From the NCBI GenBank assembly GCA_903832205.1, contig CAILAH010000037.1, positions 1 through 33,705 on the forward strand: 33,705 nt of DNA. The letters are read 5' to 3'. Source of the DNA: an uncultured Microcaldota archaeon (GTDB lineage Archaea > Micrarchaeota > Micrarchaeia > CAILAH01). Each line of letters opens with the position of its first letter. Within the stretch, counting starts at the first letter, position 1. A program made the position numbers and the translations under genes. Under the pieces are notes generated by a model, which was not told the origin of the DNA, ran no database searches, and saw nothing but the letters and a program-made list of their open reading frames with translations. Shown piece after piece: positions 1 to 33,705 of the stretch.

Positions 1-2
1 GC

Positions 3-308
3 GATAAGATTGCAAGGCCAATAGTAAGGGAAGTGGGGGAATTGGTAAAGAGCGGTGTGCACGTGGTGGCGGCACCGCAGACGCTTTACGGGAGAATAAA
101 CATGAACATTTATACTGCGGGAAGGATGCTCAAAGAGGCGGGCGTGATCGGGCACGGGTGCGACTGGCTGCCAGAAACTGCATTTGTGAAATTGAGCTGG
201 GTGCTCGGGCAGACGAAAGAGAGGAAGAAGGTTGAGCAGATGATGTACGCGAATTATGCGGGCGAGCTGGGCGAAAGGAGCTCAACCGAGGGATTTGAGG
301 AGCTGTAA
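3..308 (+). CDS. gatD: Glu-tRNA(Gln) amidotransferase subunit D, C-terminal part (partial)
   Basis: This is the last 101 residues of an asparaginase-like protein; the frame is open back to base 3, so the gene begins outside the window. GatD is the ammonia-releasing asparaginase-type subunit of the archaeal GatDE complex, which converts Glu-tRNA(Gln) to Gln-tRNA(Gln) in the cytoplasm. The visible segment has the C-terminal pattern of the GatD/asparaginase family: a strand ending in a switch from toxic to allowed substrate position (VVAAPQTLYGRINMN), then TAGRMLKEAGVI and LPETAFVKLSWVLGQT, and an acidic tail containing NYAGELGERS. GatD fits better than a simple asparaginase because of the RINMN-x-YTAGR and LPETA-VKL blocks. 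The GTG at 33 is internal and is not a start. The gene runs toward a convergent hypothetical gene whose stop lies two bases beyond. Confidence 0.85.
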   Translation, partial: DKIARPIVREVGELVKSGVHVVAAPQTLYGRINMNIYTAGRMLKEAGVIGHGCDWLPETAFVKLSWVLGQTKERKKVEQMMYANYAGELGERSSTEGFEEL

Positions 309-310
309 TC

Positions 311-1159
311 TTACTTCTTTAGGCATCGGAATAAAAATGAAACATCTGATTCAACGCGCGGTTGCTTGGCCACGGAATTGTCCTGGCTTTTTATCTTTTG
401 GGCAAACTCCGTTGTCCTGAAATCGTAGAACGCGTTACTGTGAAGCTGCCTTTGGATTATTAATTCTGCAAACGTCTTGGCATGCTCCGGTGATACGAGG
501 TTTAGCGCGTGCAGGGTTTCATATTGTATGCGCCTCCTGCAGTAGGAGCCGAATGCAAGCGACTTGAGTAATTTCAAATCTTTACTGGTTTGCTTCACAA
601 GGAATGCCGCAACGTTTTGCTCATAGGTTGACGGCGCCTTTGTGGAATACATGCCCAGATATTTTGAAATCGTGTTGCGCGAGTTGTATTTGTATATATC
701 TTCTATAAAGAATGAGAGCCATGTTTTTGGAAGGCCGTTGCCGCACCTGAAATAAAGCTCATAGTAGGCTTCAAGCGTCTTGTGCAGGTAAAGGAGCTGG
801 GCTGGCTTTAGTCCATCATGCTTTGCGCGCATTATCTCCACGAAAAATGCGATTTTATCTGAGGGCCCGTTGTTGGAGGAGAGGATATGCAGTATGTCGG
901 TTTTCCTGAGAGTGCCAAATGCTTCCACACCCACCTTTTTTCCAAGCTCTATATTTCCTGTTGAGAGCGCAAGCCTGAGGAGCACATCAAACTGGCTTGA
1001 CGGCTTGCCTGGCAGGGATTTCATCTCAAAGGCGGCTTTTTCCACATCTCCGCTTTCAAACGCCCTTAGGAACGGCGATTTCTTGCCCTTGAGCATCAAA
1101 ATCCCCGAAATAATCGGCAGTGAAGTGATTTTTCCCGTATCCTTATCTCTGAGCATCAT
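311..1159 (-). CDS. hypothetical protein, 282 aa
   Basis: I do not recognise this protein. It has no signal peptide or clear membrane segment and looks soluble, mostly alpha-helical and Lys-rich. The middle (about residues 60-240) alternates amphipathic helices of 15-20 residues with short turns, which could be a helical-repeat fold, but no repeat consensus is visible. The N-terminus (MMLRDKDTGKI) could start at either of two adjacent Met codons. It converges with gatD, two bases apart, and lies 44 bases downstream of the NAC gene on the same strand, so it may be co-transcribed with NAC. A poly-A stretch on the plus strand at about 1177-1183 gives a short T-run after NAC. No function is proposed. 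Confidence 0.7.
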   Translation of the reverse strand: MMLRDKDTGKITSLPIISGILMLKGKKSPFLRAFESGDVEKAAFEMKSLPGKPSSQFDVLLRLALSTGNIELGKKVGVEAFGTLRKTDILHILSSNNGPSDKIAFFVEIMRAKHDGLKPAQLLYLHKTLEAYYELYFRCGNGLPKTWLSFFIEDIYKYNSRNTISKYLGMYSTKAPSTYEQNVAAFLVKQTSKDLKLLKSLAFGSYCRRRIQYETLHALNLVSPEHAKTFAELIIQRQLHSNAFYDFRTTEFAQKIKSQDNSVAKQPRVESDVSFLFRCLKK

Positions 1160-1203
1160 AAGTCCTGTTGGGCAAAAAAAGAAATTTAAACGTTGTGATT
1201 AGA

Positions 1204-1524
1204 TTAGTCGCCCTTGAGCGCGACGATTGCCGATGCCGCATCGCCCTCTTTCTTGAGCGCCTTTATGGCGTTTTCACGGGAGACTTTTGCGCCTTCCATT
1301 ACGAGCGTTATGTCCTCCTCATTGATTGCGGACTCCTCGTGCGCCGTGCCGCTTATATTGTAATTCATCTCGCCTTTAACGTTCATCTCCATAATCTGGG
1401 GATTTTCAACGATTATGTTTGAGTCTCCACACTCTATAATCACTCGTTTTGCGTCGACCATCCTGCTTTTTATGCCCATCTGCTTGAGCATCTGCTGCAT
1501 TTGCCTCGGGTCTGTTGGGAACAT
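1204..1524 (-). CDS. nac: Nascent polypeptide-associated complex protein (archaeal NAC)
   Basis: Archaeal NAC is a homodimeric ribosome-associated chaperone that shields emerging nascent chains near the exit tunnel. The 106-residue protein has the family layout: an N-terminal PRQMQQMLKQMGIKS segment, the beta-rich NAC domain (about residues 20-65, with VIIECGDSNIIVENPQI), and a C-terminal UBA domain (about 68-106, EEDITLVMEGAKVSRENAIKALKKEGDAASAIVAL, an archaeal alpha-type feature). I place the start at the ATG at 1524, because homologues begin with MFP..PRQM and because a TATA-like palindrome is centred 28 bases upstream, which suits a leaderless mRNA. A longer frame reaching 1743 would overlap topA antisense and is rejected. 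It diverges from topA. Confidence 0.92.
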   Translation of the reverse strand: MFPTDPRQMQQMLKQMGIKSRMVDAKRVIIECGDSNIIVENPQIMEMNVKGEMNYNISGTAHEESAINEEDITLVMEGAKVSRENAIKALKKEGDAASAIVALKGD

Positions 1525-1546
1525 GGGAAAATTTGGGAGGTCAAAA

Positions 1547-1558
1547 ATATAATTATAT
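1547..1558. promoter_or_regulatory. Palindromic TATA element shared by divergent nac and topA
   Basis: ATATAATTATAT is a perfect 12-base palindrome in the middle of the 57-base gap between the two start codons. Its centre is about 28.5 bases from the NAC ATG (1524) and 29.5 bases from the topA ATG (1582). This is the spacing expected for an archaeal TBP site feeding a leaderless transcript in each direction. Neither gene has a GGAGG-type site before its start. Confidence 0.7.
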
Positions 1559-1581
1559 AGTTTGCGCCTGGAATAGACACA

Positions 1582-3639
1582 ATGGCGGAAACGCTGATGA
1601 TTATTGCAGAAAAGCCCAAAGTGGCAGAAAAGATAGCGCATTTTTTGGGAGGAAACGTCAAAAGAAAGGGCGAATATAAGATTCCCTATTACGAATTGGA
1701 GCGGGACGGGAAGACTATTTACGTTGTGTGCGCCGTTGGGCACCTGTTCTCGCTCAAGGAGAAGGCAAAAAAAAGGCAGGTGCCTGAGTTTGACATTGAG
1801 TGGGTGCCCGCATACAAGTCATCTGACTTTTCATCCTACACAAAGGATTACATTAACGTGATTGAGAAGGTGGCGAAGAAAGCCAATGTGTTTGTCTCTG
1901 CGTGCGACTATGATGTGGAGGGCTCGCTCATCGGGTTCAACGCCATCAGGTTCGGCGCAAAGAGTGAGAAAGGAAAGAGGATGAAGTTCTCGGCGCTCAC
2001 CGAGGAAGACATTGTCAGCGCCTATGAGAACATGGAGGAGCTGGACTACAACAACGCCTATGCTGGCGAGACCAGGCACATTCTTGACTGGTACTGGGGA
2101 ATCAACCTCAGCAGGGTGCTCATGGGCGCAATCAGGAACGCCGGCATGTACAAGGTGCTCAGCATCGGCAGGGTGCAGGGGCCGACGCTCGACGTTTTGG
2201 TGAAGAGGGAGAGGGAGATTTCAAGTTTCAAGCCGGAGCCCTACTGGGAGGTTTCGGTCTCAAAGGACGCCGTAAGGTATCTGCACGAGAAGGACAAGTT
2301 CTGGGAGGAAAAAGAGGCGGATGCGGCATACAAGAACACCAGCAAGGACGGAAAAGTTGAGGATGTGACAAAGAAGGAGTTCAAGGTCGGGCCTCCCGCG
2401 CCGTTTGATTTGACCTCTTTGCAGATTGAGGCGTACCGCGCGTATAAGATGTCGCCCAAGGAGGTGATGCAGTACTCGCAGAACCTCTACGAAAATTCCT
2501 ACATCAGCTACCCGAGGACGAGCTCGCAGAAATTGCCTGCGACCCTGAATTTGAAGGGAATAATCGGCAAGATGGCGAAGATTGACGATTATGCAAAGGA
2601 TGCGAAGCTGCTCCTTGATAATAATATGACCAAGCCGCACGAGGGCGAGAAGAGCGATCCCGCACATCCTGCCATGCATCCCACGGGAATATATGGGAAG
2701 ATGGGCGAGCAGGAGAAAAAGCTCTATGACCTGATTGCAAGGAGATTCCTCGCCTGTTTCGGCGAGTGGGCAACCAAGGAGAGCACCACCGTTGTGCTCA
2801 AAATGGGCGGCGAGAAGTACAGGGCGCTGGGCGTGGTAACGAAGAAGGCTGGCTGGATAGCGCTCTACGGCAGATATTATTCCGCGGATGAGGAGAAGCT
2901 CCCGAACCTTAACAAGGGCGATAGGTTCGTTGCGGATGCGCTTGCCAAGGATAGGAAGGAGACCAAGCCGCCCGCAAGATACAATTCCACGTCGCTGGTG
3001 AAGATACTGGAGAAAAAGAGTTTGGGAACCAAGGCAACCAGGGCCACGATTATCGACACGCTGTTCAAGAGGGATTACGTAAGGGAGAAGAGCATCGAGG
3101 TCACGAGTTTGGGAATAACGGTGCATGACACGCTGATGAAATATTCGCCCGAGATCATGGATGAGCTGCTCACCGAGGAGTTCGAGCAAAAGGTCGAGAA
3201 GATACAGGAGGGCAAGGAGAAGGAGGAGAAGGTCCTCGCCGAGGCAAGAGATGTGCTGAAGAAAATTATTGAAGGGTTCATGAAGAACGAGGATAAGATA
3301 GGCAAGGAGTTGCTCACCGCGTTCAAGCAGAGCGAGAGGGGCAGGATGCTCATAATGCCCTGCGAGAAGTGCGGAAAGGAGCTGGTTGTGAAGAATACGC
3401 GGGACAAGAGGATATTCATAGGATGCACGGGCTGGCCAAACTGCAAGAACGCCTACCCCATACCCTACGGCGTGTACAAGGTCACGTTTGTGAAGAAGTG
3501 CGAACAGTGCCCAGGGCCGGTCATCAAATACGTGATAAAGAAGAGGACTGTTACAAGATGCGCAAACCCGAAATGCCCGAGCATCTCGGCGCCCGTGGCT
3601 GCTGCGGAAATTAAGGACGGTAAAGAGAGCGAATCCTAA
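1582..3639 (+). CDS. topA: DNA topoisomerase I (type IA, with C-terminal zinc ribbons)
   Basis: Type IA topoisomerases relax negative supercoils and decatenate single-stranded regions through a 5'-phosphotyrosine intermediate. The 685-residue protein opens with the TOPRIM domain: Glu10 in IIAEKPKVAEKIA and the acidic triad Asp109-x-Asp111-x-Glu113 in SACDYDVEGSLIGF. The catalytic Tyr is Tyr310 in the SYPRTSSQ block. The C-terminus has two zinc-ribbon modules, one with CEKCGKELVV...CTGWPNCKNAYP and one with CEQCPG...CANPKCPS, as in archaeal TopA/Topo III-like enzymes. The length and the DYDVEG motif are typical of the archaeal family, and all key residues are present. The start follows the shared palindromic TATA by about 29 bases. 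The 3' end converges with the next hypothetical gene and overlaps it by 4 bases. Confidence 0.95.
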   Translation: MAETLMIIAEKPKVAEKIAHFLGGNVKRKGEYKIPYYELERDGKTIYVVCAVGHLFSLKEKAKKRQVPEFDIEWVPAYKSSDFSSYTKDYINVIEKVAKKANVFVSACDYDVEGSLIGFNAIRFGAKSEKGKRMKFSALTEEDIVSAYENMEELDYNNAYAGETRHILDWYWGINLSRVLMGAIRNAGMYKVLSIGRVQGPTLDVLVKREREISSFKPEPYWEVSVSKDAVRYLHEKDKFWEEKEADAAYKNTSKDGKVEDVTKKEFKVGPPAPFDLTSLQIEAYRAYKMSPKEVMQYSQNLYENSYISYPRTSSQKLPATLNLKGIIGKMAKIDDYAKDAKLLLDNNMTKPHEGEKSDPAHPAMHPTGIYGKMGEQEKKLYDLIARRFLACFGEWATKESTTVVLKMGGEKYRALGVVTKKAGWIALYGRYYSADEEKLPNLNKGDRFVADALAKDRKETKPPARYNSTSLVKILEKKSLGTKATRATIIDTLFKRDYVREKSIEVTSLGITVHDTLMKYSPEIMDELLTEEFEQKVEKIQEGKEKEEKVLAEARDVLKKIIEGFMKNEDKIGKELLTAFKQSERGRMLIMPCEKCGKELVVKNTRDKRIFIGCTGWPNCKNAYPIPYGVYKVTFVKKCEQCPGPVIKYVIKKRTVTRCANPKCPSISAPVAAAEIKDGKESES

Positions 3640-4256
3640 GACGGAGTCCCCATGGATTCCATTATTTTTTCCTTGTGGGGAGAGATTGCGTGATCTTTCC
3701 TTGGGTCAGTAAGCATGGCTATTGCCGAATTGTCGTTTGCGAAGAGGCCTATCTCCATCACTTTCGCGTTGACGTTCATCTTCACTATGAAGTAGTGGAA
3801 TTCTGGGAGGAGCATCTTGGGGAGCTTTTTTGCGATCCTGAGCTCTCTCGGCGTGAGCAGGCCCTGCCTTGTTATCATGCGCTGGTAGTCCGTTATGAAA
3901 AGCTCGGAAAATACCGAGCGCGCAATGTGCATGTACTCATCGAAAAGCCTCGAGTCGTATATGAATGCGCCTTTTCGTTTCAGGACACCCATCACAGCGA
4001 CTGGTTGGTCTTTGTCAAACATCCATACCTCGCCATTCTTCACGTCGATTCTCTTGCCGCTGGAAACAAGCGTGAGGTCAAAATTGAGCCTGCTTATGAA
4101 GTTGGCGAGCTTGTTGCTGGCGCCGTTGCGCTTCAGCTTGCGGACCAGGTAATAGTGCGGTGAATGGTCGTCTTTCATTTGATGGAATTCCTTGGCGCGC
4201 AATGCCGATTTGCCGGCATCCTCTTCGATGCGCCTCACGGATTTATGACGCTGCAT
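3636..4256 (-). CDS. hypothetical protein, ~206 aa
   Basis: I do not recognise this protein. With the ATG at 4256 it is a basic, soluble protein with no membrane segment. A first half rich in His/Lys/Arg (MQRHKSVRRIEEDAGKSA, HSPHYYLVRKLKRNG) is followed by alternating strands and helices (DVKNGEVWMFDKDQPVAVMGVLK, FHYFIVKMNVNAKVMEIGLF). The segment around LLTPRELRIAKKLPKMLLPEF could be a DNA- or RNA-binding helix pair, but I cannot assign a family. The frame is open up to 4406, but that would run into the tRNA-Gly gene. The internal ATG at 4256 also has a TATA-like run (about 4274-4290) centred some 27 bases upstream, so I prefer it. It converges with topA with a 4-base overlap. Confidence 0.65.
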   Translation of the reverse strand: MQRHKSVRRIEEDAGKSALRAKEFHQMKDDHSPHYYLVRKLKRNGASNKLANFISRLNFDLTLVSSGKRIDVKNGEVWMFDKDQPVAVMGVLKRKGAFIYDSRLFDEYMHIARSVFSELFITDYQRMITRQGLLTPRELRIAKKLPKMLLPEFHYFIVKMNVNAKVMEIGLFANDNSAIAMLTDPRKDHAISPHKEKIMESMGTPS

Positions 4257-4405
4257 GATTCGCTTGGGTTTAGATACTAATAAATAGTTTTCCAATTTGA
4301 ATGATACGATAAGTTCCAACCAGCCTTCAGAAAGTTTATTCTTCTGTTGGAAGGAGTTGGGCCTTATGCGGTTGTAGTCTAGCCTGGTAGGACATGGCCT
4401 TGCCA

Positions 4406-4455
4406 AGAGCTTTTTCTTTCCGAAAAAACTCGGAAAAAGAAAATTCTACGCAAGG
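4406..4455 (+). other. tRNA-Gly intron 1 (anticodon loop, 37/38)
   Basis: This 50-base intron follows A37. GCAA at 4450-4453 pairs with TTGC of the anticodon loop (4400-4403) as the 4-bp central helix of a bulge-helix-bulge, the substrate of the archaeal splicing endonuclease. The body is a long A/T-rich hairpin (about 4410-4422 pairing with 4431-4443). Confidence 0.85.
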
Positions 4456-4476
4456 AGGCTAAAACCCGGGTTCAAA

Positions 4477-4525
4477 GCACCTCTTTTGGGATGCCTAAAG
4501 AGCTGCACCAGAAAGGTGATGAAAA
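4477..4525 (+). other. tRNA-Gly intron 2 (T-loop, 59/60)
   Basis: This 49-base intron lies inside the T-loop. It contains a hairpin with arms GCACCTCTTT and AAAGAGCTGC (one C/C mismatch) around the loop TGGGATGCCT. The junctions form a near-canonical bulge-helix-bulge with central helix TTCA/TGAA and cuts AA|G and AA|T. Its first 39 bases match the T-loop intron of tRNA-Trp in this window at 36 positions. Confidence 0.85.
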
Positions 4526-4528
4526 TCC

Positions 4529-4558
4529 CGGCGACCGCATACTTTTTTTCTAAAATTT
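4529..4558. repeat. 30-base direct repeat, copy 1 (tRNA-Gly 3' end)
   Basis: The exact same 30 bases recur at 4732-4761, offset by 203. This copy contains the last bases of the T stem, the 3' acceptor strand, the discriminator and the T-run of the tRNA-Gly gene. The bases on each side of the two copies differ, so the repeat is bounded at 30. It has the position of an attL- or target-duplication-like site at a tRNA 3' end. Confidence 0.9.
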
Positions 4559-4731
4559 AATCGCTAATGAGGGGGAGGTGTAGACCACACGACATGCATT
4601 CGGCAGTGAGCCGAATGATGCATCATCTTCGCACGGCGAAGATGCATGGGAGGGGGACGCTTCCGCACTTTTGCCTGAGGGCAAAAGGCGGCATTGTCTG
4701 CCAAAGCAGACATGTGCCCCCTCATCAGTGA
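4559..4731. mobile_element. 173-base hairpin-rich insert between direct repeats
   Basis: No coding capacity is visible. The outer arms ATGAGGGGG (4567-4575) and CCCCCTCAT (4717-4725) pair and enclose at least four strong hairpins: GCATTCGGC/GCCGAAT near 4596-4615, CATCTTCG/CGAAGATG at 4624-4644, CTTTTGCC/GGCAAAAG near 4669-4688, and TGTCTGC/GCAGACA near 4695-4712. The exact 30-base direct repeats on both sides, one inside tRNA-Gly and one covering the copA stop codon, suggest that the segment was inserted between neighbours that used to touch. It holds no integrase or transposase, so a mobile element would have to be non-autonomous. A structured RNA is an alternative. Confidence 0.55.
4592..4644 (+). 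repeat. Twin-hairpin repeat, copy C
   Basis: The pattern is ACATGCATT, a variable stem-loop, AATGATGCATC, then a second variable hairpin (CATCTTCG..CGAAGATG). It shares its constant segments with the copies at 25125-25172 and 32584-32630, but has different stem sequences that remain complementary. Confidence 0.65.
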
Positions 4732-4761
4732 CGGCGACCGCATACTTTTTTTCTAAAATTT
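4732..4761. repeat. 30-base direct repeat, copy 2 (copA 3' end)
   Basis: This is an exact copy of 4529-4558. It covers the stop codon and last codons of the copper ATPase gene on the minus strand. This implies that tRNA-Gly and the ATPase gene once abutted and that 203 bases were added between them. Confidence 0.9.
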
Positions 4762-6990
4762 CTTCCTGTAGCCCCTCATGAAAAGTGAGTTTGTCACCAC
4801 TGAGACGGAGCTGAATGCCATTGCCGCTCCGGCAACTACTGGGCTGAGTAGGAAGCCTGTGAACGGGAAGAGAATGCCCATTGCAATTGGGATGCTGATG
4901 GTGTTGTAGGAGAATGCCCAGAAGAGGTTCTGCTTTATTTTTGCAAGCGTATATCTGCTCAGGTTTATTGCCGCGACCAAATCGTTGAGATTGCTCTTCA
5001 CGAGGACCACGCTGCCGCTTTCGATTGCAACATCAGTTCCTGCGCCTATTGCGATACCAATGTCTGCCTGTGCAAGTGCGGGGGCGTCGTTGATGCCGTC
5101 GCCAACGAATGCGACTTTCTTTCCCTGCGCCTGAATTTTCTTCACTTCGTTTGCCTTGTCTTCCGGGAGCACATGGGCGAGGACGCGGTCGATGCCCACC
5201 TGCTTTGCGATTGCATTTGCGGTGCGCTCATTGTCGCCCGTTATCATTACTGTCTCATAGCCCATTTGCCTTAGGTGAGAAATTGCAGATGCGGACGATT
5301 CTTTTACTGTGTCTGCGATTGCAATGAGGCCGAGGAAGGTTTTGCCTGAAGAGACAAGGACGGTTGTCTTGCCCTGGTGCTCGAGCGAATGCATCTGCTC
5401 AAGCGCTTCATTTGGCATTTTAATCTTCTCCCTGAGCAGGAGCGCCTTGTTGCCGACGAGAATGCGCTTGCCTGAAACAGTTGCGGAAATGCCGTGGCCG
5501 GGAATTGCCTTGAATGAAGCGGGTTTATGCAGTGGCAGATGATGTGCCTTGTTGACGATTGCCTGGCCCAGGAAATGCTCGGAGCTTTTTTCTGCAGAAG
5601 CAGCGAGCTGGAGAAGTGATTTCTCGCTTCCTGAGTAGGCGATTATGTCCGTGACTGTTGGTTCGCCTTTGGTTAATGTGCCTGTCTTGTCGAATATAAT
5701 TGTGTTTGCCTTGTGGAGCTGCTCGAGCGCCGCCGCATCTTTGAAGAGGATGCCGAATTCCGCGCCCTTGCCGGTGCCGAGCATTATCGCCGTGGGGGTT
5801 GCGAGCCCCATGGCACAGGGGCAGGCAATGATGAGTGTCGAGACTAGAATTGTAAGAGAAAAGAGGAATGGCTGCTGCGCGATGAAGAACCAGTAGGAGA
5901 ATGCGAGAAGCGAAAGGGTAATTACGGCCTGCACGAAATAGCCGGAGACAGTATCCGCGAGGCGCTGGATTGGCGCCTTGCTTCCCTGCGCCTCCTCAAC
6001 GAGACGGATTATCTGCGCGAGCATTGTGTCACTGCCCACGCGAGTTGTCCTGAACCTGAAAGAGCCAATCTTGTTTATGGTTGCGCCGATTACGTGTGCG
6101 CCTTTCTTCTTGTGCACCGGAACGCTCTCACCCGTAATCATGCTTTCATCAACAGTGCTTTCGCCTTCTGTTACCGTCCCGTCCACGGGGATTTTCTCAC
6201 CCGGGCGGACGATTATGATGTCGCCAACAATAACGTCATTAATGGGGACCTGCATTTCCTTTCCGCCGCGCACAACAAGCGCGGTCTTTGGCTGAAGGCC
6301 TATGAGGCGCCTTATTGCCTCTGAGGTTTTTCCTTTTGCGACCGCCTCCAAATATTTGCCCAGAAGGATAAACGTGAGCAGGAGCGTTGCTGTTTCGTAA
6401 TAGAGCATTCCGGGAATTACTGCAAAACTCACGAGAAGGCTGTAAACATAGGCGGTGCCAACGCCCAGGGCCACGAGCGAGTCCATGCCCGGCATCATGC
6501 GTACCAGGCCACGGATTCCCTTTATGAACACCACGCGGTTTACGTAAAGTATGGGTGTTGCGAGAATGAACTGGACTACTGCCATGTTATTTACAAGAAA
6601 GTCGGGATAGGCAATCGGCAATGCGAGCATCTCCGGAAGTGAAAGGAGCAAAATTGGAATTGTCAGTAAGGCGGAGAAGATGAGGCGTGAGCGAAGGCCG
6701 GTGATTTCTCTTTCGCGCGCTTCCTTTTCCCTGTCTGCGGCTTCGGGTTGGACTGAGGGCTTTCCTTTTTCATCAAGCTGTGTGAAATCCACGCCGTAGC
6801 CTATTGATTCTATCGCATTCTTGAGCTGCGGAAGTCCTGCGGTGGAATCATCAAACTCAACCGTAGCAGAATTGCCTGCCAGATTTACGTTTGCGGACTT
6901 GACGCCGTTTACCTTCTTAAGGCTGCGCTCAATGTTAAGCGCGCAGGAGGCGCAATCCATTCCTGAAACTGGAAATCTTATTTTTTTCAT
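4753..6990 (-). CDS. copA: Cu+-transporting P1B-type ATPase
   Basis: CopA exports Cu+ from the cytoplasm at the expense of ATP. The 745-residue protein starts with one HMA domain whose metal site is GMDCASC (Cys13, Cys16). The membrane core follows, with the actuator motif TGES (about 286-289), the transmembrane metal site CPC (about 390-392), the phosphorylation motif DKTGT (Asp about 434), and [14 protein letters not shown] in the P domain. The last helices carry the YN pair (FSYNTIS) and MAFSS, the Cu+-specific P1B-1 signature. All catalytic residues are intact. I chose the ATG at 6990 because GGTGA lies 8 bases upstream and the HMA begins directly; a GTG at 7002, right after the upstream stop, would add four residues. 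It is in an operon with the DsbA-like gene. Its stop codon lies in the 30-base repeat. Confidence 0.95.
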
Positions 6991-7002
6991 TTGATCATTC
7001 AC

Positions 7003-7611
7003 CTATTTTGCAAGCTCTGCATCGATGGCCTGCTGGAACACTTCAAACGGTTGGGCGCCAACCAACTTCTGCCCATTGATAAAGAATGAGGGGGTCGCGG
7101 AAATGCCGCGTGCCTTTCCTTCCGTAATATCATTTTCAACTATTGTGCGCATCTTGCCCGAGTCAAGGCACTGGTTGAATGCGATGGAATCAAGACCAAG
7201 GGAGGGCGCGTGCGATTTTAGGCTCGCAACTGAGAGCGAATCCTGGTTTTCAAACATCCAGTTGTGCATCTCCCAGAATTTTCCCTGTTCAGCCGCGCAG
7301 AGCGCCGCCTCTGCCGCTTTCTCCGAATCCTTGTGCATGGGGAGTGGAAACTGCCTGTAAATTATCTTGGCCTTTCCGGTACTTACATATGCGTCCTCGA
7401 CCTGCTTCAGGGAATTGGCATAGAAATAGCCGCACGCAGGGCATTCGAAATCACTGAACTCCTCAATTACTACGGGCGCGTTTGGGGCGCCTTTGACATT
7501 ATAGCCTTCCTGCAATGTGATAGGAACCGATGCGCCGCTAAAGTATGTGTTGTAGATAACTGCAATGAGTACCAGGGCGATTACTGCGCCCGCGATCAAG
7601 CGATTGTCCAT
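7003..7611 (-). CDS. DsbA-family thiol-disulfide protein, membrane-anchored
   Basis: This is a thioredoxin-fold protein of the DsbA/Thioredoxin_4 type that probably faces the outside of the membrane. With the ATG at 7611 it has 202 residues: an N-terminal membrane anchor (about 5-24), a linker, then the redox domain with FSDFECPACGYF (Cys57 and Cys60) and the cis-Pro loop GISATPSFFING. The helical insertion between these (about 85-160, with CAAEQGKFWEMHNWMF and CLDS) is typical of the family. The upstream extension to 7653 adds no recognisable sequence. The ATG at 7611 is preceded by GGTG. The stop abuts the copA start region and the 5' side lies close to the HMA/cupredoxin gene, so all three are probably one copper operon. 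It may form or reduce disulfides in metal-handling proteins. Confidence 0.88.
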   Translation of the reverse strand: MDNRLIAGAVIALVLIAVIYNTYFSGASVPITLQEGYNVKGAPNAPVVIEEFSDFECPACGYFYANSLKQVEDAYVSTGKAKIIYRQFPLPMHKDSEKAAEAALCAAEQGKFWEMHNWMFENQDSLSVASLKSHAPSLGLDSIAFNQCLDSGKMRTIVENDITEGKARGISATPSFFINGQKLVGAQPFEVFQQAIDAELAK

Positions 7612-7669
7612 GTTTGCACCATATTGTATTCTGCAGAAAGTATTATTTGCCATCTGCCGCCATTTGCAT

Positions 7670-9091
7670 TCACTCGACTATCAGGTTGCCCCTGAACATA
7701 TACATGCTGCAGTGGTAGGCGAACGTACCTGCCTCGGTCGGTGTGAATTCCGCAATGGCCTCCTGGCCGTTCTTTGAGATGAGCTGCACATTGAAGCCGT
7801 CAAGTATCATGTATGCGCCGCATCCTGCGCCGCTCTCTGCATTGAAATGGAGCCTCACAAGCTCGCCCTTCTTTACGCGCACCTCTGGCTTGTCGTACTG
7901 GCCGTTGCTGAGCGCGGTTATGTATATTTCCTGTGCGGGATTTGTTGTTACGGGGCTGGCTGTGGTCTGAACACTTGAGGGGACGCTGCAACTTCCGCCG
8001 CTTCCGCCGCCACAGCCGCAACCGCCGCTGCTGCCTGTGGACGTTTTGGCACCACAGCTTCCCGAGCTGCTGCCGCCACAGCTCCCGCTGCAGCTTCCTG
8101 AGCTAAGGCTGCACGTGCCCCCGGAAAGAGAGGCGGAGCCGCCGGCGGTGGGGGATGATGTGCCGGCTAAGCTGCCGCCATTATTTCCGCTCTGGCTGCC
8201 TATTGCCTGCTCACCCACTACTGTCGCTTTGAAGTTTTGGAAAACCTCAAGGGCGAGTATTTGCTCTTTTGTGATTTTGGACGTGTCGTACACAACCTTG
8301 AAATAATTGGGTTGTGTGAAAGTGATGTTCATTATGCCTGGAAGCGTCTGTATCTCATGGGATACTAAAGGCGCGTGGCCGGGACAGGGGATTGCCACCT
8401 TCAGGTCGATGGAGGCCAATGCGCCGGTGTTGCCCACAAATGCAGCAGTGTTTGCCGGCTGTGAAATGGTGACATTGGCGAGCAGCGGGAATATCACCAT
8501 GAACAGCAGCAGATTAATCCCTACGGTAGAGCCGTACATGGTCGCGATGTATTTCCATTTTCTTTTTGCGCCTGCAATTGAAAGCAGGCCGTTGTTCTTT
8601 AGATAGAGCGCGATTGAAAGCGTTGCAAAGCCGATTGAGAGGGCTATGAGTATGTGGAAGAAGTACGGGTTCATCATTAGCGGCCTGAAGAACTGCATCA
8701 GTACGGTTACCCCTAGTACCGAGCCTATGATGAATGCGATGCACCCCAGGTGCGGGATAAGGCCGTAGAGGATACCCTGAAAGAGGGTATCCTTATTGCT
8801 TGCGTCCCCGCCTTTCTCTTGTTTGCCTGCCATGCTGCCTTTTTCACCTTTGCCTTTCACGCCGGGCTTTCCGTCAACGGAATAGCCCAGCGAAAGTATT
8901 TCGGATTTTATTGCATCGAGGCTTGTCTTGCTTGGGTCATATGTGACCGTTGCATGCTCGGATGCAAGGTCGACATGAACTTCCGCAACACCGCCCAGGT
9001 CTTTAAGGCCGGATTCGATGAGTTGCACGCAGCTTTTGCAGTGCATCCCCTTGATGGGGATTGTTTCTTTGGTCAGATTTGGATTGCTCAT
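7670..9091 (-). CDS. HMA - membrane - Cys-rich - cupredoxin fusion protein
   Basis: The 473-residue protein combines several copper modules. Residues 10-75 are an HMA domain with GMHCKSC (Cys18, Cys21). Three membrane segments follow (about 105-130, 143-165, 188-207). Residues 225-295 resemble a second HMA-like fold with IPCPGHA instead of CxxC. Residues 320-370 are a Ser/Gly/Cys tract with Cys at 327, 334, 338, 346, 358, 360 and 368. The C-terminus (about 385-473) is a cupredoxin with candidate ligands Cys424 and His460-Cys461-x-Met463 in YHCSMYMFRG. I infer a copper transfer or sequestration role alongside CopA. HMA-SafE-cupredoxin fusions are known in bacteria, but the membrane part here is shorter. 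I chose the ATG at 9091 because the sequence upstream is operator/promoter DNA and TAATATAC is centred about 24 bases before it. Confidence 0.85.
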   Translation of the reverse strand: MSNPNLTKETIPIKGMHCKSCVQLIESGLKDLGGVAEVHVDLASEHATVTYDPSKTSLDAIKSEILSLGYSVDGKPGVKGKGEKGSMAGKQEKGGDASNKDTLFQGILYGLIPHLGCIAFIIGSVLGVTVLMQFFRPLMMNPYFFHILIALSIGFATLSIALYLKNNGLLSIAGAKRKWKYIATMYGSTVGINLLLFMVIFPLLANVTISQPANTAAFVGNTGALASIDLKVAIPCPGHAPLVSHEIQTLPGIMNITFTQPNYFKVVYDTSKITKEQILALEVFQNFKATVVGEQAIGSQSGNNGGSLAGTSSPTAGGSASLSGGTCSLSSGSCSGSCGGSSSGSCGAKTSTGSSGGCGCGGGSGGSCSVPSSVQTTASPVTTNPAQEIYITALSNGQYDKPEVRVKKGELVRLHFNAESGAGCGAYMILDGFNVQLISKNGQEAIAEFTPTEAGTFAYHCSMYMFRGNLIVE

Positions 9092-9104
9092 GCACGTTCT
9101 TAAC

Positions 9105-9174
9105 CTGAAACAGTATATTACCCCTTGTTTCGGAAAACTGAAACAGCATATATTAGTTGGTGAAACTAGTTTCA
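9105..9174 (-). promoter_or_regulatory. TGAAAC/GTTTCA operator cluster and promoter of the copper operon
   Basis: The motif occurs repeatedly: CTGAAACAG at 9105-9113, TTGTTTCG at 9125-9132, CTGAAACAG at 9138-9146, and a perfect 14-base palindrome TGAAACTAGTTTCA at 9161-9174. Read on the minus strand, a TATA-like TAATATAC (about 9112-9119) lies between inverted GAAAC and GTTTC half-sites about 24 bases before the ATG at 9091. A regulator bound there would overlap the TBP site and repress. A second A/T-rich ATATA (about 9148-9156) lies beside the next box. Confidence 0.65.
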
Positions 9175-9227
9175 AAAGGGTGAAATCCGAAGAAAATTAG
9201 TGCCCAATGAGGGCGTTGCCAAATTGG

Positions 9228-9722
9228 CTAATGCTTCAGAAGGACGATATTCGTCATGCCCCTTCTTTGCCTTTCAATAAGGCCCTTGCCATCCAGCTTG
9301 TCCAATAGGCGGGTGACCTGGACTTTTGTGAGCCCGCTTTTCTGCACCAGGTCCGACTGTAATATTGAGCCCTTGGAGTCAATGATGATTGAGAATATGC
9401 GCGCCTCCTCTTCGGGAAGAGATTTGAGCTTGTCTGCCGGTGACGGGGCAAGAACGGTGGTTACTGCCTTTTCGGCGGCTTTCACTGCTTCCTTGTGCGA
9501 ATCGCCGAAGAAAACCAGGTAGAGGCCCAAAAGGAGTATGAGTGCCATAATTGCAAGCCCCACGTTGGTCTGGAAGTCAATCGTGCCCCACATCGGGCAG
9601 GAGGGGCCGTGCGAACAGGACTGGTTGACTATCTCAGATAGTGCGGTGTTGAACGAGTATATCACAACACCAATCATGAGCGCGATTGCGATAATGAGAA
9701 TACCAACTGTACGGTTATCCAT
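9228..9722 (-). CDS. Membrane-anchored winged-helix transcriptional regulator
   Basis: The 164-residue protein has two membrane segments (about 6-27 and 53-73) separated by a short external loop rich in metal ligands (CSHGPSCPMW, about residues 36-45). A linker follows, then a C-terminal MarR/TrmB-like winged helix (about 103-164) with ARIFSIIIDSKGSILQSDLVQ, the recognition segment GLTKVQVTRLLDKLDGKGL and the wing IERQRRGMTNIVLL. I infer a one-component sensor that detects metal or redox state at the membrane and acts on DNA directly. It lies immediately upstream of the copper operon on the same strand and next to the TGAAAC boxes, the most obvious candidate operator. The start at 9722 has a TATA-like ATAAAAATA about 25 bases upstream. 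The ligand is not proven. Confidence 0.8.
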   Translation of the reverse strand: MDNRTVGILIIAIALMIGVVIYSFNTALSEIVNQSCSHGPSCPMWGTIDFQTNVGLAIMALILLLGLYLVFFGDSHKEAVKAAEKAVTTVLAPSPADKLKSLPEEEARIFSIIIDSKGSILQSDLVQKSGLTKVQVTRLLDKLDGKGLIERQRRGMTNIVLLKH

Positions 9723-9746
9723 AGTCCATTATGGGAAGAGGTATTT

Positions 9747-10118
9747 TTATTCCTTTTTATTTGCTTTGACAAAAAGGGAGCACCAGCATTCGCCTTTCTC
9801 GCGCCAGGTCCTCTGCGCCTGGAAATTGCAGGGGCAGATCAGCTTGAGATCCAGGAATCGCTCGCCCGTTGTGATGCGGCAGGGGCAGTATTTGAGCCCG
9901 TGGTTCTTTTCGTTTGAGAGGACGCCTTTTGCGAGAAGGCGGACGCGCGGCGTGTCGGGATTGAGCACGAAGCGATTTTCAGGCAGTGTGTGAACCTGCA
10001 GTTTAACAAAATTAGACCAGATGCGCAGCTGCGTGTCAATCTCCTGTTCGGTTACCTCTTCTTCACCCAAACCAATACACCTTGTGTTTTGCGGTACGGT
10101 ATTCTCTTGTTGCCTCAT
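9747..10118 (-). CDS. Ferredoxin-thioredoxin reductase catalytic subunit-type protein
   Basis: The C-terminal half has three CxC pairs in the order and spacing of the FTR catalytic (beta) chain: CPC at 78-80 (YCPCRITTGE), CPC at 95-97 (LICPCNFQAQ) and CWC at 111-113 (GECWCSLFV). In that family these Cys hold a [4Fe-4S] cluster and an adjacent redox-active disulfide, which passes electrons from ferredoxin to a thioredoxin-like partner. The N-terminal ~45 residues are less recognisable. With the ATG at 10118 the protein has 123 residues; a GTG at 10151 in the same frame is possible and would add 11. It sits directly after a CPHC thioredoxin-fold gene, a natural partner for disulfide reduction. 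Confidence 0.87.
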   Translation of the reverse strand: MRQQENTVPQNTRCIGLGEEEVTEQEIDTQLRIWSNFVKLQVHTLPENRFVLNPDTPRVRLLAKGVLSNEKNHGLKYCPCRITTGERFLDLKLICPCNFQAQRTWREKGECWCSLFVKANKKE

Positions 10119-10179
10119 CCTATAATTTTTGCTTTTTGCTGTGCACTTCACTTTTTCTTATTGCCCCTTCATCCATAGC

Positions 10180-10473
10180 CTACTTCTTGCTGGACTGGAT
10201 CCATTTCTTAAACTCATCAAAGGGTTTTTCACCGCACAGCGCACTGCGCCTTTCCTCGTCGATAAAAAGGGGGACGCCGAGCGCTCCTTCGCAGGCCTCA
10301 AACGCAACCTTCCTGAACGAGCGCATGCGGTCGGCATTCTTCTCATCGTGCCATACCTCGAACCGTTCAAACTTGATTATTCCTTCTTTCTCCAGAAGGT
10401 CTGCCATGGGAATCATTACCTTGCAATGAGGGCATTCCTTCCCATAAAAGAAAATGATTTTTTTCAAAGCCAT
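10180..10473 (-). CDS. Glutaredoxin/thioredoxin-like protein (CPHC)
   Basis: This is a 97-residue single-domain thioredoxin fold. The first strand runs into the redox motif GKECPHC (Cys14, Cys17); GVPLFIDEE (about 66-74) supplies the Val-cis-Pro segment; and FDEFKKWIQ is the last helix. It has no signal sequence, so it should be cytoplasmic. It lies between the FTR-type gene and the rubredoxin-like gene on the same strand with short gaps. It may be the disulfide partner of the FTR-type protein; this is inferred from neighbourhood. Confidence 0.85.
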   Translation of the reverse strand: MALKKIIFFYGKECPHCKVMIPMADLLEKEGIIKFERFEVWHDEKNADRMRSFRKVAFEACEGALGVPLFIDEERRSALCGEKPFDEFKKWIQSSKK

Positions 10474-10511
10474 ATGACCACATCTTCAGGCCCGGTAATC
10501 GTACGGGCCAT

Positions 10512-10772
10512 TTACATCCCGATAAGGTTGCGGAACTCCTTCTCGCTTATCTCAACGTAGGCGTCCGGTGTGGCGCAGGTGGGGCAAATGTCCGGAGGAG
10601 CCTTTGAGAGGCTAAGGTCGTTGCATACGTTGCATCTCCAGGGCTTTTTTCCCTTGAGGCCCTTTAGCGCCTTTTCTACCGCCGCCTTATCTGAGGGAGA
10701 AAACCCTGCAGGAGCGGCCATACCGAAATGTATGTCTCCAGCTGCGTTTGCAAATATGGTTTTTCCTGGCAT
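10512..10772 (-). CDS. Rubredoxin-like domain protein
   Basis: This small 86-residue protein has a C-terminal rubredoxin-type iron site: WRCNVC (Cys47, Cys50) and DICPTC (Cys63, Cys66), as in the rubrerythrin tail. The knuckle-to-knuckle distance is short, as in rubrerythrin-type rather than free rubredoxins. The N-terminal ~40 residues (with DIHFGMAAPAGFSPSDKAAVEKAL) are not assigned. I chose the ATG at 10772 because GAGGTG lies 6 bases upstream; the frame extends to 10814 without support. It is in the redox gene run and probably carries electrons. Confidence 0.85.
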   Translation of the reverse strand: MPGKTIFANAAGDIHFGMAAPAGFSPSDKAAVEKALKGLKGKKPWRCNVCNDLSLSKAPPDICPTCATPDAYVEISEKEFRNLIGM

Positions 10773-10859
10773 TATCACACCTCTATCTTTTGCAGCAAGT
10801 TGTGTGTGTAGCATTGAATGCCGATTGCCGCACGTTTTTCTTTGCTTTTTTCTCTTGTA

Positions 10860-11129
10860 TTATCTTTTTCTCTTTTTCTTTGATGCCTTCTTCTTTGTGG
10901 ATTTCTTTGCGGGGGCCTTGGCGGATTTTTTCTCAACTGTCGAGACGCCAAAGAGCTTGTATATCAGGCAGAACCCGGTCAATCCGGTCACAAAGAATAT
11001 GGCGCCGATTACAACCGAGATTATGCCGAGCAGGGTCATCCAGCCAAAGTAAACGCCCGCAGCCAAAAACGTTATGCCAATGGCGATGCGTGCAATCCTA
11101 TCTGTCATTCCTTCATTAGTTTCAAACAT
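10860..11129 (-). CDS. DUF2892-type small inner-membrane protein
   Basis: The protein has 89 residues with the DUF2892 (YgaP-like) pattern: NEGMTDRIARIAIGITFLAAGVYFG, a second hydrophobic segment, and GLTGFCLIYKLFGVST. Two membrane helices are followed by an unusual Lys/Ala/Ser-rich cytoplasmic tail (about 68-89). I chose the ATG at 11129 because TAGGTGACC lies just before it. DUF2892 proteins often accompany rhodanese or thiol-redox genes, which fits the surrounding cluster, but their biochemical role is unknown. Confidence 0.8.
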   Translation of the reverse strand: MFETNEGMTDRIARIAIGITFLAAGVYFGWMTLLGIISVVIGAIFFVTGLTGFCLIYKLFGVSTVEKKSAKAPAKKSTKKKASKKKRKR

Positions 11130-11180
11130 ATGGTCACCTAGATAGCATATCTGAAGCAAGAAATATAAAAGAAATATAAA

Positions 11181-11924
11181 TCACGGAAGGATTGGAGGAA
11201 GGTGTACGAAGCCGAACGCATAGAGCAGGAGCATTATGATTGGCTGGTGGAGCAGATAGATGGCGAGCGAATGCTGGCCGAGGAATGAGACAAAGGAGTT
11301 TGAAAGGGTGGAAAATAGTTTGGGGAGCGAAAACTGCCTTTTTCCATTTGCATAGAAGGCTGTTCCAAATTCCATGCCGATCAGGAAGACGCCGAACCAG
11401 GGGAGCAGCGGGACGTAATCAAGGGAATACATTGCGGATGGCGTGAAGCCGAGCCAGAGCAGCCAGGGAAAATCAAAGCGCTGGGTGGAGAGCGCAATGC
11501 CAAAAACGATGAGCAGAACGCCGAGCGTGAAGAAATTTACCTTAACATAGCGCAGGAAGAAGTAGCCGAGGATTATTGAGAGGCCGATGAGATGAAGGAT
11601 GCCGAAGAGGATTGCGCCCTGCCCGACCAAGAGCCAGGTAACTAAGGTTATGAAGAGGCCCACACTGAAGATGAAGAGGCCGCGGAAGAAGAACTTGCGG
11701 AATGTCGGGTCGGTTGTGTGATTGTAACTCAGGGTGAGCGAGATGCCTGCTATGAGAACGAAGAGGGATGCGGTAAAACGGGAGAGAAGAAGCCAGAGGC
11801 CCGAGTTGGTGCTAAACGAAAGGAAGCCGAACACGCCGATATCATAAAAGATGTGGTAGAAGGCCATTAGGAGTATTGCGATGCCGCGGAGAAAATCGAT
11901 TTCAGCAAACCGGTTTGATGCCAT
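11181..11924 (-). CDS. DUF1624-type polytopic membrane protein (acyltransferase-like)
   Basis: The protein starts with the hallmark of the DUF1624/heparan-alpha-glucosaminide acetyltransferase-like family, RFAEIDFLRGIAILLMAFYHIFYD, where Arg, Asp and His lie near the first helix. Seven or eight membrane helices follow, with LLPWFGVFLIGMEFG and HSLAIYLLHQPI near the end; the latter is also typical of acyltransferase-3-like membrane proteins. I infer acyl modification of a surface glycan or lipid, without direct proof. I prefer the ATG at 11924, with GAGGT 8 bases upstream (247 residues); ATGs at 11939 and 11960 are possible. It lies next to a giant surface glycoprotein. Confidence 0.8.
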   Translation of the reverse strand: MASNRFAEIDFLRGIAILLMAFYHIFYDIGVFGFLSFSTNSGLWLLLSRFTASLFVLIAGISLTLSYNHTTDPTFRKFFFRGLFIFSVGLFITLVTWLLVGQGAILFGILHLIGLSIILGYFFLRYVKVNFFTLGVLLIVFGIALSTQRFDFPWLLWLGFTPSAMYSLDYVPLLPWFGVFLIGMEFGTAFYANGKRQFSLPKLFSTLSNSFVSFLGQHSLAIYLLHQPIIMLLLYAFGFVHLPPILP

Positions 11925-11982
11925 AACAACGGACCTCATTTTATGCAGATGGGACGGCATGCAATTGCCGGCATACGCCTGT

Positions 11983-14900
11983 TCATCTGCGCATCTTAAG
12001 CATTATGTAAATTACCGCTGCCGCCATTGCGGCAAGGACTAAAATTACGGCCCAGAGATACCAGCAGAGGCCAAGGAAAGACGGGCACGTGCCAGAGGAA
12101 CTATTGCCGTTCTTTTGTGAAACATTGATTTCACCCTGTGTAGTATTTTGCGTGGGCTGGATGGGCGCACTTTCATTCGTTTTCTCTTCAGGGGGCTGAG
12201 GGGGCGGCTGTGCGGGCGAAGGAGTCCCCGGCTTTTCTGATGGCGCGGACGGCTGTTCTGTGGGCGGCTGCTCCCCTGCAGGCTTAATGGCGCAAGTTGA
12301 AAGTGAAATTGTCTTTACGATCGTGTCATAGTTCTGCTTGCTTGCCGTGATTTCATAGGTGCCGTTATCGGTGATTGGAATTAGTGCCATGCCGGATTCG
12401 TCTGTGTATGCGTTGCCGACCACCACATAGCCGCTATCATCAATGTACCTGAGGCGCACCCTTATGCCGTCTTTCGGCCTGCCGCTGCCCGCTTCAAGCA
12501 CGGTCATCGTAAGCAGGTTGTCCGGACAGATGAGCTCCCATGTGAGGTTGCCGCGGTCGTTGCTGCTGCTGCCAGAAGTGGGCGGTGACGGGGGCGGAGG
12601 CGCAGTGCCAATCGCGTAGGAGGAGAAATTGGTCACGGTAAAGCTGAGCGTGTGCGCAATCGGGTCGTATGTCCTGTTAAGGCAACGGGAAGCGTTGCAT
12701 TCATTGCCACTTACGACAATGTCGGTGCTTAGCATGGTGAAGTCCGGGTAGTAATATATCGGGTAGTCGCTGTAAACGTTTTGGAAGGTTATGGTGACAT
12801 TCCTGCCTTCCAGAAATGTGTAGTTGGTGGTGTTGAATGCGATGGTGCTGCCGTCCATGTATTGCTGTTCTGGGGAAAGCACGATGGGGCCGGACGCAGT
12901 CGTGTTCAGGCCGTATATCATAATTTGCACTTCGGGCTGCTGCAGCAGGATGTTGAAATCCTCCAGGTTCGTGAAAGCGACCGAGGAGTTCAGCATTGTG
13001 AGCCTAATGCCGTGCATGCTGTTGTTGAATGTGACATTGTCAAACACCATCAGGCCCACGTTTGCCACGGTCACCGGGCAGTCTATGGATGTGCTCGAAT
13101 GGCCGATGGTCATGTTCGGCGCGCCGTCAATGCCGAATGATGTGTTCTCCGCGCAGCCCAGAGGCAGGCCGCTTAGGAGGGGAATTGAATAGGATGACAT
13201 CTCGGGTGCCCAGCGCGTCATGTTTATCACGAGGCTGCCGCGGGAGAGGTATGCAATGTCAACATTGGCGTTCTCGAAATCCGCGAACGGCATGAGCGGC
13301 GAGTTCGTAATCGTCGAGTTTATTATGTCGCCGCTTATGAAGAAGCCTGCCTTCACATCCGAGTTCTCAACCCTGCCGCAGGGCCTGTCGCCGATGGGGA
13401 AGCTTATGCCGCCCATGCCTGCATCCTCAAGCACCTTCGTCAGGTTCCTCGAATTGTAGATAAATACCGTGAGATTGGAGTTGCTTATGTTCGCGCAGTC
13501 GATGTCAGACATCATGATGTTTGAATTCTGCACATTGCTGCGGCCTATGCCTGTCTGGTACCGCACCTCCGAATTCGTTATGTTGGATTCGTATGCCTGC
13601 CATGAGAAGGGCTTGGCTGGGTCAAGGTTGACGTTGGGTTGGCCGCCCGTGTAGCCGATGAGGCTCCTGTAGCTGACGTTGACGATCCTCACCGACATCG
13701 TGCCCGGCGCGCTTGAGCTTATGTTTATGTCATAGGGCACGTTCCACCTGTCAGAGCAGTTGCACACGATTACATCCGTATCCGCAAAGCCGGATGGGAC
13801 ATCGTACCAGAGATTGCCAGAGACGAGCACGCTGGCGAATACATCTATTTTTACGCGGTCGACCGATGCGTTGCCTCCGGTGAACATGTCCGTTGCCCAA
13901 TCGGGCGTGAACGTGAGGAATGCCGTCTGGTTCAGGGGCGGGCAGGAGGCCGCAAATGCTCCGTCAACATAGTAGTCAAAGCTGGAGTTGGATGAGACCA
14001 TGCCGATTGTGTGGACGTCGCCCGGGATGGGGCCGGTGCCCAGGATGGAGCCGTCGGGGCACATAATGGTGCCCTCGCTGCCGTTCAGTATGAAGCCGCC
14101 CCTTATGCGCGAATAAAATGACGCGTTATCCGTTGGGAGGATTGTTTCATTGAGCAGCACGAGTGCCGCTGATTTTTCGGTTGCGTTGATTTCGCTGAGG
14201 TTGAGCGTGATTGAGATGTTGTAGCCGGCATCAACCACCGAGATGCTCATCGTGCTATAGTTGCTCAGGTTGTATGCGCTCAGGTTTGCGCCGCTCAGGT
14301 TTGACACCAGGTCCTGCGAGCTGAATATGGGCATCAATGCGTATGTGATTATCGCGCTGCCGCCAGACTGCGAATGCGAGTAGAAGTCCAGCTTGCTCTG
14401 CGTGCTGTTGACTACATAATCGGCGCGGGAGCCGTTGACGGCCAGGGGCAGCCAGCGCGTAAGGTTCAGGGGCGCGCTGAAATCATCGAACAGCGACTCA
14501 TTTACTGCCCAGGGGCCGCTGTTGTTGTAATAGGTGGTTATGTTGGCCCATTCAGTGGAGACGTTGCCCGAAAGCGCATTAATCACCGGGTCTGAAGAGA
14601 GCATAACATAGCGGGGGCCGTTGGTTGCATTATTGCATGTGGCCACAAGCGCGCCGTCAAAATAGAACTGCTGGGTGCTGTTGGTGAAATTCAGCGCATA
14701 GGCGTGCCAGCCTGCTGTTGCCGGCCCCGTTGCAACCGGGCCGATGCTTGCGTCCGGGCACATCACCACCCAGCTGTCGTTGCCGAAAATGATGCCTCCC
14801 CTGGAGGCGGCCAATAGCTGCGCATCTGTGCCTGGGGACAGCATTGAATCCATAAAGAAGAGTGCGCCGGCGCTGTCTGTCATTGTCGTGCCCAATTGGG

Positions 14901-15990
14901 TGTTTGAAGCGTTAATCGCCGCGTAAATGGAGCTGTTGCCGTCAAGCATTATGCTGTTGTTGTAGTAGGTGATGATGCCGCTCTCGGTGCCGATGGAATA
15001 CTGGTCATAGGTGCCTGAGGCGGAATTGTCGGTATAGTATGCCTGCTCGGAGCCGGCGTGCGGGAGAATCAGCCAGGCGCTTGTGTTCAGCGCAGGGCCG
15101 TTGAAATCGTCGTCAAAGATGGTAAGTGAAAAGTTCGCCGATTGGTTCTCAACCGTGATATTGATTTTCTTTATCTCGGCGCGGTATTTGCCGGCTGCCG
15201 GGTAGGCGGGGCAGGGCAAATCGTACACTGCAAGCGTGCTGTTGATTATCCCGATGGGCGGCAATGCGATCGGCAGGCCTGCGAACGTCTCATTGTTGAT
15301 TGAGAGGTTGATGTATTCGGCCGGGGTGTACACATAGCGGACCGAATCGCCGCTATAGCAGCTATAGCCGATGCCGTGGATTTCCGGGAGGCTGAGGTTT
15401 CCTGCGCCCAGGCTTGCGATAAGGGAGGAAGGCACGTTGACGGGGACGAGCATGGTGTACCACACCGCCTCGGAAGTGTTATACATGTGCGGCTCGCGCA
15501 GCATCATGGTGTTGGTCGTGTTCAACAGCCCTGCGCCGCCACCGCCTATGAGCCCCACCGCGTCAATTATTATGCCGCTGTCTGTCTGGAAATAGGGGTC
15601 AAAGCCGGATGCGTTTGCATCCACCTCCTCGCAGCCCACAAGCGGGCCCGCGTGCATTACTTGGGAATTGTTTGTATAGGGCCAATAGATTGTAATGTCC
15701 GAAGGCGCGCCCGCAATGGGGCAGATTTCAAGCGTGAAATTGGTGAACGTGCCGTTCTGCGACCAGTTGCCCACCGTGACATATCTTGATACGTTTATGG
15801 AAACGGTCTGGTTCTCAAGCCCGGAGTAGATGAGCAGCTGGGTGTCAAAGCCAGTGTTGAATTTCTCTATCTGCACTATGAACGGTTTTGTAAAAAGGCA
15901 GCTGAAAAGAAGGGGAATCATAACGAGCGCGATGAGATGCTCTTCCCTTATTCCAAATGGGTAGCGCGGCTTTTTACCACTACAAGTCAT
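11983..15990 (-). CDS. Giant surface glycoprotein, 1335 aa
   Basis: This is a type I-like surface protein. It has an N-terminal hydrophobic segment (about 19-40), a very large Asn/Ser/Thr-rich extracellular region with dozens of N-x-S/T sequons, and a C-terminal membrane helix (about 1309-1331) ending in KMRR. Two related LamG-like segments (beginning near residues 291, DDDFNGPALNTSAW, and 500, DDFSAPLNLTRW) look like an internal duplication. Residues about 790-1040 contain short strand repeats (NSNIMMSDIDCANISNSN) that suggest a beta-helix. Residues about 1160-1230 match a carboxypeptidase-regulatory/PEGA-like beta domain (DGIRVRLRYIDDSGYV...GMALIPITDNGTYEI). A Pro/Gln/Glu-rich stalk precedes the membrane helix. 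The role is probably S-layer, adhesion or cell-cell contact. A TATA-like TTTATAAATATT at 16007-16018 suits leaderless expression. Confidence 0.8.
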   Translation of the reverse strand: MTCSGKKPRYPFGIREEHLIALVMIPLLFSCLFTKPFIVQIEKFNTGFDTQLLIYSGLENQTVSINVSRYVTVGNWSQNGTFTNFTLEICPIAGAPSDITIYWPYTNNSQVMHAGPLVGCEEVDANASGFDPYFQTDSGIIIDAVGLIGGGGAGLLNTTNTMMLREPHMYNTSEAVWYTMLVPVNVPSSLIASLGAGNLSLPEIHGIGYSCYSGDSVRYVYTPAEYINLSINNETFAGLPIALPPIGIINSTLAVYDLPCPAYPAAGKYRAEIKKINITVENQSANFSLTIFDDDFNGPALNTSAWLILPHAGSEQAYYTDNSASGTYDQYSIGTESGIITYYNNSIMLDGNSSIYAAINASNTQLGTTMTDSAGALFFMDSMLSPGTDAQLLAASRGGIIFGNDSWVVMCPDASIGPVATGPATAGWHAYALNFTNSTQQFYFDGALVATCNNATNGPRYVMLSSDPVINALSGNVSTEWANITTYYNNSGPWAVNESLFDDFSAPLNLTRWLPLAVNGSRADYVVNSTQSKLDFYSHSQSGGSAIITYALMPIFSSQDLVSNLSGANLSAYNLSNYSTMSISVVDAGYNISITLNLSEINATEKSAALVLLNETILPTDNASFYSRIRGGFILNGSEGTIMCPDGSILGTGPIPGDVHTIGMVSSNSSFDYYVDGAFAASCPPLNQTAFLTFTPDWATDMFTGGNASVDRVKIDVFASVLVSGNLWYDVPSGFADTDVIVCNCSDRWNVPYDINISSSAPGTMSVRIVNVSYRSLIGYTGGQPNVNLDPAKPFSWQAYESNITNSEVRYQTGIGRSNVQNSNIMMSDIDCANISNSNLTVFIYNSRNLTKVLEDAGMGGISFPIGDRPCGRVENSDVKAGFFISGDIINSTITNSPLMPFADFENANVDIAYLSRGSLVINMTRWAPEMSSYSIPLLSGLPLGCAENTSFGIDGAPNMTIGHSSTSIDCPVTVANVGLMVFDNVTFNNSMHGIRLTMLNSSVAFTNLEDFNILLQQPEVQIMIYGLNTTASGPIVLSPEQQYMDGSTIAFNTTNYTFLEGRNVTITFQNVYSDYPIYYYPDFTMLSTDIVVSGNECNASRCLNRTYDPIAHTLSFTVTNFSSYAIGTAPPPPSPPTSGSSSNDRGNLTWELICPDNLLTMTVLEAGSGRPKDGIRVRLRYIDDSGYVVVGNAYTDESGMALIPITDNGTYEITASKQNYDTIVKTISLSTCAIKPAGEQPPTEQPSAPSEKPGTPSPAQPPPQPPEEKTNESAPIQPTQNTTQGEINVSQKNGNSSSGTCPSFLGLCWYLWAVILVLAAMAAAVIYIMLKMRR

Positions 15991-16024
15991 GCATTATCAT
16001 TACATTCAATATTTATAAAATATA

Positions 16025-16933
16025 TTAGGGGACCCAGAAGAGGCGGGCAAATGGGAATTCTTCAGCAAATGACTGCCACTGCCCCAAAACCACATATTTC
16101 AGCAGATAATAATAGGCGATCAGGACGGCGTACACCCAGAGTGCCTTGAATGCCATCCTGGCATAATGCGGCTTTGGGAAAAGCACAAGCAGGAAAGAGA
16201 ACAGGGTGGCAAGGCAGAGCCCCAGCAAAAGAAAAAATGAGGGGAATGCGCTGGTGAGGAGTGCATAGAGCGAGGCTAAGAATATTACAAACGCGAAAAG
16301 GGCAGGGGCGCGCGGGCCAAGCACTGTGGCAAATGTCCTCTCGCCCGTCTTTCGCTCAATATCATAATCCATTATCGTAGTTATTGCGTGGATTGATGAG
16401 ATGCATAGGGCGCCCAGTATCACATATGGGTGAAGGAAGAGGAGCGAGCCCGAAAGCGAGCACCCGAGCGCAAATGCAACCAGGCCGTAGCCACCGCTTG
16501 CAAGCGAATCTATGAGCGGGATATTCTTGAGGCGGATGGGTGGGGCGGAGTAGAAATAGCAGAGCAGGATGCCGAAGAGGGCTATTAGGAAATGCAATAG
16601 GTTCATGCTAAGGGCGGCGGTGAACAGGATGGCGGCTGCAAAAATAAAAGCGAGTTTTCCCGCCCACTGCACGTCCTTCTTTTCAAGGCGCATTCCCCAC
16701 ATGCCGCCCTTGCGCGGATTAATCCTGTCACCCGCCAGGTCATGGATGTCGTTCACCGCATATATGAAGAATGAGAGGGGAAATGAGAGAAGCAGGAATT
16801 CAATTGTCTCGTAAGGGCCGCGCAGGGTGCCCCCGAGCATGAGCCCAAGAAAATATGCGAATGGCGGGGCGAGCCAGAACAGCGGCCTGCTTATGGAGAT
16901 TGCCTTTTTCAGTTTTTCAAAAACGCCTTCCAT
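16025..16933 (-). CDS. UbiA-family prenyltransferase
   Basis: This is a polytopic membrane prenyltransferase with both Asp-rich motifs: NDIHDLAGD (Asn61, Asp62, Asp65, Asp69), followed by INPRKGG, and IMDYDIERKTGERT (Asp189, Asp191). These bind the Mg2+-diphosphate of the prenyl donor, here probably geranylgeranyl diphosphate. The NPRKGG extension resembles the lycopene-elongase/CruF-like branch more than digeranylgeranylglyceryl phosphate synthase, but I cannot decide the acceptor. The ATG at 16933 follows GGTGAG by 4 bases and lies 4 bases after the stop of the UPF0104 gene, so the two form an operon. The length of 302 residues is normal for the family. Confidence 0.88.
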   Translation of the reverse strand: MEGVFEKLKKAISISRPLFWLAPPFAYFLGLMLGGTLRGPYETIEFLLLSFPLSFFIYAVNDIHDLAGDRINPRKGGMWGMRLEKKDVQWAGKLAFIFAAAILFTAALSMNLLHFLIALFGILLCYFYSAPPIRLKNIPLIDSLASGGYGLVAFALGCSLSGSLLFLHPYVILGALCISSIHAITTIMDYDIERKTGERTFATVLGPRAPALFAFVIFLASLYALLTSAFPSFFLLLGLCLATLFSFLLVLFPKPHYARMAFKALWVYAVLIAYYYLLKYVVLGQWQSFAEEFPFARLFWVP

Positions 16934-16937
16934 AAGC

Positions 16938-17873
16938 TCACCCGGGTGCCTGTGGCTGATTTCCGTAATGCGAAATTGTCAGAAGACCTGCGATTATGAA
17001 TATCCAGTAGGCAAAGAAGCGCTCGAGAAGCATTGCGGAGAGTGCCTTGTCGGATGCGACGCCGAGAAACATGAGTGCCGCCATGCCGCCGCCCTCAAAG
17101 AAGATGCCGCCGCCAGGGAGGATTGAGAGCACTGAGAAGAGATAGGCTGCTGCGCTTGCTGAGGCAGTCTCGAAAAATGGCAGGGAGCTGCCAACGTACT
17201 GGAGAATTAGCCAGAGGCGCAGGAAAGCCATGCCCCATACGAGTATTGTGAAGAATGAGATGAGTGCGAAGCGCCTCTTGTCGCCGAGCGTTTTCCTGAG
17301 CGCTGTGAAATATTCCGCGAAGAACGATGAGACTGACTTGTGCGGGATTAGCCTGGTTGCGGAGATAAAAAATCCTGTGGTTGCGACCGCGAGAAATACG
17401 GCGAGGCCCGCAACGAGCACATAGGGGACGAGCGGGTTGAAGAGCGAGGAGAGTGCGCCGAACAGGAGGAACGGCAGGAAGATGACGTCAAAGATGCGCT
17501 CGATTGAAACGGCTGAGAGGCATTCGCCTGCCGGGATTTTAGGGTTAGACCTGAAAGCCAACGGGCGGATGCCTTCGCCAGCAAACCTTGAGGGGATGAT
17601 GAATGAGAGGAAGACGCTTGAGAGATAGGGGAGTGTGAGCGATTTCACTGAGTAGTTGCCGCTTAGTGCATATTTGAAGCGGAAGACCTTTGCGACGAGT
17701 TCGATTGAGGTGAGAATTGCCAGTATGATGAATCCGAGGATGCCTATTGAGGCCATTTCATTGAGTGATTTTAGCACATCCAAGCCGAACCACTGGGCAA
17801 TTGCTATGAAGAGGATGAGGGATAACAGTGAGATTGCGAGGTAAAGCAATTGTTTATGTTCTTTCACTTTCAT
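16938..17873 (-). CDS. UPF0104 / lysylphosphatidylglycerol-synthase-type membrane protein
   Basis: The 311-residue polytopic membrane protein has about eight helices and the pattern of the UPF0104/AglD-C-terminal-like family: SFIIPSRFAGEGIRPLAF near residue 90, and LSILPGGGIFFEGGGMAALMF near residue 250. Family members are flippase-like or act with lipid-linked sugar or polar head groups. It has no soluble transferase domain. It is co-transcribed with the downstream UbiA gene (4-base gap) and diverges from fibrillarin with only 10 bases between start codons, so the two promoters must overlap the coding ends. The precise substrate is unknown. Confidence 0.83.
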   Translation of the reverse strand: MKVKEHKQLLYLAISLLSLILFIAIAQWFGLDVLKSLNEMASIGILGFIILAILTSIELVAKVFRFKYALSGNYSVKSLTLPYLSSVFLSFIIPSRFAGEGIRPLAFRSNPKIPAGECLSAVSIERIFDVIFLPFLLFGALSSLFNPLVPYVLVAGLAVFLAVATTGFFISATRLIPHKSVSSFFAEYFTALRKTLGDKRRFALISFFTILVWGMAFLRLWLILQYVGSSLPFFETASASAAAYLFSVLSILPGGGIFFEGGGMAALMFLGVASDKALSAMLLERFFAYWIFIIAGLLTISHYGNQPQAPG

Positions 17874-17883
17874 AATTGGGATT

Positions 17884-18543
17884 ATGACTATTAAAAATAC
17901 TTCATACTACGGCATTTACGATGCGTGGGGAAAGATGGCCACGCTTAACCTTGACCCGGGCGCAAAAATCCACGGGGAGCAGCTGGTTAGGGAGGACGGA
18001 AAGGAGTACAGGGTGTGGGACCCGAGAAGGAGCAAGCTGGGCGCGGCAGTTATGAAAGACCTGCAGACCTGGCCGTTTGAAAAAGGCACGCGCGTGCTTT
18101 ACCTGGGCGCGGCGGCGGGCGTTACGCCGAGCTTTATTTCGGATATTGTCGGCGAGGAGGGAAGGGTTTATGCGGTGGAATTCTCGCCCGAGTGCATAAA
18201 GGAGCTGGTTTTGAGGTGCGAGAACAGGAAAAATATCTGGCCCATACTTGCCGATGCGCGGCTGCCCCAAAAGTACGATTATGTGGGAGAGGTGGACGTG
18301 CTGTTTGAGGATGTGGCGCAGCCGGACCAGGACCGCATTCTTGTCATTAATGCAAGATACCTGAAGAAGGGCGGGATTGCGATGATTGCGGTTAAATCGC
18401 AGTCCATTGATGTGACGCTCAAGCCGCATGAAGTTTACAAGAAAGTCATTGAGGGACTGAGCGATACGTTTGAGATTCTGGAGAAGATTGAGCTTGACCC
18501 CTATGAGAAGCACCACCTATTTATTGTGTGCAGGAAAAAATAG
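17884..18543 (+). CDS. flpA: Fibrillarin-like rRNA/tRNA 2'-O-methyltransferase
   Basis: This is the catalytic subunit of the archaeal C/D-box ribonucleoprotein, which transfers methyl from S-adenosylmethionine to ribose 2'-OH at guide-selected sites. The 219-residue length is standard. The N-terminal domain has GIYDAWGKMATLNLDPG, HGEQLVREDGKEYRVWDPRRSKLGAAV; the Rossmann domain has RVLYLGAAAGVTPSFISDIV (SAM loop), VYAVEFSPEC, ADARLP and VDVLFEDVAQPDQ; and KSQSIDV is near the end. All motifs are intact. Nop5 and L7Ae, its partners, are not in the window. A 46-base stretch (18043-18088) encoding AAVMKDLQTWPFEKG recurs in diverged form at 28381-28426. Confidence 0.95.
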   Translation: MTIKNTSYYGIYDAWGKMATLNLDPGAKIHGEQLVREDGKEYRVWDPRRSKLGAAVMKDLQTWPFEKGTRVLYLGAAAGVTPSFISDIVGEEGRVYAVEFSPECIKELVLRCENRKNIWPILADARLPQKYDYVGEVDVLFEDVAQPDQDRILVINARYLKKGGIAMIAVKSQSIDVTLKPHEVYKKVIEGLSDTFEILEKIELDPYEKHHLFIVCRKK

Positions 18544-18550
18544 GGACTTC

Positions 18551-19678
18551 CTACAAAAGAAGGAATGGGTAGGCGCTGGCCACGAGCATATAGAGCAGGA
18601 TTGAAACGAGCGGGATTGTGAAATTGTCGTCGAATTTTGCGGGCAGCGATTCAACGAGCGAGGTTAACAATGCGAGAACGATGGCCAGCGGGCCTATGAA
18701 GAAATAGGAAAGGATTGCCGTGGAGAAGAAGAATGCGAGCGTGCCTTCAACTGTTTTTGAATTGTTCAGTGGGTTGGGAATTTTTCCGCGGCGGCCCACC
18801 ATGGTTGCGATGCCGTCGCCGATGCCCAGCGCAATCAGGGTTGCCGCAAGGAAGTTTACATTGGGGATGAAGACGAATGCGAGAAGCGCGCCCATGCCGT
18901 ACCAGAATGCGCCGTAGCCCTGGCGCGCGCCCGCTCTCTCAAAGGCATTGAACAGCAGGCTTGTGAGCGCGGTTTCGTTGCCGCGCAGCCTGTCATGGAT
19001 CATTAGAAGGAGCGCGAGGAGACCCATGAATATTACGAACTCAAGATAAACCGGGCCCGTTGATGGATAGAGGGCGGCGGAGGCATAGAGTGCGATTACA
19101 AGAAAGACGCCCACCAGGATGTGGAGCAGCTGGCGCCTGAATTCAAGCTTGGCGGCCTGGGCGGTGGCGCGGATTGCGAGGGTTCCCTTTGAAAACAGGC
19201 GGTCGATTATGTCATAGGAGAAGAAGCCTATCACAAAGCCCGCAAGAATGTCGTTCAGGAAATGAACGCCAAGATTGATGCGCAGAAAGCCGATGGCGAG
19301 CGCAAGCACGAAGAATAGCGGGAATGCCGCCGTGCCAACAAACGGTGCAAGCACCACTGCGGCTATCGCCTCATGCCCGCTTGGGAATGAGAAATCCGGG
19401 GAGATGGGGCAGTCCACTTTTATGTAGCTTGGGTCGAGCATGCAGGGCCTGGGCATCTGGATGCCGTACTTTAGCGCAAATGTGATCAGCAGCGCGATAA
19501 GTATTGCCACCAGTGTTTTGACGAACTTTTTCTGCATCCGCAGCGTGTTTGCAAACAGGATAAGCGCCAATATGTAAATGATGGGGGCGTAGGAGTCTAT
19601 GAATGATGCAACGAGCGTGAGTGAGGTGTTGTTGATTGAGAATATGAACCTTGTCACTGCGTCGAATGCCGGCTGCAT
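18551..19678 (-). CDS. PAP2 phosphatase fused to polyprenol-kinase-like domain
   Basis: The 375-residue membrane protein has two different lipid enzymes in one chain. The N-terminal half has the three PAP2 motifs: Lys70-x6-Arg77-Pro78 (KYGIQMPRP), FPSGH at 98-102, and Arg133-x5-His139-x3-Asp143 (RINLGVHFLND). The C-terminal half resembles the SEC59/DGK1 CTP-dependent polyprenol or diacylglycerol kinase and cytidylyltransferase-like family, with GIGDGIATMVGRRGK (285-299), NNSKTVEGTLAFF (305-317) and AKFDDNFTIPL (347-357). A phosphatase and a kinase of isoprenoid lipids in one protein could recycle or balance polyprenyl phosphate carriers for surface glycosylation. The substrate is inferred. 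It diverges from a small acidic gene; TATAAGTATTAAAAA lies at about 19694-19708. Confidence 0.82.
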   Translation of the reverse strand: MQPAFDAVTRFIFSINNTSLTLVASFIDSYAPIIYILALILFANTLRMQKKFVKTLVAILIALLITFALKYGIQMPRPCMLDPSYIKVDCPISPDFSFPSGHEAIAAVVLAPFVGTAAFPLFFVLALAIGFLRINLGVHFLNDILAGFVIGFFSYDIIDRLFSKGTLAIRATAQAAKLEFRRQLLHILVGVFLVIALYASAALYPSTGPVYLEFVIFMGLLALLLMIHDRLRGNETALTSLLFNAFERAGARQGYGAFWYGMGALLAFVFIPNVNFLAATLIALGIGDGIATMVGRRGKIPNPLNNSKTVEGTLAFFFSTAILSYFFIGPLAIVLALLTSLVESLPAKFDDNFTIPLVSILLYMLVASAYPFLLL

Positions 19679-19750
19679 GGAAATAATGCACCCTATAAGT
19701 ATTAAAAACTTTGACTATCTGAACGTTAGGAAACCGATGAGGTGGGAGCT

Positions 19751-19888
19751 ATGATGTTCGCTGATGACGATTCTGACGAAGACGATGAAGACTTGGATGA
19801 GGACGAAGAGGAAGAGGACTGGGACGAGGACGAAGAAGACTGGGAAGACGAAGAAGAAGAGGAAGAAGAGGAAGAGGGAGAGGAGTAA
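19751..19888 (+). CDS. Small highly acidic protein, 45 aa
   Basis: This short gene encodes 45 residues, of which almost all are Asp or Glu: MMFADDDSDEDDEDL followed by acidic runs with two Trp (residues 24 and 31) and the end GEE. GAGGTGG (about 19738-19744) lies 6-7 bases before the ATG, and a TATA-like run at about 19694-19708 lies upstream, so it has its own expression signals. No family is recognised. Such acidic tails can mimic DNA or bind cations, histone-like or ribosomal proteins, but nothing here decides between these. The mixed use of GAC/GAT and GAA/GAG argues for a coding sequence rather than a simple-repeat artefact. Transcription would meet the convergent giant gene 63 bases downstream. 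Confidence 0.6.
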   Translation: MMFADDDSDEDDEDLDEDEEEEDWDEDEEDWEDEEEEEEEEEGEE

Positions 19889-19951
19889 TCCCGGTTTCGC
19901 GTTTCATCCTGATTTCTAATTTTATAAATATATTTTTCGTTTCATTTGCGA

Positions 19952-22900
19952 TTATTTTTCCCGCTTCAGCTGCTTCACCTGTTTCGATATGTCTTCCTGT
20001 GCCTTGGAATTGTTTTCGCGCATCTTGAGGAGGATGAATGAGATAGCTATCACCGCGATGCCTGCAATGATGAGCGTGTAATCGTTTGGCGAGGATTGGG
20101 GCGTGCCAGACAGGCTTGCAAGCGCTATAACTGCAGAGTCTTTTGCGCTTGAGTAGCTGCCCTCCTTATACATTGATTCGATATCGTAGAGCTTGTTCGT
20201 AAGTGCGTCCTTGAGGCGCTGGTCGGAAAGGGCAGAGAGCGCGTTCCTCAGGTCACCGATTGCGGAATTGGCGGCCGTGCGCTCGGAAGCGACGTAGGCG
20301 TTGATGCTCGAAATGGTTGAGTTCATTTTTTCGATTGCGGAGGCATACTCGCCGGGGGTTGTTGGATTGAGGGAAAGGAGCGATTGCGAGTAGGAGACCA
20401 TCTCCTGCGGGCATTTTGTAGAGCAGGCCTTTGTGAGCTGTGCCGCGGACGACTTGAGCGCTGTGAGCTGTGCCTTGTATTTTTCCTTAAGCCCGGATTC
20501 CCAGTCGCCCGAATCTTTCTCTGCGAGTTTGGTTTTGCCGTCAAGCGATGAGATAATTACATAGGCGCTGTCGAATTGCGCGAAGAGCGCCGCGTCCGGC
20601 GTAATTGCGCCGGTTGCGTTGTTTAGGGTGCTTTCCACCTGTGCGATTTCTGCAGGAAGGGAAGTTGCATATCCCTTGTCAATCAGGTAGAGCCATCTCT
20701 GCTTGAGCGAGTTGAGCTTTGTGCCTATTTCGGATGCCTGCGAGTAGGCGAGCGCGTTTAGGCCGAGCAGCTCTTCGTTTGCCTTCCGCAGCTGAACGAG
20801 CTTCTTGTCGTTTGTCGATTCAGACTGGGATGCGGCGTAGTAGGATTTTATTTTTGAGAGTGATTTCTGCACGTCGCTGTTCCTGACCGTTGAGAGGCCC
20901 GCGATTGCGGTGGAGATTTCAGCGTCCAGCCGCAACACTTCGCTTAACGACATGGCCGATTGTGTTGCCAGCTGGTTTGCATCGGCAAGCTTTGCCTTGG
21001 CATCATCGACCGCCTTGAGCGCATCCTCATAGTTGCCTGAATCAAGAGCGCCCTGTGCCCTGGAAAGCGAGGCACTCACATCGCCATTTGAGTAGGAGGT
21101 GCTGTCATTTGCAACCGCATCAATCTCGTTTTGTATTGCATCTTTGTTTAGCGGTGCGCTTGCATGGATATCAAGCGTGCACCTTGATTTTGCAAGGAGC
21201 GCCCTGAGGGTTACGGTTATGCGCGTGGCGGTTGGGAGCAGGGTGTGGTCCTGCGCGGAAATGGCGCAATCCGGCGAGGAAATGGTCAGTGAAGATGGCG
21301 AGAGCACCGGGAGGTCGTAAGAGAGCTGTGCGTTTTCAATGTCGAACGGCACCGCGCTTGCCACATTAAGCCTTATGCTCGTGGATGTGCCGGAGCGGGA
21401 GGCGTCGCTTGCGGAGACGATTATCGGGTCGTCAATCAAATAGACTGACGTGAGCCTGTGGCTGCCGGGCGCGATCTCCCTGCTTATTTTTGCATCATAA
21501 TTGAAGCTGCCCGCATATTCGCCGTCATAATAGAGCGAGTAGGCGTAATTGTAATAGGAAGGGATTTGCAGAGAGGGCGCGCCCGTGGATGCAATCTGCC
21601 TCTCAACTGTAACCTTGAGCCGGGTTGGTGAGGCCAGCACCGCATCCTCTTTTACGGAAATTGTGCGCACAAGTGTCTGCGAGTCCTCAAACGTTATCGA
21701 GTAGAGATGGCCGGGCGTGTATTTGGGAATCATTAGGCTGAGCTTTCCCGAGCTGTAGCTGTACATGGACCAGTCCGGGCCCAATGTGGGATTTGATTTG
21801 GAAACGTCATATGCAAATGGGACCGTGATGGTTACTGGGCCGTTGTAATTCAAGTCAAGAACACCGTAGGTGGCAAAGTAAACCTGGCGGGTTGAAGGCG
21901 AGTCTAGGAGCATTGTGGAATTCCCATAGGCTGCGCTCACCCTGGCATTAAGCTCAAGCGATTCCCGGATTAGCTCTTTGGACTTGAAGCTTATCTGGAG
22001 CTCAAGCCCGGAGATGAACCCTGCAATCTCGCTGTAATGACCGAGCGATGCGTGGCTGTCAAACTTGCCGTCCTTGCCTAGATAGGAATTGAGCTGTGCG
22101 TATTCTTTTAGGGGCTTCCCGTCAAGTGATTCGAAATATTCCGCAAGGGGCGCGGCCTGAGCGTAGCGCAGGGAAAGGGAGCCGTATTGTGCCGCTCCGC
22201 GCGCAAATATCTGCTCTGAAAGCAGGGTGCATGAAAGCGAGATGTTTACCATCTGCTCCGGGGGCAGGTTGCCACCCTTTAGCGCAATCGATTTCTCATT
22301 GTAGTAGCTTTCTTCGTATGAAACGTCTATGGAATCGTCCCTGGCGCGGTCGATGACCGATTTGAGATAGGTGAGCGAGTTCGTTGCGGAATCTTTGGCG
22401 TTCGCGCGGAACACTGCGCCGGGTGAAAGGTAGGAGCGGGCGAGCTTGAGGTCGTTGTATGCGAGCTTAAGGTTTGCAAGGCGCTCGCTTGCGGATTTGC
22501 CCTTGTCCAGGTTAGGCTGTGCCTTCACTATGAGCAACTGTGCTGCGGCGAGCTGCCTCTCCTCCGCAGGGGTTTTTGGGATGAATGCGGAGGCTTCGGA
22601 AGTGGCGAACGCGTATTCATCCTGCGTGAGGGCAGATGCGGTTTCCAGGATGAATATTCCCGTGCGCTCAGCTTCCCTGAGGCTGAAGGACGCGCTGTCA
22701 AGCTTTGCGGATGCGGTGTAATAGTGGGTGGTGGATTCGGTGACATAGCCCTGCGCTTTTGCATTGAATGCCGAGTCCCCCTGCAAAATCTCATAGGACG
22801 ATTCGGTGAGCGATGCGCCCGCGGCTGCAATGTGCGAGGAGGGCGAATCGAGGGTTTGAAGCGTTGCAATGTTGAAATAGACCACGTCCGCATCGGTTAT

Positions 22901-23818
22901 TTGATTATATTCCGAGGTTATGCGCGAGTATTCGGAAGAGACGGTGCTTGATTGGGATTCCGCTGTGGAACGGGCAGTGGTGCGCTCGCTGAGCAGGCCG
23001 GCGCTGATTTTTTTCTCAACTGAATAGGCAAAGAGGAGCTTTGAAAATGCGGAGCTGTCGCCATCGAGCAGGTAGCGCACCTGGCTGGAGGATTCGGAGA
23101 TGAAGCGGGAATATGCCGAGCCGCTGGTGGCCGTTAGGAGGGCATCGGATTTTATCTGCTCCTCGCGGGACTTGAGCGCCGCGCCGTCGATTGAGCTTAA
23201 TGTGGATTCGAGCTGTGCGATATCGTTCGCATACTGGCCGGAGTAGCTGCCGCTTGTGGCGCCCATGTGGATAAGGTCTTCACGCCCCGAAGTGACTTTT
23301 GAAAGGAGGCCGTTGTATGCCTTCTCGCTTTCCTCAACCGAATCTGCGGCAGAAGTGTAATGCTCTGCGCAAAGTGAGACTATATGCATGCCGTAGGAAG
23401 TGGTCTGCATTATGCTGCTGCCGGAATAGGACAGGAAATCGTCAATGTGCAGCATAAACCAGGAGGAGATGGCCTTGGCGGACATGCTTGCCGTTTCGTT
23501 GAACCAGTCCTTTATTGAGTTTAGAATCAGGTATTTGGACTCGCCGACTTTTGTGAAATCCTCATCTGCGTTTTTTGCGCTGTTTATCTCGTTTGTGAGC
23601 TGTGACGCGGTGGATGAGTCAACTGCGTAGAGGTAGCTGGTGTCGATGTCGGTGTTTTCCGGGCTGTTTTGCATTATGCTGATGATGTAATCCGGCACAG
23701 CGTAGTGGTTGAACTCCCAGGGGCGCTCGATTGTGGGGTCAAGATAGGCCGGGGTGAATGCAAAGGAAAACTGGACAAAGAGCGTTGCAAGAAGGATGAG
23801 GATTAGAGGCGTTCGCAT
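19952..23818 (-). CDS. Giant secreted coiled-coil/helical surface protein, 1288 aa
   Basis: I do not recognise a family. The protein has a cleavable-looking signal peptide (about 1-20, ending FSFA), a very long Ala/Ser/Glu-rich helical ectodomain with heptad-like stretches (about 180-660 and 905-1230), and a beta-rich central part (about 660-900). The central part includes a PEGA-like segment (about 730-795, SLYYDGEYAGSFNYDAKISREIAPGSHRLTSVYL). Near the C-terminus is one membrane helix (about 1248-1266) followed by a basic cytoplasmic tail (KMRENNSK...KQLKREK). The topology puts almost everything outside the cell. It may be a stalk or adhesin spanning the envelope. A TATA-like CTATTATAAGG about 27 bases upstream of 23818 suits leaderless expression. 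Confidence 0.78.
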   Translation of the reverse strand: MRTPLILILLATLFVQFSFAFTPAYLDPTIERPWEFNHYAVPDYIISIMQNSPENTDIDTSYLYAVDSSTASQLTNEINSAKNADEDFTKVGESKYLILNSIKDWFNETASMSAKAISSWFMLHIDDFLSYSGSSIMQTTSYGMHIVSLCAEHYTSAADSVEESEKAYNGLLSKVTSGREDLIHMGATSGSYSGQYANDIAQLESTLSSIDGAALKSREEQIKSDALLTATSGSAYSRFISESSSQVRYLLDGDSSAFSKLLFAYSVEKKISAGLLSERTTARSTAESQSSTVSSEYSRITSEYNQITDADVVYFNIATLQTLDSPSSHIAAAGASLTESSYEILQGDSAFNAKAQGYVTESTTHYYTASAKLDSASFSLREAERTGIFILETASALTQDEYAFATSEASAFIPKTPAEERQLAAAQLLIVKAQPNLDKGKSASERLANLKLAYNDLKLARSYLSPGAVFRANAKDSATNSLTYLKSVIDRARDDSIDVSYEESYYNEKSIALKGGNLPPEQMVNISLSCTLLSEQIFARGAAQYGSLSLRYAQAAPLAEYFESLDGKPLKEYAQLNSYLGKDGKFDSHASLGHYSEIAGFISGLELQISFKSKELIRESLELNARVSAAYGNSTMLLDSPSTRQVYFATYGVLDLNYNGPVTITVPFAYDVSKSNPTLGPDWSMYSYSSGKLSLMIPKYTPGHLYSITFEDSQTLVRTISVKEDAVLASPTRLKVTVERQIASTGAPSLQIPSYYNYAYSLYYDGEYAGSFNYDAKISREIAPGSHRLTSVYLIDDPIIVSASDASRSGTSTSIRLNVASAVPFDIENAQLSYDLPVLSPSSLTISSPDCAISAQDHTLLPTATRITVTLRALLAKSRCTLDIHASAPLNKDAIQNEIDAVANDSTSYSNGDVSASLSRAQGALDSGNYEDALKAVDDAKAKLADANQLATQSAMSLSEVLRLDAEISTAIAGLSTVRNSDVQKSLSKIKSYYAASQSESTNDKKLVQLRKANEELLGLNALAYSQASEIGTKLNSLKQRWLYLIDKGYATSLPAEIAQVESTLNNATGAITPDAALFAQFDSAYVIISSLDGKTKLAEKDSGDWESGLKEKYKAQLTALKSSAAQLTKACSTKCPQEMVSYSQSLLSLNPTTPGEYASAIEKMNSTISSINAYVASERTAANSAIGDLRNALSALSDQRLKDALTNKLYDIESMYKEGSYSSAKDSAVIALASLSGTPQSSPNDYTLIIAGIAVIAISFILLKMRENNSKAQEDISKQVKQLKREK

Positions 23819-23884
23819 GGTATAAAGTGCGCGTGAAACCTTATAATAGGGAAAAGAATTGGAAAAATTTATGTAGGAGAATAA

Positions 23885-24130
23885 TCAGTCTTTGGGCATT
23901 GTTGGGAAGTGTATCTTCGGGACTGTCATGTTACAGTCCTGGGGGCAGTTGGCCTTGTCCTCTGGGGAGGCGCAGAAGCCGTCGCCGCAATCTGGGATTG
24001 CCGGCGCCTTTGGCGTTTCGTTAAGCGTGACGTTTTGAGTTTGGTTTAGATCGCCGGCTGGCTGCTGGGGCTGTGTGCAGCCGGACAGGAGTATAAGCGA
24101 AAGTGCCAATAGTGCAAATAGGATACGCAT
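23885..24130 (-). CDS. Small lipoprotein with Cys-rich motif, 81 aa
   Basis: The N-terminus is a lipoprotein signal: about 15 hydrophobic residues ending in the lipobox LLSGC (Cys18), then a Gln/Pro/Asn/Thr linker. The C-terminal half has the compact motif CGDGFCASPEDKANCPQDC, four Cys with Asp/Glu between them, found as an extracellular module in many archaeal and bacterial surface proteins (CGDGxC..ENxxxCPxDC). It probably binds Ca2+ or is disulfide-stabilised. Two N-glycosylation sequons are present. It lies between the giant secreted protein and the Lys-rich membrane protein on the same strand. Confidence 0.78.
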   Translation of the reverse strand: MRILFALLALSLILLSGCTQPQQPAGDLNQTQNVTLNETPKAPAIPDCGDGFCASPEDKANCPQDCNMTVPKIHFPTMPKD

Positions 24131-24163
24131 GGGATAAATAGGAAATGAAAATTAAAAAAGGAA

Positions 24164-24562
24164 TTACCTGCTCTGGAAGAAGTAGGCGATTATTGTCAGG
24201 ATGATCCAGACCACAATTGCCACGAGCGTTATCTGCGATGCGGGCAGCGGGTTGAACCACCAGATGGCGCCTGCGATGAGTGCGGTCAGGATTGTGCTCA
24301 ATATGACGCTGATTGCAATCTTGAGCATGTTGTCCTCCTCTTCCTCCTCGATTGCGCCCTTGACTTCGCTTACCACGTCCTTTTCAAGGTCCTTCCCAAT
24401 GTCCGTCCTGATCTCCTCGCGAAGGACGGGCTCAATGTCGCGCTCTACCTTCCTTTCAAACGATGTTAGCCTTGCCTTTGCTGCTGGCCTGGTGGCTTTT
24501 TTCACCGGCTTTTTGGCCTTGGCAGGCTTTTTTACCCTTGATTTTGACTTTTTGGCCGCCAT
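24164..24562 (-). CDS. Lys-rich membrane protein, 132 aa
   Basis: I do not recognise a family. The protein has three parts: an H1-like basic N-terminus (about 1-30) with repeated AKKP/KKAT/PAAKA units, a charged helical middle (about 35-78, FERKVERDIEPVLREEIRTDIGKDLEKDV, then EEEEED), and two membrane helices (about 80-103 and 110-129) ending in QSR. The basic tail would sit in the cytoplasm and could touch DNA or the ribosome, tethering it to the membrane; this is only inference. AGGTGTG (about 24568-24574) precedes the ATG at 24562. It diverges from the Roadblock gene. Confidence 0.7.
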   Translation of the reverse strand: MAAKKSKSRVKKPAKAKKPVKKATRPAAKARLTSFERKVERDIEPVLREEIRTDIGKDLEKDVVSEVKGAIEEEEEDNMLKIAISVILSTILTALIAGAIWWFNPLPASQITLVAIVVWIILTIIAYFFQSR

Positions 24563-24595
24563 GGATTACACACCTGATATTACATCTCACTGCTT

Positions 24596-24605
24596 ATTTA
24601 TAAAT
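24596..24605. promoter_or_regulatory. Palindromic TATA element between divergent genes
   Basis: ATTTATAAAT is a perfect 10-base palindrome. Its centre is about 26 bases before the Roadblock ATG (24627, leaderless spacing) and 38 bases from the ATG of the minus-strand Lys-rich membrane gene, which has its own AGGTGTG site and so a short leader. One element could serve both. Confidence 0.55.
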
Positions 24606-24626
24606 GTTTGAACCACATCTACTGTT

Positions 24627-24995
24627 ATGGAAAAAAGGCAGGAGCTCGAGACAATTCTGGCCGATTTGAGGAAGGTTGGGGATGTTGAAGCGAGCGCCAT
24701 TGTGAGAAGGGACGGGCTTATGGTTGCGAGCGATATGCCCAATTATGTTGATGGCAGGACAATCGCGGCAATGACCGCGGCGCTTGTTGGGACCGCTGAA
24801 ACTTCGGCCGGCGAGCTCAAGCTCGGGAATTTCGGGCAGGTTATTGTTGAGAGCGATGATGGCAAGCTCGTTGCCACTGGGGCGGGAGGGCTTGCGATTC
24901 TCGCGTGCCTTGTTGGAAAGGATGCGAATTTGGGATTGGTCTTGCTCAGCATGGAAAAGGCGAGCAAGAGAGTTAGTAAGATATTAGGTGAGTAA
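24627..24995 (+). CDS. Roadblock/LC7 (MglB-like) domain protein
   Basis: The 122-residue single-domain protein has the Roadblock/LC7 fold: an N-terminal helix (MEKRQELETILADLRKVGDV), then ASAIVRRDGLMVASDMP, a helix with RTIAAMTAALVGTAETSAGEL, strands GQVIVESDDGKLVATGAGGLAILACLV, and a final helix SMEKASKRVSKIL. In prokaryotes such proteins dimerise and regulate small GTPases or P-loop ATPases. The downstream KaiC-like ATPase gene makes a regulatory partnership likely. No small GTPase is in the window. The start is leaderless from the palindromic TATA. Its last 14 codons recur in diverged form at 25065-25109. Confidence 0.88.
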   Translation: MEKRQELETILADLRKVGDVEASAIVRRDGLMVASDMPNYVDGRTIAAMTAALVGTAETSAGELKLGNFGQVIVESDDGKLVATGAGGLAILACLVGKDANLGLVLLSMEKASKRVSKILGE

Positions 24996-25109
24996 ATGAT
25001 TGCTGATGCAAAGGATTATTGGTATGATGGTCGCCGGGGTTGCAGGGGGCGCTGGCTCCCTGCCATGGAAAAGGCAAGCAAGAGGGTTTCGGAAATATTG
25101 GGTGAATGA
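24996..25109 (+). pseudogene. Duplicated 3' end of the Roadblock gene (37-codon remnant ORF)
   Basis: Bases 25065-25113 repeat 24951-24999, the end of the Roadblock gene, at about 39 of 49 positions and encode MEKASKRVSEILGE before a stop. In frame upstream is a 23-codon stretch from the ATG at 24996, directly after the Roadblock stop, that resembles nothing and contains the GGGGTTGCAGGGGGCG hairpin sequence. It is probably debris of a tandem duplication, not a working gene, though a 37-residue peptide cannot be excluded. Confidence 0.55.
25036..25064 (+). repeat. GGGGTTGCAGGGGGCG hairpin repeat, copy 1
   Basis: The 16-base sequence at 25036-25051 recurs exactly at 25190-25205. Each copy runs into a hairpin: GCAGGG/CCCTGC here and TGCAGGGG/CCCCTGCA in the second copy. 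It lies in the duplicated region behind the Roadblock gene. Confidence 0.6.
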
Positions 25110-25124
25110 ATGAAGCATTTTGCG

Positions 25125-25172
25125 ACAAGCATTTTGCAATGTAAAATGATGCGCCATTCGCGCATGCGAATG
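25125..25172 (+). repeat. Twin-hairpin repeat, copy B
   Basis: The order is ACAAGCATT, variable stem-loop, AATGATGCGCC, then a second hairpin CATTCGC-GCAT-GCGAATG. The constant flanks are identical to the copy at 32584-32630, with entirely different stem sequences. The preceding AAGCATTTTGC is itself repeated at 25113-25123 and 25127-25137. Confidence 0.65.
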
Positions 25173-25189
25173 TGCGAGCAAAATTACCT

Positions 25190-25220
25190 GGGGTTGCAGG
25201 GGGCGGATGCATCCCCTGCA
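25190..25220 (+). repeat. GGGGTTGCAGGGGGCG hairpin repeat, copy 2
   Basis: Bases 25190-25205 are an exact copy of 25036-25051. The following palindrome TGCAGGGG..CCCCTGCA ends one base before the ribosome binding site of the next gene, so it may also shape the leader of that mRNA. Confidence 0.6.
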
Positions 25221-25231
25221 GGTGAGTGAGT

Positions 25232-25435
25232 ATGCAAGAGACGCCTGCAACAAGGAAAATGGTTGAGAAGGCCGGAAAGGTCTTTGGGCCGGTTGCGGGG
25301 ACGCTTGCTGTTGAAGTGCTGAAAGAGAGCGCGGATGAGAAGGCGTTTGGTGAAAAGTACATTGAGAAGCTGGCGAAGATTACTGGGAACAGGACGCTGG
25401 TTGAGAATATTCTGAGGAATAACGACAACAAATAG
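25232..25435 (+). CDS. hypothetical small protein in the Roadblock/KaiC operon, 67 aa
   Basis: I do not recognise this protein. It is short, soluble and mostly helical: MQETPATRKMVEKAGKVFGP, then GTLAVEVLKESADEKAFGEKYIEKLAKITGN and RTLVENILRNNDNK. It has no Cys, no membrane segment and no obvious binding motif. I chose the ATG at 25232 because GGTGAG lies just upstream; a GTG at 25226 overlaps that site. The stop is 15 bases before the KaiC-like start, so the two are likely co-translated. It could be an adaptor between the Roadblock protein and the ATPase, judged from position alone. Confidence 0.7.
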   Translation: MQETPATRKMVEKAGKVFGPVAGTLAVEVLKESADEKAFGEKYIEKLAKITGNRTLVENILRNNDNK

Positions 25436-25450
25436 GATGCGGTGATTATT

Positions 25451-26176
25451 GTGGCAAATGGAAAAGACAGGGCACCAACGGGCGTTGAGGGTTTTGACGA
25501 AATGATTGAGGGCGGGTTCGAGCGCGAGGCAATAATGATGGTTGCCGCGGACGCCGGTGCGGGAAAGAGCACGCTTGCGCTCCAATACCTGTACAATGGC
25601 GCGGTCGAGCAGGGAGAGGCCGGGCTGTACATTACGTTTGAGGAGCCCAAGGGTTCCGTTTACAAGCACATGAAACGGTTCGGCTGGGATTTTGCAAAGC
25701 TGGAGAAGGAAGGGAAGTTCAAGTATATGCAGTATGCGCCGCACGAGGCGGAGAAATTCTTCAAGGACGGGACGGTCATTGAGGATGTTGTTAGGGATTT
25801 GAAGGTGAAGAGGGTCGTCATCGATTCGATAACCTCGTTTGCACTGCTGTTTGAGAACGATTACAAGATGAGGCAGGCGGTGCTGCAGCTCTTCGCGAGC
25901 CTGAGGAAGTGGGGCGTGACCGCGCTTGTAACATCCGAGGGCGAGATAAACCAACTGGGCGACATGAAGGCAAAGTTCGGCGTGGAGTTCATTGCGGACG
26001 GGTTCATTGCGATACACTCAATCAGGAAAAAGGAGGTCAGGGACTTTGCGCTTGAGGTCGTGAAGATGAGGGGCACGAACCATTTCAAGAAAATGGTGCC
26101 GCTCAAGATGCTTGAGGGGAAGGGCATTGTGCTTTATCCGAACCAGCCGGTGTTTGAGAGCGCGGCCGGCTTCTAA
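25451..26176 (+). CDS. KaiC-like RecA-superfamily ATPase (single domain)
   Basis: The 241-residue protein has one KaiC/RadA-type P-loop domain: TGVEGFDEMIEGGFEREAIMMV leads into Walker A ADAGAGKST (about 33-41), and RVVIDSITSFALLF gives the Walker B region. Glu-Glu in YITFEEPKGSVYKHMKRFGWD is the usual KaiC catalytic region. GVEFIADGFIAIHSIRKKEVRDFALEVVKMRGTNH is the C-terminal family block. Such ATPases in archaea act in signalling. I chose the GTG at 25451 because GGTGAT lies 4 bases upstream and TGVEGFDE is then at the usual distance; the earlier GTG at 25442 would overlap that site. It lies behind a Roadblock gene and before Orc1/Cdc6. Confidence 0.9.
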   Translation: MANGKDRAPTGVEGFDEMIEGGFEREAIMMVAADAGAGKSTLALQYLYNGAVEQGEAGLYITFEEPKGSVYKHMKRFGWDFAKLEKEGKFKYMQYAPHEAEKFFKDGTVIEDVVRDLKVKRVVIDSITSFALLFENDYKMRQAVLQLFASLRKWGVTALVTSEGEINQLGDMKAKFGVEFIADGFIAIHSIRKKEVRDFALEVVKMRGTNHFKKMVPLKMLEGKGIVLYPNQPVFESAAGF

Positions 26177-26269
26177 AACAAGATGGGAGAGGTTATGCCC
26201 TTCGGTTCAACAGGTTGCCTTGTTTGATCTTGGGGTTCGATGCTGGATGGATAGTTCGTTGGTGTGCAT

Positions 26270-27325
26270 ATGGGTTATGATGAGCTAGTGATAAATGAGG
26301 ATGTTTTGCTGCCCGATTACCTGCCGGAGAGGTTGCCCGGCAGGGAGAGGGAAATTACGGAGATGGCGCACAATTTTAAATTGGCACTGAACGGGAGAAA
26401 GCCGGAGAATATGCTCATCTACGGCCCGCCGGGCACGGGAAAGACCGCGGTGCTCAAGTACGTGATGGGGCAGTTGGCTGACTATTCCGCAAAGGTGAAG
26501 ATTGTTTACGTGAACTGCTGGCATATGGGAACGCGGTTCGGGATTCTCGGGGAAGTGGCAAGGAATGTGGGATACATTTCGCCAATGAAAGGGGCTGCAG
26601 TTGAGGACGTGCTCAGCAGGATGGCGGAGATTATCAAGAAGAAGAATATTTTTGTCGTTGTCGTGCTCGATGAGATGGACAGGCTGGTGGCGCAGGGGCA
26701 CGGCGATGTGCTCTATGATATCAGCAGAATGAACGAGGCATATGGCGTTAAGATTAGCGTCGTAGGGATTGTGAATGAGATTGGGCTGCTTGCGACGCTC
26801 GACCCGAGTATTAGGAGCTCGGTGATAAACAAGGATGTGGAGTTCAGGGCCTATGGCGTGCCCGCGCTCAAGGAAATTCTGATGGAGAGGGCGAAGAGGG
26901 CGTTCAGGGCCTATGACCCGGATGCCGTTGGATTGTGCGCTGCGCATGCGTTCAAATTGAACGGTGATGCAAGGATGGGAATCAGCCTGCTGCTTTCTGC
27001 GGGGAGGATTGCGGAGAAGAAGGGCCTGGATAAGCTGGATGTGAAGAGTGCGGAGGAGGCGGCCGCGCAGAAGTCATATTACACAAAGATTGAGAAGATT
27101 GAGGTTGAGCTGGGAGAGGCGGAGAAGAGGATAATCGCACTGCTTAAGAAAAAGGGGGAGATAAACAGCGGGGACCTCTACAAAAAACTGAAGGACATGA
27201 ATGAGAGGACAGTGAGGAACTATTTGAACAAGCTTGAGGAGTCGGGAATAATCGAGATGGCCGAGAGTATCGGGAAGGGCCGCTCGCGGATTATAAGGTT
27301 AAAAAATAATAACGGCAAAAAATAA
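26270..27325 (+). CDS. cdc6: Orc1/Cdc6-family replication initiator
   Basis: The protein (351 residues) is an AAA+ ATPase with the Orc1/Cdc6 layout. PERLPGREREITEMA precedes Walker A GPPGTGKT (about 52-59); VVVVLDEMDRL is Walker B; VKISVVGIVNEIGLLATLDPSIRSSV is the sensor-1 region; and ARMGISLLLSAGRIAE is sensor 2. The C-terminal ~75 residues form a winged helix (ELGEAEKRIIALLKKKGEINSGDLYKKL...RTVRNYLNKLEESGIIEM). Such proteins bind origins and load MCM. I prefer the ATG at 26270, with GGTG 9 bases upstream; GTG at 26264 is an alternative. The 93-base gap upstream shows no clear origin repeats or A/T-rich unwinding region, so I do not place an origin here. Confidence 0.92.
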   Translation: MGYDELVINEDVLLPDYLPERLPGREREITEMAHNFKLALNGRKPENMLIYGPPGTGKTAVLKYVMGQLADYSAKVKIVYVNCWHMGTRFGILGEVARNVGYISPMKGAAVEDVLSRMAEIIKKKNIFVVVVLDEMDRLVAQGHGDVLYDISRMNEAYGVKISVVGIVNEIGLLATLDPSIRSSVINKDVEFRAYGVPALKEILMERAKRAFRAYDPDAVGLCAAHAFKLNGDARMGISLLLSAGRIAEKKGLDKLDVKSAEEAAAQKSYYTKIEKIEVELGEAEKRIIALLKKKGEINSGDLYKKLKDMNERTVRNYLNKLEESGIIEMAESIGKGRSRIIRLKNNNGKK

Positions 27326-27328
27326 GTT

Positions 27329-28360
27329 ATGGAAGCCGGCAGGAAGTTCACGCTTATAACAAGGAATCTTCAGGAAGTTATTGGTGAGGATGAGCTTAAG
27401 GAAATTCTCAGTAAAAGAGACCTTAAGGTTTATCTTGGAACTGCCACCACGGGCAGGCCGCACATTGGGTATTTTGTTCCTGCGATGAAGGTTGCCGATT
27501 TCCTAGAGGCGGGAAGTGAGGTTACCATACTGCTTGCGGATTTGCACGCATACCTGGACAACATGAAGGCGCCCTGGGATTTGCTTGCGAAGAGGACGGA
27601 GTATTATGAGCATCTGATGAAAGAGCTGCTCAGGAGTGTTGGCGTTGACATAAAGAAGCTGAAATTTGTGAAGGGAACGGATATGCAGCTTAGCAAGAAG
27701 TACATGCTTGATGTTTACAGATTGTCATCAATCGCGGGCGTGAATGATGCGAAAAGGGCGGGAGCGGAAGTGGTGAAGCAGGTAGATAATCCTAAATTGG
27801 GAGGGCTCCTGTATCCGCTGCTGCAGGCGCTGGATGAGGAATATCTGGATGTGGATGCCCAGTTCGGCGGCGTTGACCAGAGGAAGATTTTTGTGTTTGC
27901 GGGCGAGTTTATGCCCAAGCTAGGCTACAAGAAAAGGGTACATTTGATGAACCCGATGATACCTGGATTGTCGGGCGGAAAGATGAGCTCATCTGAGCCG
28001 GAGTCAAAGATTGACCTGCTGGATAGCGAGGAAGAGATTAGGAAGAAATTTGCAAAGGCGTTCTGCCCCGCAGGACAGGTTGAGGAGAACGGCGTGCTTG
28101 CGTTCGCAAAGGCAGTGATGTTCCCGCTGCTTGAGAGGAAACAGAGGGCGCTTGTTATTGAGAGGCCCGAGAAATTCGGCGGAAACCTGGAGTTTGCCAA
28201 TTACGAAGAGCTTGAGGTGATGTATAAAGACGGGAAACTTCACCCGATGGACCTTAAGAGCGCCGTTGCAAAAGAGCTTGCAATTGTGCTCAAGCCGGTG
28301 AGGGAGCATTTCGAAACGCCGGAGATGAAGAAGCTGATTAGGGAAGCGTATCCTGAGTGA
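27329..28360 (+). CDS. tyrS: Tyrosyl-tRNA synthetase
   Basis: This class I synthetase charges tRNA-Tyr. The 343-residue protein is of the compact archaeal/eukaryotic type. The HIGH motif appears as HIGY at 45-48 and the KMSKS motif as KMSSS at 218-222. Typical Tyr-pocket blocks are present: [25 protein letters not shown] and [23 protein letters not shown]. There is no bacterial S4 domain, as expected for archaea. It starts 3 bases after the cdc6 stop without a clear Shine-Dalgarno site, so translation is probably coupled. It is complete and intact. Confidence 0.95.
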
Positions 28361-28374
28361 GGCGGAATTGTTTG

Positions 28375-28431
28375 ATGAGGGCGGCAGTTATGAAAGGGCC
28401 GCAGGCCTGGCTGTTTGAAAAAGACAGATGA
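28375..28431 (+). pseudogene. Fibrillarin gene fragment (18-codon remnant)
   Basis: Bases 28381-28426 match 18043-18088 of the fibrillarin gene at 40 of 46 positions, same sense and same reading frame. The fragment encodes AAVMKGPQAWLFEKDR and a stop, against AAVMKDLQTWPFEKGT in the intact gene. Five of the six differences are transitions and most change the residue, so there is no sign of coding constraint. It lies in the 86-base gap between tyrS and an HD-domain gene. Confidence 0.6.
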
Positions 28432-28446
28432 TGAAAACGTGGTCTT

Positions 28447-29130
28447 ATGGACGAAGAAATTTTCAGGAAGATAAGGGACATTGTTGAGAAGGAAGTGTCC
28501 TGCTCTTCGCATAATATGACCCATATTGATAGCGTGCATAACACGTGCCTGCTTTTGGCGGAGGGAGAGAAGGTTGATTTGGATGTGCTTAGGGCGGCGG
28601 CACTGCTGCATGACATTGCAAGGGTAATGGAAGATTCCGACCCGACGGGAAACACAGACCATGCGCTTTTGGGGGCGGAGATTGCCGCGCCAATACTTGA
28701 AGAGGCTGGGTTCAGCGATGAGAAAATAAGGCACGTGCAGGACTGCATAATCACGCACAGGAGCAGGACTGATAGAAAGCCGCAGAGCCTTGAGGCAAAG
28801 ATACTTTTTGATGCGGATAAGCTGGATTCCATTGGCGCGGTGGGATTGTTCCGTGCAATAATGTGGGTTGGAAAGCACAGGGCGAAGATTTACGATAAGG
28901 CCGATAAGGAGAGTGTGGAGAAATATATTGAGGCGAATTTGGGCGGAAAGGTGAACGGGAGGATACAGGATAAGAGCAAGCATAGCATACAGATGGATTA
29001 TGCCACAAAGACGCAGTTCCTGCTGGAAAAGCTGCACACTAAGAGGGCAAAAGAAGTTGGGAAAGAAAGGTTGGAGTTCTTCAAGGCATTCATCGACAGG
29101 CTGGAGCAGGAGATTAGGGGCGAAAAATAG
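28447..29130 (+). CDS. HD-domain phosphohydrolase (YedJ-like)
   Basis: The 227-residue metal-dependent phosphohydrolase is of the HD superfamily. Metal ligands are visible in order: His31 in HIDSVHNTC, the His55-Asp56 pair in AALLHDIARVM, a His in NTDHALLGAEIA (72) and ITHR (104), and Asp122/Asp124 in ILFDADKLDSIGAVGLFRA. This arrangement and length match the YedJ/uncharacterised HD hydrolase group. The substrate is unknown; nucleotides are likely given the neighbouring dGTPase-like gene. It follows tyrS on the same strand after a gap that holds the fibrillarin fragment. Confidence 0.87.
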   Translation: MDEEIFRKIRDIVEKEVSCSSHNMTHIDSVHNTCLLLAEGEKVDLDVLRAAALLHDIARVMEDSDPTGNTDHALLGAEIAAPILEEAGFSDEKIRHVQDCIITHRSRTDRKPQSLEAKILFDADKLDSIGAVGLFRAIMWVGKHRAKIYDKADKESVEKYIEANLGGKVNGRIQDKSKHSIQMDYATKTQFLLEKLHTKRAKEVGKERLEFFKAFIDRLEQEIRGEK

Positions 29131-29172
29131 GCAATCGCAACCTTATTAAAATCATAATTTCCGAATTCTGAT

Positions 29173-30228
29173 ATGAGGCTTAAGCGTTATCCTGATAAGG
29201 GCCATAGGGTCTGTGAGCGCGATGATGAGAGGAGGCTTTACGGGAAGTTTTCGCCATTTTTCATAGATTCCTATAAGATCTCACAGTCGAAGTCACTGAG
29301 AAGGCTTGAGAGCAAGACGCAGGTTTATACGGTACCTGATAATCCGCACATCAGGACCAGGCTTACGCATACAAATGAGGTTGTGTGGGTTTCAAGGATT
29401 ATTGCCGTGCAGCTAGGGCTCAATGAGCACCTGTGTGAGGCGATTGCGCTTGGCCACGATGTCGGCCACACGCCCTATGGGCACCCTGGCGAGACGCTGC
29501 TTGAAAATATTAGGCCGGGGTTCAAGCACGAGAAGAATAGTGCTGTTGTGCTTGAACTTGTGGAGAGGCAGGGCAAGGGCGTAAACATCTGCAAGGAAAC
29601 GATGGGTGGAATACTGTACCATTCACGCGGAGCGGGGGAGCTGATAGTGAGCAAGAATGTGCCGCAGGAATGGAACGTTGTGATGTTTGCAGACAAGCTC
29701 GCATATGTGTTTTCAGATATTAACGACTCTGAAAGGCTGGGGTACCTGAAAAGGCTTCCAAAGGAGGCTGTGTGGTTGGGAAATAACCAGAGGGAACGGC
29801 TTGACAGGTGCATACAGGCGCTGCTGAATGAAAGCAGGAGAAAGGGGTATGTCTCGTTCTCTGATTCGGAGGAGGCTGAGAAATTCTCAGTGCTGAAGGA
29901 CTTCATGTATAGGAATGTCTACAAGAAGATTGACGGCAGGCTCAAGACGGTAACGCTGGAGGTAATATACCAGATCATAGAGAAGACGTTCCCGGAATTT
30001 GACCCCGTGCTTCTCACCAGCCTGCTTACGGATTCTGAGGTTACGACCCTCTCAAAAAAGCTTCTTGACAATCCGCTTAACAAGCGCAAGGTTTTCCTGA
30101 ACCACAGCATTACGGGGCTTGCAGATATCCTGGAAGGGCTCGAGGGAATACCTAAAATTGATTATGCGATGGTTGATGCGCAGTGGATCATTGGAAGAAA
30201 GCTAAGGGCTAATTCTCAGGGGAATTAA
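29173..30228 (+). CDS. dGTP triphosphohydrolase-like HD protein
   Basis: The 351-residue protein belongs to the dGTPase branch of the HD superfamily, whose members cut dNTPs to deoxynucleoside and triphosphate. The N-terminal block SQSKSLRRLESKTQVY and HIRTRLTHTNEV (His66) are diagnostic, followed by GHDVGHTPYGHPGE (His95-Asp96, His99, His104) and FADKLAYVFSDI (Asp174). The C-terminal helical region is shorter than in enterobacterial Dgt, as in many archaeal and Gram-positive homologues. The ATG at 29173 has a TATA-like TTATTAAAATC centred about 26 bases upstream, so it likely has its own leaderless promoter. Its 3' end overlaps the convergent sigma-like gene by 20 bases. Confidence 0.9.
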   Translation: MRLKRYPDKGHRVCERDDERRLYGKFSPFFIDSYKISQSKSLRRLESKTQVYTVPDNPHIRTRLTHTNEVVWVSRIIAVQLGLNEHLCEAIALGHDVGHTPYGHPGETLLENIRPGFKHEKNSAVVLELVERQGKGVNICKETMGGILYHSRGAGELIVSKNVPQEWNVVMFADKLAYVFSDINDSERLGYLKRLPKEAVWLGNNQRERLDRCIQALLNESRRKGYVSFSDSEEAEKFSVLKDFMYRNVYKKIDGRLKTVTLEVIYQIIEKTFPEFDPVLLTSLLTDSEVTTLSKKLLDNPLNKRKVFLNHSITGLADILEGLEGIPKIDYAMVDAQWIIGRKLRANSQGN

Positions 30229-31048
30229 ACGTTCCCAGATTTTTTCTTATGAATTTATTGTGCCTGCTTTTTGGCAGGTCTTCTACGTTTGCAACTTTCA
30301 TCCTTACGAGCGCTTTGCCTATCTTAAGGCAGGCCTCTTGCAATACCTGGCAGGCGCGCTCCCTGCTGTAGCCCATTATTTCCCCAATCTTGCCTGCCGT
30401 GCAGTGCCAGTAAAAGTACATTATGATGGGCTCCTTAAAGCGCTGTGGGAGCTGGCTGACCGCTTCCAGGACCTTTTCCTCCAGGATTGTGCTCGCTGCG
30501 GAGTCCTCGGGGCTTTTGAATGTGGTGGAGGCGATTCTGTCGTGCACTGTGTTTTTGCTTTCTCCCGCAAAGAGCGGGTCGTCAAGGGCGACTGGCACAA
30601 GTGAGTGGCGTATCTCTTCAATCTCATTTTCGGTCAGCTTCTTTCGGCCTTTTTCTGGCGCGTAGCCAAATGCCTGGGCAACCTTGTGGGGCGAGACGTA
30701 AACGTGCCTGCTGGAGAGGCTGCCCTCGCTTATGTGGCTGTTGAAAACCCACCTGCATTTTGAATATGTCCAGGTGGAAAGCGCCATGCCCCGCTTGCCA
30801 TCATAGGAAGCGAGCGCCTGCCATATGCCTATCCTGGCCACCTGCTCAATGTCATCCGGAATGATGCCCATCCTGGTCACTAGGCTGCCGTAATGCTTGA
30901 AAAGCATCCCCCTTACCTGGGGCACCTCTTCCGCAATGTACCTGTCTATGATTGTTTCTGCCTTGGTTCGCGCTTCAAATGATTTCGATTTTCTCTGCCT
31001 TATTGCGCAAAGCACTTCCTTTGTGCGGTCATCCACCTGCTTATTCAT
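30209..31048 (-). CDS. Sigma-70-family-like protein (regions 2 and 4)
   Basis: The 279-residue protein has the two core domains of a bacterial sigma factor in order. Residues about 40-120 match region 2: VPQVRGMLFKHYGSLVTRMG, the acidic DDIEQVARIGIWQALASYD (core-binding segment), KRGMALSTWTYSKCRWVFNSHI (the melting and -10 recognition segment), then a region-3-like start. Residues about 188-248 match region 4: LEEKVLEAVSQLPQRFKEPIIMYFY and the helix-turn-helix TAGKIGEIMGYSRERACQVLQEACLKI. Archaeal RNA polymerase uses TBP and TFB, so its target here is unknown; it may be a repurposed DNA-binding protein. An A/T-rich TATA-like box lies about 42 bases upstream. It overlaps the convergent dGTPase-like gene. 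Nothing nearby looks viral. Confidence 0.82.
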   Translation of the reverse strand: MNKQVDDRTKEVLCAIRQRKSKSFEARTKAETIIDRYIAEEVPQVRGMLFKHYGSLVTRMGIIPDDIEQVARIGIWQALASYDGKRGMALSTWTYSKCRWVFNSHISEGSLSSRHVYVSPHKVAQAFGYAPEKGRKKLTENEIEEIRHSLVPVALDDPLFAGESKNTVHDRIASTTFKSPEDSAASTILEEKVLEAVSQLPQRFKEPIIMYFYWHCTAGKIGEIMGYSRERACQVLQEACLKIGKALVRMKVANVEDLPKSRHNKFIRKNLGTFNSPEN

Positions 31049-31136
31049 AAATATCGCTCGGGAGTGAGATAGGAAAGGCTAGGGTTAAATAGTTTGTGAT
31101 AATTCCCCAAAGCTGCGCTGGGAGGGGAGGAGGAGG

Positions 31137-31170
31137 GAAAAGATAAAATAAAATTAAAAGAAGGGAAAAT
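31137..31170 (-). terminator. T-rich terminator after the first membrane paralogue
   Basis: On the minus strand this stretch is dominated by T-runs (TTTTAATTTTATTTT) immediately downstream of the stop at 31173, with a short GGGA..TCCC inverted repeat beside it. It is the type of U-rich signal used by archaeal polymerase. Confidence 0.45.
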
Positions 31171-31172
31171 CC

Positions 31173-31577
31173 CTACTTCATCATCTGGCCTATGAAGCCG
31201 CCGATTATGCCCAGGACGAAGCCGATAACGACACCGACGATGATGCCGATTACAGATACGCCAAGGGTCACGATAAATGCGGCTGCATTGGGGCCAACGG
31301 TCAGCATTGCAAGCGCAAGGCCAAGGACGAAGCCGACAATGCCGGAGACGAAGGCAACGAGTGCGCCCGTAACGCCCGCATCAACGAGACCGAGCTTTGC
31401 CTTTGCCGCCATGAATCCTGCGTAGAGGATTACAAGGAAGCCGAGAAGGCCGATTACCATGCTCAAGAGTGCTCCAAACACCGGTATAAGCAGGGTTGCT
31501 GCGAGCGAAATGATGCTCAAAACAACCATTACCAGTATGGGCATCTGTGCTACTTTCATTATTTTACCAAAATCCAT
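31173..31577 (-). CDS. Hydrophobic membrane protein, 134 aa (paralogue of next gene)
   Basis: The family is not recognised. The protein has about four membrane helices with many Gly, Ala and Val and few charges. It begins MDFGKIMKVAQMPILV and contains YAGFMAAKAKLGLVDAGVTGALVAFVSGI between helices 2 and 3; it ends VIGFVLGIIGGFIGQMMK. The neighbour at 31676-32083 has the same start, middle and end, so the pair is a tandem duplication. GGGTGTTAATGT precedes the ATG. The Gly-rich last segment resembles a glycine-zipper helix that packs or oligomerises in the membrane. It has no soluble domain. Confidence 0.75.
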   Translation of the reverse strand: MDFGKIMKVAQMPILVMVVLSIISLAATLLIPVFGALLSMVIGLLGFLVILYAGFMAAKAKLGLVDAGVTGALVAFVSGIVGFVLGLALAMLTVGPNAAAFIVTLGVSVIGIIVGVVIGFVLGIIGGFIGQMMK

Positions 31578-31639
31578 ACATTAACACCCTGATATAAATA
31601 CGGGAGAAGATTTTTAAATGATAATGTGTGTGCTAAGGG

Positions 31640-31676
31640 AGAAAAAAGAAAGGAAAAAGAGGGAAACGGTTTCCCT
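31640..31676 (-). terminator. Hairpin plus T-tract terminator
   Basis: On the minus strand AGGGAAA-CCG-TTTCCCT (31660-31676) forms a 7-bp hairpin that begins at the stop codon of the second membrane paralogue and is followed by a T-rich tract (31640-31659). This looks like an intrinsic terminator, less common in archaea than a plain T-run. Confidence 0.5.
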
Positions 31677-32083
31677 TAGAATTTCTGGCCAATGAGGCCA
31701 CCTATTGCGCCGAGGACGAAACCAATCACTGTCGCTATTGCGATGCCGATTACGCCCGCCACCAGGAAAATTACTATTCCAAGGGCCAGGACGGCTGCAT
31801 TTGCTCCAATGCCTGTTGAGGCCAGGGCTGCTGTGACAACAAGGTTGATGATGCCTGCAACGATTGCCACGATGGCTCCCGTAATGCCTGCATCAACGGT
31901 GCTCATTTTAGCCTTTGCTGCCATGTATCCTGCCCAAAGGAGGATTATCCAGCCAATCAGGCCGATAACCGCACCCACAACCAAAAGGCTTGGGACAAGG
32001 CTCAATAGGCTCGCAATTGTGTCAAGAATAACCAGTGCCACAATCGGAATCATTCCCACTTTAATTATCTTGCCAAAGTCCAT
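31676..32083 (-). CDS. Hydrophobic membrane protein, 135 aa (tandem paralogue)
   Basis: This is a paralogue of the gene at 31173-31577. Shared blocks are MDFGKI-KV at the start, WAGYMAAKAKMSTVDAGITGAIVAIVAGI in the middle and VIGFVLGAIGGLIGQKF at the end; the hydrophobic helices between them have drifted. It is predicted to have four membrane helices. GGGTGTAATT lies before the ATG at 32083, the same leader type as its sister. A terminator hairpin after this copy separates the two, so they are probably expressed independently. Function is unknown. Confidence 0.75.
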   Translation of the reverse strand: MDFGKIIKVGMIPIVALVILDTIASLLSLVPSLLVVGAVIGLIGWIILLWAGYMAAKAKMSTVDAGITGAIVAIVAGIINLVVTAALASTGIGANAAVLALGIVIFLVAGVIGIAIATVIGFVLGAIGGLIGQKF

Positions 32084-32146
32084 AATTACACCCTTGTTTG
32101 TAAATCGGGAGCAATTATTTTAAGACAAATGGAGGATGGATTGCGG

Positions 32147-32410
32147 CTACTTTAATGAGATTATCTGGAAGCCTAACTTGTCAACGTCCTCCTGGCGCCA
32201 GAATTTCTGGTAGTTGGTCTTGAAGACGTCCGTTACGGTTTTCTCGATTGAGCGGCCCGTGTAATCCTTCTTTTTGGGGTCCCATTCGCGGAGCATGATG
32301 ATGTCGCCTGTGCGGCACTCAAAATCAGCCAGGCGGAGCTCCCATTTCTTGGCGCCTGACAGTATCTTTGCAAAATATTCTGGCCAGATTTTCTTTTCTA
32401 TGCGAGCCAT
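32147..32410 (-). CDS. ASCH/DUF3850-type small protein, 87 aa
   Basis: The 87-residue protein has a PUA-like ASCH fold: KKIWPEYFAKILSGAKKWELRLADFECRTGDIIMLREWDPKKKDYTGRSIEKTVTDVFKT. The pattern WPEYF..IL.G.K..E.R...F....GD...L.EW is that of the DUF3850 group. ASCH domains bind RNA or modified nucleosides, and some act in RNA processing or coactivation; the exact ligand is unknown. It is complete and lies alone between the membrane paralogues and the tRNA-Trp gene on the same strand. Confidence 0.83.
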   Translation of the reverse strand: MARIEKKIWPEYFAKILSGAKKWELRLADFECRTGDIIMLREWDPKKKDYTGRSIEKTVTDVFKTNYQKFWRQEDVDKLGFQIISLK

Positions 32411-32488
32411 AACAACACCAATGGTGTTATGGTGAGAATAAGATATATGCTAGATTACTTGTGAAAAGAAAGGATGGGGCCACGAGGA

Positions 32489-32533
32489 TTTATTCTTTCT
32501 GGTGCCGCTCTTTAGGCATCCCAAAAGAGCGGC
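32489..32533 (-). other. tRNA-Trp intron 2 (T-loop, 59/60)
   Basis: The 45-base intron forms a perfect 10-bp hairpin, GCCGCTCTTT with AAAGAGCGGC, around the same TGGGATGCCT loop as the tRNA-Gly T-loop intron. Relative to Gly, stem position 3 and its partner change together (A-T to C-G). The 3' junction lacks the Gly TGAA, so its bulge-helix-bulge is relaxed. Confidence 0.8.
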
Positions 32534-32554
32534 TTTGAACCCCGATATGCTGGT

Positions 32555-32758
32555 TTCTCAATACAACACGGCAAATTTATGCCACAAGCATTCGCCGAGG
32601 CGAATGATGCGCCCTTTGCAGGTGCAAAGGAACGTGTTGACAAGCTCCAGTTTATGCAATCATCGAACTCCGAGGAGTTCTCATTAAACTAGATCCCTTT
32701 TCCCGTAAAGGGAAGGCAGGGTTGCGAAGGGCGGAAACCGTAGGTGTCTGCCCTTCGA
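32555..32758 (-). other. tRNA-Trp intron 1 (anticodon loop, 204 bases)
   Basis: This large intron has several perfect hairpins: CGAAGGGC/GCCCTTCG next to the 5' junction, GAACTCC/GGAGTTC, CCTTTGCA/TGCAAAGG and CATTCGCC/GGCGAATG. The last two form twin-hairpin repeat copy A. ACTGGAGC (minus strand of 32644-32651) is complementary to GCTCCAGT spanning the anticodon and 5' junction. GAG before the 3' junction pairs with CTC of the loop, giving a short bulge-helix-bulge. Confidence 0.8.
32584..32630 (+). repeat. Twin-hairpin repeat, copy A (inside tRNA-Trp intron)
   Basis: In plus orientation the order is ACAAGCATT, stem-loop CGCC-GA-GGCG, AATGATGCGCC, then CCTTTGCA-GG-TGCAAAGG. The constant parts are identical to copy B at 25125, with unrelated but self-complementary stems. 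Confidence 0.65.
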
Positions 32759-32815
32759 CTGGAGCCAGCCGTGTTGCCAGGTTGCACCATGGCCCCATCT
32801 GGGAAACTTGGGCTG

Positions 32816-33586
32816 TCAATGTTTAAAACACTTTAATGGGGAGAGAATAACGTGGTAAGATTTACTCTGAAGATGGCGATGGCGCTTATCGCGCTCGTCG
32901 TTGCGCTCGCATTCCTGTTTAATTCGCTTTTCGGGAAGCTCATCCAGGGCGACGGTGGCGTTCCAGATTTGTTTCATTGCGTTTTTGACGGCGGTCGCCG
33001 GCAGATGGAGGTTTGTGAGGAAATCCTTGTGGGCGCGGTCGCGGCGGTACGGCGGCTGCTTGGAAGGCATACGCAGAGTTTGTTCGACGAGGGCGAGGTC
33101 GAAGTCGAGGAGGAACGAGCCGTGGAAGAGCAGGAACAGGCGTCGGCGGCGCTGCGAGTTGCCAGAGAACTTGGTTCCTTGGAGGGTCAGGTCGGTGTGA
33201 CCTTGGATGAGGACTTTGCCACCGAGCAATGGGTTCAGGGCATTGCGGTTGCGGTTCATGATGAACGCGTTGGCTTTGGTGATGTTCGTGAGGGGCGAAT
33301 CGCTCTGGATTTTCAGGAGTAACGCGTAGTTGAGGCAGCCCGGCCCCTGCAAGACTGTCCCGCCGCCACTACAGCGGCGCAACACCGGGACGCCGAGCCG
33401 CTTGCAGGAATCGAGATTCACTTCGGAGCGGGTCTTGTTGGAGTAGCCGAGTACCGCGAAGTGTTGGCGAGGCTCCCAGAAGCGAAGGATTTCATCGGGA
33501 AATCCGTCTTCGCACCAGTCGAGGAGCGCCTCGTCGCAGGCGAGATTCTCTTGCGGAGTTTGCAGGGTTCGGTCCAGGTATTTCAT
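32816..33586 (-). CDS. Lipoate-protein ligase family protein, altered C-terminus
   Basis: From the ATG at 33586 the protein has the LplA/BPL fold of the lipoate/octanoate transferase family: MKYLDRTLQTPQENLACDEALLDWCE, LRFWEPRQHFAVLGYSN, the RRCSGGGTVLQGPGCLNYALLL block (lipoyl-AMP site), GHTDLTLQGTKFSGNSQRRRR (catalytic Lys region) and MPSKQPPYRRDRAHKDFLTNL. It attaches lipoate to lipoyl-domain proteins. The frame extends to 33673 without homologous sequence. After about LPEKRIK (near 32930) the sequence becomes a charged tail unlike the family, which coincides with the start of a different plus-strand frame, so the natural end is probably lost. The style is bacterial (I recall similar proteins in Verrucomicrobiota), unlike the rest of the window. 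Confidence 0.72.
   Translation of the reverse strand: MKYLDRTLQTPQENLACDEALLDWCEDGFPDEILRFWEPRQHFAVLGYSNKTRSEVNLDSCKRLGVPVLRRCSGGGTVLQGPGCLNYALLLKIQSDSPLTNITKANAFIMNRNRNALNPLLGGKVLIQGHTDLTLQGTKFSGNSQRRRRLFLLFHGSFLLDFDLALVEQTLRMPSKQPPYRRDRAHKDFLTNLHLPATAVKNAMKQIWNATVALDELPEKRIKQECERNDERDKRHRHLQSKSYHVILSPLKCFKH
32852..32935 (+). CDS. N-terminal fragment of a putative membrane or secreted protein (truncated)
   Basis: From a GTG at 32852 the plus strand encodes MVRFTLKMAMALIALVVALAFLFNSLFG, a textbook signal anchor. A TATA-like GTTTAAAACAC (about 32819-32829) is centred some 28 bases upstream, the leaderless spacing seen elsewhere here. Beyond about 32935 the frame is only the antisense of the lipoate ligase. 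I read this as the first 28 codons of an archaeal gene whose remainder was replaced at a junction. The exact breakpoint cannot be fixed. Confidence 0.45.
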
Positions 33587-33705
33587 GGCGCTTGGATTTA
33601 GTCGGAAAAGGACTATTGTCCAAACAGTGGCTCGGGCAACATTGTGAAAGTGGAACCAAAAGAACAACAACAAACTGTGCCTGCGGGAAGTCGGCTGGAT
33701 AAGCC
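33587..33705. other. Window end upstream of the lipoate-ligase-like gene
   Basis: I see no gene, TATA-like box or repeat in these 119 bases. They probably hold the 5' region of the ligase gene in its original, apparently bacterial, context. Confidence 0.4.

Follow-up and report, generated by a model that had tools for sequence, protein, structure and literature searches.

A small structured core shared by tRNA and rRNA introns of Micrarchaeota

Two interrupted tRNA genes

The window, that is, the whole 33,705-nucleotide stretch of DNA analysed here, is contig C37 of genome G000, an incomplete MAG (1.11 Mb, 82% complete). It carries a tRNA-Gly(GCC) and a tRNA-Trp(CCA) gene, each with two introns. 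The features discussed below are as follows.

4368..4539, plus strand: tRNA-Gly(GCC) gene with two introns; exons 4368-4405, 4456-4476 and 4526-4539
4406..4455, plus strand: tRNA-Gly 37/38 intron, 50 nt
4477..4525, plus strand: tRNA-Gly T-loop (59/60) intron, 49 nt
4477..4514, plus strand: putative mobile core in the tRNA-Gly T-loop intron
4477-4486, 4487-4496 and 4497-4506, plus strand: 5' arm, apical loop and 3' arm of this core
4507-4509 and 4510-4514, plus strand: linker ACC and purine tail AGAAA of this core, the tail being the mirror of 5'-arm TCTTT
4515..4525, plus strand: 3' end of the tRNA-Gly T-loop intron, GGTGATGAAAA, target-specific, closing the bulge-helix-bulge with TTCA
32475..32796, minus strand: tRNA-Trp(CCA) gene with two introns; exons 32759-32796, 32534-32554 and 32475-32488
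32555..32758, minus strand: tRNA-Trp 37/38 intron, 204 nt, with no copy of the core
32489..32533, minus strand: tRNA-Trp T-loop (59/60) intron, 45 nt
32496..32533, minus strand: putative mobile core in the tRNA-Trp T-loop intron
32489..32495, minus strand: 3' end of the tRNA-Trp T-loop intron, GAATAAA

The coordinates of both genes and of the 59/60 site agree to the base with those in a preliminary description of this DNA. The same holds for the identity of 36 of the first 39 bases of the two T-loop introns and for the compensatory difference in the stem, where pair 3-28 is A-T in tRNA-Gly and C-G in tRNA-Trp. The other difference between the two cores is the change of a C.C mismatch to a G-C pair. 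A 22-mer common to both introns had two matches in the window and none in 100 dinucleotide shuffles. The tRNA-Gly 37/38 intron contains what appears by eye to be a diverged relative of the core, in which TTTTTCTTT (4411-4419) is mirrored by AAAAAGAAA (from 4434).

Splicing would leave a tRNA of 73 nt in each case, as described before, but the statement that all the arms form was not reproduced by the minimum-energy fold, which alone gave a full cloverleaf for neither; the arms of both can be drawn by hand, those of tRNA-Trp with one D-stem mismatch. The bulge-helix-bulge described for the tRNA-Gly T-loop intron, with the central helix TTCA/TGAA, was found by eye, and has 3-nt bulges plus one additional unpaired base. 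The tRNA-Trp T-loop intron has, also by eye, a relaxed motif consisting of TTC/GAA only, which the preliminary description did not mention. Because of their introns, none of the tRNAs of the window was detected by ARAGORN and Rfam at the gathering score. Because the 82% complete assembly yielded no intact second tRNA-Gly(GCC) or tRNA-Trp gene, the two genes of the window are most likely working genes, and not the pseudogenes that intact copies elsewhere would have made of them. No homing-endonuclease ORF is present in the 45-49 nt introns of the window, which are too short to hold one.

Copies of the core and the introns around them

When the whole genome was searched with the 22-mer, the core was found in at least seven places and not just in the two tRNA genes noticed earlier. 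Four copies are in T-loops (Gly(GCC), Trp, Val(GAC) and Glu(TTC)), two in anticodon loops (Val(TAC) and Leu(TAA)) and one in the 16S rRNA gene (C44:5986-6007), within a GTGGCG...GGC stretch that by eye seems to correspond to the archaeal 16S intron locus 722 (PMC4496867). All four T-loop cores begin at the same base, after TTCAAA, TTCAAT or TTCGAA, and there is no difference over 38 nt among those of Gly, Val(GAC) and Glu. In the 16S gene of a Candidatus Micrarchaeum MAG (G003, locus L099) the same hairpin is present twice, once at this site and once elsewhere in the gene, and the intron junction has a GTGG/CCAC helix of the bulge-helix-bulge type (by eye). The 16S contig of the window genome (L008, G000:C44) is chimeric near 6060-6306; the intron is complete (...CCATAAAAGGC) and is followed by an ORF that by eye is similar to the C-terminal end of bacterial MazG, although it had no Pfam match. 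On the reverse complement of L099, at approximately 1480-1970, an intron of the Micrarchaeum 16S gene contains an ORF in which a stretch resembling LAGLIDADG, AAFVAGIFDAAGKV, was recognised by eye; Pfam gave no match.

Orthologous sites were compared among relatives. The Trp T-loop site is intron-free in G002, the Gly T-loop site in G004 and the Glu T-loop site in G001, which belongs to the same genus as the window genome; the copies are thus recent enough for an empty site to be found within the genus. In G003 and G004 the Trp T-loop intron terminates in GAATAAA, as does the one studied here, but its interior is unrelated. Likewise, the Gly T-loop intron of G003 has the same TGATGAAAA end and a different interior, the last 9 bases of the 3' end at 4515-4525 being common to the two orthologues. 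Since pairing with TTCA does not force the sequence GAATAAA (the other introns use TGAAAA), common descent is the simplest reading of the GAATAAA ends found in Trp introns across genera. Because the orthologues keep the splice ends but have other interiors, the present core most likely entered Trp and Gly introns that already existed. Judged from these comparisons, the mobile unit is the 38-nt core hairpin colonising introns, not the whole intron, and the copied unit is sharply delimited here as a core between conserved splice ends. The earlier proposal of spread by copying between unrelated tRNA genes is upheld, but T-loop sequence is not the sole target, as copies are also present in anticodon loops and in 16S.

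Structure and covariation of the core

The element is 31-38 nt long and comprises a 10-bp hairpin whose 5' arm is pyrimidine and whose 3' arm is purine, a 3-nt linker (ACC, ATC or GCC) and a purine tail, which repeats the stem in mirror order. The fourth stem pair is often a C.C mismatch. The apical loop YGGGWTGCCT is retained while the stems vary. In alignment A5 the stem positions were paired in 95.9% of the cells, compared with at most 62% in slid controls, and double-sided changes were found in 201 cells, compared with 56 in shuffles. A G-U pair was found in 1 of 1198 stem cells. Near-absence of G-U is unusual in an RNA helix, and we think that this scarcity suggests a constraint at the DNA level, acting on a folded DNA strand; it could partly come from the model's own preference.

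The tail covaries with the stem. Of the 24 cases with C in the 5' arm, 22 have a G opposite in the tail, compared with 1 of the 281 cases with T; in 10,000 permutations the number of C/G matches averaged 3.95 and never exceeded 10 (observed, 22). The arm types TTTTT, TCTTT, TTTCT and TTCTT are each matched by their own tails, AAAAA, AGAAA, AAAGA and AAGAA, respectively. There are also longer exact mirrors between stem and tail, of 8-12 nt, e.g. TCTTTTCTTTTG with AGAAAAGAAAAC; for these long tails the direct-copy control is weakly informative, AAAAGAAAA being almost its own mirror. Because template copying cannot produce a mirror-order repeat, selection for three touching strands is the simplest explanation of the tail. 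The covariation itself is evidence of constraint, not of a triplex, and it provides a concrete three-strand structure that is open to testing. For the short types the tail was excluded as an antiparallel partner of the 5' arm, since CTCTTT contains no segment whose reverse complement is AGAAA. Inspection by eye gave no support across the loops for an 11-nt tetraloop receptor, a k-turn or an H-type pseudoknot.

Distribution, possible mobility and known systems

A pattern describing the looped form matched 14 stretches among 85,000 species, all in Candidatus Micrarchaeota, and two patterns of the element gave no match in viral contigs. With covariance model R1 the element was found in 32 of the 98 genomes searched, the window's own included. 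The looser model R2 gave matches in 111 of 301 genomes, among which single weak matches are unreliable; those in families f4 and f8 were discarded because the R2 matches in G248 proved to be in-frame pilin codons, i.e. chance. In relatives the element occurs in T-, D- and anticodon-loop introns, in 23S and 16S introns, in an RNase P RNA gene and in intergenic DNA. It forms tandem arrays (L089, L093, L126) and nested copies (L175-L178), and it is found at exact tRNA gene ends (L166, L167, L180, L183), 3' of stop codons (L170, L171, L174) and, in one tRNA intron, in antisense orientation (L169). In G057 the loops of the intergenic relatives are different ones, and the same fold may be put to a separate use there. 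In L094 (449-486; G069:C78) the core is within an archaeal RNase P RNA gene, adjoining the conserved ACAGAAAC block, and may be an intron or a replaced P12 stem. In G145 (L179-L184) the exact 3' end of several tRNA genes is followed by TCCGCTTTTTAGGAAAAAGCGGAACCAAAAA and a conserved stretch of about 100 nt.

The window genome encodes a full-length EndA homologue of 390 aa (E=1e-120 to ARMAN-2 EndA, 4fz2/9w2k), which keeps Tyr160-Lys161 of the ARMAN-specific loop. By this similarity the splicing endonuclease of this genome is assigned to the relaxed-specificity epsilon2 ARMAN type. RtcB is encoded as well. A second EndA-like protein (L034, G000:C3:18942-19175; 161 aa) was below the Pfam cut-off and has no obvious active-site Tyr/His.

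No mobility protein for the element was found among the candidates considered, Y1 transposase and reverse transcriptase. A Y1 transposase was present in 4 of 23 element-rich and 4 of 16 other genomes, all of these being incomplete MAGs, and none was found in the incomplete MAGs G000-G004, G057, G084 and G300. Reverse transcriptase is missing from most element-rich genomes. At L292 (G000:C26:45301-45948) a likely diversity-generating retroelement is made up of a reverse transcriptase, an RT-16 RNA and a target-like protein whose C-terminus matches; a protein similar to this target-like protein is located after EndA (L032). Target-site duplications are not general: among 110 loci there was one clear case, L117, apart from tandem arrays.

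We consider it probable that the core is a small structured Micrarchaeota repeat that has been copied between places and has settled mostly inside tRNA and rRNA bulge-helix-bulge introns. Copying, invasion of existing introns and covariation are the parts of this interpretation that the sequence comparisons demonstrate. In the proposed mechanism the hairpin and the mirror tail would fold together, the tail forming a third strand alongside the stem, and the folded form would count as a DNA strand rather than as RNA. A host or a foreign protein would recognise the fold and move the element. The inserts would be tolerated if, as predicted, the epsilon2 ARMAN-type endonuclease and RtcB remove the enclosing intron; introns would be safe landing sites because splicing takes the element out. 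The further-reaching interpretation is possible but a good deal more tentative: a new tiny Micrarchaeota mobile element, in the form of a folded DNA strand with its tail as third strand, that colonises introns of essential RNA genes, whose interiors turn over while the splice ends persist. Recognition of the fold as DNA would make it a minimal mobile element of a new type, and recognition as RNA would make it a triple-strand motif new among natural ones.

Near-identical introns in unrelated tRNAs and empty sites in relatives could also have arisen by transposition of complete introns together with their splice sites, as in Thermoproteales, with T-loops as the target. This was the form of copying proposed in the preliminary description, and we regard it as improbable: the 3' ends stay with the target and match orthologues of other genera that have different interiors, the core and the splice ends of the Trp and Gly introns travel separately, and there are copies in anticodon loops, 16S, 23S and intergenic DNA. 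Alternatively, the hairpin and tail might be a functional RNA part of introns, involved in splicing, folding or stability, and their similarity might reflect selection for a shared function more than recent copying. The strong covariation within the stem and between stem and tail, the constancy of the apical loop among changing stems and the mainly sense orientation in introns are what such a function would predict. We nevertheless consider it unlikely, since orthologous introns of sister genera do without the core, Gly, Val and Glu are identical over its 38 nt, G-U makes up a single pair cell, and there are antisense copies and copies outside introns.

Gene conversion through similar T-arms, spreading one intron interior over four T-loops with no mobile element involved, would fit the common start of the four T-loop cores and their similar T-arm flanks, and several of the T-loop copies could have arisen in this way. 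As an account of the whole it is very unlikely, as the anticodon-loop, 16S and other copies lie between unrelated sequences and relatives in other families carry the element in many contexts. Some contigs end or join at the repeat (G000 C44, G003 C49, G084 C2 and C5), as might be expected of an assembly artefact, but the absence of matches in shuffles, the presence of the element in independent MAGs from different studies and the intact tRNA exons on both sides make an artefact or chance similarity extremely improbable. The copied and structured repeat settling mostly in introns is our preferred interpretation.

In Thermoproteales, tRNA introns have been transposed between tRNAs (Sugahara 2008; Fujishima 2010, reviewed in PMC4033280 and PMC4090602). 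According to the same reviews, position 59/60 is a listed intron site, and multiple and non-canonical introns, which the preliminary description placed mainly in Thermoproteales, are also present in ARMAN-1 and ARMAN-2. The Micrarchaeota introns resemble those of Thermoproteales in having near-identical sequences in unrelated tRNAs, at canonical and other positions, and in the relaxed specificity of the endonuclease. They differ in phylum, in that the core alone is shared while the splice ends stay with the target, in the occurrence of the element in rRNA, RNase P RNA and intergenic DNA, and in the mirror covariation of stem and tail. Archaeal 16S genes contain short hairpin-forming introns of <50 nt (PMC4496867), which are likewise small hairpins with no ORF; here, unlike there, the sequence is common to tRNA introns. 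ARMAN-2 (Ca. Micrarchaeum) has an epsilon2 splicing endonuclease and non-canonical introns (PMC12397907), and the window genome encodes a full-length homologue of this enzyme with the ARMAN-specific loop; the parts of that account available to us mention no shared or mobile intron sequence.

No homing endonuclease was found in the copies of the element examined here. Eukaryotic introners are mobile elements that generate spliceosomal introns. As with introners, splicing masks the insertion of a repeat, but archaeal introns are spliced by proteins and the element settles inside introns, having no splice sites of its own. REP repeats and elements of the IS200/IS605 type are moved by Y1 transposases. 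The Micrarchaeota element may, as a guess, share with them the small hairpin acting as a folded single DNA strand, whereas its distribution is not tracked by Y1 transposase. In the open literature searched we found no description of a small mobile element of this kind. Within that literature the Micrarchaeota family, the separation of the core from the splice ends, the sharing among tRNA, rRNA and other loci and the mirror covariation of stem and tail appear to be new; parts of this may stand in Fujishima 2010/2011.

Other repeats were observed near tRNA introns. The repeat GTGTAGACCACACGA, in a G-rich context, occurs in the window at 4578-4592 (plus strand) and at L010, L012, L015, L025, L026, L027 and L031; in several tRNA genes of the window genome it comes immediately after introns or, in antisense orientation, within them. 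A second intron repeat, a GAAGGGG...CCCCTTC hairpin followed by GCAACCC, is recurrent in tRNA introns of the family (L279, L281, L282, L286; 32555-32758 in the window). At L124, L128, L122 and L281 duplicated 5' fragments of the same tRNA are present upstream of or around the inserts, with a parallel in the tRNA-Thr fragment of Caldiarchaeum (PMC3293823).

What the first reader, a model, noticed from the sequence alone, without database searches (positions are those of the whole stretch)
30209..31048. A sigma-70-like protein on an archaeal chromosome
The protein has region-2-like (DDIEQVARIGIWQAL, KRGMALSTWTYSKCRWVF) and region-4-like (helix-turn-helix near residues 217-245) segments in the right order and spacing. 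Archaeal polymerase starts with TBP/TFB, and TATA boxes are evident throughout this window. The gene sits among host genes and has a TATA-like box, with no phage genes near it. It could be a sigma relic reused as a DNA-binding regulator, a factor for a horizontally acquired promoter class, or a protein acting on a bacterial host or partner.
Basis: partly seen in the sequence, partly recalled or inferred. Interest (0 to 1): 0.8.

Follow-up and report, generated by a model that had tools for sequence, protein, structure and literature searches.

The report
Bacterial-type sigma protein in an archaeon
A tiny archaeon (phylum Micrarchaeota) carries a real relative of the bacterial sigma factors that tell RNA polymerase where to start, and so do about one in eight of the related genomes; this is an extra case of a little-noticed, experimentally untouched phenomenon that makes the question 'can archaeal RNA polymerase use a sigma factor?' testable.

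Summary
ORF 30209-31048(-) encodes 279 aa with Sigma70_r2 and Sigma70_r4, both over Pfam's cut-offs and in order, plus a region-3.2-like linker. The top PDB matches of its AlphaFold2 model are sigma factors (sigma2 and sigma4 each about 2.3 A).

The contig is archaeal: fibrillarin, Orc1/Cdc6 and archaeal TyrRS lie on one side, a Micrarchaeota-type gene on the other. The gene has host codon usage and a TATA box. Relatives' records name the phylum: Candidatus Micrarchaeota.

It has no detected orthologue in the other four genomes of its family, so it looks like a recent or patchy acquisition, weakly FliA/WhiG-like. It is not alone: 35 of 301 Micrarchaeota genomes carry sigma-70 region 2 over cut-off. 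Some have tandem arrays of up to seven genes beside archaeal mevalonate-pathway genes, at a conserved locus. Fifteen sigma-bearing genomes checked each hold one RNAP large-subunit gene; the window's own is archaeal.

Sigma-70 proteins in DPANN archaea were reported in 2021 (PMC8204110), so the kind is known; the function is not. Best guess: a DNA-binding factor that still docks on RNAP, here the host's, at the clamp coiled coil. Main rival: a DNA-only regulator.

Side finding: many Micrarchaeota encode half-size, single-repeat TBPs.

The parts
30209..31048 (-). Gene for a 279-aa sigma-70-family protein (regions 2, 3.2-like linker, 4)
30719..31036 (-). sigma2-like domain, residues 5-110, pLDDT mostly above 85; aligns to SigA sigma2 at 2.4 A over 101 residues
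30731..30856 (-). regions 2.2-2.4, residues 65-106: keeps D403, Q406, G411, A415, G424, S428, T429, R436 (E. coli sigma70 numbering); has lost E407 (V), W433 (S) and W434 (K)
30503..30592 (-). region-3.2 (sigma-finger)-like linker, residues 153-182, VALDDPLFAGESKNTVHDRIASTTFKSPED; low model confidence, identified by motif only
30299..30511 (-). sigma4-like helix-turn-helix domain, residues 180-250, pLDDT about 93; 2.2 A over 80 residues to SigL sigma4
31084..31093 (-). archaeal TATA-like box ACTATTTAAC, 36-45 nt upstream of the start codon
29173..30228 (+). dGTP triphosphohydrolase-like HD protein, convergent, overlapping the sigma gene's 3' end by 20 bp; close homologue also not found in the same family of genomes; context, possible co-acquired neighbour
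31173..31577 (-). small membrane protein with homologues in other Micrarchaeota (paralogue at 31676-32083): shows that the right flank belongs to the same phylum
17884..18543 (+). fibrillarin: archaeal marker on the same contig (context)
26264..27325 (+). Orc1/Cdc6 replication initiator: archaeal marker (context)
27329..28360 (+). archaeal-type tyrosyl-tRNA synthetase, over the NF006330 cut-off (context)

Best explanation
It is a sigma-70-family protein of bacterial (weakly FliA/WhiG-like) ancestry that now lives on a Micrarchaeota chromosome and is transcribed from the host's own TATA promoter (identity and location shown, about 0.95). Most likely it works as a small regulator that binds DNA through its region-4 helix-turn-helix and still docks, through its region-2.2 face, on the clamp coiled coil of the only RNA polymerase known in the cell, the archaeal one. 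There it would bias initiation at a limited set of promoters alongside, or in competition with, TFB, TFE and Spt4/5 (mechanism inferred, about 0.45).
For: Identity: both sigma domains over Pfam cut-offs, TIGR02937 over cut-off, model with top PDB matches all sigma chains. Location: archaeal markers on the contig, host codon usage, TATA box, right flank with Micrarchaeota homologues. Docking: if only the HTH were used, region 2 and the linker should decay. Instead the window protein keeps D403, Q406, G411, A415, G424, ST428-429, R436 and the LDxP...SPE linker motif, and across 49 Micrarchaeota sigma-like proteins D403 is kept in 43, F427 in 39, T429 in 32, Q406 in 31. One orthologous pair elsewhere in the phylum shows dN/dS about 0.23, so genes of this kind are functional. 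Partner: 15 sigma-bearing genomes each hold one A'/beta' locus; the window's own is an archaeal A' subunit whose clamp coiled coil aligns with that of E. coli beta'. The clamp coiled coil is the conserved docking site of sigma70 in bacteria and of TFB/TFE and Spt4/5 in archaea (PMC3223566).
Against: No binding or transcription data exist. At the A' coiled coil, the residues aligned with E. coli beta' R275, E295 and A302 (named from memory as sigma-binding positions) are I, L and H. The bacterial flap-tip helix that holds region 4 is described as a bacterial extension (PMC8131849). The window protein has lost E407 and the W433/W434 dyad, though FliA also lacks the dyad. No orthologue was found in the four family members (two of them under 65% complete), so selection on this very gene cannot be measured.
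Confidence: 0.45

Rival explanations
1. DNA-only regulator: a former sigma factor reused as an ordinary helix-turn-helix repressor or activator, with region 2 kept only as a structural or dimerisation domain and no contact with RNA polymerase.
For: Weak matches to the sigma70-ECF model, many of them covering only the C-terminal region-4 HTH, occur in 208 of 301 genomes of the class, so sigma4-type HTHs are common regulators here. The promoter-melting W433/W434 dyad is lost in the window protein and in most of its Micrarchaeota kin. The archaeal A' residues facing sigma differ from those of E. coli.
Against: Region 2.2 residues and the region-3.2 motif are retained, which a DNA-only role does not explain; the spacing and order of regions 2, 3.2 and 4 are those of a sigma factor.
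Confidence: 0.32
2. A recent acquisition with no working role, on its way to being lost.
For: No detected orthologue in the same genus or family; very long branch in the tree (1.83 changes per site); a neighbouring dGTPase-like gene is equally isolated.
Against: Intact 279-codon frame, host codon usage, own TATA box, and constraint on comparable genes in other lineages.
Confidence: 0.14
3. A factor that acts on a bacterial partner, or a relic of a virus or plasmid that carried its own sigma factor.
For: Phage sigma factors are common (PHROG 351 match), and Micrarchaeota are small-genomed, often host-dependent archaea (PMC12892359 abstract).
Against: No relative found in 2.9 million viral contigs (close relatives only) or 50,697 phage records; no phage-diagnostic neighbours; no export signal seen in the sequence; an archaeal promoter drives it.
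Confidence: 0.06
4. Contamination or a chimeric contig: the gene belongs to a bacterium.
For: The genome is a metagenome-assembled bin and the gene lies 2.7 kb from the contig's end; some sigma-like hits in other bins (for example ECF-type L003-L005 and the 3.3-kb contig L007) could be contaminants.
Against: Archaeal genes on the left and a Micrarchaeota gene 125 bp away on the right, same GC and codon usage, archaeal promoter; mis-binning was also ruled out by others for DPANN sigma genes (PMC8204110).
Confidence: 0.03

Closest known systems
Sigma-70 proteins of DPANN archaea (family fam00359, PMC8204110, 2021)
   Same: Bacterial-type sigma-70 proteins encoded on DPANN chromosomes next to an ordinary TBP/TFB machinery; mis-binning excluded by those authors; mechanism unknown.
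   Different: Reported as most prevalent in Woesearchaeota; this is a Micrarchaeota case. Whether it falls in fam00359 could not be tested. Tandem arrays, synteny, promoter boxes and residue-level conservation are described here.
Bacterial sigma-28 (FliA/WhiG) family, group 3 sigma-70
   Same: Best subfamily match (E=7e-14), best PDB hits, nearest bacterial branch in the tree (support 83); similar length; FliA likewise lacks the W433/W434 dyad.
   Different: Far below the curated cut-off (52 vs 190 bits), about 21% identity, no flagellar genes near it, archaeal host without a bacterial RNAP.
TFB, the archaeal initiation factor held to be homologous to sigma (PMC8131849)
   Same: Helix-turn-helix DNA contacts and use of the RNAP clamp region.
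   Different: No TFIIB match in Pfam up to E=1; the genome has two separate genuine TFB genes.
Region-4-only HTH proteins (e.g. DUF134) common in archaea
   Same: Related HTH.
   Different: They lack region 2; DUF134 scores only 14.1 bits against a cut-off of 27.

Membership tests
Sigma-70 family | Region 2 domain (PF04542) over the curated cut-off | tested here: met
   25.6 bits, cut-off 24; also in the whole-genome scan, 26.5 bits
Sigma-70 family | Region 4 domain (PF04545) over the curated cut-off, C-terminal to region 2 | tested here: met
   31.5 bits, cut-off 24.1, residues 197-243
Sigma-70 family | Superfamily model TIGR02937 over the cut-off | tested here: met
   47.6 bits vs 42.9
Sigma-70 family | sigma2 and sigma4 folds | tested here: met
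   AlphaFold2 pLDDT above 85 over most of both domains; sigma2 2.4 A/101 residues, sigma4 2.2 A/80 residues. The input alignment consisted of sigma factors, so this is not fully independent
Sigma-70 family | Region 3.2 (sigma finger) between the two domains | tested here: inconclusive
   Motif LDxP...D.I...SPE present; model confidence low there
Sigma-70 family | Binds RNA polymerase core and directs promoter-specific initiation | not testable with these tools
   Needs biochemistry
Group 1 (primary) sigma factors | -10-reading W433/W434 dyad | tested here: not met
   S and K at these positions
FliA/WhiG subfamily | TIGR02479 over its cut-off (189.6 bits) | tested here: not met
   52.1 bits
DPANN sigma-70 family fam00359 (PMC8204110) | Sequence membership in that cluster | not testable with these tools
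TFB/TFIIB | Cyclin-fold repeats (PF00382) | tested here: not met
   No match up to E=1
Archaeal chromosomal gene (not a contaminant) | Flanked on both sides by archaeal genes, with host codon usage | tested here: met

The most novel reading that the evidence does not exclude
Micrarchaeota run a mixed initiation system: several lineages, this one included, use genuine sigma factors on their single archaeal RNA polymerase to read a separate class of promoters, beside TBP/TFB. In some genomes this has expanded into arrays of up to seven diverged sigma paralogues.
Probability: 0.17. Interest if true: 0.92.

Novelty: new member of a known kind. Interest (0 to 1): 0.55.

Why it matters
TFB versus sigma is listed as one of the defining differences between Archaea and Bacteria (PMC8131849). 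A sigma-70 protein kept on archaeal chromosomes, with its RNAP-facing region 2.2 largely conserved, gives a natural test of whether archaeal RNA polymerase can work with a sigma factor. The syntenic arrays give a system in which retention, duplication and constraint can already be seen in sequence. If docking fails, it is still a clean example of an initiation factor turned into a regulator.

Tried and rejected
Close-relative scans with the protein: none in 2.9 million viral contigs, the phage collection or the GTDB 220 contigs (the chosen 8-mers were not the conserved ones, so only very close kin would show). An alignment of ten Micrarchaeota sigmas was too diverse for a pattern scan. The primary-like sigma of G049 also found no viral relative.

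I considered that sigma might replace a missing TBP, because no TBP was found in the window's own genome. It was dropped: the bin is 82% complete and 276 of 301 genomes, including all four family members, have TBP. I looked for a second, bacterial-type RNAP in sigma-bearing genomes; each of 15 has a single large-subunit locus, though only the window's own was read in full.

The tree of 49 archaeal and 29 bacterial/phage sigmas does not resolve one origin. The window protein joins FliA-type sequences with support 83 on a very long branch, and long branches meet, so I do not rely on it. The archaeal set in that tree includes possible contaminants.

Full report
Observation. The ORF at 30209-31048 on the minus strand encodes 279 aa. 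Pfam finds Sigma70_r2 (residues 42-96) and Sigma70_r4 (residues 197-243), both above the curated cut-offs. The sigma-70 superfamily model TIGR02937 is also above its cut-off, and the best-scoring subfamily is FliA/WhiG, although well below that model's own cut-off. PHROGs and PDB sequence searches agree.

Structure. An AlphaFold2 model built with 25 viral or bacterial sigma sequences as alignment has mean pLDDT 77.8, with most of residues 5-110 and 180-250 above 85. The top Foldseek hits in the PDB are sigma chains of RNA polymerase complexes. VIA-align gives 2.4 A over 101 residues for sigma2 against SigA and 2.2 A over 80 residues for sigma4 against SigL. Because the alignment was made of sigma factors, this confirms consistency rather than giving independent proof. 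The relative placement of the two domains (pTM 0.47) is not reliable.

Is it archaeal? The window is a complete 33.7-kb contig of a 1.11-Mb bin. It carries fibrillarin, Orc1/Cdc6, an archaeal-type tyrosyl-tRNA synthetase, KaiC-like and Roadblock proteins. To the right of the sigma gene, the small membrane protein 31173-31577 has homologues in five other Micrarchaeota genera or genomes. GC and synonymous codon usage of the sigma gene equal those of the contig (z = -0.1). An ACTATTTAAC box lies 36-45 nt before the ATG. Sigma-70-like promoter sites are below chance in the region. The bin has two TFB genes and one RNAP A' subunit. The class and the phylum hold the same 301 genomes here.

Distribution. 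The window protein has no detectable orthologue in the other four genomes of its family or anywhere in the class; the only two further hits are weak (E about 1e-5, about 30% identity). The convergent dGTPase-like neighbour is equally isolated. Yet region 2 of sigma-70 is over the cut-off in 35 of 301 Micrarchaeota genomes, with 28 genera having some match, and in 10 of the 96 good-quality genomes there is a match; TIGR02937 is over its cut-off in 38. Several proteins have regions 2, 3 and 4 (L008, L009, L012, L014), and some have long N-terminal extensions.

Arrays and synteny. In G043, G093, G094 and G096 sigma-like genes stand in tandem (seven, three, two and two copies) beside the two subunits of an aconitase-X-type enzyme that I read as phosphomevalonate dehydratase, and in G096 within what looks like the archaeal mevalonate gene cluster (these neighbour names are my reading of the sequences, not HMM-confirmed). 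A second locus, next to an APC-type transporter, is shared by G093 and G094, with the sigmas 61-62% identical; G088 has a sigma gene in a comparable setting. This is vertical inheritance on archaeal chromosomes, not contamination. The G093/G094 pair has dN 0.26 and dS 1.15, ratio about 0.23; the array copies evolve faster (dN about 0.6-0.7). Several of these genes carry BRE/TATA-like boxes; two tandem copies in G043 share CCCCCATTTATAAACATTTT.

Residues. On an alignment of 49 Micrarchaeota and 29 bacterial/phage sigmas, the window protein keeps D403, Q406, G411, A415, G424, S428, T429 and R436 (E. coli numbering), and R584, E585, R586 and Q589 in region 4. It has V at 407 and S/K at 433/434. 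In the archaeal set E407 is often replaced by I, V or L (21 of 49), while 27 of 29 bacterial ones have E. In the host A' subunit the position aligned with beta' R275 is isoleucine. A hydrophobic re-tuning of this contact would fit, but the R275-E407 pairing is from memory and was not tested.

Mechanism. Shown: a sigma-type protein with a DNA-binding HTH, on an archaeal chromosome, in a genome with archaeal A' and TFB genes and no second RNAP large subunit found. Inferred: it contacts the clamp coiled coil, which is the common docking site of sigma70, TFB/TFE and Spt4/5 (PMC3223566). The main obstacle is the bacterial flap-tip helix, described as a bacterial extension that holds region 4 (PMC8131849). 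I therefore favour a regulator that docks weakly or partially over a full replacement of TFB, and put this at 0.45 against 0.32 for a DNA-only regulator.

Comparison with the literature. Castelle and colleagues (PMC8204110) already reported sigma-70 genes in DPANN archaea, most often in Woesearchaeota, excluded mis-binning, found no anti-sigma factors and left the mechanism open. A 2025 study of gene transfer in Micrarchaeota mentions neither sigma nor TBP in its main text (PMC12892359). So the window is a new, orphan member of a known kind. The Micrarchaeota arrays and syntenic loci were not found described in the papers I could search; that search was limited to open-licence papers.

Limits. 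The genome is 82% complete, so its lack of TBP means little. Some of the sigma-like hits in other bins, especially ECF-type ones on short contigs, may be contaminants and were not individually cleared.

Noticed in passing
G001:C44:32726-32968, G002:C14:15312-15554, G003:C4:1037-1279, G004:C11:3765-4004 (loci L106-L109); also L110-L118 and many of L119-L198: Half-size TATA-binding proteins: many Micrarchaeota, including all four other genomes of the window's family, encode a TBP with a single repeat in a frame of about 98-120 aa with a stop codon shortly upstream, highly similar across genera (IENIVAS...EYEPEQFPG...), while other families have normal two-repeat TBPs of about 200 aa. Of the 80 best named loci, 47 have one motif (46 in frames of 150 aa or less) and 33 have two. 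It would have to work as a dimer, like the long-assumed ancestor of TBP. No report found in the searchable papers.
   Followed up: partly
G027:C60:6358-6603 and C62:704-943, 1973-2215 (L116, L114); G019:C1 (probably Fermentimicrarchaeum limneticum CP058998): Several separate half-size TBP genes in one genome (three in G027 and three TBP matches in the near-complete G019), which might allow hetero-dimers.
   Followed up: partly
G043:C13:21850-29140 (L077:4853-12137); L072:33-3991; L066:189-3738; L047:8228-10831: Tandem arrays of two to seven diverged sigma-like genes beside apparent mevalonate-pathway genes at a conserved locus in Micrarchaeota.
   Followed up: partly
L066:189-2285, L028, L010, L026: Sigma-like proteins with long N-terminal repeat arrays (up to 698 aa) that look like homing-endonuclease-associated repeats; only one weak Pfam hint (HNH_repeat, E=0.022 in L026).
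   Followed up: no
window:29173-30228: dGTP triphosphohydrolase-like HD protein (209 bits to NF002327, below cut-off; PADLOC dGTPase E=4e-34), a typically bacterial enzyme with anti-phage relatives, found only as weak matches in the relatives searched.
   Followed up: partly
window:11983-15990 and 19952-23818: Two very large minus-strand ORFs (1335 and 1288 aa) without any Pfam match at E<=1e-4.
   Followed up: no
window:4753-10151: Copper-handling-type cluster: heavy-metal P-type ATPase, DsbA-like thioredoxin, HMA/cupredoxin protein, MarR-type regulator and ferredoxin-thioredoxin reductase beta chain.
   Followed up: no
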